This document shows, piece after piece, positions 1 through 64,000 of a DNA stretch of 64,000 nucleotides. The notes under the pieces were generated by a model that was given only the letters and a program-made list of their open reading frames with translations, searched no databases and had not been told where the DNA came from. The stretch's first letter is position 1, and each line of letters opens with the position of its first letter. Source of the stretch: Epibacterium ulvae (GTDB lineage: Bacteria; Pseudomonadota; Alphaproteobacteria; Rhodobacterales; Rhodobacteraceae). The position numbers were made by a program, and so were the translations under genes. Location: the NCBI RefSeq assembly GCF_018678075.1, contig NZ_JAHHIR010000097.1:1-64000 (forward strand). The letters are read 5' to 3'.

Positions 1-11
1 GTTTTAGGGGC

Positions 12-152
12 TCAGGTCACATGAAAGACAGCGAAATACGCAGTGCTAACTGCCCTACGCAAATCGGCTTGCGGAATGTCTTCAACATTTTCTGGCAAGA
101 GTTTCTGCGCAGTTGATATCAGGCTTTCAGCCAGATGTTCGTCAGGCATGTA
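12..152 (-). pseudogene. HEPN-like protein, truncated early
   Basis: The C-terminal segment ADLRRAVSTAYFAVFH matches the conserved RRA-x-TAYYA-x-FH helix of HEPN-fold proteins (ribonuclease or antitoxin-partner families), from recalled family knowledge. The frame stops with TGA immediately after this helix, giving about 46 residues from the ATG at 152, whereas HEPN domains are usually above 100 residues and continue beyond this motif. The gene is therefore either broken by a nonsense or frameshift change, or resumes in another frame outside the window. A longer in-frame start at 248 would overlap the upstream gene by more than 100 bases and is less likely. Confidence 0.5.
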
Positions 153-429
153 CCCCGTGTCCAACAGACGGAGTAATGATGGGGAAGAAACGACGCCACG
201 TGTCGTTTTCGCCAGCAAGAAAGCGGCGGACTTTCCCGGTGAGGCCAAAGTAACTCTCCGCGAATTGAGTCGGATTTACTGCGGTGCTCACTACCAAGGT
301 AATCCGAATTTCGCGTGCCTCAGTATCAACAGTGACATCCTCAATGTGAACTTCTTCAATAAGGTCTTCCGGAAACGCAGCATGAACAACGGCTTCAATG
401 TCCGCGCGTACTCTCTCTGGAATTTGCAT
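142..429 (-). CDS. Hypothetical 95-aa protein, upstream partner of a HEPN-like ORF
   Basis: I do not recognise a family. The protein is acidic in its first half and ends with Phe/Arg-rich stretches (KVRRFL, WRRFFP), with no signal peptide or membrane segment. The start ATG has a GGAG ribosome site 8 bases upstream. Its stop overlaps the ATG of the next ORF (ATGCCTGA at about 152-145), so the two are probably translationally coupled. Such tight coupling to a HEPN-like protein suggests a toxin-antitoxin-like or nucleic-acid-binding pair, but no nucleotidyltransferase (MNT) motif is visible, so this is only inference. It lies where the rplW-rplB junction of the S10 operon would be expected. Confidence 0.55.
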   Translation of the reverse strand: MQIPERVRADIEAVVHAAFPEDLIEEVHIEDVTVDTEAREIRITLVVSTAVNPTQFAESYFGLTGKVRRFLAGENDTWRRFFPIITPSVGHGVHA

Positions 430-663
430 TTTGTGTCTCCCAATGCGAACACACTTACATGTTTGATGAGTTGCGCAAAGAAAATTTTGACTCTCTGGGA
501 CTCTATGTAGTATCGAAGCAGCCCTTTAACAATATATTACTGGAGTGCTCGCTTAAGAAGATTATTTGTTGACGTAATAGCACAAAAGTTGTTGTCTGGC
601 GGTCGGATGCCCGTCATCGCTTCCCCCCTCCTTTAGGCTTCAAAGGTGAAGACCAAATTAGGG

Positions 664-702
664 TTTTCACGAGAGTTAGGCTTTTTCCTAACGTCGTGAA
701 AA
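664..702. repeat. Strong inverted repeat upstream of a small ORF
   Basis: The arms are TTTTCACGA / TCGTGAAAA (664-672 with 694-702) and GTTAGG / CCTAAC (675-680 with 687-692), around a 6-base loop, with only a 2/1-base internal bulge. The hairpin ends two bases before the AGGAG ribosome site of the 715 ORF. It could be a terminator for upstream transcription, an RNA stability element or a switch acting on that ribosome site. Confidence 0.7.
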
Positions 703-714
703 AGGAGAAAGCCA

Positions 715-822
715 ATGACAAGTTGTTGTTGGCCGAAACCGGTACGCGTTCGTTCGTATCGCCGGTTTCGGCATGGGCGTTGGGAGACAGTGGTGTCCCA
801 TTGCCGGAGTTATCCGTCTTAA
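715..822 (+). CDS. Small basic Cys-containing ORF, 35 aa
   Basis: ATG at 715 sits 7 bases after an ideal AGGAG (703-707), and the frame runs to TAA at 820. The peptide begins MTSCCW, continues KPVRVRSYRRFRHGRWE and ends SHCRSYPS: very Arg-rich with three Cys, like a small RNA-binding or leader peptide. I have the impression that similar basic peptides occur in related bacteria but cannot verify it. A short hairpin (AGGCG / CGCCT, 822-837) with CTT follows the stop. It lies upstream of rplB behind the inverted repeat at 664-702. The function is unknown. Confidence 0.5.
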   Translation: MTSCCWPKPVRVRSYRRFRHGRWETVVSHCRSYPS

Positions 823-1180
823 GGCGCGGCCACGCCTCTTGACTGACCCATGATATGATGGCGGGCATCTATCAACGTCAGCTTAAGGACGCAACATACA
901 AATAGTTTAGTGTCTCGTTTTAGCCAATCACGAGTTGTTGCATCTCTGACTCACTCCCCCATTGCCACCTCCCACCACTTCCGCTATATCCCGCTCATTC
1001 TGTGGCCTCGGATTCGTTCCGGGGCCTCTGATATTTTGGAATCGGGGACCTTCGGGGCCCTAGACACTTGGTCACCTGAACCCGTCGCGCCACGATTTAA
1101 GCGCAGCAAGGCAGGGGGCTTTCACATAGCGGTATCCAGTTCTTCCCAGGGTATCGCACGCTAAACGGAAGACAGAAAGC
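823..1180. other. Intergenic leader of rplB, no gene seen
   Basis: About 360 bases hold no credible ORF. The stretch contains G/C-rich self-complementary runs (around 1015-1065) and ends in a GGAAG ribosome site before rplB. With the normal upstream S10 genes separated from rplB, this region may carry a promoter or leader RNA, but I see no convincing -35/-10 pair. Confidence 0.4.
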
Positions 1181-2023
1181 ATGGCACTCAAGTCGTATAA
1201 ACCGACTACGCCGGGCCAGCGTGGGCTGGTTCTGATCGACCGTTCGGAGCTTTGGAAAGGGCGTCCGGTTAAATCTCTCACTGAGGGTTTGACCAAATCG
1301 GGCGGCCGGAACAACACCGGACGGATCACTTCACGCCGCCGTGGCGGTGGCGCAAAGCGTCTCTACCGGATCGTTGACTTCAAACGGAACAAGTTTGATG
1401 TTGCCGCCACTGTTGAGCGCATCGAATATGACCCTAACCGGACTGCCTTCATCGCATTGGTGAAGTACGAAGACGGCGAGCAGGCGTATATCCTGGCTCC
1501 GCAACGTCTGGCAGTTGGTGACAAGGTCATCGCCTCCAGCAAGGCCGACATCAAGCCGGGCAACGCAATGCCGTTCTCGGGCATGCCAATCGGTACCATT
1601 GTTCACAACATCGAAATGAAACCGGGCAAAGGCGGCCAGATCGCCCGTGCAGCCGGTACCTACGCACAATTCGTAGGTCGTGACGGTGGCTACGCTCAGA
1701 TCCGTCTGAGCAGCGGTGAACTGCGCATGGTCCGTCAGGAATGCATGGCAACCGTTGGTGCGGTATCCAACCCCGACAACTCGAACCAAGACTACGGTAA
1801 AGCCGGTCGTATGCGCCACAAAGGCAAACGTCCCTCGGTTCGTGGTGTTGCGATGAACCCGATCGACCACCCTCACGGTGGTGGTGAAGGTCGTACTTCG
1901 GGTGGTCGTACTCCGGTTACACCCTGGGGTAAGGACACCAAAGGTAAGCGTACCCGTAACAAAAACAAAGCGTCGCAAAAGCTTATTATCCGCTCGCGTC
2001 ACGCCAAGAAGAAAGGGCGTTAA
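1181..2023 (+). CDS. rplB: 50S ribosomal protein L2
   Basis: L2 is a core 23S rRNA-binding protein near the peptidyl transferase centre. The length of 280 aa is normal. The hallmark [14 protein letters not shown] stretch is present, with His-Pro-His at residues 230-232, and the C-terminus is Lys/Arg-rich ([16 protein letters not shown]). ATG has a GGAAG site upstream. It heads the visible S10-type block, and rpsS starts 3 bases after its stop. rplC, rplD and rplW, usually directly upstream, are not in the roughly 1.2 kb visible before it. Confidence 0.98.
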
Positions 2024-2026
2024 TCT

Positions 2027-2305
2027 ATGTCTCGCTCTGTTTGGAAGGGTCCTTTCGTTGACAGCTACGTCCTGAAAAAGGCCGAAGCTGCACGTGAATC
2101 GGGCCGCAATGAAGTGATCAAAATCTGGTCCCGTCGTTCCACCATCCTGCCCCAGTTCGTGGGTCTGACATTTGGTGTGTACAACGGTCAGAAGCACATC
2201 CCAGTCAACGTCTCGGAAGACATGATCGGTCAGAAGTTCGGTGAATATGCACCGACTCGTACCTATTACGGTCACGCAGCAGACAAAAAAGCGAAGCGGA
2301 AGTAA
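2027..2305 (+). CDS. rpsS: 30S ribosomal protein S19
   Basis: S19 binds the 16S rRNA head domain with S13. The 92 aa match the family length, beginning [11 protein letters not shown] and containing [15 protein letters not shown] and the [17 protein letters not shown] tail typical of the family. It lies between rplB and rplV with 3-base gaps on each side, so it is part of one polycistronic message. Confidence 0.98.
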
Positions 2306-2308
2306 GTC

Positions 2309-2689
2309 ATGGGCAAGGAAAAGAACCCCCGCCGCGTGGCCGAAAACGAAGCAATGGCAAAACTGCGCATGCTTCGCACCAGCCCGCAAAAACTGAACCT
2401 GGTAGCCGCAATGATCCGTGGCAAGAAAGTTGAGAAGGCTTTGACCGACCTGACTTTCTCCAACAAACGGGTCGCACAGGACGTGAAGAAATGCCTTCAG
2501 TCCGCTATTGCGAATGCTGAAAACAACCACAACCTGGACGTTGACGAGCTGATCGTTGCCGAGGCCTATGTGGGTAAAAACCTGGTCATGAAGCGCGGTC
2601 GTCCGCGGGCTCGTGGTCGTTACGGTAAAATCCTAAAGCCGTTCTCGGAGCTCACCATCAAGGTGCGTCAAGTTGAGGAGCAAGCGTAA
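2309..2689 (+). CDS. rplV: 50S ribosomal protein L22
   Basis: L22 lines the peptide exit tunnel. The 126-aa protein shows [19 protein letters not shown] near the N-terminus and the conserved loop [15 protein letters not shown] near the C-terminus, which forms the tunnel hairpin. Its TAA stop shares one base with the ATG of rpsC (TAATG), so translation is coupled. Confidence 0.98.
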
Positions 2690-3405
2690 TGGGACATAAA
2701 GTCAATCCGATCGGCATGCGCCTCCAGGTCAACCGCACCTGGGATAGCCGCTGGTACGCCAACACCAAGGATTACGGTGATCTTCTGCTGGAAGACATCA
2801 AGATCCGCGACTTCATCAAGGTCGAGTGCAAACAAGCTGGTGTTGCACGTGTGATCATCGAACGTCCGCACAAAAAGTGCCGCGTTACGATCAACACCGC
2901 ACGTCCGGGTGTTATCATTGGTAAGAAAGGTGCAGACATTGAAGTTCTGCGCAAGAAACTTGCCTCGATGACCGAATCTGAGCTGCACCTCAACATCGTT
3001 GAAGTGCGCAAGCCTGAGCTTGACGCGCAGCTGGTTGGCGAGTCCATCGCTCAGCAGCTGGAACGCCGTGTGTCTTTCCGTCGTGCGATGAAGCGCGCCG
3101 TACAGAACGCAATGCGTATGGGCGCCCTGGGTATCCGGGTGAACGTCGCTGGTCGTCTGGGTGGTGCTGAAATCGCGCGTACCGAATGGTACCGTGAAGG
3201 CCGCGTGCCGTTGCACACCCTGCGTGCAGACATCGATTACGCACACTCTGAAGCCATGACCCCCTATGGTATCATCGGGATCAAGACATGGATCTTCAAA
3301 GGCGAAATCATGGAGCACGATCCGCAGGCGCATGATCGTAAATCGCAAGAAGTCCAAGACGGCCCGGCACCTCGCGGTGCAGGCGGCAACCGTCGCGACC
3401 GCTAA
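2689..3405 (+). CDS. rpsC: 30S ribosomal protein S3
   Basis: S3 lies at the mRNA entry channel. The 238-aa protein starts [12 protein letters not shown], has a KH domain with the GVIIGKKG loop (about residues 74-81), and the C-terminal S3 domain with [21 protein letters not shown]. Start overlaps the rplV stop by one base. The tail is short and Gly/Arg-rich ([10 protein letters not shown]). Confidence 0.98.
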
Positions 3406-3417
3406 GGAGAAGATACA

Positions 3418-3831
3418 ATGCTTCAGCCAAAGCGTACAAAATTCCGCAAGATGCACAAAGGCCGGATCTCCGGTCTGGCAAAAGGCGGCTCTGATCTGAA
3501 CTTCGGCACATTCGGACTGAAAGCTCTTCAGCCCGAGCGTGTGACCGCGCGCCAGATCGAAGCTGCTCGTCGTGCGATGACCCGCCACATGAAACGTCAG
3601 GGTCGTGTTTGGATCCGTATCTTCCCAGATACTCCGGTTACGTCAAAACCAACCGAAGTGCGTATGGGTAAAGGTAAAGGTTCCGTCGACTATTGGGCGT
3701 GCAAGGTTAAACCTGGCCGCGTAATGTTCGAAATCGACGGTGTCGACGAAGACATCGCCCGCGAGGCCCTGCGCCTGGCAGCGATGAAACTGCCGATCAA
3801 AACCCGCGTTGTGGTTCGCGAAGACTGGTAA
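3418..3831 (+). CDS. rplP: 50S ribosomal protein L16
   Basis: L16 binds near the A-site tRNA elbow. The 137 aa are full length, starting [11 protein letters not shown] and including [17 protein letters not shown] and the RMGKGKG motif. The start has an AAGGAGA site. In a standard operon rpmC would follow directly; here a terminator at 3854-3887 and 4.4 kb of accessory genes intervene. Confidence 0.98.
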
Positions 3832-3853
3832 TCCCAGCTTTTCGAGACAAGAT

Positions 3854-3887
3854 AAAAACCCCCGCAGAGCAATCTGCGGGGGTTTTC
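3854..3887. terminator. Bidirectional terminator between rplP and a convergent gene
   Basis: AAAAACCCCCGCAGA / TCTGCGGGGGTTTT is a long near-perfect stem with T-tracts on both strands. It ends the rplB-rplP transcript and the leftward gene at 3914-4390. Confidence 0.93.
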
Positions 3888-3913
3888 TTATGTTCAAACC
3901 GGTCTGTTCGGGA

Positions 3914-4390
3914 TCAGGGCAGGACCGCCGCGCCTGAGATCATATTGGTGTATTTCCCGGTGGCATTGACCCCGGAGTTAAAGGCACCGCCGCCGCTGGC
4001 CTTGTCCCACTTCCCGGTGCCGCCCTCGACCGTCCAGGTGCCGTGCATGCACCCATCCTGGCTCATCGCGCGAGCGCTCCAGCCCACAACAAGCGTGTCA
4101 CCGTCTTTATCCGCAAAATTGCACAGCCCATTGCCGGTTGGCTGGCCCGCATTGACCAAAACGGTGCCAACACAGGGGCCGGTGGCGCTGGCCATGGGGT
4201 TGTCGCCATTGCCGCCTGCGAAGCCGGTGTAATCCGTGTGGGCTTCGACGAGGGTCAGCGTCGGGCTGATCTCTGTCACTTTGGACAGGACATTGCCCAT
4301 GCCGATCCCTGTCACATCATGGGTTTCCGCCCAGGCTGATGTGCCTGTCAAAACGGCCAGAACTGCAAGGCCACGTGTTACTCCAAACAT
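3914..4390 (-). CDS. Secreted hypothetical protein, 158 aa
   Basis: The N-terminus MFGVTRGLAVLAVLTGTSAWA is a clear Sec signal peptide, probably cut after AWA. The mature part is Gly-rich with Cys in GPCVG, LCNF and GCMHG, followed by GTWTVEGGTGKWDKASGGGAF. That last pattern resembles repeated beta-strand barrels, but I cannot assign a family. ATG at 4390 is preferred over GTG at 4396 because GGGAG lies 6-7 bases ahead of it. It is convergent with rplP and downstream of the DUF2189 gene on the same strand. Confidence 0.7.
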   Translation of the reverse strand: MFGVTRGLAVLAVLTGTSAWAETHDVTGIGMGNVLSKVTEISPTLTLVEAHTDYTGFAGGNGDNPMASATGPCVGTVLVNAGQPTGNGLCNFADKDGDTLVVGWSARAMSQDGCMHGTWTVEGGTGKWDKASGGGAFNSGVNATGKYTNMISGAAVLP

Positions 4391-4444
4391 CGTCACTCCC
4401 CCTTTTTGAAAACGGCCACCTCCTCGTGGTTATTCGTAAAAGTA

Positions 4445-5278
4445 TCAGAAAACATCCTTGCCGTAGATTTCGGCTGCGGTCTGCGGGTGTTTGACGTGCC
4501 CATATGCGATCATATCATAAAGGTGCCAGGTCGCATGCCCCAGCAGCGGCAGGGTGATCAGCAGGCCAAAGAACCCTGGAAGCATCGACACAAAGGTCAG
4601 CACCGCAATGAACAGGCCCCAGGGCAGCATCACGCCAGGGTGGAGCTGCACATAGGTAAAGCTGGTGATCATCGCGGTGACAAAATCCACTTCTCGGTCC
4701 AACAACAGGGGCAGGGCGATCACAGTGATCATGTACAACAGCAGCGCAAAGGCCGCGCCGATCACCGTGCCAAAGGCGAGCATTTTGACCCCTTGCAGCG
4801 TCGCATAGACCTCGAGTGATGACGAGATATTGGTCATCGCGGCGTGCCCCAGAAACAGGGCAAAGACCATATGCGCCAGAAAGAACCAGAACAGGAACAT
4901 CACCACAATGATGGCGCACAGCGACGGCAGCTGGCGTTTGGACTGGCGTAAGGCCACGGTCAGGGTCTTGCCCATATCCATCGGCGCGCCACGGGCAAAG
5001 CGGCGGCTGACATCGTAAAACCCCACGGCGGCAAAGGGGGAAAACAGCGGGAACCCCACCACCGCTAGCACCAGCCAGTAGCTTTGACCGGTGGCGCGGG
5101 TGATCCAAACCAGGGTCCAGCCGATCAGCACGTAAATCCCAGCAATCGTCAGCGCAAACAAGGGCGCACGGGTCAAGTCGCGCCAGCCCCGCCGCATTGC
5201 CTCGCGCAGCAATGCGGTGGTCACGGGGGCGAGATCGGGGGCGCCAAGTTCTGGCGCGCGTTCGTTGTGTTGTTGCAT
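4445..5278 (-). CDS. DUF2189 family integral membrane protein
   Basis: The 277-aa protein has about six hydrophobic segments (near residues 40-60, 68-90, 115-145, 165-190, 215-235 and 238-262). It also has the family-typical C-terminal stretch MLPGFFGLLITLPLLGHATW. DUF2189 proteins are inner-membrane proteins of unknown function, common in alphaproteobacteria. The start has a strong GGAGGAGG site. It is divergent from the oxygenase gene at 5434. Confidence 0.8.
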   Translation of the reverse strand: MQQHNERAPELGAPDLAPVTTALLREAMRRGWRDLTRAPLFALTIAGIYVLIGWTLVWITRATGQSYWLVLAVVGFPLFSPFAAVGFYDVSRRFARGAPMDMGKTLTVALRQSKRQLPSLCAIIVVMFLFWFFLAHMVFALFLGHAAMTNISSSLEVYATLQGVKMLAFGTVIGAAFALLLYMITVIALPLLLDREVDFVTAMITSFTYVQLHPGVMLPWGLFIAVLTFVSMLPGFFGLLITLPLLGHATWHLYDMIAYGHVKHPQTAAEIYGKDVF

Positions 5279-5433
5279 CGCCGTTTCCTCCTCCTCAAGA
5301 GAGACAGCGCGCGTTTCCCGCGTCTAGCGTATCATGGATCGTCGCGCTGTCGACGGCTTGGGGGCTTTTATGCAGGCGGATTGCATGTTTAACGCCTCTC
5401 GCCAGTTGGGAAGTGGTGCGATATGAGAGGGAC

Positions 5434-6054
5434 ATGGCACAGATCGATTCCCTCTTCGTCACCCGGTTTTACCGCGCAGCCCTCTCGGAACATGGTCCCA
5501 CCGTTGACCCGGCCGAGATGGAAAATTCATGCCTTGTCATCGCGGGCGATGATGAGGCCGGCCAGGATTGGTGCGAGGAAAACGGCTATCCCGGATATAC
5601 GTCCTATGCGTCGCTGACGGACCTGCCTTGGCGGTTCCCGATCTTTAAGGATCTGGTCACATCGCTGGATGCCCATGTCGCGGCCTTTGCCGAGGATCTG
5701 GAGCTGAACCTGGATGGGCGCGCCTTGGTTCTGGAGGATCTGTGGATCAATATCCTGCCCGAAGGCGGCACCCACGCCAGCCACATTCACCCGCATTCGG
5801 TGATTTCGGGCACCACCTATGTGGCGATGCCCGATGGGGCGTCGGCGCTCAAACTCGAAGATCCGCGCCACGCGATGATGATGGCACATCCCCCCCGGAT
5901 CAAAGACGCCCGCCAAGAGCTGCGCAGCTTTGTCTACCAGACGCCAAAGGTCGGCGATGTGCTGCTGTGGGAGAGCTTCATCCGCCACGAAGTGCCGCTG
6001 AACATGTCCGAAGAAGAGCGGATCTCAGTCTCGTTTAATTATCGCTGGGAGTAA
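5434..6054 (+). CDS. Putative 2-oxoglutarate/Fe(II) oxygenase, TIGR02466-like
   Basis: The 206-aa protein carries HASHIHPHSVISGTTYV (His117/119/121), a distal His185 in FIRHEVPLN and Arg196 in EERISVSFNYRWE. This is the order expected for a jelly-roll dioxygenase with iron and 2OG ligands. The family is usually annotated as putative 2OG-Fe(II) oxygenase with unknown substrate. The ATG at 5434 has GAGAGGG just upstream; a longer frame from 5197 lacks such support. It sits among accessory genes between rplP and rpmC. Confidence 0.75.
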   Translation: MAQIDSLFVTRFYRAALSEHGPTVDPAEMENSCLVIAGDDEAGQDWCEENGYPGYTSYASLTDLPWRFPIFKDLVTSLDAHVAAFAEDLELNLDGRALVLEDLWINILPEGGTHASHIHPHSVISGTTYVAMPDGASALKLEDPRHAMMMAHPPRIKDARQELRSFVYQTPKVGDVLLWESFIRHEVPLNMSEEERISVSFNYRWE

Positions 6055-6175
6055 GCGGTTCCTTAGATGTGATTGTATCAAAACGCCAAAGGCGCGCGTT
6101 TTCGGCCACGGATTCAGGAAATTTTTGTAAGTCTATGATACCAAAGACTCTTTGGTTTAGAGATAAGGCGTTGAC

Positions 6176-6799
6176 ATGTTGCATGACAAACCGACGGTCG
6201 CTGCGGATCCACAAGTCCTCCAATCGCTGCGGGCGGTGGAGGCCATGTTGTCGCGCCCGTACTGCTTTGTTCATATTAACAAGTGTGGAGGGACATCTGT
6301 CTCGTCGGCGCTTGGCTTGACGAAGTCCCATGCTTCAGTCAAGCAAATGACTAAATTGTTCGGACCAGGTTTTCTAACCGCCAAACGCGCATTCTCGATC
6401 GTTCGTCGACCTTACGAACGTGTGTGCTCGCTGTACCGATACAGTGAGGAGAATAATTACATTGAGCCAGGCAGATGCGCTGCTGGTCTAAATGAATGGA
6501 TTTATAGCAGTTTCAAAACGCCGCGTTCCGAGAACGATGTTTGGTATCAACCAGCTTGTGATTGGTTGGTTGACGACAATGGTGAGACGCCTGTTAAGTT
6601 GATCGTCCGGTTGGAGGAAATCGACAAGGATTGGCACAAAATTCAGAAATTCACTGGTTGTGACGCACCGTTGCCTCGAAAAAACACGACAATTGCAAAG
6701 GCGCATAACTCGGTCAGTGCTTTGAGTGATGAAAACAAAGCGATCATCGAATCCTATTTTGAAATAGATTTTGCGGCTCTGGGATACGATCGGATTTAA
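6176..6799 (+). CDS. Sulfotransferase family 2-like protein
   Basis: Two PAPS-binding signatures are visible: FVHINKCGGTSV (5'-phosphosulfate loop) and AFSIVRRPYERVCSLYRY (3'-phosphate loop), the arrangement of Sulfotransfer_2 proteins that sulfate carbohydrates. The length of 207 aa is at the short end. Base composition is more AT-rich than the flanking ribosomal genes, suggesting acquisition. It is separate from the main polysaccharide island but could act on the same polymer; the substrate cannot be read from sequence. Confidence 0.75.
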   Translation: MLHDKPTVAADPQVLQSLRAVEAMLSRPYCFVHINKCGGTSVSSALGLTKSHASVKQMTKLFGPGFLTAKRAFSIVRRPYERVCSLYRYSEENNYIEPGRCAAGLNEWIYSSFKTPRSENDVWYQPACDWLVDDNGETPVKLIVRLEEIDKDWHKIQKFTGCDAPLPRKNTTIAKAHNSVSALSDENKAIIESYFEIDFAALGYDRI

Positions 6800-6970
6800 C
6801 CGGTCAGCAAACCGGCAAAGCGTCACTTGGAACCATCGAGGAATGGCTTTTGCCCAGTTGCGCCGGATTTCGGTGTGTCATCGTTCGGTCGAGGGCTTAT
6901 GGAGCCCAGCATATTGCGCCAACACCCGGTTACCCAACGACTCGAACTGTTATGCGCCACGCGTTTGTGA

Positions 6971-7300
6971 TCATACAGCCAGAACCCGGATCGTCAGCGG
7001 CGCACCACCTTCAAGGATTGCGAGCAGGAGATCGATGTTTGGATGCGCACCGGGGCGGTTTTTGGCGTCCTCGGTATGTTCTGCAAACACATCTAGCCCA
7101 TGGTCGGCGGCCTCAGCATCCAACGCATCAAAGCTTTGCGCGAGGTATTGATACACCGCCAGGGATCCTTGCTTGCCGGGCATGTTCTCAATCGTGGCCA
7201 CAACAGCCTCACTTGCATCCAGCAGCTCGATCCGGGTCAGGCCGTCGATGGCGGGCAGGAGGGCGAGATTGTCTTTGAATGCGGCGGTGGGCTGGATCAT
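6971..7300 (-). CDS. DUF2322-like protein, 109 aa
   Basis: From ATG 7300 (AAAGGA site 7-8 bases upstream) the protein reads MIQPTAAFKDNLALLPAIDG, with AVVATIENMPGKQGSLAVYQ and a C-terminal GAHPNIDLLLAI. I recall this pattern as DUF2322, a small cytosolic family of unknown role. There is no signal peptide. The longer frame to 7378 adds a low-complexity leader and is not preferred. Confidence 0.6.
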   Translation of the reverse strand: MIQPTAAFKDNLALLPAIDGLTRIELLDASEAVVATIENMPGKQGSLAVYQYLAQSFDALDAEAADHGLDVFAEHTEDAKNRPGAHPNIDLLLAILEGGAPLTIRVLAV

Positions 7301-7432
7301 GGTCTTGTCCTTTGATGGGTGGTCCGTGTACTGGCTCGCTTGCTGTGGTACCTTCCAAGATTGCTGGGAACCACTCAAAAGCTGACAAGGATATTAAGTT
7401 GGAGTTACGCTCTGCGCCGTTGCGCGGTCAGT

Positions 7433-7813
7433 TTAGTCCAGGTAGCGGCATGTTTTTTCACCATTGCCCACACCCAGTTCTCTCTCCCATTTGCGGCAAC
7501 GAGCCATCGAGAGCACCTGTGCAGCTTCCAAGCTGACGTTCCAAGCATAGCCGCAGCCAAATATTCCTGTAATGGTATTATCTTTGCGTCCGGCAAAAAC
7601 AAAGTGGTAAGGCTCGTACTTTCCACTGCGCTTCATCCTTCGCAGTTCTTTTCTGGCCTTCGTGCATGTAGCCGCATTGTTCGCTGTCTTTTCGTCAAAG
7701 CGTTTGCGAATTTCCTTTTCAAGATCCAGTAGGTGCTGTTGGGCACTGCCCGGTGAGCAAATGCTCACTGCTAAAATCGACAATACGAAAAATCGAATAA
7801 GTTTTGATGTCAT
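7433..7813 (-). CDS. Secreted hypothetical protein, 126 aa
   Basis: MTSKLIRFFVLSILAVSICSPGSAQQ is a signal peptide ending at GSA/QQ. The mature part is charged (LEKEIRKRF) with Cys residues in ATCTKAR, GCGYAWNV, ARCRKW and TCRYLD that could form disulfides. I know no family. The ATG has an AGGGA site. It is encoded on the minus strand upstream of the DUF2322 gene. Confidence 0.6.
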   Translation of the reverse strand: MTSKLIRFFVLSILAVSICSPGSAQQHLLDLEKEIRKRFDEKTANNAATCTKARKELRRMKRSGKYEPYHFVFAGRKDNTITGIFGCGYAWNVSLEAAQVLSMARCRKWERELGVGNGEKTCRYLD

Positions 7814-8234
7814 GTTAAATCCCTAAATAGCTGCCCACAAAGTTAATCCATTCGAACGCTCAGATGTCCGTGTCAAATCACCGAGGGCAACATCTCAATC
7901 TTGGTGTCTGTCCCCCGCAGCATGAAGTGTCCTGCGCCCAAACCAAAAGGTTTCTTTCTTTTACACATTCTGTAAGCGTCGGTAGAGCACAGCCAACGGA
8001 GATACAGAAGGGCATGTATAGAGGCCTGACAGTCTCCAACTTTCCCTTGCCTCCACCCCCGCAAACCCCTATAGGAACACATCGCTCTTGAGGTTCGCCA
8101 TGCGAATCTCTTTGGGCGATATATTTTTTCGGGGCTAACCCTTTGGGGTAAAACCGAGATTTACATAACCCACCAGGGTCAAGAGTTACCCGCCACAAGG
8201 GGCTCTCTGGTGCCAAGGAAAGGAACGAAAGGCG
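7814..8234. other. Leader region of the rpmC block, no gene seen
   Basis: This 421-base stretch separates the accessory block from rpmC. It contains a 9-bp hairpin (GAGGTTCGC / GCGAATCTC, 8090-8110) followed by TTT, which could be a weak terminator or leader structure. A further C/G-rich fold lies near 8130-8215. It must hold, or be crossed by, transcription for rpmC-rpmD because rplP is terminated. I cannot identify a promoter. Confidence 0.4.
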
Positions 8235-8435
8235 ATGAACGCCAAGGATCTTCGCGACAAGACCGTGGATGAGCTCCGCGATCTGCTCGCTTCTTACAAA
8301 AAAGAGAGCTTCAACCTGCGCTTTCAGCAGGCAACCGGTCAGTTGGAAAACACTTCGGGTATTCGTGCGGCACGCCGCAACGCCGCCCGTGTGAACACCA
8401 TCCTGAACGAAAAAGCTGCTCAGGCAGCTGAATAA
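8235..8435 (+). CDS. rpmC: 50S ribosomal protein L29
   Basis: The 66-aa protein starts [18 protein letters not shown] and contains the L29 signature [20 protein letters not shown]29 binds 23S rRNA next to the tunnel exit, where SRP and trigger factor dock. A GAAAGG site precedes the ATG. It is the first gene of the spc-type block here, not joined to rplP. Confidence 0.97.
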
Positions 8436-8447
8436 GGAGCCCTCGAG

Positions 8448-8678
8448 ATGCCCAAACGTATCCTGCAAGGCGTCGTGACCTCCGACGCAAACGCTCAAAC
8501 CGTAACAGTTTCGGTTGAACGTCGCTTCACGCACCCCGTTCTGAAGAAAACCATCCGTAAGTCCAAAAAATACCGGGCCCACGATGAGCAGAACTCATTC
8601 AAGGTTGGCGACAAAGTCCGCATCATCGAATGCGCACCTAAGTCGAAAACGAAACGCTGGGAAGTTCTGGAAGCCTAA
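8448..8678 (+). CDS. rpsQ: 30S ribosomal protein S17
   Basis: The 76 aa start [19 protein letters not shown]. The OB-fold S17 motif [15 protein letters not shown] is followed by [13 protein letters not shown]17 is a primary 16S rRNA binder. It follows rpmC by 12 bases; a hairpin without T-tract (8679-8698) overlaps the stop region before rplN. Confidence 0.97.
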
Positions 8679-8698
8679 GAGCCTGATAATTCAGGCTC
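8679..8698 (+). repeat. Perfect hairpin between rpsQ and rplN
   Basis: GAGCCTGA / TCAGGCTC pair perfectly around a TAAT loop just after the rpsQ stop codon. No U-run follows, so it is more likely an mRNA-stability or processing element than a terminator. Confidence 0.6.
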
Positions 8699-8778
8699 CT
8701 GGCGACTAGACTTAACAGTCAGTCGAAACCCTGGGGACCACAGCACGCATCGCTGCCCCAAAGGTCGGGAGAAACCAC

Positions 8779-9147
8779 ATGATCCAGATGCAAACAAACC
8801 TGGATGTTGCTGACAACTCTGGCGCTCGCCGAGTTCAGTGCATCAAGGTTCTGGGTGGCTCCAAGCGTAAATACGCTTCCGTTGGCGACGTTATCGTCGT
8901 CTCGGTTAAAGAAGCCATCCCGCGCGGCCGCGTGAAAAAAGGTGACGTCCGTAAGGCCGTTGTCGTACGCACCGCCAAAGAAGTTCGCCGCGAAGACGGT
9001 ACCGCGATCCGCTTTGATCGCAATGCTGCCGTTATCCTGAACAACAGCAATGAGCCCGTAGGTACACGTATCTTTGGCCCAGTTGTTCGTGAACTGCGTG
9101 CGAAAAACTTCATGAAAATCATCTCGCTCGCTCCGGAGGTGCTGTAA
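8779..9147 (+). CDS. rplN: 50S ribosomal protein L14
   Basis: The 122-aa protein starts [20 protein letters not shown], with the family loop [21 protein letters not shown] and the end [13 protein letters not shown]14 contacts 16S rRNA at an intersubunit bridge. There are 100 bases of leader after rpsQ and a GGGAGAAA ribosome site. Confidence 0.98.
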
Positions 9148-9149
9148 CC

Positions 9150-9455
9150 ATGGCCGCTAAACTCCGTAAAGGCGATAAAGTGATCGTCCTGGCTGGCAAG
9201 GATAAGGGTAAAGAGGGCACCATCGCCTCTGTGAACCCATCCGCTGGCAAAGCAGTTGTCGAAGGTGTGAACATCGCCATCCGTCACACGCGTCAGACCC
9301 AGACAGACCAAGGTGGTCGCTTGCCCAAGGCAATGCCGATCCAACTGTCGAACCTGGCTCTGCTGGATTCAAATGGCAAAGCGACGCGCGTTGGCTTCCG
9401 TGAGGAAGACGGCAAGAAAGTGCGTTTCGCGAAAACCACCGGGGAGACTGTCTGA
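9150..9455 (+). CDS. rplX: 50S ribosomal protein L24
   Basis: The 101 aa contain the KOW motif [19 protein letters not shown] near the N-terminus and [13 protein letters not shown]24 initiates 50S assembly. It starts 3 bases after the rplN stop; its TGA shares one base with the rplE ATG. Confidence 0.98.
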
Positions 9456-10018
9456 TGCTGGATGATGCAAACTACACCCCGCGCCTGAAGGCCCTGTATG
9501 CGGAAACCATCCGCGCCGGTCTGATGGAAGAGTTCGGCTACAAGAACGAGATGCAGATCCCTAAGCTGGACAAGATCGTTCTGAACATCGGTTGCGGCCG
9601 CGCTGCTGTTAAAGACAGCAAAAAAGCGAAATCCGCACAGGCTGACCTGACCTTGATTTCTGGTCAAAAAGCTCTGACAACCGTTGCCAAGAACTCAATC
9701 GCTGGCTTCCGCGTTCGTGAAGGCATGCCGATGGGTGCAAAAGTGACCCTGCGTGGCGACCGGATGTTTGAATTCCTGGACCGCCTGATCACCATTGCGA
9801 TGCCTCGTATCCGCGACTTCCGCGGCGTATCGGGCGCCTCTTTTGACGGCCGTGGCAACTATGCCATGGGTCTGAAAGAGCACATGGTGTTCCCAGAGAT
9901 CGAATTCGACAAGATCGACGAGCCCTGGGGCATGGACATCGTAATTGCCACCAACGCGAAATCCGACGCTGAAGCAAAGGCACTGTTGAAAGCTTTCAAC
10001 ATGCCCTTCAACAGCTAA
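9455..10018 (+). CDS. rplE: 50S ribosomal protein L5
   Basis: The 187-aa protein has [35 protein letters not shown] and [20 protein letters not shown], all L5 signatures. L5 binds 5S rRNA and P-site tRNA. Coupled to rplX by a TGATG overlap. Confidence 0.98.
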
Positions 10019-10038
10019 AGCGCGGGAAGGATAGAGAC

Positions 10039-10344
10039 ATGGCTAAGAAAAGCATGATCGCACGCGAGAAGAAGCGTGAGCGCCTGGTGGCCAAATACGC
10101 TGCCAAACGCGCCGAGCTGAAAGAAATCGCAAACGACGAAAGCAAGCCGATGGAAGAGCGTTTCAAAGCGCGTCTGAAACTGGCGAAGCTGCCGCGGAAC
10201 TCCTCGGCGACCCGTCTTCACAACCGTTGCCAGCTGACCGGCCGTCCTCACGCTTACTATCGTAAGCTGAAGATCAGCCGTATTGCGCTGCGCGAACTGG
10301 GTTCTGCTGGTCAGATCCCAGGTATGGTCAAATCGAGCTGGTAA
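10039..10344 (+). CDS. rpsN: 30S ribosomal protein S14
   Basis: The 101-aa length and lack of the CxxC pairs mark the zinc-free form of S14. [20 protein letters not shown] shows the family core. The start has a GGAAGG site. Confidence 0.98.
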
Positions 10345-10356
10345 GGAGAGAGCATA

Positions 10357-10749
10357 ATGAACGATCCTATCGGTGATATGCTGACCCGTATCCGCAACGC
10401 TCAAATGCGTGGCAAGTCCATCGTTGAAACCCCTGCGTCCAAACTGCGCGCATGGGTTCTGGATGTGCTGATGGACGAGGGTTACATTCGCGGCTACGAG
10501 AAGACCACTGGTTCAGATGGTCATCCGGCGATTGAAATCAGCCTGAAGTACTACGAAGGCGAACCTGTTATTCGTGAACTGAAGCGGGTCTCCAAACCCG
10601 GTCGTCGCGTATACATGGGCGTCAGTGACATCCCATCCGTCCGTCAGGGCCTGGGTGTGTCGATTGTCTCCACTCCTCGGGGTGTGATGTCGGATGTAAA
10701 TGCACGTGCAGCCAATGTTGGCGGCGAAGTGCTCTGCACCGTCTTCTAA
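10357..10749 (+). CDS. rpsH: 30S ribosomal protein S8
   Basis: The 130 aa begin [20 protein letters not shown] and end with the signature [18 protein letters not shown] followed by [11 protein letters not shown]8 binds the central domain of 16S rRNA and in E. coli represses the spc operon by binding near rplE; whether that feedback works here was not tested. Confidence 0.98.
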
Positions 10750-10761
10750 GGGAGGTATTCG

Positions 10762-11295
10762 ATGTCTCGTATTGGTAAGAAACCAGTGACCCTACCCAGC
10801 GGCGTTTCCGCCTCTGTGTCTGGTCAGACCATCGAAGTGAAGGGCCCGAAAGGCGCCCGGACCTTCAGTGCAACAGACGACGTCACGCTTGCTGTTGAAG
10901 AAAACATTGTGAAAGTCGAGCCGCGCGGTACGTCCAAACGCGCTCGTCAGCAGTGGGGCATGGCCCGCACAATGATCGAAAACTGTGTTGTTGGTGTCAC
11001 GACCGGCTTCAAAAAAGAGTTGGAGATCAATGGTGTTGGTTACCGGGCACAGATGCAGGGCAACACCCTGAAGCTGAACCTGGGCTACAGCCACGATGTC
11101 GACTTTACTGCGCCTGATGGTGTCACCATCACTGCGCCGAAGCAGACTGAAATCATTGTGGAAGGTATCGACCAGCAACTCGTTGGCCAAGTCGCGGCAA
11201 ATATCCGCAAATGGCGTGCTCCTGAGCCCTACAAAGGCAAAGGTATCAAGTACAAAGACGAGTTCATCTTCCGCAAAGAAGGCAAGAAGAAGTAA
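10762..11295 (+). CDS. rplF: 50S ribosomal protein L6
   Basis: The 177 aa start [15 protein letters not shown] and carry [20 protein letters not shown] and the C-terminal [14 protein letters not shown] motif of L6, which sits near the GTPase-associated centre. It follows rpsH by 12 bases with a GGGAGG site. Confidence 0.98.
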
Positions 11296-11306
11296 GGACG
11301 CTCAAC

Positions 11307-11666
11307 ATGGCAAACAGCAAACGTACACTGTTTCTGAAACGCCGCCTGCGCGTTCGGAACAAACTCCGCAAAGTAAACGCAGGCCGCCCGCGTCTGTCCG
11401 TGCACCGCTCGAACAAGAACATCTCTGTTCAATTGATCGACGACGTACGTGGCGTGACTCTGGCAGCAGCTTCGACCCTGGAAAAAGACTTGGGTTTTGT
11501 TGGCAAGAACAACATCGACGCAGCCTCCAAAGTGGGTTCGGTTATCGCCGAACGCGCAAAGGCGGCAGGCGTTTCCGAAGCATACTTCGACCGCGGTGGC
11601 TTCCTGTATCATGGCAAAGTGAAGGCCCTGGCCGACGCTGCGCGTGAAGGTGGCTTGAAGATCTAA
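11307..11666 (+). CDS. rplR: 50S ribosomal protein L18
   Basis: The 119-aa 5S rRNA-binding protein shows [18 protein letters not shown] and the C-terminal [20 protein letters not shown]. It follows rplF by 11 bases. A 154-base gap with a hairpin separates it from rpsE. Confidence 0.98.
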
Positions 11667-11670
11667 GGCA

Positions 11671-11700
11671 CTTGGGCGCTCCGACTGCGGTGCGCCCAGG
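11671..11700 (+). repeat. Hairpin between rplR and rpsE
   Basis: CTTGGGCGC / GCGCCCAGG form a 9-bp stem followed by only a short TTCTT, so termination would be partial at best. It may reduce read-through or mark an RNA processing site in the longer-than-usual rplR-rpsE gap. Confidence 0.55.
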
Positions 11701-11820
11701 TTCTTATACTGTGGGTGTGCCAGTGGTACGCCCCGATGATCCGGGACAGGGGCAACCCTATCACCAGGATTGGAAAACAGGATGTGATCCGTCACATCTT
11801 TCGTTCGAAAGGAATGCCAA

Positions 11821-12399
11821 ATGGCAGAACGTGATAACCGCCGGGGCAACCGTCGCGACCGCGATGAAACTCCGGAATTCGCAGATCGCTTGGTTGCGAT
11901 CAACCGCGTCTCCAAAACTGTAAAAGGCGGTAAGCGCTTTGGTTTTGCAGCCCTGGTTGTTGTTGGCGACCAAAAAGGCCGCGTCGGCTTCGGCAAAGGT
12001 AAAGCAAAAGAAGTACCTGAGGCGATCCGCAAAGCGACTGAGCAAGCCAAGCGCCAGATGATCCGCGTCCCTCTGAAAGAAGGCCGCACCCTGCACCACG
12101 ACATGCACGGCCGTCACGGCGCAGGCAAAGTTGTTATGCGTACAGCACCAGAAGGTACCGGTATCATCGCCGGTGGTCCAATGCGTGCCGTATTCGAAAT
12201 GCTGGGCATCAAGGACGTTGTGTCCAAGTCGATCGGCACTCAGAACCCTTACAACATGATCCGCGCAACCATCGACGGGCTGAAAAAAGAATCCAGCCCC
12301 CGTTCCGTTGCACAGCGTCGTGGCAAAAAGGTTGCTGACATCCTGGGCAAACGCGACGAAGCACCGGCACCTGCCGCTGCTGAATCCGCAGAAGCGTAA
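11821..12399 (+). CDS. rpsE: 30S ribosomal protein S5
   Basis: The 192-aa protein has a charged leader ([13 protein letters not shown]), the double-stranded RNA-binding S5 fold [20 protein letters not shown] and the C-domain [20 protein letters not shown], then an Ala/Pro tail. S5 helps form the mRNA entry channel and affects decoding fidelity. Confidence 0.98.
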
Positions 12400-12411
12400 G
12401 GAGACTGATCC

Positions 12412-12600
12412 ATGGCTAAAACCATCGTCGTCAAACAGATCGGTTCCCCGATCCGTCGCCCCGCCGACCAGCGCGCTACTCTGGTAGGTCTGGGCCTGAA
12501 CAAGATGCACAAAACCCGTGAGCTGGAAGATACTCCTTCGGTTCGCGGCATGGTCAACAAGATCCCGCATCTGGTTGAGATCATCGAAGAGCGCGACTAA
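12412..12600 (+). CDS. rpmD: 50S ribosomal protein L30
   Basis: The 62-aa protein shows [20 protein letters not shown] and [19 protein letters not shown], the L30 signature. In the standard order rplO follows within a few bases; here a terminator and the exopolysaccharide island follow, and rplO is about 29.9 kb away. Confidence 0.98.
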
Positions 12601-12628
12601 GCCTCTTTTGTGAGACCAAGTCTTAAGG

Positions 12629-12664
12629 AGCACCCCTCGCAGTTTCGCGGGGGGTGTTTTTTTG
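12629..12664 (+). terminator. Terminator after rpmD
   Basis: CACCCCTCGC / GCGGGGGGTG with an AGTTTC loop is followed by seven T. It closes the rpmC-rpmD message at the left edge of the 30-kb island. Confidence 0.93.
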
Positions 12665-12705
12665 CCTAAATTGAATCCCCTGTAAGCGATTGTGCGCCCA
12701 AAAAG

Positions 12706-12756
12706 GCTGTGTAAATAGTCCGTTTCCTGACTTTCGAGCACAGCGCTGTGTAACTA
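12706..12756. promoter_or_regulatory. Candidate operator: direct repeat and palindrome
   Basis: GCTGTGTAAATA (12706-12717) recurs as GCTGTGTAACTA (12745-12756), 39 bases apart. The second copy overlaps the perfect 12-base palindrome CACAGCGCTGTG (12739-12750). Its position, about 280 bases before the GH16-RTX start, suits a regulator-binding site. The binding protein is unknown. Confidence 0.4.
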
Positions 12757-13035
12757 TGTAGTGCGATAGAGTGGATAATTTCGTTTTAAATTAGATACTT
12801 GTGTGGTTTTTGACTCCGTGGCGCAAGCTTGAGGTCGTCCACCTAAAAGTGAGTTACCTATAGGATTCGCATTATTAATACATTGAAATCTATAGCTGAA
12901 GATTGCGACGTATGTTTGAGAGAAAGAGTGCGGGCTCGGCCGTATTTGAGTCGGTTCACATTTGAAACGGTTTCTGTGGCGCGGGCTGAACGGTGCCTCG
13001 GAAGTTCACGCGATTTTTGGTAGAGAGATTTTACT

Positions 13036-15888
13036 ATGACGATTACAGGAACCAATGAAAACGATACGCTCAATGCGGAGGTCGATGGAGACGTCGTCTA
13101 CGCGTTGGGCGGCAATGACTTTATCTTTAACAACGCCGAAGGCACCACTTTGGTCGGCGGCGCTGGCAACGACCATTACCGATTGTTCAATGCAAAGACG
13201 ACGATTGTCGAGGACGCGGATGGCGGGCATGACATCATCTGGGCCTATGATCACGTTATGATGCCCGACAATGTCGAGGACCTTGTCTTTAAGCGCATGT
13301 CAGATTGGCATGCAATTCGCGGGAATGCGCTGGATAATCTGATAATCGCGGGAGAGGGAGAACAGGCAATTTCCGGCGGCGGCGGGGATGACACGATCAC
13401 CGGCGGCGAAGGCATTGATACCTTTAACTTCGAGACTGGTAGCGGACATGACATCATCACCGACTACACGCCCGGGACCGACAATCTGACATTCTGGGAT
13501 GTGGGGATTGAGACGCTTGATACGCTGCGTTTATACGGTGCGGATACAGATGATGGGTATTTGATCACGTTAAGCGAGGGCCAGTCGATCCTGCTGGCTG
13601 GGGTGTTCGGCGTAGAACTAACATCATCTGACCTGCCGCTGCAGCAGCTGTCGCTGGACTTTCTGGACGGCGCGACAGTGACGTTTGAGGATACCTTCGA
13701 CAGTGCGGCATCGTTGGACAGTGGTCTGTGGAACACCATGCCCAGCAACGGGCATCCCGTGACCGCAGCTGCAGCACGGGGCAGCCGCTTTCACACCTAT
13801 GTGGATGCCGATTCGACGACAGAAGATGGTGAGACGATTAGTGTTGACCCGTTTAGCTTTCAGGATGGGGTCTTGTCGATCACCGCAACCCGGACGCCCG
13901 AGCCGCTTGCAAACGATTTGGAACCGTGGCTGTCCGGTCTGTTGGAAACCCACGGGACGTTTGAACAAACCTACGGTTATTTTGAAATGCGGGCCAAAAC
14001 GCCGTCCGGTCAAGGGTTCTGGCCTGCGTTCTGGTTGATGCCGGCCGATTTTTCCTGGCCGCCCGAAGCCGACGTGTTGGAAATTTTGGGCAGCCAGAGC
14101 GACATTTACCGCGCGGCGACCCATGCTGAGTTTTGGGGCGACAAGGTCACAGTGGCGGACTCCTGGTTGGTGCCAGACACCGCAGAAGAGTTTCACACCT
14201 ATGGGCTTTTGTGGACGCCGGAAACGCTGACCTATACCTTTGATGGCCGGGTCATGTTGGAGACTGCCACGCCGACAGGTATGCACGTTCCCCATGCGCT
14301 GCGATTGAACCTGGCGATTGGCGGTTGGGATGGCGATCCGGATGAAACGACCCCGGACGACGCCAGTTTTGACGTCGATTACGTCCGCGCCTATGAGATT
14401 CCGGGGTTGAGCGATCTGCCGCAAAACTCGGACATGAGCGCCTTTGTCGATGCAGACGCCGGCATTCTCAACACAAGTGAATTTAGCCAGCTGGATCTTT
14501 ATGGCGATGATGTGCGTCGGTTGGACAGCGACGATCCGACGGCGAGCCTTGCCCCGTTGGAGGACGGGAGCGCCGCCACCTTGGTCGGTAATGCCTTTGA
14601 TAATGTACTGACTGGGAATGCGCTTGGGACGGTTTTGAACGGTAAGTCCGGCAATGATCTTCTCAGCGGGGCTGACGGCGATGACTATCTGATCGGTGAA
14701 GATGGCGATGACACGCTGGATGGCGGAACAGGGCAGGACACGTTGGTTGGCGGGTTTGGCGATGATACATATGTCATCCGCCGGACAGATGGTTCTGACA
14801 CGCGGTCGTTTGAGCTGATCCTGGAACAACCCGGCCAAGGCTATGACACCCTGTACCTACCCGACATGGTGCCGGGCGATATCCGCAGTTTCATCGACTG
14901 GGCCCGCTGGCATATTGTGTTCGATGGCGAAAGCGGCCCTGTCTATGTGTCGGTCAAAGTGACTCCCGCGATCGGTGGCACGGATCTGGGTAGTTACATC
15001 GAACGCCTCGTCTTTGCGGATGGCACGGTTTGGGATTTGACCGGCGGGCTGTTCCTGCACGGAGACGATGACGCCAACACCAGCTCCGGAACTCTGCACA
15101 ATGACACGATCCTTGGGGCCGGCGGTGATGATACGCTGATCGGGATGGATGGCGACGACCAGTTGGATGGCGGCGATGGTGTGGATGACCTTTATGGTTG
15201 GAACGGTAATGACACGTTGACCGACAGTGGCGATGAGGCCGGTGATCGCCTGATGGGGGAGGCCGGGGATGATCACCTGATCGGCGGTCGCGGTTGGGAT
15301 TTCCTGTTTGGCGGCGACGGTGACGACAGCCTGTTTGCCAGTTCAGATGGCGATGCGCTGGATGGTGGTGCCGGCGATGACTATGTCAAAGGCAAAGGAA
15401 GCGATGACTCCCTGATCGGTGGCACCGGGCAAGACACGTTGATCGGCGCGGCCGGCGCCGATGTGATTGTGGCGGGTGCAGGGGATGACGTGGTCAAGGG
15501 GAGCGGCGGCGATGACACACTTGGTGGTGGTGATGGGCGAGACCTGGTGCTTGGCAGCGCGGGTCGTGATGATCTACGGGGCGGCGCTGGCCGCGATACG
15601 CTGCACGCAGGAGAAGGTGACGACACGCTGGACGGCGGGAGTGGGCGTGACATCCTAATCGGCGGCGCGGGCAGCGATCTTTTTGTATTTGAGTTTGATG
15701 AAGTTGATCGCGACGTCATTCGGGATTTCGGCGACGACGACCTAATCGAAATTCACGTCGCGGATAATCCTTTGAGTTACGAAGTTACCGTTTCGGACAG
15801 GTGGCTCACGCTGCGTCATCTCACGGCAGATACTGAGGTGGAGATCCGAGTGAGTAACGTAGATTTAACGGACGTTGAACTTTTATGA
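13036..15888 (+). CDS. Secreted GH16 glycanase with RTX repeats
   Basis: The 950-aa protein has no Sec signal. It has an N-terminal RTX-like part (GGNDF, GGAGND, GGGGDDTITGG, about residues 25-130) and a GH16 beta-glucanase domain about 210-455. The catalytic motif is EADVLE (Glu344, Asp346, Glu349) after FWPAFWLMPADFSWPP. Many nonapeptide RTX repeats follow between about 515 and 890, with an acidic-hydrophobic C-terminus suited to type I secretion. GH16 proteins of this design (such as ExsH of Sinorhizobium) trim beta-glycan exopolysaccharides outside the cell. It opens the polysaccharide island, and ExoY follows on the same strand. Confidence 0.9.
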   Translation: MTITGTNENDTLNAEVDGDVVYALGGNDFIFNNAEGTTLVGGAGNDHYRLFNAKTTIVEDADGGHDIIWAYDHVMMPDNVEDLVFKRMSDWHAIRGNALDNLIIAGEGEQAISGGGGDDTITGGEGIDTFNFETGSGHDIITDYTPGTDNLTFWDVGIETLDTLRLYGADTDDGYLITLSEGQSILLAGVFGVELTSSDLPLQQLSLDFLDGATVTFEDTFDSAASLDSGLWNTMPSNGHPVTAAAARGSRFHTYVDADSTTEDGETISVDPFSFQDGVLSITATRTPEPLANDLEPWLSGLLETHGTFEQTYGYFEMRAKTPSGQGFWPAFWLMPADFSWPPEADVLEILGSQSDIYRAATHAEFWGDKVTVADSWLVPDTAEEFHTYGLLWTPETLTYTFDGRVMLETATPTGMHVPHALRLNLAIGGWDGDPDETTPDDASFDVDYVRAYEIPGLSDLPQNSDMSAFVDADAGILNTSEFSQLDLYGDDVRRLDSDDPTASLAPLEDGSAATLVGNAFDNVLTGNALGTVLNGKSGNDLLSGADGDDYLIGEDGDDTLDGGTGQDTLVGGFGDDTYVIRRTDGSDTRSFELILEQPGQGYDTLYLPDMVPGDIRSFIDWARWHIVFDGESGPVYVSVKVTPAIGGTDLGSYIERLVFADGTVWDLTGGLFLHGDDDANTSSGTLHNDTILGAGGDDTLIGMDGDDQLDGGDGVDDLYGWNGNDTLTDSGDEAGDRLMGEAGDDHLIGGRGWDFLFGGDGDDSLFASSDGDALDGGAGDDYVKGKGSDDSLIGGTGQDTLIGAAGADVIVAGAGDDVVKGSGGDDTLGGGDGRDLVLGSAGRDDLRGGAGRDTLHAGEGDDTLDGGSGRDILIGGAGSDLFVFEFDEVDRDVIRDFGDDDLIEIHVADNPLSYEVTVSDRWLTLRHLTADTEVEIRVSNVDLTDVELL

Positions 15889-16341
15889 CGGCTTTACCCG
15901 GCGTAGCGTTTGAACTCGCTCTGAAATTGCAGTAGCAATCGCTTTGTATCGCGAATGCAGCACGATTTTTCTGCGCCGCGGCATCTCGAATCAGTACCAA
16001 CACTGCGTTCACGGTTTTGCGATTCTTTTCACATGTTTGTTCCCTTTGCATTTATTGTCCATGAGCCATGCTTAATGGGTGGTAAATTACTCAATTGTTG
16101 AATGGAAAATCCATTTTAAATGCAAAAAACCGCATGTGATTAAATAAAAATTCTGTTTGAAGTTAATGCTTTACGGTGATTTGGCAACTTCTTGCCGGTG
16201 GTTTCACGGGTTCACCCAAAGACAGCAGTTCCGCTGTAGAAAATTATCACTAAAAAGGGTTTTAGAGCCAACCGGCACACCGAAGCGTGCCACGAGACAT
16301 TGGTCGATATTTGAACGATTGTTAAAGAGGGTACTTTTGCT
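15889..16341. other. Intergenic region upstream of exoY
   Basis: This AT-rich stretch of 453 bases has no gene. It includes a small inverted repeat (ATGGAAAATCCAT, near 16100) and TTAA-N7-TAAA at 16072-16086, one base off a CtrA-type site. It likely holds the exoY promoter; the element itself is not identified. Confidence 0.4.
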
Positions 16342-17016
16342 ATGCAGCATTTTGCAGCGGACTCCGTACACCTAAGCGCGACGGCGGTTGAGACGAACAA
16401 GAACGGGTTCTACATCAGCTTCGGCAAGCGGGTTTTTGATCTGTTTCTCGCAGTACTGATCCTGCCAATTTTGGCACCAGTTATCCTGGTTCTGGCCTTC
16501 CTGGTGCGCCGCGATGGTGGCCCCAGCTTCTTTGGTCACACCCGAGTTGGACAGAATGGTAAACCTTTCAAATGTTGGAAAGTGCGGACCATGGTTGTGG
16601 ACGCCGAAGCCAAGTTGAAGGAGTATCTGGCCGAGAACCCAGAGGCCGCAGCCGAATGGGCGCGCGACCACAAACTGACCGAAGATCCACGTATCAATAA
16701 AGTGGGCCATGTGCTGCGGGCAACCAGCTTGGATGAGCTGCCCCAGATCTGGAACGTCCTGAAAGGCGAGATGACATTTGTCGGTCCACGCCCCGTGGTC
16801 GAGGCAGAGCTGGAGAAATACGGCGCATCCGTCGGCAGCTATCTGCAACAGAAACCCGGTATCACCGGCCTGTGGCAAGTTTCCGGCCGCAACGATATCT
16901 CTTACGACGAGCGTGTTGAGCTTGACGTGACCTACCTCAAGACACGCTCTTTGCTGCTGGACCTGCGTATCATCGCAAAGACCGGTCTGGCAGTGGTAGA
17001 CAAAACCGGACGCTAA
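16342..17016 (+). CDS. exoY: ExoY-type undecaprenyl-phosphate sugar-1-phosphate transferase
   Basis: It starts polysaccharide repeat-unit assembly by moving a sugar-1-phosphate (galactose in the Sinorhizobium ExoY model) onto the lipid carrier in the inner membrane. The 224 aa contain one N-terminal membrane helix (DLFLAVLILPILAPVILVLA). They also carry the bacterial sugar-transferase core FKCWKVRTMVVDAE, LRATSLDELPQIWNVLKGEM, FVGPRPV and PGITGLWQVSGRN. The size matches short ExoY-type rather than long WbaP/WcaJ-type enzymes. A terminator follows, so it is a single-gene unit. Confidence 0.9.
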   Translation: MQHFAADSVHLSATAVETNKNGFYISFGKRVFDLFLAVLILPILAPVILVLAFLVRRDGGPSFFGHTRVGQNGKPFKCWKVRTMVVDAEAKLKEYLAENPEAAAEWARDHKLTEDPRINKVGHVLRATSLDELPQIWNVLKGEMTFVGPRPVVEAELEKYGASVGSYLQQKPGITGLWQVSGRNDISYDERVELDVTYLKTRSLLLDLRIIAKTGLAVVDKTGR

Positions 17017-17080
17017 CGCGGCCCGGGGGCACAAACAAAGAATCCGGCAAATTACGGCCGAGACAAGAAGAGACACATCA

Positions 17081-17115
17081 AAGAGCCGCCTGGTGCAAAC
17101 CGGCGGCTCTTTTTG
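17081..17115 (+). terminator. Terminator after exoY
   Basis: AAGAGCCGCC / GGCGGCTCTT with a TGGTGCAAACC loop, followed by a T-run. Confidence 0.9.
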
Positions 17116-17447
17116 TATCTGCATCGGTTTCTACGGTGCCCGCTTGATCATGAACTTACGGTAACTTTGCGATGATTCCCAACGATAAGCAGAGTTAACG
17201 GTCGTTACCAATGGCGAGCGTTGATCGGCGAAAACCCGTTAATACCCGGTTAAATAAGTTAAAAATTGCGGCTCCCGTCATGCAATTGCTGGAAACCTGA
17301 CACACCTCGGCCCCATTTCGTTGGCAAACAGTTAACGAAGATTACTGGGGTTAACGTTTTAAACGCAAAACCAGCACAAGCTATTCGGATCACCACATTT
17401 GGTCTGCTTGGTGCTTTGCGTTTGTTCAAAGTCTGAAGGGTGAAGTA
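17116..17447. other. Regulatory-looking region upstream of the RTX subtilase
   Basis: No gene is seen in this 332-base stretch. The word GTTAACG occurs at 17194-17200, 17331-17337 and 17350-17356, and a TTAA-N7-TTAA box lies at 17239-17253. The density of TTAA-type motifs is unusual and suggests transcriptional control of the 17448 gene. Confidence 0.45.
17239..17253. promoter_or_regulatory. Candidate CtrA-binding box
   Basis: TTAATACCCGGTTAA fits the alphaproteobacterial CtrA consensus TTAA-N7-TTAA exactly. It lies about 200 bases before the subtilase start. CtrA controls motility and surface functions in several roseobacters; control of this gene is inferred only. Confidence 0.35.
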
Positions 17448-20171
17448 ATGTCGCAGGTCGAGCCGAACACGAGCCGCGTACAAGAATTTCTAGAAGATCC
17501 GCGGATCAATGACAGTTGGTATTTGGAAAGTTCAGACCGGTCTGCGCTGAGCATTGAAATCGAACAAATTTGGGAAGAATACACGGGTCAGGATGTCACC
17601 GTTGGTGTGATCGACTCGCAGATCGACTTTAATCACGTCGACTTGTCCCGCGCATATGATGAGACGCTTGATTACGATTTCGACCAAGACACGTCCGATA
17701 TCTCGATCAATTCCAAATATATGACCGATCACCACGGCACGATGGTAGCCGGCATGATCGCAGCTGAAGGCGGCAACGGCGTTGGCAGTGTCGGGATCTC
17801 TCCGGATGCGACGCTGGTGGGCCTGGCCATCAACTATTCCAGCTCGGATGTGGGCAGCCAGGTGATTGATGCGTTGAAAGCATCCGCCGCACTGGATGTT
17901 GTGAACAACAGCTGGAGCTTTACCGCGAATTTCCGGGACAATTTTGCCCTGTCGAGCTATTCCGCTTATGGCGAAGCGCTTGAGTTCGTGGCCGAAACAG
18001 GCCGTGACGGATTGGGAACGGCGGTTGTCTTCTCTGCTGGCAACAGCGGGATCGAAGGCTCCTCCAACTACCACAACTTCCAAAACTCACCCTACACCAT
18101 TGCAGTTGGCGCGGTGGAACGTTCGGGCGAAGCCTGGGATGGCACCAGCCTTGGCGCCAATGTGCTGTTGTCCGCCGCTGGCCATCAGGCGGTGACCACC
18201 TATTCCAATGATCGCTACGCCCTGCCATCCGGCACGTCCTTTGCCGCGCCACAGGTGTCGGGTGCCATTGCGCTGATGCTCGAGGCGAACCCGGATCTTG
18301 GCTACCGCGACATTCAGCAGATCCTTGCGCTCAGCGCTACCCGTGAAGGCCTGTCTGACGACCCATTGGCGGGTGACGGTTGGTTGACCAACGGGGCCAC
18401 CAATATGAACGGTGGCGGCATGCACTTTAGCGATGCCTTCGGATATGGTTTCCTGAACGTTCACAACGCGGTGCGCCTGGCAGAAACTTGGGACCTGCAA
18501 CAGACCACCGAAAACCGCGACACGCTTGTACAGGAGCAGGACTTTGACCTGGCGATGGAAGCCGGGACAACCGATCACATCCAAGCTACGTTCACAGTGG
18601 ACGAGACCGTAAAGGTCGAACATGTGCAGGTCTCGATGGGTCTGAAATGGACCAATAACGGTGACCTGGACATCTATCTGACCAGCCCGGACGGCACCAC
18701 GGTGCGCCTGGTCTATGATTCCCCGGATGCGAGCTATATCGGTGGTTTGAGCAATTTCAGCCTGACGTCTGTGGCCTCCATGGGGGAGTTGTCCGACGGT
18801 GAATGGACCATCGATATCTACAACCGTGACCCCAGCGCGACCAACAGTGACGGCACTCCGATGACTGGCACCCTCGCCAGCGCGTCGTTGACCATTCACG
18901 GTGAAGCGGACGATCTGGCAGATGACACGTACTATTACACCGACGAATTCGGCAGTCTTTATGAGGGGGACGACCTCGCGGAACGCAGCGCGCTGTCAGA
19001 TACCGATGGCGGCACCGATACGATCAACGCCGCAGCTGTCACAAGCAGCAGCCTGATCGATCTGAGCGGCGAAAGCGCGACCATCATTGCAGGCGTTGAA
19101 CTGCAACTGGACACGCCGTCCAATATTGAGAACGCTTACACCGGCGACGGATGGGATTACCTGGTTGGCAGCGCTGCAGACAACGTGCTGTCGGCGGGAC
19201 GCGGCAATGATATGCTGGTCTTTAGCGCCGGTCAGGACGTTCTGGACGGTGGTGCGGGCGAGGATACGGTCCATTTTGATTTCAAGTTCGCGGATGTCTA
19301 CGGCTATATCTCGGATGCGCAGACGCTGTTCCTCGGCGTGGTGGACTTTGGTCTGTCGACGGTGGCCGGGGTCGAAAGCTTCTCCTTCTATGACGTCACC
19401 TACAGCCTTGCGGAACTGACCGAGCGTTTGGGGTCTGAGGACGACGTGCCCGACGAGCCTGCTCCGGTGGATGAGCCTGCAGACGAGGGCGGCACCGAAC
19501 CCCCGGCCGAGGAAGAAGAAACACCAGATCCGGTTGATGAGCCTCCGACTGAGCCGGTCGAAGAGACTGTTGTCTACGACGAGATCTACAACGGCACCGC
19601 GGCGGCGGACACATTGCGCGGCAGTTCGTTGAACGACGATGTGAACGGCGCGGAAGGCAACGACATTATCTTTGGCTTTGCCGGTGATGATCTGCTGGTC
19701 GGCGGCGAGGGCGATGACCGTATCAAAGGCGGAGATGACAATGACATTCTGCGCGGCGAAGACGGTAGCGATGCGCTGTTTGGTGGGGCAGGCGACGACT
19801 TGCTCGAAGGTGGTGCGGACAACGACAAACTGATCGGCCACGAAGGCAATGACACGTTGGTTGGCGGTGCCGGTCGTGATGTGTTGCGCGGTGACGAAGG
19901 GGCGGACACCTATGTGTTTGACCTCGAAGATGCCGACACGCTGGATGTTCTCTTTGGCTTTAGCAGCGAAGAGGGCGACACGATCGTCGTCGAAGGTCTG
20001 GACGGTGATGACGATGTCACGTTTGATCTGCTGTTCAAAGACAACGGCTCTGTCTTCCTGGAGGCCGAGGTCAACGGCGAGACGACGCGTTTGGCCAAAC
20101 TGGTGGATTTCCAGGACGACGATCTGACCGTGGAAATGGGTTCAGGCGACACCTCAGCCTTCCTGTTCTAA
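17448..20171 (+). CDS. Subtilisin/kexin-type protease with P domain and RTX repeats
   Basis: The 907-aa protein has a full S8 catalytic triad: Asp56 in VGVIDSQID, His96 in HHGTMVAG and Ser264 in SGTSFAAPQVSG, with oxyanion Asn199 in SAGNSG. A proprotein-convertase P domain follows at about 375-485 (LKWTNNGDLDIYLTSPDGT, SDGEWTIDIYNRD). Next come a linker rich in Pro/Glu/Asp (about 660-705) and RTX nonapeptides about 715-820. Without a signal peptide, type I secretion is expected. The motif around Asp56 reads DSQ instead of the usual D-S/T-G. A role in processing secreted proteins or matrix is inferred. Confidence 0.9.
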   Translation: MSQVEPNTSRVQEFLEDPRINDSWYLESSDRSALSIEIEQIWEEYTGQDVTVGVIDSQIDFNHVDLSRAYDETLDYDFDQDTSDISINSKYMTDHHGTMVAGMIAAEGGNGVGSVGISPDATLVGLAINYSSSDVGSQVIDALKASAALDVVNNSWSFTANFRDNFALSSYSAYGEALEFVAETGRDGLGTAVVFSAGNSGIEGSSNYHNFQNSPYTIAVGAVERSGEAWDGTSLGANVLLSAAGHQAVTTYSNDRYALPSGTSFAAPQVSGAIALMLEANPDLGYRDIQQILALSATREGLSDDPLAGDGWLTNGATNMNGGGMHFSDAFGYGFLNVHNAVRLAETWDLQQTTENRDTLVQEQDFDLAMEAGTTDHIQATFTVDETVKVEHVQVSMGLKWTNNGDLDIYLTSPDGTTVRLVYDSPDASYIGGLSNFSLTSVASMGELSDGEWTIDIYNRDPSATNSDGTPMTGTLASASLTIHGEADDLADDTYYYTDEFGSLYEGDDLAERSALSDTDGGTDTINAAAVTSSSLIDLSGESATIIAGVELQLDTPSNIENAYTGDGWDYLVGSAADNVLSAGRGNDMLVFSAGQDVLDGGAGEDTVHFDFKFADVYGYISDAQTLFLGVVDFGLSTVAGVESFSFYDVTYSLAELTERLGSEDDVPDEPAPVDEPADEGGTEPPAEEEETPDPVDEPPTEPVEETVVYDEIYNGTAAADTLRGSSLNDDVNGAEGNDIIFGFAGDDLLVGGEGDDRIKGGDDNDILRGEDGSDALFGGAGDDLLEGGADNDKLIGHEGNDTLVGGAGRDVLRGDEGADTYVFDLEDADTLDVLFGFSSEEGDTIVVEGLDGDDDVTFDLLFKDNGSVFLEAEVNGETTRLAKLVDFQDDDLTVEMGSGDTSAFLF

Positions 20172-20190
20172 GGCGCAACAAAACAATATC

Positions 20191-20230
20191 AAAAAACCCC
20201 TGCGTGCCATTTGGTCCGCAGGGGTTTTTC
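20191..20230. terminator. Bidirectional terminator between convergent genes
   Basis: AAAAAACCCCTGCG / CGCAGGGGTTTTT stem with T-tracts on both strands serves the RTX protease and the leftward sulfotransferase. Confidence 0.92.
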
Positions 20231-20259
20231 GTTTTCAATACGTCGGGGACGTTCGTCAG

Positions 20260-21126
20260 TCAGCCGGCCGTGAACCGCTCCCACGGCGGGGTGCGGCTGA
20301 TCAATTTGGTCAATGCGGCCACATCGTCGCTGTAAAACTCAGTCAGTGCTTTTTCGGTGTCGTCTTGCATGGCGTCCACGACATCGCGGACGGGCTCCCG
20401 GTTCGCGTCGCGCAATTGCTTGACGCCGGGTGCGGTTTTTACGGTTTCGATCAGCCGTCCCATGCCGTTTTGGCGGGCAAAATTGCCGACCTTCCACAGG
20501 GTCTCCCCGACGGCGGCATTGCGATAGCGCACGCTTTCATTTGCGCGCAGGTCCAGGAAGTCGTCCAGTTTCGGCAGCTTCAGTGCTTCGGTCACCCGCA
20601 GGGCCGAGGCTTCGCGGTCCTTGTGGATTTCCTCTTGGAACCAGATGTGGATCTGTTCCTTTGGGAAATGATCATACCAACGCGCCAGATGGTGCGCGTA
20701 ACGACCCTGATCCTTGTACAGCGGATTGTTGGCCATCGCGGTTTCAAAGACCAGATTGTCGCCCGAGATGTGTTCTTTGCGGACCTCATGCATGTGGTTT
20801 GAAAAGGCCCGTTTGATTGGGTCGCGCAGCGTGACAAAGACCTGCATATCCGGGTTATACGCCGCCGCACGGGCCGCTGCATCAGGGTGGATAAAGTAAG
20901 AGGGGGAGATATCGCCGCGATGGGTCACCGGGACCTCATCTTGGAGGTTTCGCTCATACCATTCGTAGCCGCGATCAAAGTAGTAGCTGAAGAAATCCAC
21001 TTCCTTGATGTCGCTGACTTTGACTTCGCCGCATTGTTGCAGAACGCCGTAAAGCCAGGTTGAGGCACATTTCTGCGCGCCAATCCCAACGAAGGTTGCC
21101 TGAAATTCTCGCATATCTGTTTCCAT
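20260..21126 (-). CDS. Sulfotransferase, PAPS-dependent
   Basis: The 288-aa cytosolic protein has GIGAQKCASTWLYGVL (5'-phosphosulfate loop) and QVFVTLRDPIKRAFSNHMH (3'-phosphate loop), typical of heparan-type and other carbohydrate sulfotransferases. It lies 55 bases after the GH16 gene on the same strand, so the two form an operon. A start at 21114 (MREFQ) is equally possible because neither ATG has a strong ribosome site. Sulfation of the exopolysaccharide is the likely role. Confidence 0.85.
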   Translation of the reverse strand: METDMREFQATFVGIGAQKCASTWLYGVLQQCGEVKVSDIKEVDFFSYYFDRGYEWYERNLQDEVPVTHRGDISPSYFIHPDAAARAAAYNPDMQVFVTLRDPIKRAFSNHMHEVRKEHISGDNLVFETAMANNPLYKDQGRYAHHLARWYDHFPKEQIHIWFQEEIHKDREASALRVTEALKLPKLDDFLDLRANESVRYRNAAVGETLWKVGNFARQNGMGRLIETVKTAPGVKQLRDANREPVRDVVDAMQDDTEKALTEFYSDDVAALTKLISRTPPWERFTAG

Positions 21127-21181
21127 TTGGTTTGATGGGCGCCGCGTGCGGCCAGTGAGTGAGCCAAGGGGGAGGAGCCCC

Positions 21182-23188
21182 TTAGCCGTTGATCAAAATC
21201 TGTTGCACCTGCTCGGGAGCAAGGCCTTCGATCAGCAATGTCTGGGTGTCGGAAAAGGCGATCAAAGTGCCCTGCGGGGCCTTGGTAATGGTCCAATTGC
21301 CCTGGGACGCCAGCAGCTTTTGGTCCAACGCCAGACGATGATCGCTGTGAAATCCGCGAAGATGGTCGTGGCCGCCGCCTGCATTGATCTTGATAGCGCA
21401 GTTGCGGCTGTTGGGGTTGATGACGAACAGATCGTCGCCACCGCCGCCTTCCAAAATCACGTAGTTCGCACCGGCTTCAAGGCGCGCACCACGCTGGGAG
21501 GCCCGCATTTGCGCCTTGGACTTCTGCAAAATGCCAACCTCGACCGTTTCAGGCAGAGTGTAATTGACCCGCGCCCAAATGGTGTCGATGCCGCCTTCCG
21601 TTGGCTCGTCCAGCATGGTGCGGGCATGGGCGACGACATAGCGGTCGCTTAGCGCGGTTCCGGTCATGCGGACGGGGTTTGCCATATCGTTCAGCCAAGC
21701 ACCGGGTTGCGCGCCAACCAGAACGCCATCGCCGTCCTGGTCAGTTTCGGGTCGATTGGGACGCACGGCCTCAGCACGCCACAAATCACGGGCCACCGGC
21801 CATTTCACATCAAACTGCTTGGCCCGAAAGGCAGACACTTTGGTGTCGCGAAAAACAATTGTATGCGGCCAGGCGGGATCGGCGCCGGTTGGAAGCCAAA
21901 CGTCATCGCCCACTTGGGTCAGACGGGACATGGCATCCTTGGCGTCTATGACCGGATAGCCTTCCAGCTGGATCTGATCGTCGCGGCCAAAGCCTGCGAT
22001 GACTTTTTGCTCTTTGTCCCGCGTCAACAGGATCCGGTCGGCGCCGCCGCTGAGGTGGATGATATCAAACCCGGCCCCCGGCGCGATAACGTCGTCGCCT
22101 TTGGTGTCGTGGATCACGCTGTCACGGGCATCAAACAGATCATCGCCCTGGTTCAGATCCAAGGCCAACTGCGGTTCAAGCGCCCGTACCGTGATGCTGC
22201 GAATGCGATAGGCGTTTTCAGGGTCCAGCACCGCCTCGATCGCATTTTTCTGCGGTGACCAGAACCCGCCACGGGCGGTGAATTGATCATTGGCAATCAC
22301 AAACATCGGTTCATGCACATCGTCAGGGGTCGGCGTGCGGTAAACCTCTTGCAGGCTGTCGCGCGTTTTCCCGAAGTAAAAGATCACATGCTCGGGCGTC
22401 CAGAGGGCGGCATATGTATGGAAATCGTCATAGATATTGCTGTCGTATTCGGCCAGCGCGTCAAAGGTGCGCTTGAAGTTATAGACGGTGTTCTTGCCGC
22501 GCTCCTTGGACTTTGGAACGATCTCGTCGGGTGTTCTGCCAAAGGGGTTGGTGATCTCAACCTCATGCACCGGTTCCCGGTCGTGATTGAGTCGGTCAAA
22601 ATAGACGGCCGTGTTGACGGCGTTGTCCTTTTTGGTGGGCGTATAGATCCCCGCGCCATAGGCCTCCATCACGTCAATCTCGGGCGGCCAACCCAATCCA
22701 GCAAAGGTCATCCAGAACGCAGGCCAGCGCCCTTTGCCCCGTGGCAGGCGGGCCTCCACTTCGAAGTAGCCATATTTCTGCGACCAGGTATGGGCGGTGG
22801 TGATCTCACCAACGGCGTACCGGATCGCGTCGGCGCGTTTGCCCTGGCCGGTCTGCTGCATGTACTGGCGCAAGGGGCCCAGTGCCGCCTCGGGCACGGG
22901 GGCGCTGCGCAGGATCAGCCCGTCTTTTGTGACCTCATGCAATTCAGGAAGAACCGCATCCGCCGCATCACCCAGCACGCCGTAGTCCAGAAACACGCTT
23001 TGCGCGGCGTTTGTCATCAACTGCCCGCGACGCGGCAGGGTGGACCACAGGCCACGGGTGCCATCATAGCGGTCCAGGCCGTTTTCAAATCGCTCTTCTA
23101 GAATTGGAATCGTGCCGTCCAGCGCGGGGGCTGCGAAGGCGGGCGGCGCGATCAAAAGCGCCATACATGTAAAAAACCGAATAACCAC
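21182..23188 (-). CDS. Secreted GH16 endo-beta-glycanase, ExoK-like, with C-terminal beta-domain
   Basis: The 668-aa product (from GTG 23188, AAAGG seven bases upstream) begins with the signal peptide VIRFFTCMALLIAPPAFAAP. The GH16 domain (about 30-330) has the exact catalytic motif EIDVME (Glu170, Asp172, Glu175) after WPAFWMTFAGLGWPP. The remaining half has degenerate Ca-binding-like segments (NQGDDLFDARD, GGGGDDLFVI) without regular RTX rows. It is likely exported through Sec to trim the nascent polysaccharide, as ExoK does in Sinorhizobium. It is divergent from the flippase gene. Confidence 0.88.
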   Translation of the reverse strand: MVIRFFTCMALLIAPPAFAAPALDGTIPILEERFENGLDRYDGTRGLWSTLPRRGQLMTNAAQSVFLDYGVLGDAADAVLPELHEVTKDGLILRSAPVPEAALGPLRQYMQQTGQGKRADAIRYAVGEITTAHTWSQKYGYFEVEARLPRGKGRWPAFWMTFAGLGWPPEIDVMEAYGAGIYTPTKKDNAVNTAVYFDRLNHDREPVHEVEITNPFGRTPDEIVPKSKERGKNTVYNFKRTFDALAEYDSNIYDDFHTYAALWTPEHVIFYFGKTRDSLQEVYRTPTPDDVHEPMFVIANDQFTARGGFWSPQKNAIEAVLDPENAYRIRSITVRALEPQLALDLNQGDDLFDARDSVIHDTKGDDVIAPGAGFDIIHLSGGADRILLTRDKEQKVIAGFGRDDQIQLEGYPVIDAKDAMSRLTQVGDDVWLPTGADPAWPHTIVFRDTKVSAFRAKQFDVKWPVARDLWRAEAVRPNRPETDQDGDGVLVGAQPGAWLNDMANPVRMTGTALSDRYVVAHARTMLDEPTEGGIDTIWARVNYTLPETVEVGILQKSKAQMRASQRGARLEAGANYVILEGGGGDDLFVINPNSRNCAIKINAGGGHDHLRGFHSDHRLALDQKLLASQGNWTITKAPQGTLIAFSDTQTLLIEGLAPEQVQQILING

Positions 23189-23365
23189 ACTGCTACCTTT
23201 GTGTCCTTTGACGTCCCAAATGGTCGGTTTTTCGCCCAAAACATAGAGCCCAACCCCGGAACATCCGCCAGCGAGAAGAATCACGTCCAAACCACTAGCA
23301 TTGGCTTTGCCGCTCTGTCATTAGACGGGAGCGCGCTTAGGGTATTATACGAGTTGGGTTTGACT

Positions 23366-24712
23366 ATGCAGGCGGAAAATCGCGCCGACGTTTCCGGCGG
23401 ATCTTTGCTGAGGACGCTGTTTAAAAAGGCTGTTTCGCTGTTAGGCGCTCGAGTCGCAGGCAACCTCTTAACACTTGGCTACACATTGATCCTGTCCCGT
23501 TTGGCCACGCCGGCCGAATTCGGATTGGTGATGTCCGGCTTCTCCTGGGCGATGCTTTTGTCCATTGGTTTTGCGCTCAACGTCGAATCGGGTTCGATCC
23601 GATTCCTGGTAAAATACCGCGAAGATGAACAAAACGCGCATGCAGCCGGTTTTGTTCGGTTTAACAGAATAATCATAACCAGCGTTTCTGTGCTTTTGGC
23701 GCTGGGTCTGGCGGCCGTTCTGGCCACTGGTCTTGCCGATTGGAGCAGCCAGGGCGTTCAGATCTTTCTTTTGGCCTGCCTTGCGGCGCCGGTTGTTGCA
23801 GTGACCCGCGTTTATGCGCGCCATGCCACCGCATTGGGGCAGGTTTTGCGCGGCGGTGTGCCGATCATGTTTGCCCGCCCAGCCGTTATCTTTGTCCTGG
23901 TTGGCGCGGTCTGGTTGTTGGGGTTGGAACCGTCTGCCGTGCAATTGCTGGCATTGATCCTGGTGGGCTTTGTCGCAACTGCACTGCTGCAATACTGGCT
24001 GCTGCGGGACACGTTTGCCTTCCTCAAAGATGCGCCGCGCGATTTCTCGGACAAGTTCAAATGGATCGAAACCGGTGTGATGATGGCACCGCTTTTGGTC
24101 ATTCGTGACAACCTGAAACATGTGATCGTCGCCAGCGCCGGCCTTGCCCTGGCCGCTGAGGACGTGGGCCTTGTGGCATTGGCGCTGTCGATCATGAGTT
24201 TGCTCTATTTTGCGGTAAAAGCCGTCGATATTTCCCTTAGCCCTCAACTCTCTAGCGCGTGTCAGGGGGGCAACAAACCTCGGGTGGCGCAGCTGATCAA
24301 AGTCGCGGCCAAGCTGAAAGTGGCCGTGGTTGCGATGGGGATCGTAGCTCTTGCGGCGGCCGGAGGTTGGATCCTGGGGCTGTTTGGTGACGACTATATT
24401 GCCGCCTGGGCACCGTTGATGGCGGTGATGCTGATCCCGGCGGCGGATGCGATTTGGGGACCGGCGCAAATCGTGCTGAACGTGAGTGGCCAACAGCGCA
24501 AGATCTTTGCGGTGGCCGGCCTCAGCGCCGCCATTTTGGTGGGGGCAACGGCTGCGGGTGGCTGGCTGGCAGGCGCTGTCGGTGCCTCGGCTGGCGCAGG
24601 CCTCAGCTACATGATGCAACAAGGGATATTGTGCCTGATCGCCAATCGGGTGGTTGGGGTGCAAACGTCGATATTGGGACTGCTACAACCCGCGCCCAAG
24701 ACCACTGTTTGA
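23366..24712 (+). CDS. Wzx-type lipid-linked oligosaccharide flippase
   Basis: The protein (about 448 aa from ATG 23366) has 12 or more hydrophobic segments and the N-terminal pattern LGARVAGNLLTLGYTLILSRLATPAEFGL of polysaccharide flippases. It moves undecaprenyl-linked repeat units across the inner membrane. The frame is open from 23201, but that extension would overlap the divergent promoter region. It heads a rightward gene string to 33360. Confidence 0.82.
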   Translation: MQAENRADVSGGSLLRTLFKKAVSLLGARVAGNLLTLGYTLILSRLATPAEFGLVMSGFSWAMLLSIGFALNVESGSIRFLVKYREDEQNAHAAGFVRFNRIIITSVSVLLALGLAAVLATGLADWSSQGVQIFLLACLAAPVVAVTRVYARHATALGQVLRGGVPIMFARPAVIFVLVGAVWLLGLEPSAVQLLALILVGFVATALLQYWLLRDTFAFLKDAPRDFSDKFKWIETGVMMAPLLVIRDNLKHVIVASAGLALAAEDVGLVALALSIMSLLYFAVKAVDISLSPQLSSACQGGNKPRVAQLIKVAAKLKVAVVAMGIVALAAAGGWILGLFGDDYIAAWAPLMAVMLIPAADAIWGPAQIVLNVSGQQRKIFAVAGLSAAILVGATAAGGWLAGAVGASAGAGLSYMMQQGILCLIANRVVGVQTSILGLLQPAPKTTV

Positions 24713-24944
24713 ACGGTAGAAATGATTACCGTGGCAGCAGGATGCGTGTTTTTGTGCCGAATATGCGCGGGGAATGGATCATTGCCCGCCATACCGTTTG
24801 GACAATGATTTGGAATGAGATAGAAAGTGCACCGTGCGATACGTTTTATCTTCGATCTTTGCAGAGCTGTAAGAAACGTGTCTTAAGGCGTATGTGCTTT
24901 GATACGGTGTAGTATTTAATGAATAACTTGGTGGAGAGCCTCTC

Positions 24945-27227
24945 GTGCGCCTTGAAGTAACCGAGCGTGATCGATTTTTACCCGAAGTAACGCTTGGAGA
25001 TGTCATTCGCGATATCTGGCAGAAAATTCGGCGCAGATGGCATTTGTTGGCCTTTGCGGTTTGTATGACGGCAATTGCGTCGATTTATTACGTGGCGACT
25101 GCGACGCCGCAGTATACCGCAAATGGATCCATCCTGATCGACCCGCGTTATGGGCAAAACCCGGATCAGACCAGCCAGCTTATGCCGGGACTGCTGATGT
25201 CGGACGCGTTGACAGTCGACAGTGAACTGCGCGTGATGGCCTCTCGCGAGATGACGAAACGCGTTATCCAAACGCTGGAGTTGAGCCACGCTCCGGCGGG
25301 TGATCCGTCGATGGTGCAACGCCTAAAGGCTCTGCTGACTGGCAGTTCCGGCGACACCCAAGCAGACGGTACCGTCACGACAACGTCGAACCTGTCGGCA
25401 AGCGCGGCCGAGGCGCGGCGCACCGAAGTTCTGCGCAAGCAATTCGTGCGTGGCCTGAAAATCCGCCGCTCGGGCGAAAGCTTTGTGATTGATATCGCCT
25501 ATACGTCGCCGGATATCGAATTCTCGGCCCAGGCGGTGAACACGATTATCGAAGAATACCTGTCGTTGTCGCGCGAAGAGCATGTGAACAAGGTCGAGCG
25601 CAATCGCGGCTGGCTGTCCACACGTATCGGCGAGCTGCGCCAGGAAGTGCGTGCCGGTGAAAGCGCGGTTGCGAATTTTCGTCAGACAAACAATCTGTTG
25701 GTCCCCGAAGGCTCGCCTTTGCCATCCGAAGTTGCCATGACGTCGGCCATTACCCAGCTTGTGGATCTGCGCAGTGAATCATTGGCGCTGGACGTGCACA
25801 TCCAGCAGCTGGAAGAAGGGGTCCGCTCGGGCAATCCTGATGTGGTTCAGGTCGACCCAGAGGATCGCACCAGCACGTTGGATCAACTGAACGCAAGCTA
25901 TGACGCCTTGCAGCAGCAAGTGCTGGAGGCGTTGGTAAACCGCAGTGAAACCTCACCTATTGTGCAGAACCTGCGCAATCAGATGAGCCAGGTGCAGGAT
26001 CTGATCATCGCCGAATACGGTCAAATCCTGGAACGCCTGCGGTCACAAAGCGCGGCCTTGGGTCGCCAAGTGCAAGCAACCGAAACGCTTATAGCCGAGC
26101 TGGAAGCAGAGCTGGGCGTTGACGCGCAGAAATCGGTTGAGCTGCGCAGCTTGGAATTGGAAGCCGCCGCATCACGCGACCAATACGAACATCTGTTGGC
26201 GCAGTATAACAGCGCGTCGCAGCTGGTCAGTTTTGACGCCACATCGGCACGGGTGATTGCCTGGGCGGTGCCGCCGGACACCAAGTCATCGCCAAAATCC
26301 AAACAGACGGTCATTCTGGCTGTGTTTGCCGGGATCGTCCTTGCCATCGCATTGATCGTTCTGCTGGAAGCGCTGGATGACACCTTCCGCCTGCACAGCG
26401 ATATCTCGCGGGATTTGGGCCTGTCCTTCCTGGGGATCTCTCCGGTGTTTGGATCGGACAAGAAATCGCGGTTCCGCCCTTCGGGATGGAAGCCGCTCAG
26501 CTTGCGTGGCGGACCTTGGGCGAAGCTGGGCAAGTCGGGGCAGTGGCTTGATTTTGCGGCCTCAAACCCGGTGTCGATCTTTGCTGAGACGATGCGGTCG
26601 ATCCATGTGAATATGACAATGGGCCGTGATCAACGGGGCAATGACGGGCGCGGATATGTCGTGGGCATCACCTCATCTGTCAAAGAAGAGGGCAAGACGA
26701 GCACCTCGATCAACTTTGCCACTTTCCTGGCCAGCCAGGGCAAGAAAACCGTTCTGGTGGACCTCGACATTATCGCCCGCGGCACCTCCCGCGCGCTGAA
26801 GGCGACGCTGTCCACGCACAACGGTCTGCGCACCCTGCTGGAAGATCCGGCAGCGGTAACACCAACGTTGGAGCCGGTGTCAGGCACGCCAAACCTGACG
26901 GTGGTGGGCAATTTCGAAGATCTTGCCAATGTGGGACCGCAGCATTCCTATGCCATCGCCCATGCGCTGCTGACCTTGTCGCAAGAATTTGACTATGTGG
27001 TGGTAGATCTGCCCCCAGTTCACGGCGTTGCCGAGACGCAATTCCTAGGCAAGATCTGTGACGGCCTGGTCTATGTCATTCGCTGGGGCCACACCCGTCG
27101 ACCGCAAGTTTTGTCAGCACTTAAGCAACTCGAAGGGGCACGTGGTAAATTCATCGGCGCAATCTTCTCGCAAGTGCGCGTCAAGTCTTACGAAAATCAC
27201 AATGGTCACGATACTTATACATATTGA
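24945..27227 (+). CDS. exoP: ExoP/Wzc-like chain-length co-polymerase with tyrosine-kinase domain
   Basis: The 760-aa protein starts at GTG 24945 with GGAG upstream. A Wzz domain lies at the N-terminus (membrane segment LLAFAVCMTAIASIYYVA, about residues 35-52). A long coiled-coil region follows, then a second membrane helix (TVILAVFAGIVLAIALIVLL, about 450-470). The cytosolic BY-kinase domain carries the Walker A SSVKEEGKTSTS, Walker A' VLVDLDI and Walker B DYVVVDLPP. The tail ends with a small Tyr cluster (KSYENHNGHDTYTY), the usual autophosphorylation area. It controls polymer length with ExoQ and ExoF. Confidence 0.9.
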   Translation: MRLEVTERDRFLPEVTLGDVIRDIWQKIRRRWHLLAFAVCMTAIASIYYVATATPQYTANGSILIDPRYGQNPDQTSQLMPGLLMSDALTVDSELRVMASREMTKRVIQTLELSHAPAGDPSMVQRLKALLTGSSGDTQADGTVTTTSNLSASAAEARRTEVLRKQFVRGLKIRRSGESFVIDIAYTSPDIEFSAQAVNTIIEEYLSLSREEHVNKVERNRGWLSTRIGELRQEVRAGESAVANFRQTNNLLVPEGSPLPSEVAMTSAITQLVDLRSESLALDVHIQQLEEGVRSGNPDVVQVDPEDRTSTLDQLNASYDALQQQVLEALVNRSETSPIVQNLRNQMSQVQDLIIAEYGQILERLRSQSAALGRQVQATETLIAELEAELGVDAQKSVELRSLELEAAASRDQYEHLLAQYNSASQLVSFDATSARVIAWAVPPDTKSSPKSKQTVILAVFAGIVLAIALIVLLEALDDTFRLHSDISRDLGLSFLGISPVFGSDKKSRFRPSGWKPLSLRGGPWAKLGKSGQWLDFAASNPVSIFAETMRSIHVNMTMGRDQRGNDGRGYVVGITSSVKEEGKTSTSINFATFLASQGKKTVLVDLDIIARGTSRALKATLSTHNGLRTLLEDPAAVTPTLEPVSGTPNLTVVGNFEDLANVGPQHSYAIAHALLTLSQEFDYVVVDLPPVHGVAETQFLGKICDGLVYVIRWGHTRRPQVLSALKQLEGARGKFIGAIFSQVRVKSYENHNGHDTYTY

Positions 27228-27283
27228 TTAGTCTCGTCTGTGCAAACAGACGCCGAGTACCAGTGCAAAGGTGCAGCACAGTT

Positions 27284-28339
27284 ATGCAGCGACTTTACTC
27301 CATCCAGTATCTGCGCGCGGTGGCGGCCCTTTCGGTGGTTGCCCTGCACGCCAGCAACCGTGTTGAGGCGCATCTGCCGGATGGGGTGATCCATGCGCTG
27401 CATTTGGGTCACGCGGGCGTGGATTTGTTCTTTGTGATCAGCGGCTTTATCATGTGGTACATCGGCCGTGAAACCACGCAATCACCGGGTGATTTTTTCC
27501 TGCGCCGGTTTGTCCGCGTCGCGCCGCTGTATTGGCTGGCAAGCCTGTCTTGGGCCGCCTTTGCCATTGCCGCCGGATATGCCTGGATGAAGGTAGAGGC
27601 GGTCTTTTTGTTACAGTCCCTGCTGTTCATCCCGCATTACAGCGCCACATTTTCAGAACAGGTCTGGCCCGTGCTCGTCCCCGGCTGGACCCTGAATTAT
27701 GAGATGTTCTTTTACTTCCTGTTCGGGCTGAGCCTCGCCTTGCCCAAGGCGCTGCGCCTTGTGGGCATGGGGGGCGCGCTTGGCATCCTGGTCGCGGCGG
27801 GGCTGTTGCTGTCGCCAGAGAGCGCGATTGGCAAGACGTACACCAGCCCCTTGTTGCTGGAATTTGGTGCCGGTTGTGTGGTCGCCGAGCTGTGGCGCAG
27901 ATTTCCGGGCGGTATTGTGCGCAATGCGGTTGTGCTGGTTGCGGGCGTTCTGGCCTTTGTCCTGTTGGCGCCGCATGTGGACGAAGCCGACACCTGGGGA
28001 CGGGTCTTGGGCTTTGGCTTGCCGGCCGCGTTGATCCTGATGGGCACCATTGGCATCAGCCCCATTATCCCGCATTGGCCGCTGCTGGAACGTTTGGGCG
28101 ATGCAAGTTTTGCGATCTACGTCTTTCACGTCCTGATCCTGAGCGTGGTGATGCAGGTCTGGAACATGGTGCCTGGTCTGCACAATACGGCCACAGCTGC
28201 GACCCTGATTGTGGGCTTCCTTGTGCTGATCAGCGTCATTGGATTGTGGCTGTTTCGCGCCGTCGAACGCCCGCTTCATCGTGTGTTGATGGGCGGGATT
28301 GCAATTTTATCCAAAGGTGGCACCTATGCCAAAAGATGA
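27284..28339 (+). CDS. Acyltransferase 3 family membrane protein
   Basis: The 351-aa protein shows the acyltransferase-3 start YLRAVAALSVVALHAS, the GHAGVDLFFVISGFIMW motif and about ten membrane helices. Such enzymes transfer acetyl or other acyl groups to polysaccharides across the inner membrane. ATG 27284 has AAAGG upstream. Its end overlaps the next gene by 14 bases. Confidence 0.87.
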   Translation: MQRLYSIQYLRAVAALSVVALHASNRVEAHLPDGVIHALHLGHAGVDLFFVISGFIMWYIGRETTQSPGDFFLRRFVRVAPLYWLASLSWAAFAIAAGYAWMKVEAVFLLQSLLFIPHYSATFSEQVWPVLVPGWTLNYEMFFYFLFGLSLALPKALRLVGMGGALGILVAAGLLLSPESAIGKTYTSPLLLEFGAGCVVAELWRRFPGGIVRNAVVLVAGVLAFVLLAPHVDEADTWGRVLGFGLPAALILMGTIGISPIIPHWPLLERLGDASFAIYVFHVLILSVVMQVWNMVPGLHNTATAATLIVGFLVLISVIGLWLFRAVERPLHRVLMGGIAILSKGGTYAKR

Positions 28340-29516
28340 CTCCAAACAGGGCCGTATGCCCGCGCCGCGCCGCGTCGTGGTCTTTGGATTTGATGTGGCT
28401 GAAATCTCCCAGATCCGCCGCATCCGCGCCATGACGGCCTTGGGGCACCAGGTCCACAGCTTCACCATGCGCCGGGACAATATGAACCAAGGGTTCGAAC
28501 CGGAATGGCCCAATACTCACCTGTTTGACACCGAAAACGAAAACCTGCCCAAACGCGTCGCTGTGGTTCTCAAATCCATTGTCAAAATGGCTGGTCACCG
28601 CGCCAAGGTAAAAGAGGCCGACGCGATTTTTGCCCGCAATCTGGACATGTTAGCCATCGCCTGGGCCGCGCGGTTCATGGCTGGCGCGCATAAAACGCCG
28701 CTGGTTTATGAATGTCTGGATATCAACGGTGCGCTGTGTCGTTCGGGCAAAAAGGGCGATCTGATGCGCGCCGCTGAACGGTTCCTGCTGCGGCGGGTCC
28801 AGATGCTGGTGGTGTCCTCACCGGGCTTCCTGCGCGAGTTTTTTGAACCCACCCAAGGCTACACGGGCCCCACTGCCCTGTGGGAGAACAAGCTGGCCGC
28901 TGGCAGCACCTTGCCGGATCGCCCCAAAACCCGCGCGCCCATTGCACATGGGCGTCCATTGCGGATCGGCTGGGTTGGGACCATTCGTTGCACCGAAAGC
29001 CTCGAGATCTTGACCGGGATTGCCGCAACGCTGCCGGATCAAGTGGAGATCGTGATCCATGGCATCGTCCACCGTCACGCGATTGACGGTTTTGACGAAC
29101 AGGTCGCAGCCCATCACAATATCACCTACAGCGGCGGATATGCCTATCCGGATGATCTGGCGCGGATCTATCAGGACTGCGATGTGGTCTGGGCGCAGGA
29201 TCTTTGGCAGCGCGGCAACAATTCCGACTGGCTGCTGCCCAATCGCATTTACGAGGCCAGCTGGGCCGGTTGTCCAAGCATTGCGGTCGCGCAGACCGAA
29301 ACGGGTCGCCGCATTGACGACGATGGCCTCGGCTGGACCATTGCCGAGCCCACAGCCGCCGCTTTGTCGGATCTGATCGCACAGGTGATGCCGGAACAGG
29401 TAACAGTCAAAGGGCAGGCGTTGCTGGACCGGCCCGATACGGATTTCGTCCAATCCTATGGTGAAATCCAGGACGTTATTGATGCGGTTTGCCCGCAAAA
29501 GGAGCCTGTGTCCTGA
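28326..29516 (+). CDS. Glycosyltransferase, GT4-like
   Basis: The 396-aa protein, from ATG 28326 (AAAGGTGG site), has no membrane helices. It shows a GT-B pattern: N-terminal VVVFGFDVAEISQIRRIRAM, an interdomain LRIGWVGTIR and, near the C-terminus, NRIYEASWAGCPSIAV resembling the GT4 donor-binding region. It presumably adds one sugar to the lipid-linked repeat unit; donor and linkage are unknown. It overlaps its upstream neighbour by 14 bases and shares one base with exoA. Confidence 0.75.
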   Translation: MPKDDSKQGRMPAPRRVVVFGFDVAEISQIRRIRAMTALGHQVHSFTMRRDNMNQGFEPEWPNTHLFDTENENLPKRVAVVLKSIVKMAGHRAKVKEADAIFARNLDMLAIAWAARFMAGAHKTPLVYECLDINGALCRSGKKGDLMRAAERFLLRRVQMLVVSSPGFLREFFEPTQGYTGPTALWENKLAAGSTLPDRPKTRAPIAHGRPLRIGWVGTIRCTESLEILTGIAATLPDQVEIVIHGIVHRHAIDGFDEQVAAHHNITYSGGYAYPDDLARIYQDCDVVWAQDLWQRGNNSDWLLPNRIYEASWAGCPSIAVAQTETGRRIDDDGLGWTIAEPTAAALSDLIAQVMPEQVTVKGQALLDRPDTDFVQSYGEIQDVIDAVCPQKEPVS

Positions 29517-30538
29517 TGACAGCCCCTGACCGTGATTTGCAAAACAACCCAGCCGTGGATGCCAGCTCGATCCTGGTGGCGATCCCGACGCTGAACGAAG
29601 AGGCCCATATCGCCGAGACGATTGCAGCCATCCTTGGTGAGACGCCGGAGATGGCGGCGGTCAAAATCGTTGTGGCCGATGGCGGCAGCACCGATCGCAC
29701 CTGCGAGATTGTGCGCGCGCTTGGCGAAAGGTACCCGAATATCCACCTGATCGACAATCCGGACCGCATTCAGGCCGCCGCGGTGAACAAGGTGGTGGCG
29801 GACTGCGCGGAACCACATCACAATATCATGGTGCGGGTGGATGCCCATGCGCATTACCCACCGGATTACGTGCTGAAGGTGGCCCAAAGCCTTGTGACGC
29901 ATGCGGCCGCAGGTCTGGCGACGGTTATGGATTCTGTTGGCTCCACCTGTTTTCAGCGCGGCTCGGCCTGGGCGATGGAGACCAAAATCGGCTCCGGTGG
30001 CTCGGGTCATCGCGGTGGCACGACCTCGGGCTATGTGGATCACGGCCATCACGCCGGGTTTGATCTGGAGATGTATCGCAAGGTCGGCGGTTACGATACG
30101 GGCTTTGTGGCCAATGAGGATGCTGAATTTGATCACCGGGTGAATGAGGCGGGCGGGCGCATCTGGCTCGATACGACGATCCGATTGGACTATGTGATGC
30201 GCGGCTCGCTTGGCAAATTGGCGAAGCAATATTGGCGCTATGGCAAGGGGCGGGCGCAGACGATCCTGCGCCACAAGATGAAACCGCGCCCGCGCCAGAT
30301 GATCCCGCCGGTGATCTTGGTGGTCAATCTGGTCTCGATCCTTTTGGCGCCTTTTGCGCCGGTTTTGCTGTTGTTGCCACTGGCCTATTTGATGCTGCTG
30401 GCCGCCACCTCGGCGCTTTTGATGGTCAAAAACAAAAGCCTTTGTGGCATCTGGGCCGGGCCTGCGCTGTTGGCCATGCATCAGGCCTGGGGGGCCGGGT
30501 TCCTCAGCCATATGATTATGAACAGGGGAAAGTCATGA
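29516..30538 (+). CDS. exoA: ExoA-like GT2 glycosyltransferase
   Basis: The 340-aa protein has the GT2 motifs VAIPTLNEEAHIAET, VVADGGSTDRT and MVRVDAHAHYPPDYV, the last being typical of ExoA-type succinoglycan glucosyltransferases. The C-terminal part has two membrane helices (about 263-315). ATG 29516 overlaps the previous stop as TGATG, with AAAGGAG upstream. Confidence 0.85.
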   Translation: MTAPDRDLQNNPAVDASSILVAIPTLNEEAHIAETIAAILGETPEMAAVKIVVADGGSTDRTCEIVRALGERYPNIHLIDNPDRIQAAAVNKVVADCAEPHHNIMVRVDAHAHYPPDYVLKVAQSLVTHAAAGLATVMDSVGSTCFQRGSAWAMETKIGSGGSGHRGGTTSGYVDHGHHAGFDLEMYRKVGGYDTGFVANEDAEFDHRVNEAGGRIWLDTTIRLDYVMRGSLGKLAKQYWRYGKGRAQTILRHKMKPRPRQMIPPVILVVNLVSILLAPFAPVLLLLPLAYLMLLAATSALLMVKNKSLCGIWAGPALLAMHQAWGAGFLSHMIMNRGKS

Positions 30539-31461
30539 GCGTCGATATCTGCATCTGTACCTTCCGCCGCGCCCATATCGCCGATACGTTGTTGTCCATT
30601 GAAGCTGCCGAGATGCCGCAAGGCCATGATGTGCGCATCATCGTGACGGACAATGACGATGACCCCAGCGCCCAGGAGCTGGTTGAAAACACAGCTAAAT
30701 CCATGACGATCCCAGTGTTCTATCAACATGTGCCGGGTCGCAATATCTCCATCGCGCGCAATGCGGGACTGGATACGGCCACGGCGGATTGGGTTGCCTT
30801 TCTGGATGACGATGAACTGGTGACACCGGACTGGCTGACCAATCTGTTTGCGCGCCAAAATGAGACCAACGCCGATGCCGTCTTTGGCCACAGCCGCGCC
30901 GATTACGACAAGAACGCGCCTGACTGGATCGTCAAAGGTGATTTTCACTCTCAGTTTGCGGTGATGCGCGGTGGTGAGGTCGAGACCGGCCATACCTGCA
31001 ATGCGCTGGTCCGCTGGTCCGGTACCTCTTGGCAGGATGTGCGATTTGATCTGGCACGCGGGAAGTCTGGCGGCGAAGACACCGAGTTTTTCTTTCGCAT
31101 GCGCGAGGCCGGTGCATTGTTCGTGATTGCCGACAATTCGATCGTCCACGAAGAAGTGCCGCCCAGCCGGTTGAGCCTGCAATGGCTGCTGCGCCGTCGC
31201 TATCGGATCGGGCAAAGCTATTCGGCCCATGCGGCGTCCAGCGTGGAGCGGGTGAAACTCTTTGTGCTGGCGTCGGTTAAGGCGGGCTATTGCTTTTTGC
31301 GCGCGGTTCCAGCTCTGGGGCAGGCCGACCGCAAGGCGTTCTGGTTGATGCGCGGCACCATGCATGCGGGGGTCTGCGCTGGGTGTCTCGGCCTCAGCCA
31401 ACGTGCGCTTTATGGCGATACAGCCCCGCAAAATACGGTGAAGCAGGAGAACGCGCTTTGA
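30535..31461 (+). CDS. exoM: ExoM-like GT2 glycosyltransferase
   Basis: The 308-aa protein starts MSVDICICTFRRAHIADTLL, with GRNISIARNAGLD and the metal-binding FLDDDELVTPDWL. This resembles ExoM of succinoglycan synthesis. ATG 30535 overlaps the exoA stop (ATGA) with AGGGGAA upstream; the longer open frame from 30232 lies inside exoA and is not credible. Confidence 0.83.
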   Translation: MSVDICICTFRRAHIADTLLSIEAAEMPQGHDVRIIVTDNDDDPSAQELVENTAKSMTIPVFYQHVPGRNISIARNAGLDTATADWVAFLDDDELVTPDWLTNLFARQNETNADAVFGHSRADYDKNAPDWIVKGDFHSQFAVMRGGEVETGHTCNALVRWSGTSWQDVRFDLARGKSGGEDTEFFFRMREAGALFVIADNSIVHEEVPPSRLSLQWLLRRRYRIGQSYSAHAASSVERVKLFVLASVKAGYCFLRAVPALGQADRKAFWLMRGTMHAGVCAGCLGLSQRALYGDTAPQNTVKQENAL

Positions 31462-32492
31462 GACTGGATGGACTTCAATGCGGACGTGCCATTGCCGCGC
31501 TTATGGTGGCGATTTTTCACGCCAATCTGTTCCTGCTGCCGTCAAAATTCTATGACGGGCAAGGGGCCGGGGCGGTGTTTAACTTTGGCTATGCCGGTGT
31601 TGAATTCTTTTTTGTTCTGTCGGGCTTCATCATGATGTATGTCCACGACAAGGACTTTGGCCAACCCGCGCGCACTGTCTTGTTCCTGAAAAAGCGCATC
31701 ATCCGGATCTACCCCATCTACTGGGTGATTTTGACCGGGTTGATCCTGCTCTATTTTGCGGCCCCCGGAAGCGGGCCTGAAAATGCGCGCGACACGCAAT
31801 CGATCATGGCCTCCTACCTGTTACTGCCACTTCCGGCGGAGGAGCCGATCCTGCGGGTGGCCTGGACTCTGCAGCATGAAATGCTGTTCTACCTGATCTT
31901 TTCGGTGCTCTTGTTGAACATCCGTCTGGGCATGGCGCTATGCGCGCTGTGGATCACGGGCTGTCTCTTTGCTTTGTTGACCGGTGGTTTGCAGGCGTTT
32001 CCATTTGATATGGTCTTCAAATCCCATAACTTGCTGTTTGTGTTTGGCATTATTGCTGCGAAGATCCTGCCAAAGGTCACACGCGACACCGCCGTTTTGT
32101 GTTTCTGGATCGGTTCCGCCTCCTTTTTGGGGCAGGGCATGCTGGAAACGTTGGCGGGGCTGGCGCTGCCCAAAGACTGGATCCCACTGGGATACGGTCT
32201 GTCGGCGACGCTGGTCATCCTGGGCCTTGCCAGAGCGGAGCTGCCTGCCCCGCGTTGGTTGGCCTATCTGGGGGATGCGTCCTATTCGATCTACCTGGTG
32301 CATATGCCGACAATGACAATCGCCGCTGTGGCCCTGCGCAAAGCCGGCGTGCATGAGGTTTTGCCCCCCCTTGCCATGCTCGCCTTGATCACCTGTCTGG
32401 TCACCTTGGTCGGCGTGGTGGTGCATGCCTATGTGGAAAAACCCCTGATGAATGCGTTCAAGCCGAAACTGACGGCGCGTGCCAGCACGTGA
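31458..32492 (+). CDS. Acyltransferase 3 family membrane protein, TTG start
   Basis: The protein (344 aa) reads LQCGRAIAALMVAIFHANLF, GYAGVEFFFVLSGFIMMY and has about ten membrane helices, as expected for an acyltransferase-3 enzyme decorating polysaccharide. I place the start at TTG 31458: it overlaps the exoM stop as TTGA, AGGAGA lies 8 bases upstream, and the first residues align with other family members. No ATG gives a full-length domain. Confidence 0.85.
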   Translation: MRLDGLQCGRAIAALMVAIFHANLFLLPSKFYDGQGAGAVFNFGYAGVEFFFVLSGFIMMYVHDKDFGQPARTVLFLKKRIIRIYPIYWVILTGLILLYFAAPGSGPENARDTQSIMASYLLLPLPAEEPILRVAWTLQHEMLFYLIFSVLLLNIRLGMALCALWITGCLFALLTGGLQAFPFDMVFKSHNLLFVFGIIAAKILPKVTRDTAVLCFWIGSASFLGQGMLETLAGLALPKDWIPLGYGLSATLVILGLARAELPAPRWLAYLGDASYSIYLVHMPTMTIAAVALRKAGVHEVLPPLAMLALITCLVTLVGVVVHAYVEKPLMNAFKPKLTARAST

Positions 32493-32517
32493 TGCGCCCA
32501 GAGATGAGATTTGTGAA

Positions 32518-33360
32518 ATGACCGACACCACACTGACCCTGCCGCATTTTATCATCATCGGCGCGATGAAATCGGGGACAACCTCGCTGTACCGCTATTT
32601 GGACCTGCATCCGGATGTGGACATGTCACGCGACAAAGAGACGGATTTCTTTGTCGAAGAGAAGACCTGGCAAAACGGGTTGAACTGGTATGCTGCGCAG
32701 TTCACCGGTGAGGACAAGGTGCGTGGCGAGGCGAGCCCGAATTACACCAAATCGCGTGATTTCCCTGGCGTGCCCGAGCGTATGGCGCAATTGGTTCCTG
32801 ATGCCAAACTGATCTATATCGTGCGCGATCCGGTGAAACGAGCGGTGTCGCAGTTCAAGCACAGCTACATTTTGGGCACCTTGGACGCGGAGCCCGAAAG
32901 CTTTCACGGCACGCATGAATACAGCCACATCATGGACGCCAGCCATTATGCCCGCCAGCTTGAGGCGTTTTACGAATATTACCCCAAAGAGGCGGTGTTG
33001 GTGCTGGATTTCGACGATCTGATTACCGACCCACAGGTGGTGATGGATCAGGTTTTTGACCATGTGGGTGTCAGCAGACAGCAGATCAGCGATCTGGGCG
33101 CGCAAAACGACAGTAATGAGCTGTCCAAGATCCCGGCTCCGGTCTTGCGGTTTGTGCAATCTCCGCTGGGCAAACAGGTGGCGGCGCTTGTCTCACGTGA
33201 AATGCGCGACAAAGTGCGCGGCATGCTGGCGCGTGGCAAACAACGCCAGCCACCAAAGTTTCCGGACACGCTGATGGAGGCGATGAAATCCGATCTGACA
33301 ACCGATATCGACCAGTTCCGCGCGCTGACCGGCAGAGATTTCTCCAAATGGCTGGTGTGA
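32518..33360 (+). CDS. Sulfotransferase, PAPS-dependent
   Basis: The 280-aa protein has FIIIGAMKSGTTSLYRYL (5'-phosphosulfate loop with catalytic-type Lys), KLIYIVRDPVKRAVSQFKH (3'-phosphate loop) and RGEASPNYT. It is the last gene of the rightward string from 23366, 25 bases after the acyltransferase. It probably sulfates the exopolysaccharide repeat or polymer. The ATG at 32518 is preferred by domain position. Confidence 0.88.
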   Translation: MTDTTLTLPHFIIIGAMKSGTTSLYRYLDLHPDVDMSRDKETDFFVEEKTWQNGLNWYAAQFTGEDKVRGEASPNYTKSRDFPGVPERMAQLVPDAKLIYIVRDPVKRAVSQFKHSYILGTLDAEPESFHGTHEYSHIMDASHYARQLEAFYEYYPKEAVLVLDFDDLITDPQVVMDQVFDHVGVSRQQISDLGAQNDSNELSKIPAPVLRFVQSPLGKQVAALVSREMRDKVRGMLARGKQRQPPKFPDTLMEAMKSDLTTDIDQFRALTGRDFSKWLV

Positions 33361-33392
33361 TCCCCGCCAGATAGACCGCTGATCGACGCAAC

Positions 33393-33425
33393 AAAAAAGA
33401 GCGCCCAGATGAGGCGCTCTTTTTC
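33393..33425. terminator. Bidirectional terminator between convergent exo operons
   Basis: AAAAAAGAGCGCC / GGCGCTCTTTTT stem with T-tracts on both strands ends the rightward string and the leftward exoF operon. Confidence 0.92.
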
Positions 33426-33446
33426 GGTTCTAGATAAGGTTGGACG

Positions 33447-34646
33447 TCAGCTGCCAATCTCGGTTTTGACAACCAGAATGTCGCCGGGGAACAAGGGGGT
33501 TGCCTCGGTGATCTCGGATGCAGTGATCCTGTCAGCGCGAGGTCCGCCCAGAGCAAAGCTCAAACCCGGGCCGCCGGTGACCGCAGACAGGTTGTCGATG
33601 CTGCCATAAAGAATAGCCATTTCGTTGAGCGTCAGCCGATAGCTTTGCTGCAGGAAGTCCATACGGATACGCGCCGCCTGCAGGCTCTCCAGAATGTCGC
33701 TTTTGCGGCTGCTCAGGAAATTGGCGCGGTTGATTTCGGTCTGGGAAATCGCGCGGGCAATTGTCAGCTTAGTGGTTTGCAGCGCCAGGAAATCTTCACG
33801 CTCGTCTGCTAGGCGTTGGACCGCTGTGATCGTACGCGTGTTTGTCGCAAGGCCTTGTTGTTTCAAGGCATTGGTTTTTTCGACCTCGATCTCCAGCTGT
33901 TCGATCAGGTCCTGTTTGAGCACGATACGTTCATCCAGCAGGTCAATCTGATCTTGCCCATCGGCGAGCGTCTTATCCCATTGCGCCAACAACTCCTGTG
34001 CTGCGGCGCGATTATTGACCAAAATCGCCTGTTCCCCTTCGAGATGGGCCGTCAGGTTGGTTGCATCCGATACGGGGATGATCTCACGCAGGGTGGACGC
34101 CATCACCAGGGGCAGGGGGCTGTCGTCGCGATCTGCAATCAGACGTGTGATCTGCACGGCGGTGGCTGCGATCTGGCTGGCAAAGTCAACCGATCTGCGT
34201 TGTGCGGCCATCGATGCCACCTCGGCCTGCGGACCAGAGGCCTGCAAACTGTTGCTGCCGCCCGCCATGGCAAGCGCGACGCCAACGGTCATTCCGGGGA
34301 AGAACTGGAACTGGCCGCCCTTTTCCGCGAGGCCTGTGACCACAACCGGTGCATATTCCTGGATTTCCAGCGACACGGTAGGAATGCCAGAAAACCCGCT
34401 TTCCAGCATCCGGTTTTCGATCAGCTCTTCCACCTCGTCCAGCGTCTGGCCATTCGCGGTCAGACTGCCCAGTTCCGACAAGCGAATGTTGCCGTCGAGG
34501 TCGATCACCATTTCCTTGGGCTTGTCGACAAAATTGTAGTCAAGGATCAGACGGTCGCCGATGGTCAGCTGGTAATTCTGCGCAGCGGCGGCAGATCCAA
34601 GGCCCAAAGTGGCAAGCAAAGCGATTTTCAAAAGTTTCTGGGTCAT
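33447..34646 (-). CDS. exoF: ExoF/Wza-type polysaccharide export protein
   Basis: The 399-aa protein begins with a signal peptide (LLKIALLATLGLGSAAAAQ) without a lipobox Cys. The poly-export domain follows (YQLTIGDRLILDYNFVDKPKE, IDLDGNIRLSELGSL) and a SLBB-like segment (EYAPVVVTGLAEKGGQF). A long helical coiled-coil region lies at about 205-350, and the C-terminal segment reads LFPGDILVVKTEIGS. This ExoF form, with a coiled coil, is typical for rhizobial-type export. It is last in the leftward operon, 11 bases after exoQ. Confidence 0.88.
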   Translation of the reverse strand: MTQKLLKIALLATLGLGSAAAAQNYQLTIGDRLILDYNFVDKPKEMVIDLDGNIRLSELGSLTANGQTLDEVEELIENRMLESGFSGIPTVSLEIQEYAPVVVTGLAEKGGQFQFFPGMTVGVALAMAGGSNSLQASGPQAEVASMAAQRRSVDFASQIAATAVQITRLIADRDDSPLPLVMASTLREIIPVSDATNLTAHLEGEQAILVNNRAAAQELLAQWDKTLADGQDQIDLLDERIVLKQDLIEQLEIEVEKTNALKQQGLATNTRTITAVQRLADEREDFLALQTTKLTIARAISQTEINRANFLSSRKSDILESLQAARIRMDFLQQSYRLTLNEMAILYGSIDNLSAVTGGPGLSFALGGPRADRITASEITEATPLFPGDILVVKTEIGS

Positions 34647-34657
34647 GGCACTCGTAT

Positions 34658-35983
34658 TTAGATATCCTGGGGATAATTATTAACGTCGACCGGGGCCCCT
34701 TTGGGACGGGGGCGGGCAGACACGATCAGGTCTTCCTGGGCTGAGACAAAGAACATCACCATCAACACAAACATGAATTCATGGCCTCGATACAAGGATG
34801 GGCCCAGAAGCGAAGTCAAGATAATTGCGAACCAGAACACCAGCCCGCAGGCCGAAGACACAGATCCGGTGGCGCGCAGATGGGTGATCAGTCGACGCAA
34901 GGTGGCACCGACAAAGGCCAAGATACCGATGGCACCCAATACGCCGGTCCCCACGAGGATCTCCAAAAAGAAGTTGTGGAACGACACGCTGGTTACCGCA
35001 CCGGCATGTTGGGTCAACAGCCGTTGATAAGAGAACTCGGGCGCTTGCCAAAAGGCACCATAGCCGACGCCAAACAGTGGATATTCCTGACTGACTTCCA
35101 TGGCGACGTGCCACAATTCCGTACGTCCCGTCAGTGTCGCGTCCTTACCAACAGCGCCCAGAATTTCGTTCACCAGATCAATGCCGGCAAGGCTCATTGC
35201 GATGGGGCCAAGCGCCACGGCAGCCAAAACCAGTGTGCACATAACGACAAAGACATGCTGCGGAACATGGCGGCGGCAAAACAACATCATCATCCCAAAA
35301 GCCGGAAACAACAGCAGAACCGAAGTCATGGAGCGCGACAAGAACAAGGCCATAATCGTCAGCATCAGCCCGCCGGCCACATAGAGCTTTAACCGCCCAG
35401 AGGCGCGCCATTTCGGCATCATCAAGATGGCAATGATGGCAATCACGCAGAACAGGGCGCGCTGGCCCAGCATGTTCTTGTGGGAGAAGACCCCCACCAA
35501 TCCGCCCGCATCACTATAGACGCGCCACGGAAAAATCCCGGTCGCCCAATGCATCAACGACAGGACAACGGTGACGATCAGAATACAGGCGACGGTTTTG
35601 ACCAACACCTCCAGCGAATAGCGCCAGCCCAAGTAGGCGGCGATCAGGAAGGTCATGCAGATCTGGATGGCCCCGGACAGCGTTGTGGTCGGCGTATAGG
35701 ACCACAAAACAGAGGCCAGACAGGCCGCCGGGTAGATCAAAATCACCCGATTGCGCATCAACATCTCGAAAATCACTGGCCACATCATGGTCACGCGCAT
35801 AAGCGTCACCGCATAACACAACAGCCAGACCAGGGACTGACCAAATCCCAGATGCACCAAGGCATCCGAACTGGCCAGAACCACCAGAAACAGCAGGCTC
35901 ATATCCACAAAGGGCCAAAACGCCCCGGCGCGGTTTTGCGATTTTGGCACAGGTTGGCGCATGATGTCAGCAGCGAGGCTCAT
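34658..35983 (-). CDS. exoQ: ExoQ-like polysaccharide polymerase (Wzy/O-antigen ligase domain)
   Basis: The 441-aa membrane protein has about 11 hydrophobic segments and the O-antigen ligase/polymerase-type region GRTELWHVAMEVSQEYPLFG followed by VSFHNFFLEILVGTGVLGA. In the Wzy pathway it joins repeat units in the periplasmic face of the inner membrane. The ribosome site is weak. It shares a leftward operon with exoF and the two genes upstream. Confidence 0.85.
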   Translation of the reverse strand: MSLAADIMRQPVPKSQNRAGAFWPFVDMSLLFLVVLASSDALVHLGFGQSLVWLLCYAVTLMRVTMMWPVIFEMLMRNRVILIYPAACLASVLWSYTPTTTLSGAIQICMTFLIAAYLGWRYSLEVLVKTVACILIVTVVLSLMHWATGIFPWRVYSDAGGLVGVFSHKNMLGQRALFCVIAIIAILMMPKWRASGRLKLYVAGGLMLTIMALFLSRSMTSVLLLFPAFGMMMLFCRRHVPQHVFVVMCTLVLAAVALGPIAMSLAGIDLVNEILGAVGKDATLTGRTELWHVAMEVSQEYPLFGVGYGAFWQAPEFSYQRLLTQHAGAVTSVSFHNFFLEILVGTGVLGAIGILAFVGATLRRLITHLRATGSVSSACGLVFWFAIILTSLLGPSLYRGHEFMFVLMVMFFVSAQEDLIVSARPRPKGAPVDVNNYPQDI

Positions 35984-36035
35984 CCGTAAGCGTCAGCTCC
36001 GGCTGTGCTGCATCTGGCAGAAATGAGGGCGACAT

Positions 36036-36863
36036 TCACGGGTTAAGGGTCTTCGCAAATTCAAAGATCTCCAGATCAGGCGCACAAAGCGCGCGGAACC
36101 GGTCAAGCTGCGTTTCAGTGTAATCCGGCTTTTTGCTGGGCGCGGCATTCAGCTTTGCCATGCGCAACGTCACACCAAAGATGTCCTTGTAGCTTGCGAA
36201 GAACGCGTCCGTGTTGTCAAGAAAGCCCACCAAGGCAAAGTACGACAGGCGCTCTTTTGCTGTTTCTGTTGCGGTTTGCGTGTCCTCAGCGGCGATATCG
36301 TTCTTACCATAAAGGTAGCGTAGGAACACCTGCGCGTGGCGGCGGGCGATGTCGCTTTCCAGATATTCGTCGACGTCCTTGCCCACCAAACCGGCCCGTT
36401 GGGTCATCCGGAAGTTGGAGATCATACGCGCAACAGGGTCCCGCATCAGGGTCACGTATTTATAGGTATCACCAAAATACTCATGTGCCTTCTCAGACCA
36501 GAGGCAGTGACCATGGATCAACTTGGTGTCCCAGGCCATATGCTGCAACAACATGTCTTCGCGCATATCAAATGTCAGCTGACCAGCTTCGATATCTTCA
36601 TGGCACAAAAAGGCGTCGTCCTTGCCGAAATGTTTGATAGCGGCGGCGCGGCGAGTCGACACCGCGTCCATCACCCCAATGCGATGATTGAACGGCACCG
36701 TGGCGTACATGGCCTCAGACAGGGAGGTGCCACCACATTTGGGCATGTGAAAATACACGCTCGGATGTTTTGGCCCCGCGTTGGGGAGTGTCCGGCGTGT
36801 GCGCCCCTCCAGAATGGACAACCGTCGGGTCAGACGCTCTTTGAACGGGGCTTTACGTGCCAT
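36036..36863 (-). CDS. Sulfotransferase family 2-like protein
   Basis: The 275-aa protein shows VYFHMPKCGGTSLSEAMYAT (5'-phosphosulfate loop) and YKYVTLMRDPVARMISNFRMT (3'-phosphate loop), the carbohydrate Sulfotransfer_2 type. It is the third sulfotransferase inside the island, of a different subtype from 20260 and 32518. The ATG has AGGAA upstream. It lies between an acyltransferase and exoQ on the same strand. Confidence 0.85.
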   Translation of the reverse strand: MARKAPFKERLTRRLSILEGRTRRTLPNAGPKHPSVYFHMPKCGGTSLSEAMYATVPFNHRIGVMDAVSTRRAAAIKHFGKDDAFLCHEDIEAGQLTFDMREDMLLQHMAWDTKLIHGHCLWSEKAHEYFGDTYKYVTLMRDPVARMISNFRMTQRAGLVGKDVDEYLESDIARRHAQVFLRYLYGKNDIAAEDTQTATETAKERLSYFALVGFLDNTDAFFASYKDIFGVTLRMAKLNAAPSKKPDYTETQLDRFRALCAPDLEIFEFAKTLNP

Positions 36864-36927
36864 GTGGTAGTTCCTGTACTATTCAAAACCTGCGCCCGCC
36901 AACGGCGGGGCGCGCAGGTGTTACGCT

Positions 36928-38907
36928 CTATTGGGTTGGGGTCAAATTCGTCAGCTCGGTCGAAAACCATCCGGCTTCGGCGGCGCGTTGTCCAAACAGT
37001 TTTGCGCCCGCCAGCGTCCAATGGGTGTCATCATACATCGCCTTTAGCCCATCCGGTGTCACAACCGTGCAGGACTTTGGCGCGGAAGAGCACATCAAGT
37101 CCCGGCGCGAATAGAATGTGACCTGTGCTTCCGTGGCCATCTCGCGCAATGTCTCTTCGCGCAGTTTCACGCCTGGGTCCTCAAACTTGGGGGCAAGCGC
37201 GTTCAAATCGGCCAGATTGGCATCAGCACCACTTTTTTGCAGATACCAATCAAACAATGGCTGTGCACCGCCAACGTCAAATTCAGCTGTCGGGCCCAGC
37301 AAGACCACATCTTTGCCACTTGGTTTGACCGCAGCCAGGATCGTGGTCACGGCCCCTTTGTATTCACGGTAGTATCGCGGAGCGATGACTACCACATCCG
37401 CTGCCGCAAAATTCGGCGTCTGGACCAAGGTCGCCAGATCTTCCTGCAGGGATTTGCGATGCAGATTGAAGCGCGCGAATTCAAACTCCGGGAACAGATC
37501 GCTGTTTGAAGTGACCGCGTTAAACAGGTCTTTGGAATGGCTGTCGCCAATGATCAGCATCTTGCGGCTGTCATCGCGTTTGAACCAAAGGCCGGTTTTT
37601 TCATGGTTTGATGGGCGCAGCGCGTTCCAGGATCCGATCTCCTCATCCGGGGTCAACACATCCAGCGGACCCCAGGTCGCCTTGGCCAGAACGGTATTGT
37701 CCATCTCGTTTTGACCATACAGCGCGGCGAGGGCCTGCATACGACCGGTCTGCGACAGGCTCCCGGTGGCGATCAAGGCCATGCCCCCAACAATCGGCAA
37801 CAGCGCAGCACAGAGCGCCAGAGCAAACCGTTTCGGCGCCACGTTGAACCGGAACGGTTTTTCCACCAGATAATAGCTGGCGATCGACAGGACAAAGGTC
37901 ACCAAAACCCAAAGCACCATGTCAGACAACGGCGGCGAGCCGAGTGTGGTCAACCGGCCAAAGGCAAAGACCGGGAAATGCCACAGATACAGCGAATAAG
38001 ACAGTTTGCCGATATAGACCACAGGCCGCGATGCGAGCACATCCGTCACCGGATCGCCGGGCTTCATGAACCAGATCATACCGCAGGTGGCCAGGATAAC
38101 GGGCAGGGTCAGAATGCCCGGATGTGGCAGCTTGGCCAGATCAAAGGTCAGCAGACAGGCGAAAAACACCACCAGCGACAGGGCGGGCACAATCCGTTGC
38201 AACACGCCGCCAAGCAACGCCGTTGGGTTCAAAAGGGTCAGTGCAGCCAGAATGGAGCCGGCCAACAATTCCCAAGCTCGGCTGGTTGGCGAATAAAAGG
38301 ACAAGGACGAATGAAGTTCGGTCAGCACTTCCGAGGCAACGAGCGAGATCAACGCGGCGGCAACCATGACCCATAGCGCAGACCGCAGCGACCAACGGCG
38401 CATCAACAGGATCAAAAGTGGTGGAAAAACAATGTAATACTGTTCTTCGATCGCCAGGCTCCAAGTGTGCAGAAACGGTTGCAATAGGCCGGATTGCGCC
38501 CCGTATTCGCTCAACTCAAAGAACCAGAACGCATTGCTGATAAAGGCAAGCGCGCTCAACAGTGATAGGGAGAACCGTTCCAACTCGCTTGGCAGCAGGA
38601 TGATCCAGGCGGCTGGCAGTGAGACCAGCATCACGGCCAACAAGGGCGGCAAAATCCGTTTGGCCCGCCGCCAATAGAACTGGCTGATGCTGATTGAACC
38701 CGAGGTGTTGAACTCGCGGATCAAAATCTGGGTGATCAAGAAACCCGACAGGACAAAGAACAGGTCAACGCCAAGGAACCCACCTTTGAGCAGCGTCGTG
38801 TCGCCGATCGAGATCTTGAGGTGGTAGATCATGACCGACACAACAGCGATAGCACGCATGCCATCAATTTCCGGCCGATAGGCGAGGGCGTGGTTCGGGT
38901 TAGACAT
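36928..38907 (-). CDS. OafA/YrhL-type acyltransferase with SGNH domain
   Basis: The 659-aa protein has an acyltransferase-3 membrane domain (YRPEIDGMRAIAVVSVMIYH, GFLGVDLFFVLSGFLIT, about 12 helices to residue 370). A periplasmic SGNH hydrolase-like domain follows, with GDSHS (Ser456) and a DDTH motif (Asp626, His629). Such fusions O-acetylate surface polysaccharides, with the SGNH domain completing the transfer. The start at 38907 matches family N-termini; ATG 38916 is an alternative. First gene of the leftward exoQ-exoF operon. Confidence 0.88.
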   Translation of the reverse strand: MSNPNHALAYRPEIDGMRAIAVVSVMIYHLKISIGDTTLLKGGFLGVDLFFVLSGFLITQILIREFNTSGSISISQFYWRRAKRILPPLLAVMLVSLPAAWIILLPSELERFSLSLLSALAFISNAFWFFELSEYGAQSGLLQPFLHTWSLAIEEQYYIVFPPLLILLMRRWSLRSALWVMVAAALISLVASEVLTELHSSLSFYSPTSRAWELLAGSILAALTLLNPTALLGGVLQRIVPALSLVVFFACLLTFDLAKLPHPGILTLPVILATCGMIWFMKPGDPVTDVLASRPVVYIGKLSYSLYLWHFPVFAFGRLTTLGSPPLSDMVLWVLVTFVLSIASYYLVEKPFRFNVAPKRFALALCAALLPIVGGMALIATGSLSQTGRMQALAALYGQNEMDNTVLAKATWGPLDVLTPDEEIGSWNALRPSNHEKTGLWFKRDDSRKMLIIGDSHSKDLFNAVTSNSDLFPEFEFARFNLHRKSLQEDLATLVQTPNFAAADVVVIAPRYYREYKGAVTTILAAVKPSGKDVVLLGPTAEFDVGGAQPLFDWYLQKSGADANLADLNALAPKFEDPGVKLREETLREMATEAQVTFYSRRDLMCSSAPKSCTVVTPDGLKAMYDDTHWTLAGAKLFGQRAAEAGWFSTELTNLTPTQ

Positions 38908-39142
38908 ATGTTGCAAAACGCTTTGATATGGTCGTCATCGTAAAAAAGAGACCTGGGTTAACGTGACCGGCACCGGGAAAACTGATTCTGGAGCCAATAT
39001 AGAGCGTAAAACGGGCCGCGTTATGCGGGTTAACGGGCTAAGCTGACGAAATTAAGACATCTGCCGAAGAATTATCACGCCAGCGCGATCGGTGCTGAAA
39101 TACGCGCCTTTCTGCGGCGCTGCAAGCGTCAGTTATAGGCAA
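38908..39142. other. Upstream region of the acyltransferase operon with two GGGTTAACG words
   Basis: GGGTTAACG occurs at 38955-38963 and 39027-39035, the same 9-mer as at 17348-17356 before the RTX subtilase. No gene is visible. It likely includes the promoter of the leftward exo operon. Confidence 0.4.
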
Positions 39143-39176
39143 AATTTAAGCCCCCCCTTTGTTCAAGGAGGGGCTC
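39143..39176 (-). terminator. Terminator of the small RTX gene
   Basis: On the minus strand AGCCCCTCCTT / AAGGGGGGGCTT pair with one mismatch around GAACA, followed by AAATTTT. It lies 30 bases after the stop of the 39206 gene. Confidence 0.7.
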
Positions 39177-39205
39177 GCATCGCACATTCTGTGCAACAGT
39201 GTCGC

Positions 39206-39739
39206 TTAGGCGAACAATGCTTCCAGGTCGGACGCGGTTACGTCTGCAACCAGGATTTCTCCGCCGGTGTCCAGTTCGATGACTGCACCTTTTGCTGTGT
39301 CGGTGATTTCCAGAACGGAGATACCGTCTTCCAGGCGGATGATGTCTTCGAGGATGTCGAAGTCCATGATGCGGTTGTCGCCGGTGCTTTCGTCGCCGAA
39401 CACAAATGTGTCTGCGTCTGCGCCACCGAAGAGCTTGTTGTTGCCTTCGCCGCCGTACAGCGTGTCTTCTCCGTTACCGCCAGCCAGACGGTCATTGCCT
39501 TCGCCGCCCGCCAGTTTGTCGCCGCCGTCACCGCCGGACAGAGTGTCGTTGCCTTCGCCGCCGGACAGGGTATCATCGCCTGTGCCGCCTTTGACGAAGT
39601 CGTTACCTGTGCCGCCTTTGGAGTAGTCGTCTCCACCAGCACCCAGGATTACGTCGTTGCCGCCCGCGCCATTTACAGCGGAGTCGTCGTTGTTGCCGAC
39701 GATGATGTTGTCGCCGTTGTCTGAAGTGATAATCGTCAT
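39206..39739 (-). CDS. Small RTX calcium-binding secreted protein
   Basis: The 177-aa protein, from ATG 39739 with a GGGGG run upstream, starts [18 protein letters not shown]. It then has about eight GG-x-G-x-D-type nonapeptides ([20 protein letters not shown] and similar, residues about 25-105) and ends with ASDLEALFA. It has no catalytic domain. It probably leaves the cell through a type I system and folds on calcium. Similar short RTX proteins can be abundant matrix components; that role is inferred. Confidence 0.85.
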
Positions 39740-40475
39740 TTTTTTGCCCCCAAGCAAACTCAACAAATTGATTACAAGTTAGCGCGAATCTGCGCTGTTT
39801 TCACTTATAACAGTATTCAATTATCTTTTTTAAATTCTATCGTAAAGGGGCTTCATAAAAATACGTAGTCGCAAAGCGGACTCTGCTTTGCGTTGGGGCA
39901 TCGTTAATAGTGGCGGGAAATAACTCAAAAACCGAATATGTCACAAATTTCTCGCAATACGGCCGTAAAACCGCCCGATTTAGCCAGCTTGTAGAAATAA
40001 TCTAGGGGAAAGGCAATAGATTGTTCCCATGGTTTTGCGCTAACCATTTCATTTTTTTGAAATGTGTATTCTTTAGGCAGTTTTCTATCTGAACTGCTAA
40101 TTCGCGCGTTGGAAGCAACCAGGCAATGGGCAGGCTGCAGAACATGGGTAAATCGAACGTCGTGTGTGTGATTTATCGCGACTTGGCGCGGTTTGAAAGT
40201 ATCATTTAGGGCGCATTTGAAGAATCGTCGGAACATCTTGGGCACATGGTCCGATCAAATGAGAGCCGAGTGACTTGAGCTGAACCACCCTGACTATTGG
40301 CGCCCCCTGCGAAAGTGAAAAAAGCGTGTACTTAACTATGCTGCAGGTGCATAACGGGCAGTCCGAAGTGACAATTGTTAGCGCTAGAGGTGACGGCTAC
40401 ATTGTAAATGTCAGTTAGGGAGCCTGACGCGAGGCGCCGGAACGGGTCCGGGCCTGAAACGAAAGGTAAGTCACA
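39740..40475. other. AT-rich intergenic region, no supported gene
   Basis: This stretch of 736 bases is the least GC-rich in the window. A 106-codon minus-strand frame at 39925-40245 lacks a ribosome site and any family resemblance, so I do not call it. The region holds the promoters of the small RTX gene (leftward) and the DUF1127 gene (rightward), which I could not locate. Confidence 0.45.
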
Positions 40476-40691
40476 ATGACCACTGCAATCTTTAATGCAA
40501 ACACCGCTGCTCCAGTTTCTCGTTTTCAAGCTGTTGCCGATCAGATCTCCGCTTTTATCGCAAAGCGGCGCATCTATAACGAAGTGCGTCGTGAGCTGCA
40601 GTCGCTCACCAATCGCGAGTTGGATGACATCGGAATTCGCCGCTCTGACGTCACAGCTATCGCACGTGAACACGCTGCACTCAAAGGTTAA
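40476..40691 (+). CDS. DUF1127 family small basic protein
   Basis: The 71-aa protein contains the family motif RRELQSLTNRELDDIGIRRSDV, with an Arg-rich helix pair. The ATG has AAAGG seven bases upstream. In Rhodobacter sphaeroides a 71-aa DUF1127 protein (CcaF1) binds RNA and acts in sRNA maturation and RNA turnover; identity with that one is not shown. A terminator lies 77 bases downstream, leaving room for a short RNA. Confidence 0.88.
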   Translation: MTTAIFNANTAAPVSRFQAVADQISAFIAKRRIYNEVRRELQSLTNRELDDIGIRRSDVTAIAREHAALKG

Positions 40692-40767
40692 GACCTGTAG
40701 AAACGGGATAAACGTGCGCCTTAGCGCTGACCTTATATACGTCTGCCAAAACAAGCTTTGGCATATG

Positions 40768-40800
40768 CGCCCTGGTTCATCGCTAGGGCGTTTCTTTTTG
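40768..40800 (+). terminator. Terminator after the DUF1127 gene
   Basis: CGCCCT / AGGGCG stem with a GGTTCATCGCT loop, followed by TTTCTTTTT. Confidence 0.8.
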
Positions 40801-40949
40801 ACCATCCTGCGGCGCTTAAGTCGTTGAAAACTGGTTGGTAAATAAGTAAAACAGCCATAAATTGCACAATTTACACATTAAACAACTTCGGTACTATTTG
40901 CAGCTCTCGAAATCCGTGTAAATCTACACTTGGATTGGGAGAGGCCATT

Positions 40950-41495
40950 ATGTGGTATGAGTTAGACGTGAATGACCGGTTTGTGGCGGTCAGCAACAAT
41001 TGGGATGCGTTGTCGGCAGCCGCGAATGTTCCGGGCAATATGTTTGAAGCCATTCGGTACAGGCCGATTTGGGAGTTTGTGGTCGGGGATGAGACGCAAA
41101 GGTTCCTGCGAGCGATGTTCTTTCTGGCGCGCAGCAAGCGGAGAGACATCACATTGCCGTATCAACTGGACGGGATAGGCGAAAATTCGCATTTCCGCAT
41201 GCGTATTGAACCGTTGCAGCAGGGCGGGCTTTTGGTTGCCCACGATCCGGAGCGCCGCAATGCCTCGCCACCACAACTGGTGTCCTATGCCGCAAATGAC
41301 CTGACGCGCTGTTCGCAATGTCTGCGCATTGGCATTGATGGTGTCTGGTACACCGCCGAGCCGACGCAGGATCTGGCCAGTCACTCAAACTGGTGTGTGT
41401 GTTGTCAGTGCAAGGAAAACGCGTTGAGCCTAGTGCAGGAGATGCGCGAACCACCCGTTGCGTCCTATGCGCGCGCAGGCTTTTCCAAGTATTAA
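40950..41495 (+). CDS. PAS-like protein with C-terminal Cys cluster
   Basis: The 181-aa protein has an N-terminal PAS-type fold pattern (FEAIRYRPIWEFVVGDETQRF, RDITLPYQLDG, FRMRIEPLQQGGLLVAHD). A C-terminal segment follows with Cys121, 124, 149, 151, 152 and 154, arranged like a zinc or iron-sulfur site. No output domain is seen, so it may be a small redox or metal sensor or an adaptor. ATG 40950 has GGGAGAGG ahead. I do not know a named family. It is preceded by a separate upstream region after the DUF1127 terminator. Confidence 0.65.
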   Translation: MWYELDVNDRFVAVSNNWDALSAAANVPGNMFEAIRYRPIWEFVVGDETQRFLRAMFFLARSKRRDITLPYQLDGIGENSHFRMRIEPLQQGGLLVAHDPERRNASPPQLVSYAANDLTRCSQCLRIGIDGVWYTAEPTQDLASHSNWCVCCQCKENALSLVQEMREPPVASYARAGFSKY

Positions 41496-41589
41496 AGTGC
41501 CACGACTAGGGTAGGCGTGTTCATGAACATCGACCGGGCCTGACACCCCCGGTCATCGGATACGGATCCCGGTTTGGCACGTCGGGATG

Positions 41590-41736
41590 TCAAAAGACGT
41601 CTTTTGCGATGGTTGACCCCATCCCACCATCCACCCGGCGGCGCCGCCTCCCATTATTAACAGCGCTTCGGATCAACGGCACAGCATCACCGGAACAGAC
41701 CGCGCGCTCCCAGAGGGCGTCGCGGGTCACAGCCAT
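41590..41736 (-). CDS. Possible 48-aa ORF downstream of the SUKH gene
   Basis: A frame from ATG 41736 overlaps the readthrough stop of the SUKH frame and reads MAVTRDALWERAVCSGDAVP, then an Arg run and GGMGSTIAKDVF. The overlap is the kind seen in coupled genes. No ribosome site or family is evident, so it may be chance or the remains of a longer gene. Confidence 0.25.
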   Translation of the reverse strand: MAVTRDALWERAVCSGDAVPLIRSAVNNGRRRRRVDGGMGSTIAKDVF

Positions 41737-42245
41737 GCGCCCCGCGGCAGGTAAAGGCTGACAAAACGATCAAACGTCTTCGCCAGCTTACTGACGTCCT
41801 GAAAATCGTGATCTCAGTAATAGACCGGTGATTGTGCGCCGGGTGACGCGCCTAGAATAGTCAGGACGAAGCAAAACAAATTTCCAGAACTGTCATAGGC
41901 AAAGGGCAATAGATGCTCTGGCAGACCAAGATCGCGCCAAGATAGTGCTTCCTGTATCTCGTTCGGTGTAAAAAAATTACTCAGATGCGGTGGCGAGGGC
42001 TTGAACATCAAAGCCAGGGTGAATCCATATCGTGCAATTGCAGTATCTTCGCGATCTGTCAGCCAGTCCCAAAGCTTTGTCTTGATTCGCGGAAGGCCGA
42101 AGGCAACCACCTGACCGCGATAACTCTTGGGAAAACCGAAATTCATAGCCTGTTCAAGCGCAGCCAAGTCCGCGTCGGGCACCTGTGTGGGCGAGTAACC
42201 CTGTGTGCCCCAGGCTGTCTGAAGCTTTTCAAGTGAATGCATCAT
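41727..42245 (-). pseudogene. SUKH (SMI1/KNR4) protein interrupted by an in-frame TGA
   Basis: SUKH proteins are often immunity proteins against polymorphic toxins. The frame from ATG 42245 has LAALEQAMNFGFPKSYRGQV and LGLPEHLLPFAYDSSGNLFC, then SPVYY and TGA at 41814-41816. Reading on in the same frame gives DHDFQDVSKLAKTFDRFV and more, ending at a stop at 41727-41729. SUKH domains normally continue with Tyr-Trp-Asp-His here, so TGA most likely replaces a Trp TGG. The product would be 143 aa instead of about 172. No toxin gene is visible next to it. Confidence 0.75.
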
Positions 42246-42293
42246 AAAGCACTTTTCTGGAAATAGGGGTCCATCATGAGCGGGGCCGAACAA

Positions 42294-42452
42294 TCAGTCA
42301 AATATCTTTGCAACCCACAGACCTTGATCCAATCCCGCATCCCGTCTATACGCCCCCGGTGGTGTCCCGACACCGCAGAATCAACAAGCAAGAAAAGCCG
42401 TGGTTGACCTGGGTACGCTTCTAAGGGTCACATCCGGCAATGGAGAAGCGAT
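42294..42452. other. Leader of the rplO-secY-adk block
   Basis: The 159 bases before rplO must contain or transmit the transcription start of this block because rpmD is terminated 29.8 kb upstream. A TTGACC at 42404-42409 could be a -35 element, but no good -10 follows at 16-18 bases. A GGAGAAGCG ribosome site precedes rplO. Confidence 0.3.
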
Positions 42453-42923
42453 ATGAAACTGAATGAATTGCGCGACAATCCCGGCGCCACCAAGAAACGG
42501 ACCCGTGTGGGCCGTGGTCCTGGTTCTGGCAAAGGTAAAATGGGTGGCCGTGGTATCAAAGGTCAGAAATCCCGTTCGGGTGTTTCGATCAACGGCTACG
42601 AAGGCGGCCAAATGCCTTTGTACCAACGTTTGCCAAAGCGTGGCTTTAACAAACCGAACCGCAAGTCTTTTGCCGTTGTGAACCTGGGCCTGATCCAGAA
42701 ATTCATCGACGCGGGCAAGCTGGACGCTGCAAACGTCACCGAAGACACTCTGATCGAATCCGGTCTGATCCGTCGCAAGCTGGACGGTGTACGCGTCCTC
42801 GCCAAAGGTGAAATCACCGCAAAAGCAACCATCTCGGTCACCGGCGCTTCCAAAGCTGCTGTTGAGGCTGTTGAAAAAGCTGGCGGTGCTCTGACTGTAG
42901 CAACCGTGGCTGCGGCCGAGTGA
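42453..42923 (+). CDS. rplO: 50S ribosomal protein L15
   Basis: The 156-aa protein starts [20 protein letters not shown], with [21 protein letters not shown] and [15 protein letters not shown], the L15 N-terminal and core features. It opens the rplO-secY-adk block and is separated from rpmD by the island. Confidence 0.98.
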
Positions 42924-42985
42924 ACCGGCTTATGACCTTGTTAGCGGCGTTAATGCCGCTTACATAGGGCATTGAGTTTTCCATC

Positions 42986-43025
42986 ACGCCGTCCGAGCCG
43001 GGAAATGGTTCTGGGCGGCGTTTTT
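42986..43025 (+). terminator. Terminator-like hairpin between rplO and secY
   Basis: ACGCCGTCCG pairs with TGGGCGGCGT (with G-U pairs), followed by TTTTT at 43021-43025, 20 bases before the secY ATG. As secY needs this transcript or a promoter within the gap, partial termination is likely. Confidence 0.65.
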
Positions 43026-43044
43026 GCAAGAAGAGACCAATTTC

Positions 43045-44409
43045 ATGGTATCAGCAGCTGAACAAATGGCGGCGAACACCAGCTGGGCCGCCTTGGGCAA
43101 GGCCACAGATCTGCGTAATCGCATCCTGTTCACCATTGGCCTTTTGATTGTTTACCGCCTCGGCACATTCATTCCGGTCCCCGGCATCGACGCAACGGCC
43201 CTGCGTCAATTTATGGAATCCGCAGGCGCGGGCATCGGCGGCATGGTTTCCATGTTCACCGGCGGCGCGCTGGGACGGATGGGGATCTTTGCCCTTGGCA
43301 TTATGCCTTACATCTCGGCCTCGATTATTGTGCAGTTGTTGACCTCCATGGTCCCCGCGCTTGAGCAGCTCAAGAAAGAGGGCGAGCAGGGTCGTAAGAA
43401 AATCAACCAATATACCCGCTACGGCACCGTGGCCCTGGCCACCGTTCAGGCCTATGGCCTGGCCGTATCGTTGGAATCGGGCGATCTCGCCTTTGATCCG
43501 GGGATGTATTTCCGCCTTGCCTGTATGATTACCCTGGTGGGCGGCACCATGTTCCTGATGTGGCTGGGTGAGCAAATCACCAACCGCGGCATCGGAAACG
43601 GTATCTCGCTGATCATCTTTGTGGGTATTATCGCCGAAGTTCCCTCGGCGCTGGCACAGTTCTTTGCCTCTGGCCGCTCCGGCGCGCTGAGCCCGGCTGT
43701 GATTGTTGGGGTCATCTTGATGGTCGTTGGGATCATCATGTTCGTGGTCTTTATGGAACGTGCCCTGCGCAAGATCCATATCCAGTATCCGCGCCGTCAG
43801 GTGGGCATGAAAGTCTATGACGGTGGGTCTTCGCACTTGCCAGTCAAAGTGAACCCAGCAGGCGTTATCCCGGCGATCTTTGCCTCTTCGCTGCTGTTGC
43901 TGCCGACCACAATCGCGACCTTCTCAACCGATGCGGCGACGGGTCCGGTGATGTCCTGGCTTCTGGCGAACTTTGGCCCCGGTCAGCCGCTGTACCTGCT
44001 GTTCTTTGTGTCGATGATCGTGTTCTTTGCGTATTTCTACACCTTCAACGTGGCGTTTAAGCCCGAGGATGTGGCGAATAATCTGAAGAACCAGAACGGT
44101 TTTGTGCCCGGCATCCGCCCTGGTGCAAAGACCGCTGAGTATCTCGAATATGTTGTGAACCGTGTTCTGGTTCTGGGCTCCGCCTATCTGGCCATTGTGT
44201 GTCTCTTGCCAGAGATTTTGCGTAGTCAGTTTACAATTCCGTTCTACTTTGGTGGCACTTCGGTTCTGATCGTAGTTTCGGTAACTATGGACACGATCCA
44301 ACAGGTGCAGAGCCATCTGCTGGCGCATCAATACGAAGGGCTGATTGAGAAAAGCCAGCTGCGTGGGCGAAACAAAAAACGGACTAGACGGGGACCAGCA
44401 CGTCGATGA
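43045..44409 (+). CDS. secY: Protein translocase subunit SecY
   Basis: The 454-aa membrane channel of the Sec system has ten helices. It starts [20 protein letters not shown] and has [29 protein letters not shown] and the C-terminal [21 protein letters not shown] 43045 matches family N-termini; the frame is open from TTG 43024 but no homologue-like residues lie there. The stop overlaps adk as ATGA. Confidence 0.98.
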
Positions 44410-45053
44410 CAAACATTATTCTCTTGGGCCCGCCCGGTGCGGGCAAGGGGACGCAGGCGCGTCACCTGGTTGAAACGCGCGGTATGACGCAGCTGAGCAC
44501 TGGCGATATGTTGCGGGATGCGCAGTCCTCTGGGACCGAAATGGGCAAGAAAGTTGCCGCGATCATGGCCGAAGGCAAACTGGTCACCGACCAGATCGTC
44601 ATCGGGCTGATCCGCGAAAAGCTTCTGGTAGGCTCTGAGGGCGGTTTCATCTTTGACGGTTTCCCACGCACCCTGCCGCAGGCAGATGCGCTGCAAAAGC
44701 TGCTGTTGGAAATGGAGCTCAAGCTGGACGCCGTGGTCGAAATGCAAGTCGACGACGAGGCGCTGGTTGCGCGTGTCACCGGCCGTTCGACCTGTGGTGG
44801 CTGTGGTGAGGTCTATCATGATGTCACCAAACCTTGGCCTGCAGACGGGGCGTGCTCCAACTGTGGCTCAACCGAGGTCAAGCGCCGCGCAGACGACAAT
44901 GAGGAAAGCCTCAAAACCCGTCTGATGGAATACTACAAAAAGACCTCACCGCTGATCGGCTACTACTACGCCAAAGGCACGCTGCAGCGGATTGATGGGC
45001 TTGCCTCCATCGACGATGTACAGAAATCTATCGCCTGGATTTTGGGTAAATAA
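44406..45053 (+). CDS. adk: Adenylate kinase, zinc-lid type
   Basis: It interconverts ATP + AMP and 2 ADP. The 215-aa long form has the P-loop GPPGAGKGT (8-16), [10 protein letters not shown] and a LID domain with Cys130, Cys133, Cys150 and Cys153 for zinc. The ATG overlaps the secY stop by 4 bases. The rplO-secY-adk unit ends at the terminator at 45081. Confidence 0.97.
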
Positions 45054-45078
45054 ACCAAAGCGTCATGTTTGACTGCGA

Positions 45079-45510
45079 TCAAGGGCTGCCATTGGCGGCC
45101 CTTTTGTGTTCGTCCAAAGCCAATTGCGCCACATCGCGAATGGCCTGCTGTTTAAAGGACGTTGGCGTGTCGTCTGTGAGCCGGGACAGACGTTGCAACA
45201 GCCCATCGCCGTGGTTGTCAAAGACATGGAACCCCATCGTCCAAGGGCCAAACAACCGCACGTCAACCGGGCCGGACCAAATGGGAATATAGCAATAGAC
45301 CCGGCCATCAGCCCGAATACTGTCCGCCAGAGTTTCGACCTGCCCACGTGGACCTTCCAGGATTTGAAAGTACTCTGTCTCGCCGCGCAGCAGAAATCCG
45401 GTGATGCCCAGCTTCGGGTTTCGGGCAAATGCTGTGCGCAGAATTTCCAGATCGTGAAAGGTAAAAGGCGGGTAGTTCGCCTTTGCCCGGTACAAAAGGC
45501 GAAAGAACAT
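45079..45510 (-). CDS. BLUF-domain blue-light photoreceptor, canonical residues
   Basis: BLUF proteins bind FAD and sense blue light. Aligned to the known AppA residues Tyr21, Asn45, Gln63, Trp104 and Met106, this protein has Tyr7 (RLLYRAKA), Asn31 (ARNPKLGITG), Gln49 (YFQILEG), Trp90 and Met92 (FGPWTMGF) at a constant offset of 14, so photochemistry should be intact. The 143 aa end in a short helical tail (FKQQAIRDVAQLALDEHKRA) with no output domain. ATG 45510 is preferred; TTG 45519 is possible. It is convergent with adk and followed upstream by a second BLUF gene on the same strand. Confidence 0.88.
   Translation of the reverse strand: MFFRLLYRAKANYPPFTFHDLEILRTAFARNPKLGITGFLLRGETEYFQILEGPRGQVETLADSIRADGRVYCYIPIWSGPVDVRLFGPWTMGFHVFDNHGDGLLQRLSRLTDDTPTSFKQQAIRDVAQLALDEHKRAANGSP
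45081..45105. terminator. Terminator after adk, inside the end of a BLUF gene
   Basis: AAGGGCTGCC / GGCGGCCCTTTT with a 3-base loop. It overlaps the last codons of the convergent BLUF gene, so both strands share the element. Confidence 0.75.
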
Positions 45511-45676
45511 TGGAACCAACTATAGATATGATACTGCGCATTACTGTAACGCTAAATCTATTCATGTGCCGCAATTCATGCGCAAAGCCCTGTCAATAGG
45601 CAATTCTTTACCTTTATGCCTTGATTTTCCGGCGACCCATCACGCCTTCAGCCGGTTCCGTGCGATCAAATCAGTG

Positions 45677-46117
45677 TCACGAGCTGGCTGTGCGCTGCGT
45701 TACGCGCCGGTCATTGCTAATTTGGCGCAAACCCAACATCTGCATCGCCTCCAACACCGGCCCCACCGACTGGGCCGCTGGCGTCGCTAAAAATGTATTT
45801 ATGGGGCAGGCTTTAACCTGGCTTTCTGCGTGTTCATGATAGCCCATGCACCAGGCCGGGTACTGCCGTTCCTGCGTCGGCATCAATGAGAAAATCTGAA
45901 AATCAAAAGCGCGCGAATCCTTGGCCACCCGGCGCAGCATGGCTTCTACGGCCGCGGTTGGCCCTTCGACGACATTCAAATAGGTATTGTTATCGCGCAG
46001 CAGATATCCGGTAATACCGTCTCGCTCATTGTTTCGCATTGCCGTGCGCATAATCTCTAAGTCACTGACCGAAAATATCGGAAATCGTGCTTTTGCTTTG
46101 AAAAACGACCTAATCAC
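45677..46117 (-). CDS. Degenerate BLUF-like protein
   Basis: The 146-aa paralogue of the 45079 gene keeps DLEIMRTAMRNNERDGITGYLL, VVEG and YPAWCMGY. The photoactive Tyr is Phe6 and the essential Gln is Asn48 (TYLNVVEG); Asn30, Trp89 and Met91 remain. Classical BLUF hydrogen-bond switching is therefore not expected. A GTG at 46117 is the only suitable start; the tail GPVLEAMQMLGLRQIS may be a helix. It could be a partner or a light-independent flavin or protein-binding version. Confidence 0.82.
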   Translation of the reverse strand: MIRSFFKAKARFPIFSVSDLEIMRTAMRNNERDGITGYLLRDNNTYLNVVEGPTAAVEAMLRRVAKDSRAFDFQIFSLMPTQERQYPAWCMGYHEHAESQVKACPINTFLATPAAQSVGPVLEAMQMLGLRQISNDRRVTQRTASS

Positions 46118-46241
46118 TTAAATACCGTCCGTTGGACCGAGAAAACTTCGTTAGCTTACTTACTGTCGAGTAGAACTACTGCAAGTTGTGTTGCGGCTCA
46201 ATGAAAAACCGACGTTAATTGGCGTCACATTCATGTTTTCG

Positions 46242-46257
46242 AAAGTGATGTCACTTT
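46242..46257. promoter_or_regulatory. Dyad-symmetric candidate operator
   Basis: AAAGTGATGTCACTTT has 7-base perfect arms around TG. It lies between the divergent BLUF and rpsM genes, so a regulator bound here could affect either; it could also be an RNA stem. Confidence 0.4.
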
Positions 46258-46331
46258 GTGAGCAGTTCTATCGGTAAATGAGTTGCGATCTGGGGATTTT
46301 GGGTTCAAAAAACCCACTGGAGAGTTCGCCC

Positions 46332-46360
46332 TTGACGGGCTATCCGGAACCTCCTAAGCA
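46332..46360 (+). promoter_or_regulatory. Candidate promoter for rpsM-rplQ
   Basis: TTGACG (46332-46337) and TAAGCA (46355-46360) are separated by 17 bases. The -35 is good and the -10 poor; position about 155 bases before the rpsM start is compatible with a leader RNA. Confidence 0.3.
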
Positions 46361-46516
46361 GAATTCCTCAATGAGAATCATCTTGATCTGGCAACTCGGA
46401 TCCATTTGGAGAGCCAGCAGAGATTCGTTAGGCCCGGACGCAGGACGCATTCGGGCTTATGTTGTGAAAAAAGGTTCTGGAGCTACGGAACCGCAACTGA
46501 AAAAGGAACGTATAAC

Positions 46517-46885
46517 GTGGCACGTATCGCCGGCGTAAACATCCCGACTGCAAAGCGGGTACCAATCGCCCTCACATATATCACCGGTATTGGTAACACT
46601 TCTGCCAAAGCTATCTGCGAAGCCGTTAACATCGACGCAACGCGCCGTGTAAACGAGCTGTCCGACGCTGAAGTTCTTGCCATCCGCGAGCACATCGACG
46701 CCAACTACACCGTAGAAGGCGACCTGCGTCGTGAAGTTCAGATGAACATCAAACGTTTGATGGACCTGGGCTGCTACCGTGGCCTGCGTCACCGCCGTAA
46801 TCTGCCCGTTCGCGGTCAGCGTACTCACACCAACGCTCGTACCCGCAAAGGCCCCGCAAAGGCCATCGCTGGTAAGAAGAAGTAA
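46517..46885 (+). CDS. rpsM: 30S ribosomal protein S13
   Basis: The 122-aa protein starts at GTG 46517 (AAAAGGA 10 bases upstream) as [20 protein letters not shown] and has [31 protein letters not shown] and a KKK end. S13 contacts the P-site tRNA and the L5 bridge. The in-frame extension to 46406 is not part of the family. It opens the alpha block. Confidence 0.97.
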
Positions 46886-46900
46886 GGGAGGGTTCGACCA

Positions 46901-47290
46901 ATGGCTCGTGAAAAGACTCGCGCAAAGCGCAAAGAACGTAAGAACATCGCCACCGGTGTTGCTCACGTGAACTCTTCGTTCAACAACACCAGAATTCTGA
47001 TCTCTGACGTTCAGGGTAACGCAATCTCTTGGTCCTCGGCTGGTTCGATGGGCTTCAAAGGTTCGCGGAAATCTACACCTTACGCCGCGCAGATGGCTGC
47101 AGAAGATGCAGGCAAAAAAGCGCAGGAACACGGTGTTAAAACCCTGGAAGTCGAAGTGCAGGGCCCTGGCTCTGGACGTGAATCGGCACTGCGCGCCCTG
47201 GCGGCAATCGGTTTCAACATCACCTCGATCCGTGATGTAACCCCGATGGCCCACAACGGCTGCCGCCCGCCGAAACGCCGTCGCGTATAA
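46901..47290 (+). CDS. rpsK: 30S ribosomal protein S11
   Basis: The 129-aa protein has [49 protein letters not shown] and ends with [12 protein letters not shown]11 lies on the platform near the E site. It follows rpsM with a GGGAGG site; 116 bases with a hairpin without T-tract separate it from rpoA. Confidence 0.98.
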
Positions 47291-47406
47291 TAATTATAAC
47301 AACCTGTTGGGGTCCTGCGTTTTGCGGGGCCCTGACGCGCTTCACATAAACCTCGGGCGTCCGCCCCTATTGGGACATGGGGGGTGGACAGGAATGGAGG
47401 GAATGC

Positions 47407-48423
47407 ATGATCCATAAGAACTGGGCAGAGCTTATCAAGCCGATGCAGCTTGAAATTAAGCCAGGCAACGACCCCGCACGTCAAGCCACGATCGTCGCCG
47501 AACCGCTGGAACGCGGCTTTGGTCTGACGCTTGGCAACGCGCTGCGTCGCGTACTGATGAGCAGCCTGCAAGGTGCTGCTATCACAAGCGTACAGATCGA
47601 CAACGTTCTGCATGAATTCTCCAGCGTTGCTGGGGTCCGTGAAGACGTGACCGACATTATCTTGAACCTCAAGCAGGTTTCCCTGCGGATGGAAGTTGAA
47701 GGGCCCAAGCGCCTGTCGATTTCTGCCAAAGGCCCGGCCGTTGTGACCGCAGGTGACATCGCCGAAACCGCTGGCATTGAGGTTCTGAACCGTGAACACG
47801 TAATCTGCCACCTGGATGATGGTGCGGATTTGTTCATGGAATTGACCGTAAACACCGGCAAAGGTTATGTCTCTGCCGACAAGAACAAGCCAGAAGATGC
47901 GCCTATCGGTCTGATCCCGATCGACGCGATCTATTCACCGGTCAAGAAGGTCTCTTATGACGTTCAACCGACCCGTGAAGGCCAGGTTCTGGACTATGAC
48001 AAGCTGACACTGAAGTTGGAAACCGATGGTTCCATCTCTCCGGATGATGCGCTGGCGTTTGCTGCGCGTATCGTTCAGGACCAGCTGTCGATCTTCGTCA
48101 ACTTTGACGAACCTGAATCTGCTGGCCGCCAGGACGAAGACGATGGTCTCGAGTTCAACCCGCTTCTGCTCAAGAAGGTGGACGAGCTGGAACTGTCTGT
48201 CCGTTCGGCAAACTGTCTGAAGAACGACAACATCGTCTACATTGGCGATTTGATCCAAAAGACCGAAGCAGAAATGCTGCGCACCCCGAATTTTGGCCGC
48301 AAATCTTTGAACGAAATCAAAGAAGTGCTGTCGGGTATGGGTCTGCACCTTGGCATGGACGTCGAGGACTGGCCGCCGGACAATATCGAAGATCTGGCCA
48401 AGAAGTTCGAAGACAGCTTCTAA
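47407..48423 (+). CDS. rpoA: RNA polymerase alpha subunit
   Basis: The 338-aa protein has the N-terminal dimer domain ([19 protein letters not shown]) and the C-terminal domain (about residues 250-320, [32 protein letters not shown]) that binds UP elements and activators. ATG 47407 has GGAGGGA upstream and fits the known start; the frame is open 10 codons further. Confidence 0.98.
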
Positions 48424-48563
48424 TCCAATCCGAGGGGGGCCAATGGCCCCCTTCACAAATTCCCGGGGTTGGCCGGGGACAATATGGGCATCTGCCCCAA
48501 GGTGAGTGGCTGACACGCATCAGCTGCCTGACAAAGCAAAAACGCAAGATAAGGATTTAGACA

Positions 48564-48986
48564 ATGCGTCACGCACGTGGTTACCGCCGCCTGAACCGTA
48601 CTCATGAGCACCGTAAAGCCCTGTTTTCCAACATGGCCGGCTCGCTGATCGAGCACGAGCAAATCAAAACAACCCTGCCCAAAGCAAAAGAACTGCGCCC
48701 GATCATCGAAAAGATGATCACTCTGGCAAAGCGTGGCGATCTGCACGCACGTCGCCAGGCCGCGTCCAAGCTGAAGCAGGAACAGTATGTTGAGAAACTG
48801 TTCGAGATTCTTGGCCCGCGCTACAAAGACCGTCAGGGCGGCTATGTCCGTATCCTGAAAGCAGGCTTCCGCTATGGCGACATGGCACCGATGGCGATCA
48901 TCGAATTCGTTGACCGCGATCTGGACGCCAAAGGCGCAGGCGACAAAGCCCGCCTGGCTGCAGAAGAAGTTGCTGCTGACGAATAA
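48564..48986 (+). CDS. rplQ: 50S ribosomal protein L17
   Basis: The 140-aa protein starts [20 protein letters not shown], with [19 protein letters not shown] and the C-terminal L17 core [20 protein letters not shown], plus a short acidic extension. It ends the alpha block, as usual in alphaproteobacteria, where rpsD is elsewhere. Confidence 0.98.
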
Positions 48987-49015
48987 AGACGCTGACCTTT
49001 TCTAGGTCACCTTTG

Positions 49016-49049
49016 ACCCCCGTTCGGTTCGACCGAGTGGGGGTTTTTC
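49016..49049 (+). terminator. Terminator after rplQ
   Basis: ACCCCCGTTCGG / CCGAGTGGGGGT stem followed by TTTTTCG ends the rpsM-rplQ message. Confidence 0.92.
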
Positions 49050-49192
49050 GTGTTTGGATTGCCCGTTTGCTATGATTTTTGCCCTGTTTTTTGCTATGAC
49101 ACGTCACAGTTTGTCCTCAATTTCGGGTCAATCTGTTTCTGAAATTCGAGTAATCGAAACCGTTGCTTTGATCCCGTTTAAGAGGTTGCCCC

Positions 49193-50344
49193 ATGTCGAT
49201 GGCCGAAACAGACCAGTCCGCCTATTTACAAGCCCGTGACAGCTCCCCAAAGGAGCTGTTGGCCTATGCGGCACGAAAAACCGGCCAGTCGGCCTTTAAG
49301 ATTCAAAAAGAATTCATGGCGATGGCGCGCCCGCCTAGCCGGTTGAACATGGTCGAATACATCCGCAACGGCCTGTATGATATGGCCCGCCACAGCGGGG
49401 AAGAACGCAGCCGTTTTATCTCCAACGACCTGCATTGGCCCATCACCCATACCTGCAACAATCAAGCCTGGGCAGGCACTGCCGAGGACAAGTTGGTGGC
49501 GGCAACGCTCTTGCAGGCCGGAGGCGTGGCCGTGCCGCAGAGTGTTGCCATTCTGGGCAAAACCCCCCGCCTGTTTCCGGGGCTTGAGGTGATCAACACC
49601 GAAGACGCGCTGCGCGCCATGCTGGGCAAATACGTGGGCGAGGGGCTCTTTTGCAAAATCATCGACGGTATGGTCAGTTTCGGTGCGTTTCGGATCGATG
49701 CGTGGACTGAGACCGAGATAGCCTGTGTCGGACATCCGCCAATGAGCTATGGCAGCTTCCTGTCGGAGTTTGTGGGCAACAACGCCTATGTTGTTCAGCG
49801 CCGTCTGAATAATCACGCAGACTTTGCGCCGTATACCTCGGCTTTGGCCACTGTTCGGATGGTCAATATGGTGCGTGCAGACGATGTGTTCTGCCCGATG
49901 GCCGTGATCAAGCTACCGCAGGGCGACAATATCGCAGATGCGTTTTGGCGTCCGGGCAATCTGGCTTGCGACATTGATCCAGAAACGGGCCGCATCCAAA
50001 CCGTGGCCCTGCGCGGGGTAGAGACAGAGTTCCTGGAGGACCATCCGACAGTGGCGGGGTTGATGGGGCTGCAATTGCCTTTCTGGTCAGAACTGAGGGC
50101 GTTGAACGAACGCGCCGCCCGGATCTTTGCACCGATCCGTTATCAAAGCACCGATATCGCGATTACACCCGACGGGCCGGTGGTGGTTGAACTGAACTAT
50201 GGCGGCGGTTTTGACCTGCCTCAATATGCCAGTGGGCGCGGTATGCTGACCCCTGAGGTCTGCGCGTTCTTCCAAAGTTGCGGCGTCGATTTGAATGCGA
50301 GCCCCGGCAAGACGCAAAAGAAAAAACGGTTTGGACTGTTCTAG
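49193..50344 (+). CDS. Sugar-transfer-associated ATP-grasp protein
   Basis: The 383-aa cytosolic protein carries the ATP-grasp pattern: VVQRRLNNHADF, ATVRMVNMVRADDVFCPMAV, and the metal-ligand strand DIAITPDGPVVVELNYGGGF near the C-terminus. This matches the ATPgrasp_ST family, often near polysaccharide genes, which probably ligates an amino acid or similar group with ATP use. The substrate is unknown. It stands as a single gene between two terminators. Confidence 0.8.
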   Translation: MSMAETDQSAYLQARDSSPKELLAYAARKTGQSAFKIQKEFMAMARPPSRLNMVEYIRNGLYDMARHSGEERSRFISNDLHWPITHTCNNQAWAGTAEDKLVAATLLQAGGVAVPQSVAILGKTPRLFPGLEVINTEDALRAMLGKYVGEGLFCKIIDGMVSFGAFRIDAWTETEIACVGHPPMSYGSFLSEFVGNNAYVVQRRLNNHADFAPYTSALATVRMVNMVRADDVFCPMAVIKLPQGDNIADAFWRPGNLACDIDPETGRIQTVALRGVETEFLEDHPTVAGLMGLQLPFWSELRALNERAARIFAPIRYQSTDIAITPDGPVVVELNYGGGFDLPQYASGRGMLTPEVCAFFQSCGVDLNASPGKTQKKKRFGLF

Positions 50345-50369
50345 TTGCCCGCAAAGAGCCGCGCGATAT

Positions 50370-50397
50370 GCCCCGTCTGACATCCAGGCGGGGCTTT
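50370..50397 (+). terminator. Terminator after the ATP-grasp gene
   Basis: GCCCCGTCTG / CAGGCGGGGC (one G-U pair) with an ACATC loop, followed by only three T; moderate strength. Confidence 0.7.
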
Positions 50398-50551
50398 CGT
50401 GTCTTAACGGCGCGCTGAATTAAACAGCAGCATGGCCTCTGACAAACATTCTTGCGTGAATATATCAGAGTGGCACTTGAGCTCTCCACCGCTGCCCGGT
50501 AAGTAAATATCAACAATGCTGACCTAATCCTCCTCCTCCAAAGGATCAGCC

Positions 50552-51175
50552 ATGACCGCGCAACGTGGAATTTTTGACGTACAGGGGCTTACGATTGGCA
50601 TCATCCTCTGTTCGCTTGGGATCATATTTCTGACATCGGCCGGTTTGGTTACTGGGCAGGCGGCAGGCCTTGCCTTGCTGTTATCCTATGTCTTGCCCTG
50701 GGACTTTGGCGTGACTTTCTTTGCCGTCAGCGCGCCGTTTCTGGTGCTGGCCTGGCGCAGGCGCGGGCGGGTGTTCACATTTCGCACGTTGATCGTTGTC
50801 ATCGGCATCTCCCTCGCGGTGGAGGCCTTGGGCCGTGTGGTGATGATCGCCGACCACGGACGCCCCCTAGCGGCGCTGTTGGGGGGCATCTTGATTGGCA
50901 TCGGTGTGCTCTCGGTCTTTCGCCACAATGCATCCGCTGGCGGGCTGTCGATCCTGTCGCTGGTGATTGAAGAGAAGACCGGGATCAAAGCCGGTTGGGT
51001 GCAGTTGGGCGTCGACGCTCTGATCTTTTTGGCGGCCTGTTTTGTTCTGGCGCCGGGGCAAGTGTTTTACTCCTTTGTGGCGGCGGGGTTGATGAACCTG
51101 ATCATCATCTGGAATTTCGACATCCGACAGGCGCGCAGCGGCGGGCCGTTGGTCGAAGACAACGCCGGTTCCTGA
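50552..51175 (+). CDS. YitT-like membrane protein, first paralogue
   Basis: The 207-aa inner-membrane protein has five or six helices and the family motifs IFDVQGLTIGIILCSLGIIF, AGLVTGQAAGLALLLSYV and FRHNASAGGLSILSLVIEEK. The YitT family is of unknown function. The ATG has AAAGGA upstream. The neighbour at 51307 is a close paralogue, so this is a tandem duplication. Confidence 0.78.
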   Translation: MTAQRGIFDVQGLTIGIILCSLGIIFLTSAGLVTGQAAGLALLLSYVLPWDFGVTFFAVSAPFLVLAWRRRGRVFTFRTLIVVIGISLAVEALGRVVMIADHGRPLAALLGGILIGIGVLSVFRHNASAGGLSILSLVIEEKTGIKAGWVQLGVDALIFLAACFVLAPGQVFYSFVAAGLMNLIIIWNFDIRQARSGGPLVEDNAGS

Positions 51176-51306
51176 GGCGCGCCGTGCGGAAATCTGCGGC
51201 ATAATTGGTGAAAAGCACCGACAACTGTTGACAAGTCAACACTTTGGAGAGACCTAGAGCCTACTCCTATCCCCCACCGACTTCCTGTTTCAACATGAGG
51301 CATATC

Positions 51307-51909
51307 ATGCGTTCTCCGATTTCGTTTTACGATGTCCAAGGCATCTCCTTTGGCGTTTTAATGTGTTCCCTGGCGATGCTGTTCCTCAAATCTGCGGGGC
51401 TAGTGACCGGGCAATTGGCTGGTTTGGCGCTGCTCTTGTCCTATGTGGCCAACCTCAATTTTGGCGCGTTGTTCCTGTTGGTCAGCCTGCCGTTTTTTGT
51501 TCTGGCCTGGTTCAAACGCGGACCGGGTTTTACCCTGCGCACCATTGCCGCCGTGGTCGGGATCTCGCTTTTGGCGCCACAACTCGCGCGGTTCATTACC
51601 TTTGACAGTCTGGAGCCGATCATTGCTGCGGCCGTTGGCGGCGCCTGTGGCAGCATCGGGGTGATCGCCCTGTTCCGCCACAAGGCATCCGCTGGCGGCG
51701 GCACAATTCTGGCGCTGGTGGTGGAGCAGAAAACCGGGTTCAAGGCCGGGTGGTTTCAGCTGTGTGTGGATGCGGCGATTTTCCTCGGTGCGGCCTTTGT
51801 TCTACCGTGGAATTTGTTGATTGTATCGTTCCTGGGGGCAGCGGTGACCAATATGCTGATTGCCTGGAATTTCGACATCAGCCAGACGCGCGGCAAGTCG
51901 ACCGCGTAA
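51307..51909 (+). CDS. YitT-like membrane protein, second paralogue
   Basis: The 200-aa protein aligns throughout with the gene at 50552 (FYDVQGISFGVLMCSLAMLF, AGLVTGQLAGLALLLSYV, FRHKASAGGGTILALVVEQK). ATG 51307 is chosen because GAGG lies 6 bases upstream and the paralogue starts at the equivalent residue. Function unknown; the DAHP synthase leader begins 68 bases after the stop. Confidence 0.78.
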   Translation: MRSPISFYDVQGISFGVLMCSLAMLFLKSAGLVTGQLAGLALLLSYVANLNFGALFLLVSLPFFVLAWFKRGPGFTLRTIAAVVGISLLAPQLARFITFDSLEPIIAAAVGGACGSIGVIALFRHKASAGGGTILALVVEQKTGFKAGWFQLCVDAAIFLGAAFVLPWNLLIVSFLGAAVTNMLIAWNFDISQTRGKSTA

Positions 51910-51976
51910 GGGGTGCTGATTTTAAACGATAAATTTCCTGTCGACAGATCCGCGAATCTCCGCTAGCGTCACGGGC

Positions 51977-52054
51977 ATGACACAGACCTTCGCCACCTTC
52001 TGGTATTTTTATTATCCGCGCCACATGGCGGTCGGAGGATCTGTCGCGTTCTAA
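51977..52054 (+). CDS. Aromatic-rich leader peptide of the DAHP synthase gene
   Basis: A 25-codon frame starts MTQTFATFWYFYYPRHM and ends SVAF. Residues 8-13 read Phe-Trp-Tyr-Phe-Tyr-Tyr, and with Phe5 and Phe25 it has five Phe or more plus Trp and three Tyr. A ribosome short of charged tRNA for Phe, Trp or Tyr would stall at 51998-52015, right on the first strand of the hairpin set at 52015-52116. No strong ribosome site is visible upstream. Confidence 0.8.
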   Translation: MTQTFATFWYFYYPRHMAVGGSVAF

Positions 52055-52116
52055 AACCCTAAGAGAGAACGCAACATCCACACTAAACCGCCTCGCACCC
52101 GCAGGCGGTTTTTTTG
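52015..52116 (+). promoter_or_regulatory. Transcription attenuator before DAHP synthase
   Basis: Four strands can be drawn. Strand 1 (TCCGCGCC, 52015-52022) pairs with strand 2 (GGCGGTCGGA, 52027-52036, with a two-base bulge). Strand 3 (AAACCGCCT, 52085-52093) pairs with strand 4 (AGGCGGTTT, 52103-52111) and is followed by T to 52115, a terminator. Strand 2 GGCGGT (52027-52032) can instead pair with ACCGCC of strand 3 (52087-52092), an antiterminator. Ribosome stalling on the FWYFYY codons would mask strand 1, free strand 2 and allow synthesis of aroG. The exclusive pairings are seen; function is inferred. Confidence 0.8.
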
Positions 52117-52170
52117 TTTTCCGCCCCAAGGTCCCCGAGGCTCCGCACACTGAAATAAGGACGCCCCGAC

Positions 52171-53253
52171 ATGACACAGCAAACCCAGGATCTGCGGATC
52201 ACCAAGATGAAAGAACTGGCCTCCCCCCAGGAGTTGGCCGAAGCAATCCCCGCGACGCCGCCCGCTTTGACCACGGTGATCGACAGCCGCCGCGCCATTC
52301 AAAACGTGCTGCATGGACGCGATGACCGGTTGGTGGTTGTGGCGGGGCCGTGCTCGATCCACGATGTGCCGGCGGCGATGGAATACGCCCGCCGTCTGGC
52401 GCCGATGCGGGCCGAGTTGGGCGACGCGCTTGAGATCGTTATGCGCGTCTACTTCGAGAAACCACGCACCATTGGCGGCTGGAAGGGGATGATCAACGAT
52501 CCCGGCATGGATGAGAGCTTCCGCATCAATCTGGGTCTGCACCGCGCCCGTCAATTGTGCCAGGATATCAACGCTTTGGGCCTGCCGGTCGGAACCGAAT
52601 TCCTGGACGCGCATGTGCCGCAATACATCGCCGATCTGATCGCTTGGGCCGCGATTGGCGCGCGCACCACCGAAAGCCAGATCCACCGTGAGATGGCTTC
52701 GGGCCTTTCGTGCCCTGTGGGGTTCAAGAACGGCACCCGCGGCAATGTACAGATCGCAATTGACGCTGTGCGTTCGGCGGCACGTCCGCATCATTTCATG
52801 GCGCTTGCGCCCTCTGGCCGGGCAGCGATTGGCGGCACCGCAGGCAACCCCGATTGCCATGTGATCCTGCGCGGCGGCGGCGGTACCAATTTCGACGCGG
52901 ATTCGGTGGATGCCACCTGTCGCCGCGCGGAAAAGGACGGGATCCGCGGCCATGTGATGATCGATGCAAGCCATGCGAATTCCAGCAAGGACCCTGAGAA
53001 ACAGCCCGAAGTTCTGGCGGATGTTGGCGGTCAGATCGCAGCCGGTGATACCCGCATTACTGGTGTGATGGTTGAAAGCCATCTGGTGGCCGGACGTCAG
53101 GATCTGCCCAAAGACGGCGACCTGTCGCAGCTGACCTATGGCCAATCCATCACCGACGGCTGCATCGGCTGGGACGCGACCGAGGTTGAGCTGCGCAAAC
53201 TGGCCCAAGCCGTCCGCACCCGCCGCGCCGCCGTGTCACGTCTGGCGGGGTAA
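52171..53253 (+). CDS. aroG: 3-deoxy-7-phosphoheptulonate (DAHP) synthase, class I
   Basis: It condenses phosphoenolpyruvate and erythrose-4-phosphate in the first step of aromatic amino acid synthesis. The 360 aa show VVVAGPCSIHD, YFEKPRTIGGWKGMINDP, GARTTESQIHREMASGLSCP, GFKNGTRGN and IDASHANSSKDP, all class I (AroFGH) signatures. The attenuator upstream indicates control by Phe/Tyr/Trp supply. Which aromatic acid inhibits the enzyme cannot be read. A terminator follows. Confidence 0.97.
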   Translation: MTQQTQDLRITKMKELASPQELAEAIPATPPALTTVIDSRRAIQNVLHGRDDRLVVVAGPCSIHDVPAAMEYARRLAPMRAELGDALEIVMRVYFEKPRTIGGWKGMINDPGMDESFRINLGLHRARQLCQDINALGLPVGTEFLDAHVPQYIADLIAWAAIGARTTESQIHREMASGLSCPVGFKNGTRGNVQIAIDAVRSAARPHHFMALAPSGRAAIGGTAGNPDCHVILRGGGGTNFDADSVDATCRRAEKDGIRGHVMIDASHANSSKDPEKQPEVLADVGGQIAAGDTRITGVMVESHLVAGRQDLPKDGDLSQLTYGQSITDGCIGWDATEVELRKLAQAVRTRRAAVSRLAG

Positions 53254-53307
53254 GGGATCAGGTGGATCTACGTTTTTTCTCCCCCCTAGTAAGCCGGGGC
53301 ACCTTGG

Positions 53308-53335
53308 GCGCGCTTTGACAAGCGCGCTCTTTTTG
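53308..53335 (+). terminator. Terminator after DAHP synthase
   Basis: GCGCGCTT / AAGCGCGC with a TGAC loop, followed by TCTTTTT. Confidence 0.9.
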
Positions 53336-53417
53336 TTGGGAAAGGCTGCGGGGTCTCCCCCTTGCATTCAGGCGCGGCGCTTAGCATATCTGGGGCCACG
53401 ATATTAGGGGAGCTGTG

Positions 53418-54812
53418 ATGTTGCGTAAGTGTTTGACCGCCTTGGCCGTTGTTCTGGCAGGTGTTGCGCCTGTTTGGTCTGAGACCCAGGTGCCGGCCTC
53501 GCAGGCCGAGATTGCATTGGGATTTGCGCCGCTGGTCAAGGAAGCCGCGCCGGCCGTGGTCAATATCTATGCCAAGATCATCACCGAGACGCAGGTGCGC
53601 TCGCCCTTTATGAATGATCCGTTTTTTGATGATCTGTTTCGCGGGTTTGGCCAACAGCGCCGCCCACGGGTGCAGAACTCGCTTGGGTCTGGCGTGATCC
53701 TGTCGGCGGATGGCTATGTGGTGTCGAATTACCATGTGGTCGGCACGGCTTCGGAAATTCGGGTGGTGACCACCGATCGGCGCGAGTTCAACGCGCGGGT
53801 GGTGCTGGCGGATGAGGCCTCGGATCTGGCGATCCTGCAGTTGGATGATGCAGAAGACCTGCCGTTTTTGACCCTGCGCGACAGCGACCGGGTTGAGGTG
53901 GGCGAGCTGGCGCTGGCGATCGGCAACCCCTTTGGCGTCGGTCAGACGGTGAGTTCGGGCATCATCTCGGGCCTTGCGCGATCCGGCACTGCGACGGGGG
54001 CTGGACGCGGCTATTACATCCAGACCGATGCGCCGATTAACCCGGGCAACTCGGGCGGTGCCTTGATCGACGTGAACGGTGATCTGATCGGGATCAACAC
54101 GCGGATCCTCAGCCGGTCTGGCGGCTCCAACGGCATTGGTTTTGCCATTCCCGCCAATCTGGTGCGCGAATTTGTTCGTCAGGCCCAAGACGGTGCCGAG
54201 GCATTTCAACGGCCCTGGGCGGGGATGAGTGGTCAGCCGATGGATGCGGACCTTGCCGAAAGCCTGGGTCTGGGTCTGGTGGAAGGTATGATGATTTCCG
54301 ACCTGCACCCGCAAAGCCCGTTTATGCGTGCAGGATTTCAGGTGGGTGATGTGGTGACACAGGTGGACGGCGAACCGGTGAATTCGCCTCCTGAAATGGT
54401 GTTTCGTATGAGCGTTGCTGGGTTGGGTCAGACGGCCATCTTCACCCGCGTGCGGGATGGCGTCGCCGAAGAGGTTGAGGTTGCGCTGCTGCCAGCCCCT
54501 AATGATCCCCCGGCCGAGGCATTGGTGCTAGCGGACCGCACTGTCTTTCCCGGGTTAGAGATCGCGCGAATTAATCCAGCCGTTGTCAGCGGTATGGGCT
54601 TGCCCTTTTCCGCGACAGGTGTGGTGGTGACGGCACCGGGTCCTTATGCGGCGCGCGCGGGTATTCAGGTCGGCGACATTCTGGTGCAGGTCAACGGAAA
54701 GGGGATTGAACGCCCCAAGGACGTGGACCGGGCGCTGCGGGAAAAGACCCGTTGGATGCAGGTTGAACTGATGCGCCGTGGACAACGGGTTGTGCTTCGC
54801 TTCCGACTCTGA
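53418..54812 (+). CDS. Do-family periplasmic serine protease
   Basis: The 464-aa DegP/DegQ-like protease-chaperone has a signal peptide (CLTALAVVLAGVAPVWSE), catalytic triad His106 (SNYHVVG), Asp136 (SDLAIL) and Ser212 (NPGNSGGA), then two PDZ domains (about 255-350 and 370-460). In the active-site run APINPGNSGG a Pro replaces the usual Ala. ATG 53418 has AGGGGAGC upstream; GTG 53415 is less likely. Protein quality control in the periplasm is the family role. Confidence 0.92.
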   Translation: MLRKCLTALAVVLAGVAPVWSETQVPASQAEIALGFAPLVKEAAPAVVNIYAKIITETQVRSPFMNDPFFDDLFRGFGQQRRPRVQNSLGSGVILSADGYVVSNYHVVGTASEIRVVTTDRREFNARVVLADEASDLAILQLDDAEDLPFLTLRDSDRVEVGELALAIGNPFGVGQTVSSGIISGLARSGTATGAGRGYYIQTDAPINPGNSGGALIDVNGDLIGINTRILSRSGGSNGIGFAIPANLVREFVRQAQDGAEAFQRPWAGMSGQPMDADLAESLGLGLVEGMMISDLHPQSPFMRAGFQVGDVVTQVDGEPVNSPPEMVFRMSVAGLGQTAIFTRVRDGVAEEVEVALLPAPNDPPAEALVLADRTVFPGLEIARINPAVVSGMGLPFSATGVVVTAPGPYAARAGIQVGDILVQVNGKGIERPKDVDRALREKTRWMQVELMRRGQRVVLRFRL

Positions 54813-54828
54813 TCCATGATGGTGCGCA

Positions 54829-56157
54829 ATGGCAGACCTGTTTGACAACCCACCCCCCGAAGGGATCCCTGAACGTGACCGGCCCGAGCCGCCGCGCCCA
54901 TTGGCGGACCGTTTGCGGCCGAAATCTCTGGATGAGGTGATCGGTCAGACGCAGGTGTTGGGGCCAGAGGCACCTTTGGGCGTGATGCTCGCATCCGGCT
55001 CCCTGTCGTCGCTGATCTTTTGGGGGCCGCCCGGTGTGGGCAAGACCACCATCGCACGGCTCCTGGCGGATGAGACGGATCTGCATTTTGTCCAGATCTC
55101 GGCTATATTCACCGGCGTGCCAGAGCTGCGCAAAGTGTTCGAGGCCGCCAAGATCCGCCGCCAGAACGGGCAGGGCACGCTGTTGTTCGTGGATGAGATC
55201 CACCGGTTCAACAAGGCGCAGCAGGACGGGTTCCTGCCACATATGGAAGACGGCACCATCCTGTTGGTGGGGGCCACCACCGAAAATCCCAGTTTCGAGC
55301 TGAACGCGGCGGTGTTGTCCCGCTCGCAGGTTCTGGTGTTGGAGCGGTTGGATACGGGTGATCTGGAAGATCTGACCCTACGCGCCGAGGCGGAACTGGG
55401 CCGCGCCCTGCCGCTGACTGTAGATGCACGCAGCGCTTTGCTCGCGATGGCAGATGGCGATGGGCGGGCGCTGCTTAATCTAATTGAACAGGTTGCTGCA
55501 TGGCGCACGGCCGCGGATCTGGGGCGTGAAGAACTGTCGAGCCGCTTGATGAAACGGGCGGCGAAATACGACAAATCCGGTGATGAACATTACAATCTGA
55601 TCTCGGCTCTGCATAAATCGGTGCGCGGTTCAGACCCGGATGCCGCACTGTATTGGTTTGCGCGGATGCTGGAAGGCGGGGAAGACCCGCGGTATCTGGC
55701 CCGTCGCCTGACCCGAATGGCGGTGGAGGACATCGCTCTGGCGGACCCGCAGGCGCAGGCGGTCTGTCTGCAAAGTTGGGAAACCTATGAACGCCTTGGC
55801 AGCCCGGAAGGGGAGTTGGCGTTGGCACAAGCCGTGGTCTATTTGGCGCTCGCGCCCAAGACCAACGCCCATTACATGGCCTATAAGGCGGCGCGGCGGT
55901 TGGCGAAACAATCCGGCAGCGCGCCGCCGCCCAAACATATCCTGAATGCGCCGACCCAGCTGATGGAAGATCAGGGCTATGGTGCGGGCTATGCCTATGA
56001 CCACAATGCCGAGGATGGGTTTTCCGGGCAGAACTATTTCCCCGATGGGATGGAACGGCCCGAGTTGTACAAACCGGTGGAGCGCGGCTTTGAGCGTGAG
56101 TTGAAAAAGCGGCTGGAGTATTTCGAACGTCTACGCGCGCAGCGCAGCGAGGGATAA
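54829..56157 (+). CDS. rarA: Replication-associated recombination ATPase RarA (MgsA)
   Basis: The 442-aa AAA+ protein acts at stalled replication forks. It has the P-loop GPPGVGKTT (66-74), Walker B LLFVDEIHRFNK (Asp122, Glu123), sensor-1 ATTENPSFELN and the C-terminal tetramerisation part ARRLTRMAVEDIALADPQA. It starts 16 bases after the protease stop. After the gene lies a GC hairpin (56159-56175) and a segment CCTCCGGCGGAAGTATTT that I recall as a common intergenic element in roseobacters. Confidence 0.94.
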   Translation: MADLFDNPPPEGIPERDRPEPPRPLADRLRPKSLDEVIGQTQVLGPEAPLGVMLASGSLSSLIFWGPPGVGKTTIARLLADETDLHFVQISAIFTGVPELRKVFEAAKIRRQNGQGTLLFVDEIHRFNKAQQDGFLPHMEDGTILLVGATTENPSFELNAAVLSRSQVLVLERLDTGDLEDLTLRAEAELGRALPLTVDARSALLAMADGDGRALLNLIEQVAAWRTAADLGREELSSRLMKRAAKYDKSGDEHYNLISALHKSVRGSDPDAALYWFARMLEGGEDPRYLARRLTRMAVEDIALADPQAQAVCLQSWETYERLGSPEGELALAQAVVYLALAPKTNAHYMAYKAARRLAKQSGSAPPPKHILNAPTQLMEDQGYGAGYAYDHNAEDGFSGQNYFPDGMERPELYKPVERGFERELKKRLEYFERLRAQRSEG

Positions 56158-56296
56158 GGCGCCCCTTTGGGGCGCGGCCTCCGGCGGAAGTATTTGGCAA
56201 AAGATGAAAGAGGGTCGCCCTGCCGCGCCGTCATGTGTGTGGCGCAGAGCAGGCAAAACTTGACATCTGGGCCTGCCTGCGCGACTGACCGGCCTT

Positions 56297-56674
56297 ATGG
56301 TTTCAACAGTGGCATATGTGGCGCTGGGCGGCGCGATTGGCGCATCGTTCCGGTTTTTGGCAGGCGTGTGGATCACCCGCGCCTTTGGCGGGCTTGGCTT
56401 TCCGTTGGGGGTGCTGAGCGTCAATGTGCTGGGCTCCTTTTTGATGGGGGTATTTGTTGTTGTTGCCGCCCATCGCGGGCTGACCCATCTGTCGCCGTTT
56501 GTGATGACCGGTGTTTTGGGCGGGTTCACCACGTTTTCGGCCTTCTCTCTGGAGACGGCGACATTGGTGGAACGCGGAGATTTGGGGCAAGCGGCGCTTT
56601 ATGTTGCTTTGTCTGTTGGCCTCTCGATCGGGGCGTTGTTTTTGGGCCTAATGTTGGCCAGAGGGGTGCTGTGA
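56297..56674 (+). CDS. crcB: Fluoride channel CrcB (Fluc)
   Basis: The 125-aa protein has four helices and the motifs GGAIGASFRFLAG, TFSAFSLET (inside GGFTTFSAF) and SVNVLGSFLMG of dual-topology fluoride channels. It exports fluoride as a dimer. No fluoride riboswitch is visible upstream. Its stop lies one base before the next ATG. Confidence 0.93.
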   Translation: MVSTVAYVALGGAIGASFRFLAGVWITRAFGGLGFPLGVLSVNVLGSFLMGVFVVVAAHRGLTHLSPFVMTGVLGGFTTFSAFSLETATLVERGDLGQAALYVALSVGLSIGALFLGLMLARGVL

Positions 56675-56675
56675 G

Positions 56676-57722
56676 ATGAGCGGCGTACAGAATATTACCG
56701 TTTCCGAGGATGACGCGGGTCAGCGGATCGACCGCTGGCTGCGGCGCTTGTTTCCGCATGTGAACCAGGGCCGGATCGAGAAGATGTGCCGCAAGGGCGA
56801 GCTGCGTCTGGATGGCGGTCGGGTCAAAGCCAACACGCGGGTTGAGGCGGGGCAAACCGTGCGGGTCCCCCCCTTGGCCGCTAGCGATCTGAAACCAGCG
56901 GCTCCGCGTGAGGCACGGATTTCTGAGGCTGATGCCAAGATGATCCGCGACTGTGTGATCTACAAGGATGATGCGGTCATCGCGATCAACAAACCCGCTG
57001 GTCTGGCGGTACAGGGCGGCAGTGGCACCACCAAACATGTGGATGGGCTGGCCGACGCGCTGAAGTTTGACATGGAGGAACAACCCCGTCTGGTGCACCG
57101 CTTGGACAAGGACACATCCGGTGTTCTTATCATGGCGCGCACCCGTTTGGCGGCCCAGGCCCTGACGGCGGCCTTCCGTCACCATGCCACGCGCAAGATT
57201 TACTGGGCCTTGGTGGCCGGTGTTCCGACCCCCTATCTGGGTGAGGTCAAATGCGGGCTGGTCAAGGCTGGCGGTCATGGGCGCAGCGGTGAAGGCGAGA
57301 AGATGATCGCCGTGCATCTGAACGATGTGGACAGCACGCCGGGGGCAAAACGCTCGCATACGCAATATGCGACGCTGTACCGTGTGGCGAGCCGGGCATC
57401 CTGGGTGGCGATGGAGCCGATCACCGGCCGTACCCACCAGCTGCGGGCGCATATGGCTGAGATTGGCCACCCGATTGCCGGGGACGGCAAATATGGCGGT
57501 TCAGGCCAGGACAATATGGGCGATGGTTGGGGCGCGCAGATTGGCGGCGTAATCTCCCGAAAGCTGCATCTGCACTGCCGTCGCATGGCGTTTGAACATC
57601 CGGACACCAAAAAGCAGGTCTCGATCGTGGCGGAGCTGCCGGAGCATATGAAATCGAGCTGGGACACCTTTGGCTGGACCGAAGACCTGGCGGCGGATGA
57701 TCCGTTTGAAAGCCTGCGCTGA
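56676..57722 (+). CDS. RluC/RluD-type 23S rRNA pseudouridine synthase
   Basis: The 348-aa protein has an N-terminal S4 domain (DDAGQRIDRWLRRLFPHVNQ) and the catalytic motif HRLDKDTSGVLIMART, with the catalytic Asp of HRLDKDTSG, then GRTHQLRAHM. It converts uridines of 23S rRNA to pseudouridine; the choice of RluC over RluD is not certain. It shares an operon with crcB, HAD and Atp12, with the TGATG overlap at 57720-57724. Confidence 0.9.
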   Translation: MSGVQNITVSEDDAGQRIDRWLRRLFPHVNQGRIEKMCRKGELRLDGGRVKANTRVEAGQTVRVPPLAASDLKPAAPREARISEADAKMIRDCVIYKDDAVIAINKPAGLAVQGGSGTTKHVDGLADALKFDMEEQPRLVHRLDKDTSGVLIMARTRLAAQALTAAFRHHATRKIYWALVAGVPTPYLGEVKCGLVKAGGHGRSGEGEKMIAVHLNDVDSTPGAKRSHTQYATLYRVASRASWVAMEPITGRTHQLRAHMAEIGHPIAGDGKYGGSGQDNMGDGWGAQIGGVISRKLHLHCRRMAFEHPDTKKQVSIVAELPEHMKSSWDTFGWTEDLAADDPFESLR

Positions 57723-58387
57723 TGTCGGATCTGCGGCTGGTTCTGTTTGATGTGGATGGCACGTTGGTGGACAGCCAAGGGGCCATTGTCGGTGCGATGA
57801 CCGCGGCCTTTACCGCGTTAGAGCTGCCGGTGCCATCGCGCGAAGAGATCTTGTCCATTGTCGGCCTCTCCCTGCCAGTGGCGATTGCCCAGCTGGTGCC
57901 GGATCTGGCGCCGGAGCTGCAGGCAGGTGTCGTGCAGGGTTATAAGAACGCCTATAAATCCGCGCGTGAGGCCGGTGGGGCGGCGCATTCGCCGCTCTAT
58001 CCCGGTGCGCGTGAGGTGTTGGACGTGCTGAACGCAGTGCCCGAGTACCTGTTGGGTGTGGCCACCGGTAAATCGCAACGTGGCTTGGATGAGCTGATCA
58101 AAGCACATGCGTTGACGTGTTTTGTCACCCGGCAAGTGGCCGATCATCACCCGTCCAAACCACATCCTTCGATGGTGATGACGGCGATGGCTGAGACCGG
58201 TGTGGCCCCTGCGCAGACCGTGATGATTGGCGATACATCCTATGACATTGATATGGGGCGGGCGGCAGGTGTGACCACCATCGCCGTGGACTGGGGGTTT
58301 CATGCGGCCGAACGTCTGGGCGCGGATCATGTGATCACCTCTTTTGCGCAATTGCCCCCCCTGTTGAACAAGATCTGGAAAGGCTGA
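57722..58387 (+). CDS. HAD-family phosphatase, phosphoglycolate phosphatase-like
   Basis: The 221-aa protein has motif I VLFDVDGTLVDS, motif II VATGKSQRGLDE and motif III/IV KPHPSMV with MIGDTSYDIDMG. It is similar to Gph/PGP-type HAD phosphatases; substrate uncertain. It overlaps the pseudouridine synthase stop by one base. Confidence 0.88.
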   Translation: MSDLRLVLFDVDGTLVDSQGAIVGAMTAAFTALELPVPSREEILSIVGLSLPVAIAQLVPDLAPELQAGVVQGYKNAYKSAREAGGAAHSPLYPGAREVLDVLNAVPEYLLGVATGKSQRGLDELIKAHALTCFVTRQVADHHPSKPHPSMVMTAMAETGVAPAQTVMIGDTSYDIDMGRAAGVTTIAVDWGFHAAERLGADHVITSFAQLPPLLNKIWKG

Positions 58388-58391
58388 ACAG

Positions 58392-59099
58392 ATGAGCGAG
58401 TGGAAGCAAAAACGGTTCTGGAAAGCGGCAACTTCGGCGCCCGAGGGCGCGGGTTTCACCGTTTTGTTGGATGGGCGCAAAGTTAAAACCCCGGCCAAGG
58501 CCGCGCTGGTGCTGCCGACCGAGGCGATGGCCCTGGCCGTGGCCGCTGAATGGGACGCCCAGGAAGAGGTCGTGAACCCAAACACCATGCCCTGCACCCG
58601 CTCCGCCAATGCGGCGATCGACAAGGTTTCGATCCAACATGGTGAGGTCGCGGATATGTTGGCCGAGTATGGTGATTCGGATTTATTGTGCTATCGCGCC
58701 GAAAGCCCCGCCGAGTTGGTCACGCGTCAGGGCGAAGCCTGGGATCCGGCTCTGGAATGGGCGACACAAACCCTTGGTGCATCGCTTGCTTGCCGTAACG
58801 GCATTTTGCATGCGGGCCAAGATCCTGTGGCTCTCAAGGTGCTGAGAAACAAGACTCATGCCATGACACCGTTCCAGTTGGCGGCGTTTCACGATCTTGT
58901 GTCTTTGTCCGGCTCACTTGTGCTTGGATTTGCGGCGGCGTTGGATTGGCGCCCGGCAGCAGACATCTGGGCGCTGTCGCGTTTGGATGAAAAATGGCAA
59001 GAAGAACAATGGGGTACCGACGAGGAAGCCAGTGCAGTTTCCACCCGCAAAGAGGGTGAGTTCCAGCATGCCAAGCGCTTCTTTGACCTCTCGATCTGA
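58392..59099 (+). CDS. Atp12-family F1-ATPase assembly chaperone
   Basis: The 235-aa protein matches the Atp12 family by RFWKAATSAPEGAGFTVLLD, GRKVKTPAKAALVLPTEA and SGSLVLGFA. In mitochondria Atp12 binds the F1 alpha subunit during assembly; alphaproteobacteria keep a homologue. It is 4 bases after the HAD gene and the last gene before the bzt unit. Confidence 0.9.
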   Translation: MSEWKQKRFWKAATSAPEGAGFTVLLDGRKVKTPAKAALVLPTEAMALAVAAEWDAQEEVVNPNTMPCTRSANAAIDKVSIQHGEVADMLAEYGDSDLLCYRAESPAELVTRQGEAWDPALEWATQTLGASLACRNGILHAGQDPVALKVLRNKTHAMTPFQLAAFHDLVSLSGSLVLGFAAALDWRPAADIWALSRLDEKWQEEQWGTDEEASAVSTRKEGEFQHAKRFFDLSI

Positions 59100-59327
59100 G
59101 ACGTGAACGCCCCATAAAACCAACAGTTTTCGACACCTCTGATCGTTCTCGATGCAGTTTGCACATCGAAACATCTAATTTCCTGATCACGCCCTTGACG
59201 TTTGTTGATGATTGATCACACACTTGGCTCGAATTTGGGACAAACCTAAGTTCGATCTGATCCGGGGGGGAACAAATTTGTCCCGGAAATAACCGCTAAC
59301 AGAGCGGAAAATCAGGAAGAGGTTAAA

Positions 59328-60344
59328 ATGAAAAAATCCGTATTTTTCGGTGCTATGACCCTTGCCGGTCTGGCAGCTGGTGCGGCCGCAGCGGCGACCC
59401 TGGACGATGTAAAGTCCCGCGGTAAGCTGAACTGTGGTGTGTCCACTGGTCTGGCTGGCTTCTCTGCACCTGATGCGAATGGGGAATGGACCGGCTTTGA
59501 CGTTGCTGTGTGCCGTGCTGTTGCAGCTGCGGTTCTGGGTGATGCAAGCGCCGTAGAATTTATCCCGACCACCGGCAAGACACGCTTTACCGCGCTGGCT
59601 TCCGGTGAAATCGATATGCTGGCTCGTAACACCACATGGACCTTCTCGCGCGATGTTGACCTGAAGTTCGACTTCGTTGGCGTGAACTACTATGATGGTC
59701 AGGGCTTCATGGTTCCAAAGGAACTGGGTGTGTCTTCCGCAAAGGAACTGGACGGCGCGACCGTTTGTATCCAAACCGGTACCACAACCGAGCTGAACCT
59801 GGCGGATTTCTTCCGCACCAACAACATCAGCTATGAGCCGGTTCCGATCGAAACCAACGCAGAAGCACAACAGCAGTACCTGGCTGGCTCCTGTGACGTG
59901 TACACCACTGACGCTTCTGGTCTGGCGGCAACCCGCGCGACTTTTGATGCGCCAGATGCACACGCTGTTCTGCCAGAAATCATCTCCAAAGAGCCGCTCG
60001 GCCCGCTGGTTCGCCACGGCGACAACGGCTGGGGTGACGTGGTACGTTGGACCATGCAGGCACTGGTTGCAGCTGAAGAGCTGGGCGTGACCTCTGCAAA
60101 CCTGGCAGAAATGTCCGGTGGTACCAACAACCCGGAAATCAACCGTCTGCTGGGTAGCGAAGGCACTCTGGGTGAAATGCTGGGTCTGGAAGCTGACTTT
60201 GGCGCCAAAGCAATTGCTGCTGGCGGCAACTACGGTGAGCTGTTTGCAAAAAACATCGGTGAAGACACACCGATCGGTCTGGCACGCGGTCTGAACGCAT
60301 TGTGGACCGAAGGTGGTCTGCAGTACGCACCGCCTTTCCGCTAA
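59328..60344 (+). CDS. bztA: Amino acid ABC transporter, periplasmic binding protein BztA/AapJ
   Basis: The 338-aa secreted protein has a signal peptide (MKKSVFFGAMTLAGLAAGAAAA) and a type-3 substrate-binding domain (KLNCGVSTGLAGFSAPDANG, FIPTTGKTRFTALASGEIDM). It collects Glu, Gln, Asp and Asn in the Bzt model of Rhodobacter. GAAGAGG lies 6-7 bases before the ATG. A terminator directly after it favours extra binding protein over the membrane parts. Confidence 0.93.
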   Translation: MKKSVFFGAMTLAGLAAGAAAAATLDDVKSRGKLNCGVSTGLAGFSAPDANGEWTGFDVAVCRAVAAAVLGDASAVEFIPTTGKTRFTALASGEIDMLARNTTWTFSRDVDLKFDFVGVNYYDGQGFMVPKELGVSSAKELDGATVCIQTGTTTELNLADFFRTNNISYEPVPIETNAEAQQQYLAGSCDVYTTDASGLAATRATFDAPDAHAVLPEIISKEPLGPLVRHGDNGWGDVVRWTMQALVAAEELGVTSANLAEMSGGTNNPEINRLLGSEGTLGEMLGLEADFGAKAIAAGGNYGELFAKNIGEDTPIGLARGLNALWTEGGLQYAPPFR

Positions 60345-60357
60345 GATCAATTGGGAG

Positions 60358-60385
60358 AGGGCGCGGGCATCCCGCGCCCTTTTTC
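60358..60385 (+). terminator. Terminator between bztA and bztB
   Basis: AGGGCGCGGG / CCCGCGCCCT with a CAT loop and five T. Partial read-through would give an excess of binding protein transcript. Confidence 0.9.
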
Positions 60386-60471
60386 CCATCTAATAACACG
60401 CTTCGGGAACGTACGGATCGGGGCCAACCTCGACAGGACATAAGTACCGCTAGCTTCGGGGATTTCACAAC

Positions 60472-61704
60472 ATGTCAACTTTGACTGACCCGCCGAAGGA
60501 TTCCTTTCGGCTGTCGATGCTGATCAACGATACCCGCTATAGATCGTTGACCTTCCAAGCCTTGGCGTTTCTCGCCATGGCGCTCTCCTTCTGGTATCTC
60601 GGAAACAACCTGGTCGCCAACCTGCGCGCCGCCGGTTTGAACATCAACTTTGGCTTTCTAGGCGATACCGCGGGTTATGATATCAGCCAAAAGCTGGTTG
60701 AATATAGCAACCAAGACAGCCACAGCAGCGCTGCGTTTGTCGGCCTGCTCAACACGCTTCTTGTCGCCTTTCTTGCCTGTATCACAGCCACGGTCTTTGG
60801 TGTGGTTGCGGGTGTTTTGCGCCTGTCCAAGAACTGGCTCGTGTCCAAGCTGATGGCGTTTTACGTCGAGATCTTCCGGAACATTCCGGTTCTGATCTGG
60901 ATCATCATCATCTTCACCATCATGACTGCGTTTATGCCTGCACCGCGCGCCTTTCGCGGTGACAATGCGACAGCAACCATGGTGTTTGATGCCTTTGCCT
61001 TTACCAACCGCGGTATCTACACTCCGTTGCCTTGGTTCTCGCGTGGCATTTTTGAAAGCCAAACGCTGAACTGGGTGCTGGTTCTGCTGGTCGCTTGCGG
61101 GTCGTGGTTTGCCGCGCGCCGCGTGAATGTCTGGGCCACAGCCAAACAAGAAGAGACGGGTGAGCGTCCCAATACGCTGTCGATGTTGCTTGGTATCTGG
61201 TTGGTGCCGTTTGTCATTTTGATGCTGATCATGGGCCTGTCGTGGGAGTATCCCGCGCTCAAAGGCTTTAACTTCCAAGGCGGGATCAAAGTTGGTGGCC
61301 CGCTGATCGCGCTGTGGTTTGCTCTGTCGATCTATACCGGTGCCTTTATTGCGGAAAACGTCCGCGCGGGTATTCAGGCGGTCTCCAAAGGTCAAACCGA
61401 AGCTGCAGCAGCTCTGGGTCTGCGCCCCTCCAAGGTGATGAACCTGGTTGTTCTGCCGCAAGCCCTGCGGATCATCATTCCGCCGCTGATCTCTCAATAC
61501 CTCAACATCACCAAAAACTCGTCCCTCGCGATTGTCGTAGGTTACGCGGATATCACTGCCACATTGGGCGGGATCACGTTGAACCAAACCGGCCGTGCGA
61601 TTGAATGTGTTTTGTTGTTGATGGCGTTCTATCTGACTGCATCCTTGCTGATCTCGCTTGTGATGAATGTCTACAACGCCTCCGTTAAACTGAAGGAGCG
61701 TTGA
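60472..61704 (+). CDS. bztB: Amino acid ABC transporter permease BztB/AapQ
   Basis: The 410-aa permease carries the ABC loop (QAVSKGQTEAAAALGLRPSK, then VLPQALRIIIPPLISQYLN) and about eight helices, with the extended N-terminal part typical of Bzt/Aap permeases. It forms a heterodimer with BztC in the inner membrane. Its stop lies 2 bases before the bztC start. Confidence 0.93.
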   Translation: MSTLTDPPKDSFRLSMLINDTRYRSLTFQALAFLAMALSFWYLGNNLVANLRAAGLNINFGFLGDTAGYDISQKLVEYSNQDSHSSAAFVGLLNTLLVAFLACITATVFGVVAGVLRLSKNWLVSKLMAFYVEIFRNIPVLIWIIIIFTIMTAFMPAPRAFRGDNATATMVFDAFAFTNRGIYTPLPWFSRGIFESQTLNWVLVLLVACGSWFAARRVNVWATAKQEETGERPNTLSMLLGIWLVPFVILMLIMGLSWEYPALKGFNFQGGIKVGGPLIALWFALSIYTGAFIAENVRAGIQAVSKGQTEAAAALGLRPSKVMNLVVLPQALRIIIPPLISQYLNITKNSSLAIVVGYADITATLGGITLNQTGRAIECVLLLMAFYLTASLLISLVMNVYNASVKLKER

Positions 61705-61706
61705 GG

Positions 61707-63005
61707 ATGACGGATCAAACAACCAACTCCATCGCCTTTGTTGCAGATGGAAATATTCCTCAGTCTCCGCCGCCTGCGCGTGAGACCGGGGCTGTCAAAT
61801 GGATACGTGCAAACCTGTTCTCCAGCTGGGGAAACTCACTGCTTACCATTGCTGCGGGTCTTGTGATCTATATGGTTCTGTCCGGGGCCGTTCCTTGGAT
61901 GTGGAACGGTGTCTGGACCACATCCAGCCTGTCGGAATGTCGTGAAGTGCTGGCCGGCGAAGTCGGCGCCTGTTTCTCGGTCCTGTCGGAACGGTGGAAC
62001 CAGCTGTTGTTCGGCTTCCAATACCCGTCTGACCAATACTGGCGGCCAACCTTGGCATTTTTGCTGCTGTTTGTCGCGGGCGCACCGGTCCTGTTCTTTG
62101 ACCTACCGCGCAAACTGTTGGCCTTTACGGCGATCTACCCGTTTCTTGCCTTTTACCTGATCTGGGGTGGTACTCTCATGGCGCCCATCGTTGCGTTCCT
62201 CGGTGTGGCGGCTGCGGCATTTGTCTTTCAGACCTATGGCAAAGGCAGCTTTGCACTGGGCTTCTTTGGCGCGATCATTGCGGCATTTGCAGTCTGGTTC
62301 GTCGGTGGTGCACTGATCCCCGAAGGCGCGTCTGAAGAGGCGATGTTGCAGGCGGTGCCATCACGGGATCTAGGCGGCTTTATGCTGAACCTGATGCTGG
62401 GTGTGACCTGTGTGTCCTTGTCGGTGCCGTTGGGCATTGCGCTGGCACTGGGGCGGCAATCCAATATGCCGCTGATCAAGTGGATCTGCATCATCTTCAT
62501 CGAATTCGTACGGGGCGTGCCGTTGATCACGCTGCTGTTCGTGGCTTCGGTGATGCTGAGCTACTTCTTCCCACCTGACAGCACAGTGGATCTGTTCCTG
62601 CGTGTGGTGATCATGATCACCATGTTCTCGGCGGCCTATATCGCCGAGGTGATCCGCGGGGGCCTCGCCGCCTTGCCAAAAGGGCAATATGAAGCAGCAG
62701 ACAGTCTGGGTCTGGATTATCCGCAGGCCATGCGCCTGATCATCCTGCCACAGGCACTGAAGATCTCTATCCCGGGTATCGTGAACGTGGCCGTTGGTCT
62801 GTTCAAAGACACCACGCTGGTTTCGGTCATTTCGATGTTCGATCTGGTGGGGATGATCCGGGGTCCGATCCTGGCCTCGACCGAATGGGCCGGTGTCTAC
62901 TGGGAGCTTCTCGGGGCTGCCGCGCTTCTGTTCTTCGTCGTCTGCTACGGCATTTCTCAATATTCGCAGTGGCTCGAGCGTCGTCTCGCCACCGATCATC
63001 ACTAA
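61707..63005 (+). CDS. bztC: Amino acid ABC transporter permease BztC/AapM
   Basis: The 432-aa permease has EFVRGVPLITLLFVASVML, GLAALPKGQYEAADSLGLDY and ILPQALKISIPGIVNVAVGL. ATG 61707 follows AAGGAG and GAGG; TTG 61701 is not preferred. Partner of BztB, with the BztD ATPase downstream. Confidence 0.93.
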   Translation: MTDQTTNSIAFVADGNIPQSPPPARETGAVKWIRANLFSSWGNSLLTIAAGLVIYMVLSGAVPWMWNGVWTTSSLSECREVLAGEVGACFSVLSERWNQLLFGFQYPSDQYWRPTLAFLLLFVAGAPVLFFDLPRKLLAFTAIYPFLAFYLIWGGTLMAPIVAFLGVAAAAFVFQTYGKGSFALGFFGAIIAAFAVWFVGGALIPEGASEEAMLQAVPSRDLGGFMLNLMLGVTCVSLSVPLGIALALGRQSNMPLIKWICIIFIEFVRGVPLITLLFVASVMLSYFFPPDSTVDLFLRVVIMITMFSAAYIAEVIRGGLAALPKGQYEAADSLGLDYPQAMRLIILPQALKISIPGIVNVAVGLFKDTTLVSVISMFDLVGMIRGPILASTEWAGVYWELLGAAALLFFVVCYGISQYSQWLERRLATDHH

Positions 63006-63017
63006 GGAGTTCAAGAT

Positions 63018-63809
63018 ATGTCTGAACTTGCAATCGAACGTGAAATCGACCGCACCAAAATGTCCGTTTCGGACGAGGTGGCGATCCAAATTACCGGCAT
63101 GAACAAGTGGTACGGTCAGTTCCACGTGCTGCGGGACATCAACCTTACCGTAAACCGCGGTGAGCGGATCGTGATTGCCGGACCTTCGGGTTCGGGTAAA
63201 TCCACCATGATCCGCTGCCTGAATGCTCTGGAAGAGCATCAGGAAGGCCAGATCATCGTCGACGGGACCGAGCTGACCTCTGATCTGAAAAACATCGACA
63301 AGATCCGCTCGGAAGTGGGCATGTGTTTCCAGCACTTCAACCTGTTCCCACATCTGACGATCCTGGAGAACTGCACGCTGGCGCCGATCTGGGTGCGTAA
63401 AACCGCCAAGAAGGAAGCCGAAGAACTGGCGATGCACTTCCTGGAAAAGGTAAAGATCCCGGAGCAGGCGCATAAATACCCCGGCATGTTGTCCGGTGGT
63501 CAGCAGCAACGTGTGGCAATCGCGCGCTCTTTGTGCATGAAGCCCCGCATCATGTTGTTTGACGAACCGACATCGGCGCTGGACCCTGAGATGATCAAAG
63601 AGGTGCTCGACACCATGATCGAGCTGGCCGAAGAAGGGATGACCATGCTCTGTGTGACCCACGAAATGGGCTTTGCCCGTCAGGTGGCGAACCGGGTCAT
63701 CTTTATGGCGGACGGTCAGATCGTGGAACAAAACGAGCCGGAAGAGTTCTTTAACAACCCACAGAGCGAGCGCACCCAGCAGTTCCTGAGCCAGATCCTG
63801 GGTCACTGA
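63018..63809 (+). CDS. bztD: Amino acid ABC transporter ATP-binding protein BztD/AapP
   Basis: The 263-aa ATPase has Walker A AGPSGSGKSTMIR, the signature LSGGQQQRVAIARSL, Walker B IMLFDEPTSALDPE and the H-loop CVTHEMGF. AAGGAG precedes the ATG. It drives the Bzt transporter, and a terminator follows. Confidence 0.95.
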   Translation: MSELAIEREIDRTKMSVSDEVAIQITGMNKWYGQFHVLRDINLTVNRGERIVIAGPSGSGKSTMIRCLNALEEHQEGQIIVDGTELTSDLKNIDKIRSEVGMCFQHFNLFPHLTILENCTLAPIWVRKTAKKEAEELAMHFLEKVKIPEQAHKYPGMLSGGQQQRVAIARSLCMKPRIMLFDEPTSALDPEMIKEVLDTMIELAEEGMTMLCVTHEMGFARQVANRVIFMADGQIVEQNEPEEFFNNPQSERTQQFLSQILGH

Positions 63810-63838
63810 TCTCTGCACTGCAGCTGTTATAAAACGGG

Positions 63839-63864
63839 AAGGCCGGGCATTTGCCCGGCCTTTC
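63839..63864 (+). terminator. Terminator after bztD
   Basis: AAGGCCGGGC / GCCCGGCCTT with an ATTT loop, followed by T. It ends the bzt operon; the last 135 bases of the window show no gene. Confidence 0.9.
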
Positions 63865-64000
63865 TGGTTTTGTCGCCGGCGCTCCGGCTTGGTTGGTGCC
63901 CGTTTCATGCGTCGACTTGAGAGACGCTGAATTCATTTTAAGTAGCTGCTTTTATTTACATAATTTGATTCGTTGTCGATCTTGGGCAACCTGGAAGACG

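Follow-up and report, generated by a model that had tools for sequence, protein, structure and literature searches.

Expression of a class I 3-deoxy-7-phosphoheptulonate (DAHP) synthase gene in Epibacterium ulvae is very likely controlled by a ribosome-mediated transcription attenuator lying ahead of it, a reading to which we give a probability of about 0.9. The window, the whole 64,000-nucleotide stretch of DNA analysed, carries an open reading frame that had been proposed in a sequence-only reading to be a 25-codon leader with Phe-Trp-Tyr-Phe-Tyr-Tyr. The leader and its aromatic block are present (Table 1), and the block holds one Trp, two Phe and three Tyr codons. The leader stop codon is 116 nt from the start of the gene, whose product matches both PF00793 (Pfam, E 3.3e-91, 305.4 bits against a cut-off of 25.5) and TIGR00034 (NCBIfam, E 4e-148, 492.7 bits against a cut-off of 173.2). 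The anatomy, conservation and folding energetics of the attenuator were observed here. Apart from the protector hairpin, which is clear in the window and weak in many relatives, every part of an attenuator that can be sought in sequence or in silico was found: a control-codon leader, a terminator, an antiterminator sharing strand 3 with it and, in the model described below, stalling that favours the antiterminator.

Table 1. Features of the attenuator and the regulated gene in the window.
Feature	Sequence	Position	Strand	Basis or remark
Predicted -35 element	TCGACA	51941..51946	+	Sequence comparison
Predicted -10 element	TAGCGT	51964..51969	+	17 nt past the -35 element, 7 nt before the leader ATG
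Leader peptide gene, 25 codons and stop	MTQTFATFWYFYYPRHMAVGGSVAF	51977..52054	+	ATG at 51977, TAA ends at 52054; read directly, conservation
Strand 1, predicted to pair with strand 2 when the ribosome is absent	CAGACCUUCGCCACC	51983..51997	+	Fold of window sequence; consensus core CGCC at 51991-51994 (alignment columns 15-18)
Aromatic control codons 8-13, Phe-Trp-Tyr-Phe-Tyr-Tyr	TTC TGG TAT TTT TAT TAT	51998..52015	+	Read directly
Strand 2, core GGCGG	GGCGGUCGGAGGAUCUG	52027..52043	+	Fold; GGCGG invariant in 24/24 Rhodobacterales
Small hairpin over the leader stop codon, retained within the antiterminator fold		52046..52072	+	Fold
Strand 3, CCGCC, antiterminator partner of strand 2 or 5' arm of the terminator	AAACCGCCU	52085..52093	+	Fold and comparison
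Strand 4 and U tract of the intrinsic terminator	AGGCGGUUU	52103..52115	+	Fold and comparison
Class I (AroFGH-type) DAHP synthase gene, 360 aa		52171..53253	+	Profile searches

This is the only class I DAHP synthase gene of the source genome, which also has one of class II at another site (L126, C66:97963-99273). Within 450 nt upstream of the class II gene no aromatic leader was found, and the genome may therefore hold two DAHP synthases that are controlled differently. Three other features of the window were noted. Tandem genes of the YitT membrane family (PF02588) lie directly upstream of the attenuator at 50552-51175 and 51244-51909. An inverted repeat, GCGCGCTTTGACAAGCGCGC, followed by T's at 53307-53334 on the 3' side of aroG is, judged by eye, probably aroG's own terminator. 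An L2-Alphaproteobacteria ribosomal protein leader was identified at 1044-1178 (Rfam, 47.9 bits against a cut-off of 37.8).

Folding of positions 51977-52120 gave -49.1 kcal/mol against a mean of -31.76 for dinucleotide shuffles (z -4.80), and 0/200 shuffles folded as low. The intrinsic terminator at 52085-52115 reads AAACCGCCT-cgcacccgc-AGGCGGTTT followed by TTTT. Strand 1 corresponds to codons 3-7 of the leader and strand 2 begins at codon 17. The sequence-only reading had placed the aromatic codons directly on strand 1. This description needs correction, as in the window fold and the consensus pairing most of them fall in the loop that separates strand 1 from strand 2. In the consensus fold of 24 Rhodobacterales sequences, CGCC pairs with GGCG, UGGU (which includes the Trp codon) pairs with GCCA, and the terminator forms; only UGG and one U of the aromatic block are paired. 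The protective 1:2 hairpin is clear in the window, but in many relatives, among them other Rhodobacterales, it is weak or missing. The strand 1 helix was better than 95% of shuffles in only 32/109 leaders.

When the leader was folded from codon 15 onward with strand 4 not yet made, strand 3 paired with the leader in 24/24 Rhodobacterales. Its partner was the GGCGG core in 18, a register overlapping the core in 4 and a G run just after the core in 2. A conserved downstream AGAUACC pairs with GGUCU of strand 2 in several of these sequences. A 10-base inverted repeat, CGACAGATCC / GGATCTGTCG (51942-51951 and 52037-52046), joins the -35 region to the end of strand 2. Its first copy would fall outside the predicted transcript, and by eye the repeat is present in L002 and absent in L003 and most others.

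From these features we infer that the leader is translated, that transcription starts at its AUG or close by and can end early, and that starvation for each amino acid draws a response. RNA polymerase would start at or beside the leader AUG with the ribosome trailing. When charged Phe, Tyr and Trp tRNAs are ample, the ribosome would pass the aromatic codons and move onto or beyond strand 2, leaving strand 3 to pair with strand 4 and transcription to stop near 52115. When a charged aromatic tRNA is scarce, the ribosome would stall on the aromatic codons and occupy strand 1. The free GGCGG of strand 2 would then pair with CCGCC of strand 3 before strand 4 is synthesized, no terminator would form, and DAHP synthase would be transcribed.

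To survey other genomes, up to 450 nt 5' of class I DAHP synthase genes was scanned for aromatic-rich open reading frames. Frames in which a run of 8 codons includes 6 or more aromatic residues were found in 91/165 real upstream regions and in 2/3300 shuffled ones. With at least 5 in 8, short frames were found in 120/165 real regions against 42/3300 dinucleotide shuffles. An aromatic leader ahead of DAHP synthase is far beyond chance. The leader frame proved to be conserved in relatives. The enzyme (E <= 1e-60) is present in 17/394 genomes of the window's family, and all 17 have the leader. In a sample of the phylum the enzyme is present in 219/397 genomes. A leader, defined by 5 or more aromatic residues in 8, or by 4 together with the terminator core and strand 2, was found in 125/165 loci from alphaproteobacteria, betaproteobacteria and Xanthomonadales, and by the same rule 40/165 are without one. 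The 165 loci consist of 80 named contigs, 45 loci from the enzyme searches of the source genome, its family and the phylum sample (some repeating named contigs) and 40 hand-selected upstream stretches (L127-L166, one or a few per family, among the matches listed). Because best matches came first and others were hand-chosen, the sample is biased and 125/165 is not a prevalence. The class II locus L126 was left out of every leader count, and removal of repeated upstream regions reduced the 125 leaders to 120 distinct ones. Co-occurrence of the leader, aromatic codons, terminator and antiterminator before the same gene in three proteobacterial groups supports the attenuator.

A covariance model was built from 24 distinct Rhodobacterales leaders, and it scores 117.4 bits at the window site. 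The 24-row alignment omits the divergent L095-L097 and the duplicate contigs L082, L086, L088, L091 and L093. Searching the 394 family genomes gave 26 matches at E <= 0.01. Fourteen, all at aroG loci, had E < 1e-20. The other 12 were weak (E 1e-4 to 0.009), one of them being the divergent aroG leader of G130 (E 1.2e-4), and the divergent aroG leaders of G138 and G234 were missed. The DNA at 5 (L182-L186) of the 11 remaining weak matches contains terminator-like hairpins. The source genome has a second weak match at C86:36431-36535 (E 0.02).

Codons 9-12 are aromatic in 95/96 cells of the 24 Rhodobacterales leaders, the exception being one Ser, and codon 9 is Trp in 24/24. Swaps between TTT and TTC, between TAT and TAC, and between Phe and Tyr are seen at the control codons and other U-rich codons are absent. 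The aromatic codons are thus conserved as codons rather than bases, which suggests that the leader is read as codons. Between clades the block is rearranged (YYFWYAY, FFFTGFFYF, FYFYFFW) yet still aromatic. Such conservation argues against the hairpin being merely the terminator of the upstream YitT-family gene with an accidental short frame beside it, an explanation we consider very improbable even though that gene is on the same strand and ends at 51909, with the hairpin ~175 nt further on. We rejected it because the leader and terminator are kept with other neighbors: both are present in Paracoccus versutus pTAV3, where the gene annotated upstream is oriented away from them. A rough longest-ORF rule also called the upstream neighbor opposite in 63/110 loci, although this rule is unreliable in GC-rich DNA, since it calls an opposite neighbor even for L002, the nearest relative. 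The pTAV3 locus (L190) and that of a Paracoccus sp. MA plasmid (L191) are aroG genes on large plasmids with a variant leader, SFYWFRC..QR; in the PLSDB table, which is incomplete, no feature is annotated over the leader in either.

Terminator-ending, mutually exclusive hairpins had been claimed to precede the DAHP synthase gene, and the folds, the class I profile match and the wider sample all bear this out. By a strict rule the terminator was present in 118/120 loci with a strong leader and in 0/125 control 120-nt stretches taken inside the gene. The strand 3:4 pairs adjoining the core covary. In the 107 of 120 leaders kept by rule, one such pair is formed in 107/107 (58 A-U, 48 G-C, 1 G-U), compared with 89 in the best of 2000 permutations, which ignore relatedness. 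Another is formed in 87/107 (best permutation 65), and one further out in 73/107 (best 68).

The strand 2:3 core of five pairs (GGCGG/CCGCC) is intact in 114/121 leaders, a count inflated by taking the strand 2 word as the best match in a 36-nt window. This set excludes L143 (wrong ORF picked) and L059 (no terminator core) and includes L190, L191 and L155, which fails the leader rule yet resembles a relative and was added by hand. Where strand 3 is CCGCU, strand 2 is AGCGG in 5/6 leaders, a compensatory change from G-C to A-U, and strand 4 is still GGCGG. Of the five compensated leaders, some belong to one group, Rhodobacterales with Paracoccus, and the rest to a second, family f10; all five could go back to a single event. 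Pairs of strands 2 and 3 adjoining the core show little excess: 57/107 (permutation mean 43.6, best 57), 58 (48.0, 60) and 47 (41.1, 48). Pairing energy between the leader tail and strand 3 was better than 95% of shuffles in 50/111 leaders (the 120 loci minus 2 without a terminator and minus duplicates). The strands are nearly invariant within Rhodobacterales, so covariation inside this order says little.

GGCGG lies 6-20 nt past the aromatic codons in 109/120 distinct leaders. Across the 120, the strand 2 core is in reading phase 2 in 98, phase 0 in 8 and phase 1 in 1; it lies over or past the stop codon in 2/120 and is absent by rule in 11/120. Because the word is kept across different reading phases and the peptide is not, the RNA word of strand 2 itself is under selection. 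We considered whether the leader, instead of terminating transcription, acts through translation (coupling, re-initiation or peptide arrest) or in trans as a small RNA or peptide. Products of attenuators are known to act in trans, as described for rnTrpL and peTrpL of Sinorhizobium (PMC10117765, PMC7298713). Against this stand the U-tract terminator, which is conserved and covaries, and the 116 nt from leader stop to gene start, which is far for re-initiation. Arrest by a specific peptide was rejected, as the peptide tail varies with reading phase and the RNA word is kept. Overall we regard such a mode of action in place of termination as improbable; the leader RNA or peptide may have an additional role in trans.

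Ribosome stalling was modelled by barring nucleotides under a parked ribosome from pairing and scoring the probability that the leader holds strand 3 before strand 4 is made. In the window the score was 0.03 without a ribosome. Placing the A site at codons 4-12 raised it to 0.92-1.00; it fell to 0.01 at codon 13 (the last aromatic codon) and was 0.01-0.34 over codons 14-24, while codon 25 gave 0.76 and the stop codon 0.51. A modelled stall at window codons 8-12 thus frees strand 2 to hold strand 3, which supports attenuation. Averaged over the 24 Rhodobacterales, codons 4-7 scored 0.78-0.89, codons 8-12 0.87-0.92, codon 13 0.77, codons 14-24 0.20-0.54 and the stop 0.55. In the model the drop after the aromatic block is clear, but codons 4-7 score nearly as high as the aromatic ones. 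The ribosome-free mean was 0.62 (range 0.03-1.00, with the window at the low end). The ribosome-free default would thus vary among species and is often already antiterminated in the model, which weakens the role of strand 1.

In 27 hand-picked representatives of other clades the mean score was 0.88 at the aromatic codons and 0.34 four to nine codons later, with 0.61 ribosome-free, 0.60 at the stop and 0.63 for a shuffled segment. The score at the aromatic codons exceeded the shuffled control in 23/27, and was below it in L024, L026, L032 and L069. As a control, E. coli trpL showed a similar pattern: it scored 0.08 both ribosome-free and at the stop, and its two Trp codons gave 0.44 and 0.81. 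When the full RNA was folded at equilibrium, the terminator was favored at every ribosome position (means 0.92-1.00), as it was for E. coli trpL. Since the terminator wins at equilibrium wherever the ribosome stands, the switch must be kinetic and act during transcription.

Codon content suggests that all three aromatic amino acids are sensed. F, W and Y all occur in 96/120 distinct leaders, F and Y only in 22, and F and W only in 2. It is also possible that the attenuator effectively responds to just one or two of them, Phe and Tyr for instance, and that the Trp codon is a pairing element or a weak sensor. The block in the window has a single Trp codon against two for Phe and three for Tyr, 22/120 leaders have no Trp, and the UGGU-GCCA pairing in the consensus offers a structural reason for the invariance of the Trp codon. 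However, Trp is found not only in 24/24 Rhodobacterales leaders but in 98/120 overall, at varying places within the block, and a modelled stall with Trp codon 9 of the window in the A site scores 0.98. We therefore think restricted sensing rather unlikely, though it is the most probable of the alternatives.

The leader also appears to lack a conventional ribosome binding site. All 24 Rhodobacterales have GACA (or TACAG) ending 29-30 nt upstream of the leader ATG. In 21/24 the distance from the end of a TAnnnT box to the ATG is 7 nt, and in 2 it is 6 nt; L094 deviates. Among 96 other leaders, a box matching TATAAT in at least 4/6 letters ends 5-11 nt before the start in 50, compared with 5 at 14-20 nt. 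A Shine-Dalgarno-like word precedes the leader within 18 nt in 2/120 and within 27 nt in 3/120, and is found around the DAHP synthase start in 70/120. With a -10 box 7 nt before the AUG and no Shine-Dalgarno sequence, the window leader probably starts a leaderless mRNA. Many leaders, not all, probably start at or very near the RNA 5' end; those of Oxalobacteraceae and Burkholderia-like bacteria seem by eye to have a longer 5' end.

The element was compared with known systems. Rfam gave no match at gathering score over the window leader or in sets of 17 and 15 loci, the 15 including the window's own; the best sub-threshold match was RNAI (23.9 bits against a cut-off of 47). No NCBIfam family matched 5 leader peptides (E <= 10) and no Pfam family matched 2 (E <= 0.01). 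Strong structure ahead of an amino acid synthesis gene might also be expected of a protein- or small-molecule-binding RNA, whether riboswitch or TRAP-like, with an unrelated small frame. Yet few alignment columns are invariant beyond those of the start codon, the Trp codon, the GGCGG/CCGCC strands and the U tract, and Rfam has no gathering-score match over the leader or in 31 further loci. The riboswitch was rejected on the lack of an Rfam match, and we find this kind of explanation scarcely credible.

No report of this element was found in the open literature searched, and six leader-peptide strings had no match there. The attenuator mechanism is known, and what was not found in Rfam, NCBIfam or the open literature searched is DAHP synthase as its target and a combined Phe/Trp/Tyr leader. 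The reading of several amino acids by one leader has precedents in ilv and thr. Classical leader-peptide attenuators are described for trp, his, leu, thr, ilv and pheA (PMC1183508), and according to PMC3766115 the His, Leu, Thr and Trp attenuators were in the Rfam of its day, with the Ile/Val and Phe ones outside. Like E. coli trpL and the classical attenuators, the window element has a short control-codon leader, alternative 2:3 and 3:4 hairpins and a U-tract terminator. It differs from them in the gene, in having three aromatics in one leader, in its GGCGG/CCGCC strands and in its probable leaderless start. An alphaproteobacterial attenuator whose leader opens a leaderless mRNA is trpL/rnTrpL of Sinorhizobium meliloti (PMC10117765). 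Unlike the window's DAHP synthase element it is a Trp attenuator upstream of trpE, and the likeness between the two is one of description.

Within the open literature searched, the nearest published relative is the uORFC-13-1 motif of Acholeplasma, which belongs to another phylum. The motif is a predicted uORF that contains one or more Phe codons and, together with a terminator, precedes the DAHP synthase gene aroF (PMC8632094). It differs in having 24 unique representatives and a U-run encoding at least one Phe, and is itself a prediction (PMC8632094). PMC5343134 describes control of DAHP synthases by TyrR and TrpR in gammaproteobacteria, best known from E. coli. These likewise tune DAHP synthase to aromatic supply, but are DNA-binding regulators.

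Presence or absence of the leader was placed on a quick tree of 120 proteins (110 with and 10 without it). Three changes account for the label on this tree; shuffled labels took 9.8 on average, and 0/500 shuffles were as low. Genes without a leader on the tree are those of Lonsdalea, Erwinia, a Neisseriaceae bacterium, several betaproteobacteria and one further genome; none of the enteric loci sampled (two Lonsdalea, one Erwinia) had an aromatic leader. One old origin of the leader with few losses fits the protein tree, several deep forks of which are unsettled. L011 and L026, titled Nocardioides marinus and Mycobacterium sp., have aroG with the leader and cluster with alphaproteobacteria on the tree; because of this grouping, the titles look wrong or the assemblies contaminated.

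Taken further, we lean somewhat towards an unnamed attenuator family that would predate the alpha-, beta- and Xanthomonadales split of class I DAHP synthase and serve as a standing control of entry into the aromatic pathway. One leader would read the charging of Phe, Tyr and Trp tRNAs, near-identical GGCGG strands 2 and 4 would compete for one CCGCC, and the frame would slide over the kept strands. The family would often be leaderless and would have been lost where TyrR/TrpR took over. If true, much of the Proteobacteria would control DAHP synthase through aromatic tRNA charging read by one peptide. The finding would add a gene of 20-25 codons and an RNA family missing from the searched family libraries. 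It would also provide a clean system for studying leaderless leaders and the way one attenuator integrates several amino acids, and a natural sensor part for strains producing aromatic amino acids.
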